A stretch of 10,024 bases of DNA, from the NCBI RefSeq assembly GCF_001983105.1, contig NZ_MOMC01000058.1, positions 36,902-46,925 on the forward strand, written 5' to 3'. The position numbers were made by a program, and so were the translations under genes. This document shows, one piece after another, positions 1 through 10,024 of this stretch (positions within the stretch are counted from its first letter, which is position 1; each line of letters begins with the position of its first letter). Under the pieces are notes generated by a model. That model was not told the origin of the DNA. It worked only from the letters and a program-made list of their open reading frames with translations, and did not search any database. The DNA comes from Pseudofrankia asymbiotica (GTDB taxonomy: Bacteria; Actinomycetota; Actinomycetes; Frankiales; Frankiaceae).

Positions 1-24
1 CCGCCGGACGGCCTCGGGCCGCGG

Positions 25-1035
25 TCAGGGCAGGGTGTAGGCGGCGCGCTGGCGGGCCAGGACATGGTCGCGCGCGCCGACGCCGGGGCCATCGGCGACC
101 GCGGTCGGGCCATCGGCGGCGGATCCGGCCGCGGTCTGCTCGGGAAGTGCCGGGGCGACCCAGGTGTCGAGGTCCGGGTGGTGGAAGAAGACGACCGAGT
201 ACCGCTCCGGAGCAGGCACGCCGGGAGTGCGGGGTGGGTTGACGACGCGGTGCAGGTTCTTCGGGATCTGGCCGCGGGTCCACAGGTGCAGCAGGTCGCC
301 GGCCTGCAGCAGGACCGCGCCGGGCGGGAACTCGACCGGCACCCACGCGCCGTCCGGGCCGAGCGCCGCCTCGAGCCCGGACCGGCCGTCGGCCCAGAGC
401 AGGGTCAGCCCGCCGATGTCGGCGTGCGGGCGCTGCCGGGTCCGGCCGGGAGCCGGGGCCTCCGGCTGGGCGAGGTAATGGTTGACGCACAGGTTCGAGT
501 GCTGCCGCGCCGTCCAGGCGGGCAGGTCGGCGGCGGGCAGCCCGAGCGCCTCGCCGATCATCTCGACGAGCCGGTTCGTCAGCGCCCGTGCCGTCCGGTA
601 GTACGTCGTCCAGGTCGCCGTCAGGCTCGCCGGCCGTTTCGGCCACAGCGGGAACGCCGCCGCCCACGCGGTGTCGTCGGCATACGCCGCCGGGTCGGGC
701 AGGGCCAGCTCGTAGCGTTCCAGCAGCAGGGCGTCCGGACCGCCCTCGTAGAGCGGCTGCCAGCCGGCCCACTCCCCCGTGCCCGGCCAGCGCACCGGCT
801 CCTTCTGCTCCGGTCCGAGGGCGAAGAACTCCTGGGACGCCTCGACCATCGCGGCCAGGTCCGCGCCGAACGACCCGCCGGCGGAGAACTCGTCGAGCCC
901 GGTCAGGAACACGCACGAGTTCCGCCGCAGGGCGTCCACCAGCGCGTCGGCGGACGTCGCCGGAAGGTCGAGCACGGGTATCCGCGCGGCGGGAACAGCG
1001 GCGGGAATCGCGGGGGCGGCGGAAGGCAGGTCCAT
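25..1035 (-). CDS. Fe(II)/2-oxoglutarate-dependent oxygenase, isopenicillin N synthase-like family
   Basis: The 336-residue product fits the non-haem iron oxygenase family related to isopenicillin N synthase, gibberellin oxidases and flavanone hydroxylases. The N-terminal part (about residues 18-60, starting RIPVLDL) is the usual DIOX_N region. The C-terminal jelly-roll carries the iron triad H204-x-D206 (in RPHADIGGLTLLW) and H262 (in NLHRVVNP). An R278-x-S280 pair (ERYSVVFF) matches the family's 2-oxoglutarate carboxylate clamp, and an NHY motif lies at 185-187. The substrate cannot be read from the sequence; secondary-metabolite or amino-acid oxidation is typical. I chose ATG 1035 because GGAG lies 5 nt upstream and the oxygenase domain starts soon after. 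The frame stays open to 1182, but that stretch is a non-coding tandem repeat. The low-complexity C-terminal tail contains a 12-bp direct repeat (86-97 and 107-118). The gene stands alone, divergent from the glycosidase. The family call is solid; the function is open. Confidence 0.9.
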   Translation of the reverse strand: MDLPSAAPAIPAAVPAARIPVLDLPATSADALVDALRRNSCVFLTGLDEFSAGGSFGADLAAMVEASQEFFALGPEQKEPVRWPGTGEWAGWQPLYEGGPDALLLERYELALPDPAAYADDTAWAAAFPLWPKRPASLTATWTTYYRTARALTNRLVEMIGEALGLPAADLPAWTARQHSNLCVNHYLAQPEAPAPGRTRQRPHADIGGLTLLWADGRSGLEAALGPDGAWVPVEFPPGAVLLQAGDLLHLWTRGQIPKNLHRVVNPPRTPGVPAPERYSVVFFHHPDLDTWVAPALPEQTAAGSAADGPTAVADGPGVGARDHVLARQRAAYTLP

Positions 1036-1047
1036 CACGTCTCCAGG

Positions 1048-1117
1048 TCGGTGCTGGGTGACCAGTACTGGACGACCAGGGCTGAGTAGCCAGGGCCGGA
1101 TAGCCAGAGCTGGGTGA
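1048..1117. repeat. 14-bp tandem repeat array (4 clear units plus 1 decayed) upstream of the oxygenase gene
   Basis: Units read on the plus strand: CCAGTACTGGACGA (1062-1075), CCAGGGCTGAGTAG (1076-1089), CCAGGGCCGGATAG (1090-1103) and CCAGAGCTGGGTGA (1104-1117). A decayed unit, TCGGTGCTGGGTGA, occupies 1048-1061. Each clear unit has a CCAGNNCTGG-like core plus a 4-nt spacer; the core at 1062-1071 is a perfect 10-bp palindrome. An 11-bp GCTGGGTGACC direct repeat at 1053-1063 and 1109-1119 frames the array. The period is not a multiple of three and the array ends just before the oxygenase ribosome-binding site, so it is leader DNA and not coding. It could be a multi-site operator or a minisatellite. 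Confidence 0.8.
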
Positions 1118-1165
1118 CCGGGCCGCCGTTCCGACGCTGGAGGTAGATACCCGAGGACTCCCGCG

Positions 1166-1195
1166 AGGCTAGCCGCGCCCACGCGCCTCGGTCAA
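1166..1195 (-). promoter_or_regulatory. Candidate housekeeping-type promoter for the oxygenase gene
   Basis: On the minus strand TTGACC (1195-1190) is followed after 18 nt by TAGCCT (1171-1166). These match the actinobacterial housekeeping pattern TTGAC(R/C) and TANNNT with an acceptable spacer. Transcription would start near 1159, giving a leader of about 120 nt that contains the 14-bp repeat array. This is motif matching by eye only, and TANNNT is a loose pattern. Confidence 0.45.
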
Positions 1196-1332
1196 CGGTG
1201 GGCACGATCATGCCGGCGCGCCACGAAGAACCGGCCAACCGGTGATCTCGCGCGGGGCCGTCGGCGTCTCGCCGTGCCCGCCCCGTCGCCGGGCGTTCGC
1301 TGGGCCGTCGGCGTCCGGTCCGGTCGGCGGAC

Positions 1333-1345
1333 TAGCCTGATGTGC
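1333..1345 (+). promoter_or_regulatory. -10 element placed for leaderless transcription of the glycosidase gene
   Basis: TAGCCT at 1333-1338 fits TANNNT and is followed by 7 nt and then ATG 1346. This is the arrangement seen at many leaderless actinobacterial genes, where the transcript begins at the A of the start codon. No convincing -35 hexamer is visible about 17 nt upstream. The alternative is translation from ATG 1340 using GGCGGA (1326-1331) as a weak ribosome-binding site with an 8-nt spacing. Confidence 0.4.
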
Positions 1346-2512
1346 ATGATCCTCGGTGAGGTGGACGGGGCCGCGGCGGTACTGGAGCGGTGCTGGCGCG
1401 ACGGCTACTGCGTGCCGAACCCGGACGTCTATCCGCATCTGTGGCTGTGGGACTCGTGCTTTCACTCGATCTCGTGGGCGGCGCTCGGCGACCCGCGCGC
1501 GGCGATCGAGCTCGCGTCCTGCCTTGACGCGCAGCTGCCCAGTGGCTTTGTCCCGCACATGCGCTACGCGGCGCCGTCGGAGGGCTCCGGCCCGCTGACC
1601 GACCGCTCCTCCTTCACCCAGCCACCGATCTACGCCCATGCCGCCCGGGTCCTGACCGAGCGCGGACTGTCGCCCGTGCCCGGCACGCTGGAGCGGATCG
1701 AGCGCGCGCTGGACTACCTGTGGAACCACCGGATGACGGCGGACGGCCTGCTGTTCATCGTCCACCCCTGGGAGTCCGGGTCGGACGACTCGCCGCGGTT
1801 CGACGACTGGATCGGCCGGTCCGCCTGGTCGCGCCTGGCATTCACGATCTTCGACCATCAGCTGGTGGAGGCCACGAAGTTCGACGAGGAGGGCGCGGCC
1901 GTGTGGTCGCGGGAGTTCGTCGTCGCCCCGGCCGCGATCAACGCGTTCGCCGCGCACGCCGCCCGCGAGCTCGCCACGCTCACCGGCAGCCAGGAGTGGC
2001 ACCGCCGCGCCGACGAGCTGGCGGCCGCCATCGACGGCCTGCTGTGGGACGGCGAGCAGCGCCACTGGGTGGACCAGCCGATCGTCGGCGGTGGCCCCAG
2101 CGCCGCCCTGCCGACGCTCGACGGCCTCATCCCCGCCCTCGTCACGCCCGACCCGGAGCGGGCCCGGCTGGCGCTCGCCCAGGCGGAGGACGCCGCCGGC
2201 TACGGGGCCCCGTTCGGCCTGCGGTTCGTGCCTGCCGGCCACCCCCGCTACCAGCCCGAACAGTACTGGCGCGGCCCGGCCTGGCCGCAGCTGAACTACA
2301 TGCTCTACCAGGCCGCCCTTCGCTGGGAGGCGACGACGCTCGCCGACACGATCGCCGACGCCAGCCGCCGCGCCGCACTCGTCTCCGGATTCGCCGAGTA
2401 CTGGAACCCGGAGACGGGCGCGGGCCTCGGCGCGATCCCGCAGGGCTGGGCCGCCCTCGCCGCCGCCTACCCCGCCGTCCCCGCCCAGCCGGAACCGCCG
2501 GCCGCCGACTGA
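1346..2512 (+). CDS. GH63 / mannosylglycerate hydrolase-like (alpha/alpha)6-barrel glycosidase
   Basis: The product (388 residues from ATG 1346) looks like a cytoplasmic (alpha/alpha)6-barrel glycoside hydrolase of the GH63/MGH1 type. No signal peptide is seen. Conserved blocks appear in order: WLWDSCFH (33-40), QLPSGFVPHM (63-72), HPWESGSDDSPRFDDW (140-155), YWRGPAWPQLNY (307-318) and EYWNPETGAGLGA (351-363). In this family an Asp of the HPWESG-D block (D147 or D148 here) is the expected general acid and the Glu of the EYW/NPETG block the expected general base. Relatives act on glucosyl- or mannosylglycerate, or on alpha-glucosides such as trehalose-like sugars; the substrate is not readable here. 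It is somewhat shorter than the glucosylglycerate hydrolases I know of (over 400 residues). Alternative starts are ATG 1340 and a start at 1274. The gene converges on the thioesterase-like gene, 30 bp away, and is probably monocistronic. Confidence 0.85.
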   Translation: MILGEVDGAAAVLERCWRDGYCVPNPDVYPHLWLWDSCFHSISWAALGDPRAAIELASCLDAQLPSGFVPHMRYAAPSEGSGPLTDRSSFTQPPIYAHAARVLTERGLSPVPGTLERIERALDYLWNHRMTADGLLFIVHPWESGSDDSPRFDDWIGRSAWSRLAFTIFDHQLVEATKFDEEGAAVWSREFVVAPAAINAFAAHAARELATLTGSQEWHRRADELAAAIDGLLWDGEQRHWVDQPIVGGGPSAALPTLDGLIPALVTPDPERARLALAQAEDAAGYGAPFGLRFVPAGHPRYQPEQYWRGPAWPQLNYMLYQAALRWEATTLADTIADASRRAALVSGFAEYWNPETGAGLGAIPQGWAALAAAYPAVPAQPEPPAAD

Positions 2513-2542
2513 CCTGGTCCCAGCGCCAGGCGGTGATGATCC

Positions 2543-3580
2543 TTACCGGCGCCCGGCGTGCCCGACGCCCGGGCGCTGGCGGTCGGGCCCGGCCGCGCGG
2601 GTGCGGGTGATGGGTGCCGGGCCGAGGGTGGGCACCAGGCCGGGCGCGGGCGCGGGACGGCTGGCGGGCGCGGGACGGGGCGCGGGCGCGGACCGGGGCG
2701 CGGGCTGCGGGTTGAACAGGTAGCGCTGGACGATTGTCGCGACGTCCCACAGGTACGGGTTGGCGAACATCGTGATGTGGTCGCCGGGGATGACGGCGGT
2801 GGTCAGGTCCGCGACGCCCGTGTTCTCCCAGCCGAGGCAGGGCGACGTGGACAGGCGCAGCTGGGACGGCTGGCCCCACGGGTTCGCCGGGTTGGCCGGG
2901 CGGATGAGGACCACGGGCAGGTCGGACGGCGGCGGGCTGTAGGCCGCGTAGGCACGCACGGCGGCCGCGTAGGTGTCGACGGCGTCGAGCAGGTGGTCCT
3001 CGTAGTCGTCGGGATCGGTGGCGCCGAGCGCGCGGGCGATCGCGGCGCCCTGCGTGCTGAGAGGCACCCCGTGGTCGACGCCGCAGCGGCAGGCGCCCTG
3101 CCAGACACAGGCCAGGTGGCGCATCCGGGCGAGCTCGCGGACCGCCAGCTTGGGGTTGTCGGCCGGTGGGGCCTGCCCGGGCAGCGGCAGCGCGGCGTCG
3201 AACAGGAACACCCGGGCCACCGGCTGGCCGAGGCCGCGCAGCAGCCGGCCCAGCTCGTAGGCGACGACCCCGCCGAACCCGTACCCGCCCAGCTGGTAGG
3301 GGCCGCCTCCGGGCTGGTCGAGCAGCACCGAGGGCAGCAGGTGCACCGCCATCGCGCGGACGTCGGCGAGCGGTGTGCGGGCGCCGTCGCGGCCCGGCAG
3401 GTCGAGCCCCCGGCAGACGGTGCTGACGCTGAGCGCGCCGGCGAGCGGGAGACCGGGGTGCGGTGGGCCTTCCAGGCCGCCGACGAGGAACAGCGGCGGC
3501 GGGCGGCGGCTCCTCGTCGCCGCGCCGGCGGGCGCACGCCGGGGGGCGGGCCGGGGCGCGGGGCGGGTGGCCACGGGCAT
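2543..3580 (-). CDS. Stand-alone NRPS/PKS-type thioesterase-fold protein lacking the catalytic serine
   Basis: The 345-residue product has an alpha/beta-hydrolase thioesterase domain of the NRPS/PKS type (about residues 28-290), with Pro/Ala/Arg-rich ends. Recognisable blocks are PPLFLVGGLEG (28-38), GPYQLGGYGFGGVVAYELGRLL (93-114), VARVFLFDAALP (121-132) and IPGDHITMF (264-272). The nucleophile elbow is normally G-[YH]-S-F-G-G, but position 101 is Gly (codon GGG, 3278-3280). The triad Asp (D128, 27 residues on, the same spacing as in surfactin TE) and His (H268) are retained. The usual His-Gly after the first strand is also Gly-Gly (VGGLEG). The lid region holds C158, C164, C166 and H170. 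Such proteins normally release or edit thioester-bound acyl or peptide chains; without Ser this one is probably not a hydrolase. I chose ATG 3580 because it lies 11 nt after the upstream stop and the earlier frame overlaps that gene; no strong ribosome-binding site is seen. It is the last gene of the block. Confidence 0.82.
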   Translation of the reverse strand: MPVATRPAPRPAPRRAPAGAATRSRRPPPLFLVGGLEGPPHPGLPLAGALSVSTVCRGLDLPGRDGARTPLADVRAMAVHLLPSVLLDQPGGGPYQLGGYGFGGVVAYELGRLLRGLGQPVARVFLFDAALPLPGQAPPADNPKLAVRELARMRHLACVWQGACRCGVDHGVPLSTQGAAIARALGATDPDDYEDHLLDAVDTYAAAVRAYAAYSPPPSDLPVVLIRPANPANPWGQPSQLRLSTSPCLGWENTGVADLTTAVIPGDHITMFANPYLWDVATIVQRYLFNPQPAPRSAPAPRPAPASRPAPAPGLVPTLGPAPITRTRAAGPDRQRPGVGHAGRR

Positions 3581-3591
3581 GTCGGTGGGCT

Positions 3592-4521
3592 TCAATCCGG
3601 GCCTGCCCAGGTGACGGTGACACGGCCGGCGGCGACGCGGCCGGCGCTCACGGCGGACAGGACGGCGAACGTGGCCGCCGGTGACGTCGCCGAGGCGACC
3701 CGTGGCCTTGCATGCCAGGCGGCCGGGGCCGGGGCCGGGCGGTGGCCTGGCGACATCGGTGACGGCGAGGCCGGCGACGGCGGGATCGGCGACCGGGGGC
3801 GGGGCGCGGGCAGGTAGGGCGAGCGCACCGCGGTGGACAGGCCCATCCGGCCGACGAGCAGCGTGACCTGGTTCCCGGCGGCGCGTACGGCGGCGCGCCA
3901 CTCGACCGGGATCGTGTGGCTGAGCCGCTCGATCCCCTGCCGCCCGTCGGCGCGCGGATGGACCAGGTCGAGGAGGGCCGGGCCGATCCTGACCGTCCAG
4001 CCGGCCACGAACGGCGGGTCGGCCCGCAGCGACGCGTGCAGCGCGAGCCCGGTGGCGAGGGCGTGCGACACCGCCGGGTCGATGAGCTCCCCGGGCCGCA
4101 ACCTGCCAGGGTCGCCGGGGGCGCGCGGGTCGGTCGTCATCAGGTCGTCATCGTCATCCACGGCGAGCAGCGGCTGCGGCCGGCAGCCGGTCAGCGCCGC
4201 CGTGCCGATGCCCAGCAGGTCCGCGTAGACGATGCTCGACCCGCTGGCGGCGAGCTCCGCGTCCGCGAGCGCCGCCGGCGCGACGGTGACCGCGGACGGG
4301 GCGCACTCGGCGTGGACGAGCTGGACGCGCCGCACGAGGCGGTGCGGGTAGCGGCGCAGCACCAGCGACGTCGCCTCGCCCGTCGCGAGGTCGCCCTCGC
4401 CCTCGCAGACCGAGCACCGGTAGGTACTGGGGTGCGGCCCGTGGCGCAGCGCCGCGAGCAGGTCGGCCGGCAGGAGGGCGGCGACCGTGGGGTCGACGCG
4501 CAGGTCACGCACACTCGTCAC
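3592..4521 (-). CDS. Unrecognised protein with a CxxC...HxxC putative zinc site
   Basis: I do not recognise this 309-residue protein. Near the N-terminus, C36-S-V-C39 is followed by H70-A-E-C73, a pattern that could bind one zinc in a small ribbon or treble-clef-like unit. The middle (about 75-210) looks globular, with helices and strands and a run of five Asp (about residues 122-126). From about residue 230 the chain becomes a Pro/Ser/Ala-rich tail ending in an Ala/Val-rich stretch. No signal peptide or clear membrane helix is seen. The start is uncertain: GTG 4521 overlaps the upstream gene by 17 nt, GTG 4512 by 8 nt, and GTG 4569 by 65 nt. All imply translational coupling. It sits between the Pro/Ala/Ser-tailed protein and the thioesterase-like gene, so the three are probably co-expressed. 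Function is unknown. Confidence 0.75.
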   Translation of the reverse strand: MTSVRDLRVDPTVAALLPADLLAALRHGPHPSTYRCSVCEGEGDLATGEATSLVLRRYPHRLVRRVQLVHAECAPSAVTVAPAALADAELAASGSSIVYADLLGIGTAALTGCRPQPLLAVDDDDDLMTTDPRAPGDPGRLRPGELIDPAVSHALATGLALHASLRADPPFVAGWTVRIGPALLDLVHPRADGRQGIERLSHTIPVEWRAAVRAAGNQVTLLVGRMGLSTAVRSPYLPAPRPRSPIPPSPASPSPMSPGHRPAPAPAAWHARPRVASATSPAATFAVLSAVSAGRVAAGRVTVTWAGPD

Positions 4522-5359
4522 CGGCGCGACGCCCGTCCACCAGCGTGCCGGTGGCGGGGCTCCTCGCACCGTCGCCAGCGGTGTGCGGCTTGGTGAGACC
4601 GCCGACGCGGCGGCCTTCGACGGAGCCGGCCGCCGAGCGTGGCTCGGTGACAGCGGCCGCGCCGCGTGCGCCCGCGGGAACCCTCGCCACGCGACGGCCG
4701 TCCCCGCGGCGGCCGGCGGCGGCCGGCTCGGCGACGGCCGGGGCGCGCTGGCCGAGGGGCCGGGCGGCGACGCGGTGGTCGTCTCCCCGCGCGAGCACGG
4801 CGGGCGGCTCGGCGGGCACTCCTGACGAGGAGGGTCCGGACGCGGAGGGTCCGGACGCGGAGGGCATCGGCGCCGCGGGCACTGGCGCGGAGGGGACGGG
4901 TGTCGGCGGGACGGCGGCGCTGGGCACGGGGATGGCGGGGGCGGGGACCGAGGCGCCGGGACCGGGGGCGTCGTCGTCGGTGGCGGGAAACGCGGTGAGG
5001 GTGTCCGGGATGGAATGGCGCAGGTCGGACAGCTCCGGGTACGGGATGCCGTCGGCGGCCTCGCGGCCGGCGAGCAGGAGGGCGTGGGCGGCGGTCACCC
5101 ATTCGGTGGTGTCATCGGAGCCGGCCGCCTGGCAGACGATCGCCCAGGTGTCGAGCACCTTGGCGAGCGCGCCCGCGACGTAGGCCGGCATCCGCACGAC
5201 GACGGCGGGCAGCGCGTCGCCGCCCGGCTCGTCGGCGGCGATCAGCCGGGCTCGGTCGACGTCCACCTCCATCTCGATGACGGACAGCAGCAGTGGTAGC
5301 GCGGGGTACTCGGGCATCACCGGCGGTGCCACCGGCATCGGCCGCGTCGGAGGCTTCAT
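4505..5359 (-). CDS. Unrecognised protein with compact N-terminus and long Pro/Ala/Ser/Arg tail
   Basis: I do not recognise this 284-residue protein. Residues 15-125 look folded and mostly helical (for example VVVRMPAYVAGALAKVLDTW and a following WVTAAHALLLAGREAADG segment) with several acidic residues. From about 130 the chain is low-complexity: Pro/Ala/Val/Ser repeats (PVPSAPVPAAPMP-like), a doubled ASGPS pentapeptide, then an Arg/Ala/Gly-rich end. No signal peptide, membrane segment or enzyme motif is seen. ATG 5359 is preceded by GGAGG with a 10-nt spacing; ATG 5338 and ATG 5317 are alternatives. It follows the GTPase gene by 85 nt and its last 17 nt overlap the next gene. A role as an adaptor of the upstream conservon is conceivable from position only. 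Confidence 0.72.
   Translation of the reverse strand: MKPPTRPMPVAPPVMPEYPALPLLLSVIEMEVDVDRARLIAADEPGGDALPAVVVRMPAYVAGALAKVLDTWAIVCQAAGSDDTTEWVTAAHALLLAGREAADGIPYPELSDLRHSIPDTLTAFPATDDDAPGPGASVPAPAIPVPSAAVPPTPVPSAPVPAAPMPSASGPSASGPSSSGVPAEPPAVLARGDDHRVAARPLGQRAPAVAEPAAAGRRGDGRRVARVPAGARGAAAVTEPRSAAGSVEGRRVGGLTKPHTAGDGARSPATGTLVDGRRAGDECA
4829..4864. repeat. 15-bp tandem repeat inside a coding tail
   Basis: Two perfect copies of GGAGGGTCCGGACGC (4829-4843 and 4844-4858) are followed by a 6-nt partial third copy. The unit contains the palindrome TCCGGA. It is a multiple of three and keeps frame, giving a doubled Ala-Ser-Gly-Pro-Ser in the tail of the 284-residue protein. It looks like slippage in a disordered region. 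Confidence 0.85.
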
Positions 5360-5444
5360 CGTTACTCGCCCTCCCTAGAGGGTTAGGGCCGACCGGTACG
5401 CGACGATGGCGAAGTCTCGCGTGCCCGAAAGCCCGTTCCTGGTG

Positions 5445-6146
5445 TCACGTTCTCTGCGGGGTTGGCTGGGACCGGGCGGCGCGGGCCTCTTCGGCGAGGG
5501 TCGCTTCCAGGGCGTGGCGGACGAGGGCGATGAGTGCCGCCCGGGTGGACGGCTGGTGGCGGGCGTCGCACATGACCACCGGGTGCTCGATGTCGAGCGC
5601 CTTGCGCACGTCGGTGACCGGGTGGACGAGCGCGCCGTCGAACTGGTTGACGGCGACGACGAACGGCAGCTTGCGGTCCTCGAAGAAGTCGATCGCGGCG
5701 AAACAGTCGGGCAGGCGGCGGGTGTCGGCGAGCACGACCGCGCCGACCGCGCCGACCGTCAGCTCGTCCCACATGAACCAGAAGCGGTCCTGGCCGGGCG
5801 TGCCGAACAGGTAGAGGACGACGTCCTGCTCGGGCAGCGTGATCCGGCCGAAGTCCATCGCGACGGTCGTGGTGGTCTTCCCCGCGATCCTGCTGGTGTC
5901 GTCGACGCCGACGCTCGCCGCGGTCATGTGCGCCTCGGTCGTCAACGGCGGGATCTCGCTGACGGAGCCGACGAACGTTGTCTTGCCGACCCCGAAACCA
6001 CCGGCGATGATGATCTTCAAGGGGGTGGTGGTGACATCCGGGTCGGCGTCCCCGCCGGCCGGGCCGTTCGGGAGGCCACCCTGGCGGGTCGGGCCATTCG
6101 GGGGGCCACCCTGGCGGGTCGGGCCGCTAGAGCCGCTGAAGGCCAT
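5445..6146 (-). CDS. cvnD: Conservon GTP/ATP-binding protein (CvnD-like, MglA/Ras-type small GTPase)
   Basis: The 233-residue product is the small GTPase of a conservon. After a Gly/Pro-rich N-terminal extension of about 42 residues comes the P-loop GGFGVGKTT (49-57). An AMDFGRI block follows (97-102), then LFGTPGQDRF (113-122) as the switch II/G3 equivalent, and VNQFDG (166-171) as the base-specificity NKxD equivalent, with Gln in place of Lys. These variants are usual for this family. In Streptomyces, CvnD proteins bind guanine nucleotide and assemble with CvnA-C at the membrane. ATG 6146 has AAGGTG 5 nt upstream and overlaps the end of the DUF742 gene by 20 nt, implying translational coupling. 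The N-terminal extension contains an in-frame 30-bp duplication (6061-6120). The family call is very secure; its signalling partner outside the operon is unknown. Confidence 0.94.
   Translation of the reverse strand: MAFSGSSGPTRQGGPPNGPTRQGGLPNGPAGGDADPDVTTTPLKIIIAGGFGVGKTTFVGSVSEIPPLTTEAHMTAASVGVDDTSRIAGKTTTTVAMDFGRITLPEQDVVLYLFGTPGQDRFWFMWDELTVGAVGAVVLADTRRLPDCFAAIDFFEDRKLPFVVAVNQFDGALVHPVTDVRKALDIEHPVVMCDARHQPSTRAALIALVRHALEATLAEEARAARSQPTPQRT
6061..6120. repeat. 30-bp in-frame tandem duplication in the GTPase N-terminus
   Basis: Positions 6061-6090 and 6091-6120 match at 28 of 30 bases, with differences at unit positions 6 and 13. On the coding strand the unit gives a ten-residue repeat, PTRQGG-P/L-PNG, twice, just before the Ras-like fold. 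A recent local duplication in a disordered leader is the simplest reading. Confidence 0.9.
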
Positions 6147-6510
6147 CGAGCACCTTTCGGAGCAGTTCGGAATCGGGCCGCCAGTCGGGGCGCTCGGGCC
6201 GATGCACGACGACGAGACCGTCGCGGGCCATGTCGGCGACCAGCACCTGAGTCACACCCAGCGGCAGGTCAAGGCGCGCCGAGATCTCCGCGACGGACTG
6301 GAGCTGGCGGCAGAGGAAGGCGATCTCACGCTGCTCGGGGGGCATGCCGGCAGGTGGGCGCCGTGCGAGGGCCACCCCGTGCGAGGTGGTTGCGACCAAC
6401 GCGACCAGTTCCAACGCGCTGTGAGGCCGGGTACGCCCGCCCGTGACGGCGTAAGGGCGGACGACCGGTCCGGCTGCCTCGTCGGGCAGCTCCTCGTCGT
6501 CCCGAGGCAA
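6127..6510 (-). CDS. cvnC: Conservon DUF742 protein (CvnC-like), TTG start
   Basis: The 127-residue product belongs to the DUF742 family. It has the signature RPYAVTGGRT (18-27) and a C-terminal winged-helix-like part (about 60-104) with the family pattern SVAEISARLDLPLGVTQVLVADMARDGLV. DUF742 proteins are cytosolic conservon components thought to bridge the sensor kinase/roadblock pair and the GTPase. The start appears to be TTG 6510. No ATG or GTG lies upstream in this frame before the preceding gene, and GGAGG (6525-6521) lies 10 nt upstream. A GTG at 6517 is in another frame and does not give this protein. The gene begins 16 nt after the roadblock gene and overlaps the GTPase start by 20 nt. 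Confidence 0.93.
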   Translation of the reverse strand: MPRDDEELPDEAAGPVVRPYAVTGGRTRPHSALELVALVATTSHGVALARRPPAGMPPEQREIAFLCRQLQSVAEISARLDLPLGVTQVLVADMARDGLVVVHRPERPDWRPDSELLRKVLDGLQRL

Positions 6511-6526
6511 GGTGCACCCCCCTCCG

Positions 6527-6919
6527 TCAGACCTGGACGCGCATCGGCGGGGTCAGGACCTGGCCGGCGCGCGTCACGAGTCGGGCCATCTCGAAGGCGA
6601 TCATTCCCGGATCGGCGGCGGCCGAGGCGGCGACCGCCAGGCAGGACCCCTCGCCGATCGCGGCGACGAACAGATAGCCGTCGTCCATTTCGACAATGGT
6701 CTGGCGAACGTCCCCGCCGCTCATGTACCGGGACGCGCCGAGCGCGAGGGAGCGGAATCCGGAGGCGACGGCCGCGATGTGGTCGCCGCCCTCCCGGGAA
6801 AGGCCGGAGGAACGGGCCAGCTGTAGACCGTCAGAGGACAGCGCCACCGCCCACTGGACGTCGGAGATACGCCTTTCCAGATCATTCAGCAGGAATCCGA
6901 GATTACCGGTGGGAGGCAT
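6527..6919 (-). CDS. cvnB: Conservon roadblock/LC7 domain protein (CvnB-like)
   Basis: The 130-residue product is a single roadblock/LC7 domain. Family landmarks are VQWAVALSSDGLQLARSSGL (21-40), the helix DHIAAVASGFRSLALGAS (46-63), RQTIVEMDDGYLFVAAIGEGSCLAV (72-96) and the closing helix MIAFEMARLVTRAG (106-119). Roadblock proteins partner small Ras/MglA-like GTPases, which fits the GTPase two genes downstream. I chose ATG 6919: AAAGGA sits 6 nt upstream, and the start overlaps the kinase stop by 17 nt. A GTG at 6940 would add seven residues and is less likely. Confidence 0.94.
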   Translation of the reverse strand: MPPTGNLGFLLNDLERRISDVQWAVALSSDGLQLARSSGLSREGGDHIAAVASGFRSLALGASRYMSGGDVRQTIVEMDDGYLFVAAIGEGSCLAVAASAAADPGMIAFEMARLVTRAGQVLTPPMRVQV

Positions 6920-9833
6920 CGCCCATCCTTTCGTCGTCACCGGGAAGGCCTTGGCGGAAGCCGGCCCGGAAAGAGGTGACCAGGTTGCGAGCCTTCTCGG
7001 GATCCGGCCCGGCGCCCTTGGCCGCCGGCGTCGCCGCGGCGGCCACGCGCCGGCCGCCGCGCAGCTCGGCGGAAAGATGCTCGCCGCGGCGGCGGTGCGG
7101 CAGGTGGCCGAGCGGCGGCTCGACCAGGCCCGCCGCGCCAGCCAGGGTGGTCGCCCCCGTCAGAGCCGATGACCCCCCAGGGCCGGACGTGCCCCCCGGG
7201 GCCGTCGGAACCTGCGGGCGCGGCGCGAACGGCGCGGCCGGCCTCTGCGCGGCCGGCCTCGGAGAAGAAGCAGGCCTTGGCGCCGCCGGCCGCGCTCCGG
7301 CCGGTCCCGCCTCCGCGGCCGGGCTCTTCGGTCCCGCCGGCCCGGCGGGCGCCGCGGGTCCCGTCGCCGTCGGTCCCGCCAGGGTCAGCGGTCCCGTCGG
7401 TGCGGGTGGTCCGGCTGGCGCCCCTGGTCCCGTTGGCGCGGCTGGCCCGGTGGGACCGGCCGGTGGGCGCTGGGTGGGTCCGGACGGGGAGCCGACCGTG
7501 ATCGGCGGGAGCTCCAGGGTGTTGCCCCAGTCGGCCCGGACGGCGTCGAACAGCGTCGGGCCCGTCGCGCCGGCGGCCGCGGGAGCCACCTCCTCGGAAC
7601 CCGCCTCGTCCGAGCCCGGCCGGCCAGCGCCGTTCGCGCCGTCCGCGCCGGCGCCGTTCTGGCCGTCCGAGGTGGATTCCACCCCGGGGCGCCGCGGCAG
7701 GGGTCGGAAGAAGCTCTCGCGCACGGTGAGGACCTGCGACGGGTCGGCGTCGTAGTCGACGTCGAGACCGTCGAGGTACGCCCCGTCGTCCGCCAGGCTG
7801 TCCTCGCCCGCCCCGTTCCCGGTGGCGGCGTGACCGCCGTTGCCCACCGCGAACGGGTTGTCGTAGCCCACGCCGACCGCGTCGAGGCGCTCCAGGGCGC
7901 TGATCCGGTCGAGCGCGGCGCGCAGCGGGTCGTCGACCACCGGCGGCACGGCGGCGCTGTCGTCGACGAGCACCTCCGAGGGCAGCAGCACGACCGCCGT
8001 GACACCGCCGTAGGCGCTGCGGGTCAGCTGCACCTCGATCCCGTGCCGAGCCGCCAGGTTCGCGACGACCCACAGGCCGAGCTTGTCGCCCTGCTGCTCC
8101 GGGTTGAACGGCGGCGGGTCGGCCAGGCGGGCGTTCAGCTCGGTCATCGTCTCGTTGACGATCCCGATGCCGCGGTCGGAGATCTCGACCGCGACGCCGG
8201 TGCCGACCGGGCTGCCGGACACCGTGACCATGGTGTTCTCCGGCGACATCTGGGTGGCGTTCTCCACCAGCTCGGCGAGCAGGTGGATGACGTCGCCGAC
8301 GACCGGGCCGACGATCCGGATGTCGATGGCGGAGCTCACCTCGACCCGGGTGTAGGCCTCCACCTCGGCGACGGCGGCGCGCATCGCGTCGACCAGCTTC
8401 ACCGGCGAGCGGAACACCCGGCTCGGCCGGCCGCCCGACAGGGCGATCTGGCCCTCGACCTCGCGGCGCATGCGGGTCGCGAGGTGGTCAAGCCTGAACA
8501 GCCGGTCGAGCATGTCCGGGTCCTGCTGGTCGCGCTCCAGGTCGGTGATCAGCTTCAGCTGGCGGTGGATCAGCGTCTGGCTGCGCCGCGCCAGGTTGCG
8601 CATCGACGCGGACAGCGAGTGCTGCGCCGCGACCTCCGTCGCCGACTGGACGGCCGCCGCGTAGACCTCGCGCAGCGAGCGGGCGACGTCCCCGATCTCG
8701 TCGGCGGGCCCGCGAGCCATGTTGTCCGCCCCGATGTCGGCGTCGACGGGACGGCGGTCGCGGATCGCGGCCGTCACCGCAGGCAGCCGCTGCTCGGCCA
8801 TGTCAAGCGCGTCCTCGCGCAGGGCCCGCAGCTGCCGGGCGAGCCGACGCGCGATCACGACCGAGACGGCCACCGTCAGCACCATCACGATGCCGGCGAG
8901 CAGACCGGCGAGCCACGCCCGGGTCCTGGCCGACGAGGCGAGCGTGCTGCTGCGGTTGGCGAGGTCCAGGGTGATCTGTGCCTCGACGTTGCGCAGCTGC
9001 TCGATCTTCGCGTTGGCGGCGGCCAGCCAGTCGACGCCGGTGACGTCGAAGGTCCCGTTGGTCTGCGCGGCGCGCAGCGCTCGGTCCTGCAGCGAGGTCA
9101 CCGGGCCGAGCGTCGGGCCGACGGCCTGGTCGTAGAGCTGACGCTGGCCCTGGTCGGCGTAGACGTCGAACTGGCTGACCCAGGCCGATTCCGCGCCGCT
9201 CGCGGCACGGATGAGGCCGAAGTTGTCGGGGTCGAGGCGGCGCAGGATCAGCAGGATGCTGACGTAGCCGCGCTGCTGGGCGGACTGCTCGGCGACGTTG
9301 CTGATCGCCGTCAGGGCGGCGACCGTGCGGACCACCTCGGGGTCCGTCGTGCCGACGCCGGCCTGGGCCGGGGTGACGCCGAGCCAGGCGCGCACGATGC
9401 CGTTGAAGACGTCCGTGCCCGTGCCGGGCTTGAGCTCGTGCGCGTCGATCTGGCGGCGCAGACCGGGCAGCTTGTCGGTCTGGGTCTTGGCGGCGTCCAC
9501 GGCGGCGACCAGGCGCGCGTCGTCCGGCAGTGAGTCGGCGACGGTCCTGACCTCGGTGTACGCCCGGTCCACCGGTGCGCGGGAGGCCGCGGTCTCCGCC
9601 GCCAGCGCCCGGTACCCCGAGCCGATGTACGACGACGACGCGTAGCGCTCCTGCGACAACGCCCGGACCAGCGCGTTCACCTTGATTGTGAGCTGGGCGG
9701 CGGCCTGGCTGCGGCTGGCCGCGTGCGCCGCGCCCGCCTGCCCGGTCACGAGCAGCGTGGCGAGCCCAGCGAGCGCCAGCAGCGGCACGACCAACGCGAC
9801 CGCCAACCGGTACCGAACCGGCCAGTTCTCCAT
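6903..9833 (-). CDS. cvnA: Conservon NIT-domain sensor histidine kinase (CvnA-like)
   Basis: The 976-residue product is a membrane sensor kinase. A short cytoplasmic start is followed by TM1 (about 9-30), then an extracytoplasmic helical sensor resembling the NIT (nitrate/nitrite-sensing) domain (about 45-285, with ALSQERYASSSYIG at 58-71). TM2 (about 306-328) and a HAMP-like linker (about 329-400) follow. The dimerisation helix carries a likely phospho-acceptor H450 in RLDHLATRMRR. The ATPase core has the N box ELVENAT (N525), G1 ISDRGIGI (551-558) and a G2-like KLGLWVVANLAARHG (584-598). The ligand cannot be read, and nitrate is not implied by the domain name. The last 350 residues are disordered: acidic, then Gly/Pro-rich (about 785-846), then Ala/Arg-rich, ending in NLVTSFRAGFRQGL. 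I chose ATG 9833 because GGAG lies 4 nt upstream and TM1 follows; the frame stays open to 9986. It is the first gene of the conservon. Confidence 0.95.
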   Translation of the reverse strand: MENWPVRYRLAVALVVPLLALAGLATLLVTGQAGAAHAASRSQAAAQLTIKVNALVRALSQERYASSSYIGSGYRALAAETAASRAPVDRAYTEVRTVADSLPDDARLVAAVDAAKTQTDKLPGLRRQIDAHELKPGTGTDVFNGIVRAWLGVTPAQAGVGTTDPEVVRTVAALTAISNVAEQSAQQRGYVSILLILRRLDPDNFGLIRAASGAESAWVSQFDVYADQGQRQLYDQAVGPTLGPVTSLQDRALRAAQTNGTFDVTGVDWLAAANAKIEQLRNVEAQITLDLANRSSTLASSARTRAWLAGLLAGIVMVLTVAVSVVIARRLARQLRALREDALDMAEQRLPAVTAAIRDRRPVDADIGADNMARGPADEIGDVARSLREVYAAAVQSATEVAAQHSLSASMRNLARRSQTLIHRQLKLITDLERDQQDPDMLDRLFRLDHLATRMRREVEGQIALSGGRPSRVFRSPVKLVDAMRAAVAEVEAYTRVEVSSAIDIRIVGPVVGDVIHLLAELVENATQMSPENTMVTVSGSPVGTGVAVEISDRGIGIVNETMTELNARLADPPPFNPEQQGDKLGLWVVANLAARHGIEVQLTRSAYGGVTAVVLLPSEVLVDDSAAVPPVVDDPLRAALDRISALERLDAVGVGYDNPFAVGNGGHAATGNGAGEDSLADDGAYLDGLDVDYDADPSQVLTVRESFFRPLPRRPGVESTSDGQNGAGADGANGAGRPGSDEAGSEEVAPAAAGATGPTLFDAVRADWGNTLELPPITVGSPSGPTQRPPAGPTGPAAPTGPGAPAGPPAPTGPLTLAGPTATGPAAPAGPAGPKSPAAEAGPAGARPAAPRPASSPRPAAQRPAAPFAPRPQVPTAPGGTSGPGGSSALTGATTLAGAAGLVEPPLGHLPHRRRGEHLSAELRGGRRVAAAATPAAKGAGPDPEKARNLVTSFRAGFRQGLPGDDERMGDASHR
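7296..7481 (-). repeat. Gly-Pro-Ala-rich, collagen-like low-complexity segment in the kinase tail
   Basis: Residues about 785-846 of the kinase run as GPx and APx triplets (GPTGPAAPTGPGAPAGPP and onward), roughly a six-residue period of GPxAPx. It is not a strict collagen (Gly-X-Y)n series, because Gly is missing from alternate triplets. It lies on the cytoplasmic side after the ATPase domain and is probably a flexible tether. Confidence 0.75.
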
Positions 9834-10024
9834 CTCGCTCCCATCGGCAGAAGCGCAACGACGACATTGGGGGCCCTGGGTCAGAGGGCGAGGAGCAGGT
9901 GCGGAACACGGAAGGCCGTGGGAACGGCCGCGGTACATGTGCGCCCGCCGCGGGTGTGGAGCAGATGCGCCACGGGGCCAAAACAAGAGGCGATGGAGTG
10001 ATAGGAGTGGACTGGATAAGAAAA
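9834..10024 (-). promoter_or_regulatory. Upstream region of the conservon operon with a GC-rich hairpin
   Basis: These 191 nt precede the kinase gene and have no convincing gene on either strand. Positions 9914-9929 form a perfect inverted repeat GGCCGT-GGGA-ACGGCC (6-bp stem, 4-nt loop) about 80 nt upstream of ATG 9833. The far end (about 9980-10024) is unusually A/T-rich for this window and is a likely promoter zone. I could not pick a -35/-10 pair I trust. The region is assigned as the operon leader by position. Confidence 0.4.

What the first reader, a model, noticed from the sequence alone, without database searches (positions are those of the whole stretch)
2543..3580. Thioesterase-fold protein with the catalytic serine replaced by glycine
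The nucleophile elbow reads GYGFGG where NRPS/PKS-type thioesterases have GYSFGG. The rest of the motif, the triad Asp at +27 (D128) and the triad His (H268) are intact, so this is not an alignment accident. The codon is GGG (3278-3280), at least two base changes from any Ser codon, so a single read error cannot explain it. The reading frame is open throughout, so this is not an obvious pseudogene. It may be a pseudo-thioesterase that binds acyl chains or carrier proteins, or acts as a scaffold in signalling.
Basis: partly seen in the sequence, partly recalled or inferred. Interest (0 to 1): 0.72.

Follow-up and report, generated by a model that had tools for sequence, protein, structure and literature searches.

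The report
Dead thioesterase wired into bacterial G-protein switch
A gene that looks like an enzyme for clipping fatty acids or peptides has lost its cutting residue in every relative found, and it sits at the end of one type of G-protein signalling operon in Pseudofrankia bacteria, so it has probably been turned from an enzyme into a signalling part.

The parts
2543..3580 (-). pseudo-thioesterase (proposed conservon accessory protein), 345 aa; low-complexity Pro-rich tail after about residue 292
3278..3280 (-). former nucleophile codon, GGG = Gly101
3197..3199 (-). Asp128, former triad Asp, 27 residues after the nucleophile position; invariant in 17 of 17
2777..2779 (-). His268, former triad His; kept here, Arg in 10 of 17 family members
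3464..3481 (-). residues 34-39, GGLEGP, in place of the HPxGG loop of active thioesterases (its place by the oxyanion hole is recalled)
   Evidence: position 34 is His in 115 of 120 comparison TEs and in 0 of the 14 family sequences that cover it
3071..3109 (-). lid motif CVWQGACRCGVDH (C158, C164, C166, D169, H170), specific to the family
   Evidence: 17 of 17 proteins, 23 of 23 rows; no Cys at the three positions in 120 comparison TEs
3592..4569 (-). U2, unknown protein with a CxxC...HxxC stretch; ORF as listed overlaps U1, so the true start may lie downstream of 4569
   Evidence: matches in 7 of 58 genomes searched, all in this genus; no Pfam or NCBIfam match
4505..5359 (-). U1, unknown protein that follows CvnD in 8 of 10 TE-linked conservons
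   Evidence: no Pfam or NCBIfam match
5445..6146 (-). CvnD-type small GTPase
   Evidence: PF03029, 107.7 bits
6127..6510 (-). CvnC, DUF742
   Evidence: 115.2 bits
6527..6940 (-). CvnB, Roadblock/LC7
   Evidence: 65 bits
6903..9830 (-). CvnA, histidine kinase with a NIT domain
   Evidence: NIT 143.4 bits, HATPase_c 42.7 bits

Best explanation
It is the last gene of a conservon (actinobacterial G-protein system) subtype found in one genus, and encodes a thioesterase fold that has lost thioester hydrolysis. Shown by computation: the fold; family-wide loss of the nucleophile and of the HPxGG loop; frequent loss of the His; a new invariant Cys3/Asp/His motif in the lid; close linkage to one CvnA-D subtype; purifying selection. 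Inferred: the emptied pocket and altered lid bind a cytosolic ligand (an acyl or pantetheine-type group is the natural candidate from ancestry) or a partner protein, and the protein passes that state to CvnA or to the CvnB/C/D switch, much as CvnF8 binds and stimulates CvnA8. It would add a cytosolic input to a kinase that already has its own NIT sensor domain.
Against: No ligand, partner or activity was measured. Asp128 is kept in 17 of 17 and His in 7 of 17, so residual or different chemistry is not excluded. CvnE/CvnF overwhelmingly accompany kinases WITHOUT NIT domains (PMC13343842, passages), whereas all 10 kinases here have NIT, so the analogy with CvnF is imperfect. Linked genes share history, so the distance correlation does not prove contact. 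The subtype border at CvnD is narrow in identity (74% against 73%), though clear in score (352 against 291 bits). The eleventh genome copy (G007, a MAG) is on a 6 kb contig without CvnD and cannot be tested; the host of the 12 nameless database members is unknown.
Confidence: 0.55

Rival explanations
1. Pure scaffold: the protein has no ligand and only holds the conservon proteins together or in place.
For: Former active-site residues vary (Gly, Ala, Asp at the nucleophile; His or Arg), while many other positions are invariant; loss of chemistry with the fold kept is the simplest sign of a binding-only role.
Against: The new invariant Cys3/Asp/His lid motif (23 of 23 rows) suggests a specific site rather than a mere surface; the HPxGG replacement is itself conserved (GGLEG in 13 of the 14 or a close variant), not drifting.
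Confidence: 0.2
2. Still an enzyme, with another nucleophile or a metal-activated water (lid cysteines, or Asp128/His268).
For: Asp128 invariant; three invariant Cys and one His in the lid; one MAG copy has Asp at the nucleophile position, which some alpha/beta-hydrolases use (recalled).
Against: The nucleophile position varies among Gly, Ala and Asp; the His is Arg in 10 of 17; the HPxGG loop is gone. No alternative residue at the elbow is shared by the family.
Confidence: 0.15
3. A decaying pseudogene copy of a biosynthetic thioesterase.
For: Catalytic residues lost; the MAG copy shows one TGA inside the matched span, although a 298-aa protein for it is listed.
Against: No stop inside the match in the other 10 genome copies; dN/dS 0.09-0.24 in 6 close pairs; same neighbourhood in 10 of 10.
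Confidence: 0.02
4. Part of a biosynthetic neighbourhood next door (2OG-Fe(II) oxygenase at 25-1182, glycoside hydrolase at 1274-2512) rather than of the conservon.
For: Thioesterases and 2OG-Fe(II) oxygenases occur in natural-product clusters (recalled).
Against: The glycoside hydrolase lies between them on the opposite strand; the oxygenase/hydrolase pair is beside 3 of 10 TE copies, the window's included (83-94% identical in L025 and L026), with weak oxygenase matches (30-31%) by 2 more, while CvnA-D are beside 10 of 10.
Confidence: 0.04

Closest known systems
Actinobacterial G-protein systems (conservons) with accessory genes cvnE (P450) or cvnF (GAF)
   Same: cvnA-B-C-D operon followed by an extra gene on the same strand
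   Different: The accessory protein is a dead thioesterase; CvnA has a NIT domain in 10 of 10, whereas CvnE/CvnF overwhelmingly accompany NIT-less kinases (PMC13343842, passages and one section)
Integrated NRPS/PKS thioesterase domains, closest in structure the TE of AB3403 (4zxh)
   Different: No nucleophile, no HPxGG loop, His often Arg, new lid motif, stand-alone gene in a signalling operon
alpha/beta-hydrolase-derived receptors and signalling partners (plant GID1, bacterial RsbQ; recalled, not tested here)
   Same: Hydrolase fold reused for signalling (recalled)
   Different: Different families; RsbQ keeps its triad (recalled); no ligand is known here

Membership tests
Thioesterase domain family PF00975 (fold/ancestry) | Profile match above the curated cut-off and TE fold | tested here: met
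   67.2 bits against 26.4; model pLDDT 90.8; the rows listed are TE domains or proteins that contain one
Catalytic NRPS/PKS thioesterase | Ser (or Cys) nucleophile in the GxSxG elbow | tested here: not met
   Gly here; 0 Ser or Cys at that position in 17 members, 120 of 120 in comparison TEs
Catalytic NRPS/PKS thioesterase | Triad Asp and His | tested here: inconclusive
   Both present in this copy; Asp 17 of 17, His 7 and Arg 10 of 17
Catalytic NRPS/PKS thioesterase | HPxGG loop | tested here: not met
   His at position 34 in 115 of 120 comparison TEs, 0 of 14 family members that cover it
Catalytic NRPS/PKS thioesterase | Hydrolysis or cyclisation of acyl-thioesters | not testable with these tools
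   needs an assay
Conservon (AGPS) | CvnA kinase, CvnB roadblock, CvnC DUF742, CvnD GTPase in order | tested here: met
   window 9830..5445, minus strand; same in the 9 other TE loci with enough flank
CvnE accessory protein | Cytochrome P450 domain | tested here: not met
   the only Pfam match of the TE gene is PF00975; U1 and U2 have none
CvnF accessory protein | GAF domain; partner CvnA without NIT domain | tested here: not met
   no GAF match in TE, U1 or U2; NIT present in 10 of 10 kinases

The most novel reading that the evidence does not exclude
A new class of conservon accessory protein: a thioesterase fold stripped of catalysis whose lid has gained a Cys3-His metal or redox site, so that it senses an acyl/pantetheine ligand or metal/redox state in the cytosol and sets a bacterial Ras-like GTPase switch, giving a NIT-type kinase system a second input.
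Probability: 0.25. Interest if true: 0.8.

Novelty: new variant of a known kind. Interest (0 to 1): 0.58.

Why it matters
How conservons receive input is described as largely unexplored, and the fifth gene is said to fall typically into two classes (PMC13343842, passages). A third, built from a disabled enzyme, tied to one CvnA-D subtype and paired with NIT-bearing kinases, gives a concrete, testable candidate input module and a clean case of an enzyme becoming a signalling part within one genus.

Tried and rejected
The first AlphaFold2 run (full length, 17-member alignment) gave pLDDT 55.7 and was not used; the second, on the 274-residue core with a 72-row alignment, gave 90.8. No coordinates are handed out, so whether C158, C164, C166 and H170 come together as a metal site could not be measured; C158 lies in the end of a lid helix and the others in the loop after it (block-mean pLDDT 83 and 77).

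Limits of the searches: the protein searches scored only the 7,989-7,997 candidates sharing most words, so distant members could be missed. A profile search added one distant NRPS-type protein, P0019. In the genome searches at most 36, 42, 38 or 5 candidates per genome were scored; one search is a draw of 393 genomes from the class. 12 of the 17 proteins come from sources without an organism name, so their hosts are unknown; my note ('all Frankia/Pseudofrankia') claimed too much.

Dropped rows: dN/dS for U1 and U2 (stop symbols were lost in the alignment and frames slipped). The two deep TE pairs (0.39, 0.54) compare paralogous groups and are not used as close-pair values. The 23 rows are 11 genome copies plus 12 of the 17 proteins; P0002, P0003, P0007, P0009 and P0017 were left out as represented by genome copies; some of the 23 are near-identical.

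Controls: a first regular-expression count of elbows in the 120 comparison TEs (116 S, 2 C, 1 D, 1 unmatched) can hit a wrong site and was replaced by aligned columns: first 55 of the 120, chosen by hand (54 S, 1 C), then, when checking this report, all 120 (118 S, 2 C; Asp 119, Glu 1; His 118, gap 2). The 120 are those listed of 239 matches to P0019.

The tree puts the 22 family rows in one fully supported clade apart from 8 outgroup TEs, which fits a single loss, but the branch is long and midpoint-rooted, so it is not used as proof.

Paper searches: on a thioesterase beside conservons or in Pseudofrankia, (4 papers, listing only; 5 papers, listing only; none; 2 papers, listing only); on dead thioesterases or hydrolases, (none). 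PMC13343842 was seen as abstract, outline, 12 passages and section 15; 'thioesterase' does not occur in its main text.

Full report
WHAT IS THERE. On the minus strand a gene runs from 3580 to 2543 (345 aa). Its only Pfam match is Thioesterase, PF00975 (67.2 bits, residues 29-273), and its base composition by codon position is that of a real gene here (third-position GC 0.95). The nucleophile elbow reads LGGYGFGG; the codon for the catalytic position is GGG at 3280..3278. The Asp 27 residues on and the His near the end (H268) are present in this copy.

THE LOSS IS FAMILY-WIDE. A search of about 5.8 billion proteins gave 17 family members, the window's own included (only the 7,989 candidates sharing most words were scored); a profile search added one distant NRPS-type protein only. 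In the aligned nucleophile column the 17 show Gly 12, Ala 4, Asp 1; 120 comparison thioesterases show Ser 118, Cys 2 (a first hand-picked 55 gave 54 and 1). A set of 23 rows that includes the 11 genome copies gives Gly 17, Ala 5, Asp 1 (some rows near-identical). The triad Asp is kept (17 of 17; 119 of 120 comparison TEs). The triad His is His in 118 of 120 comparison TEs (2 gaps) but His 7, Arg 10 in the family. The HPxGG loop of active TEs (His in 115 of 120) is replaced in the 14 family members that cover it, mostly by GGLEG.

SOMETHING NEW IN THE LID. All 23 rows carry C-x-W-[QH]-x-x-C-x-C-G-[VI]-D-H (C158, C164, C166, D169, H170). None of the 120 comparison TEs has Cys at any of the three positions. 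Three cysteines and a histidine so spaced could bind a metal; that is inference, since no coordinates could be measured.

NEIGHBOURHOOD. Upstream on the same strand lie CvnA (NIT + HATPase), CvnB (roadblock), CvnC (DUF742), CvnD (GTPase), then two proteins without Pfam or NCBIfam matches, U1 and U2. U2 ends 11 bases before the TE start. The TE family is present in 8 of 8 genomes of the genus that were searched (three with two copies) and in 0 of 50 other relatives at E 1e-20; in a draw of 393 genomes from the class it is in 8, all of the genus. All 10 copies with enough flank follow CvnA-D; the eleventh is on a 6 kb MAG contig that holds U1 and TE but no CvnD. In the 8 genomes there are 47 GTPase matches; the 10 closest to the window's (74-100% identical, 352 bits or more) are exactly the TE-linked ones, and none of the other 37 (73% or less, 291 bits or less) lies beside a TE copy. 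The window's genome has 6 DUF742 genes, one of them TE-linked. U1 also follows CvnD in all 6 genomes searched of another genus of the family (g2), without a TE; U2 was matched in 7 of 58 genomes, all of this genus. In two TE loci (L028, L029) no U1 match was found and the TE follows CvnD directly. A stepwise growth - conservon, then U1, then TE and U2 - would fit; it was not tested.

SELECTION. NG86 dN/dS of the TE in six close pairs is 0.19, 0.23, 0.09, 0.13, 0.22 and 0.24, in the range of its kinase in the same pairs (0.08-0.38). TE distances track those of CvnA (r 0.95), CvnB (0.91), CvnC (0.94) and CvnD (0.71); at most 1 of 2000 permutations reached these values. Linkage alone could produce this.

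ONE POSSIBLE NATURAL EXPERIMENT. In genome G004 a further conservon (L063) has CvnA, CvnB, CvnC, U1 and U2, but only remnants of CvnD (weak matches to residues 171-226) and no TE. It is a single case and an assembly error is not excluded; it hints at dependence on CvnD, no more.

HOW IT PROBABLY WORKS. The best-supported account is a conservon accessory protein that no longer hydrolyses thioesters. By analogy with CvnF8, which binds CvnA8 and stimulates its ATPase and autophosphorylation (PMC13343842, abstract), it may bind a cytosolic ligand or partner and tune CvnA or the GTPase switch. The analogy is imperfect: that paper finds CvnE and CvnF overwhelmingly with kinases that lack a NIT domain, while 10 of 10 kinases here have one. 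So this is either a second input added to a NIT sensor or an output-side adaptor. Ligand, partner and direction are not shown.

NOVELTY. Conservons and dead enzymes are both known kinds; a pseudo-thioesterase as a fixed conservon part was not found in the searches made (listings only; 24, 59, 61, none; one paper read in part). I call it a new variant of a known kind.

CHANGES AFTER CHECKING. The control was widened from 55 to all 120 listed thioesterases, claims about genus and hosts were narrowed to what was searched, and the narrow identity border at CvnD was added.

Noticed in passing
L063 (G004:C98), about 5670-10520: A conservon with CvnA, B, C, U1 and U2 in which CvnD is reduced to weak remnants and the TE is missing.
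   Followed up: partly
window 4505-5359; L030-L033; L064-L069: U1, a protein without Pfam match, follows CvnD, with two neighbouring matches in L030-L033, and follows CvnD without a TE in 6 genomes of another genus of the family; its function is unknown.
   Followed up: partly
window 3592-4569: U2, matched only in this genus among 58 genomes, has a CxxC...HxxC stretch that could bind zinc; in L033 it matches in three pieces.
   Followed up: no
window 25-1182 and 1274-2512: A 2OG-Fe(II) oxygenase (PF03171) and an MGH1-like glycoside hydrolase (PF22422; glucosylglycerate hydrolase model NF047898 below its cut-off) lie downstream; the pair is conserved beside 3 of 10 TE copies.
   Followed up: partly
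L021 7060-9666; P0059; P0099: Thioesterase elbows with Cys in place of Ser: an Eremiobacterota NRPS protein (GGFCASG) and two database proteins.
   Followed up: no
L034 (G007:C800): The MAG copy of the pseudo-thioesterase has Asp at the nucleophile position (GVDFGG).
   Followed up: no
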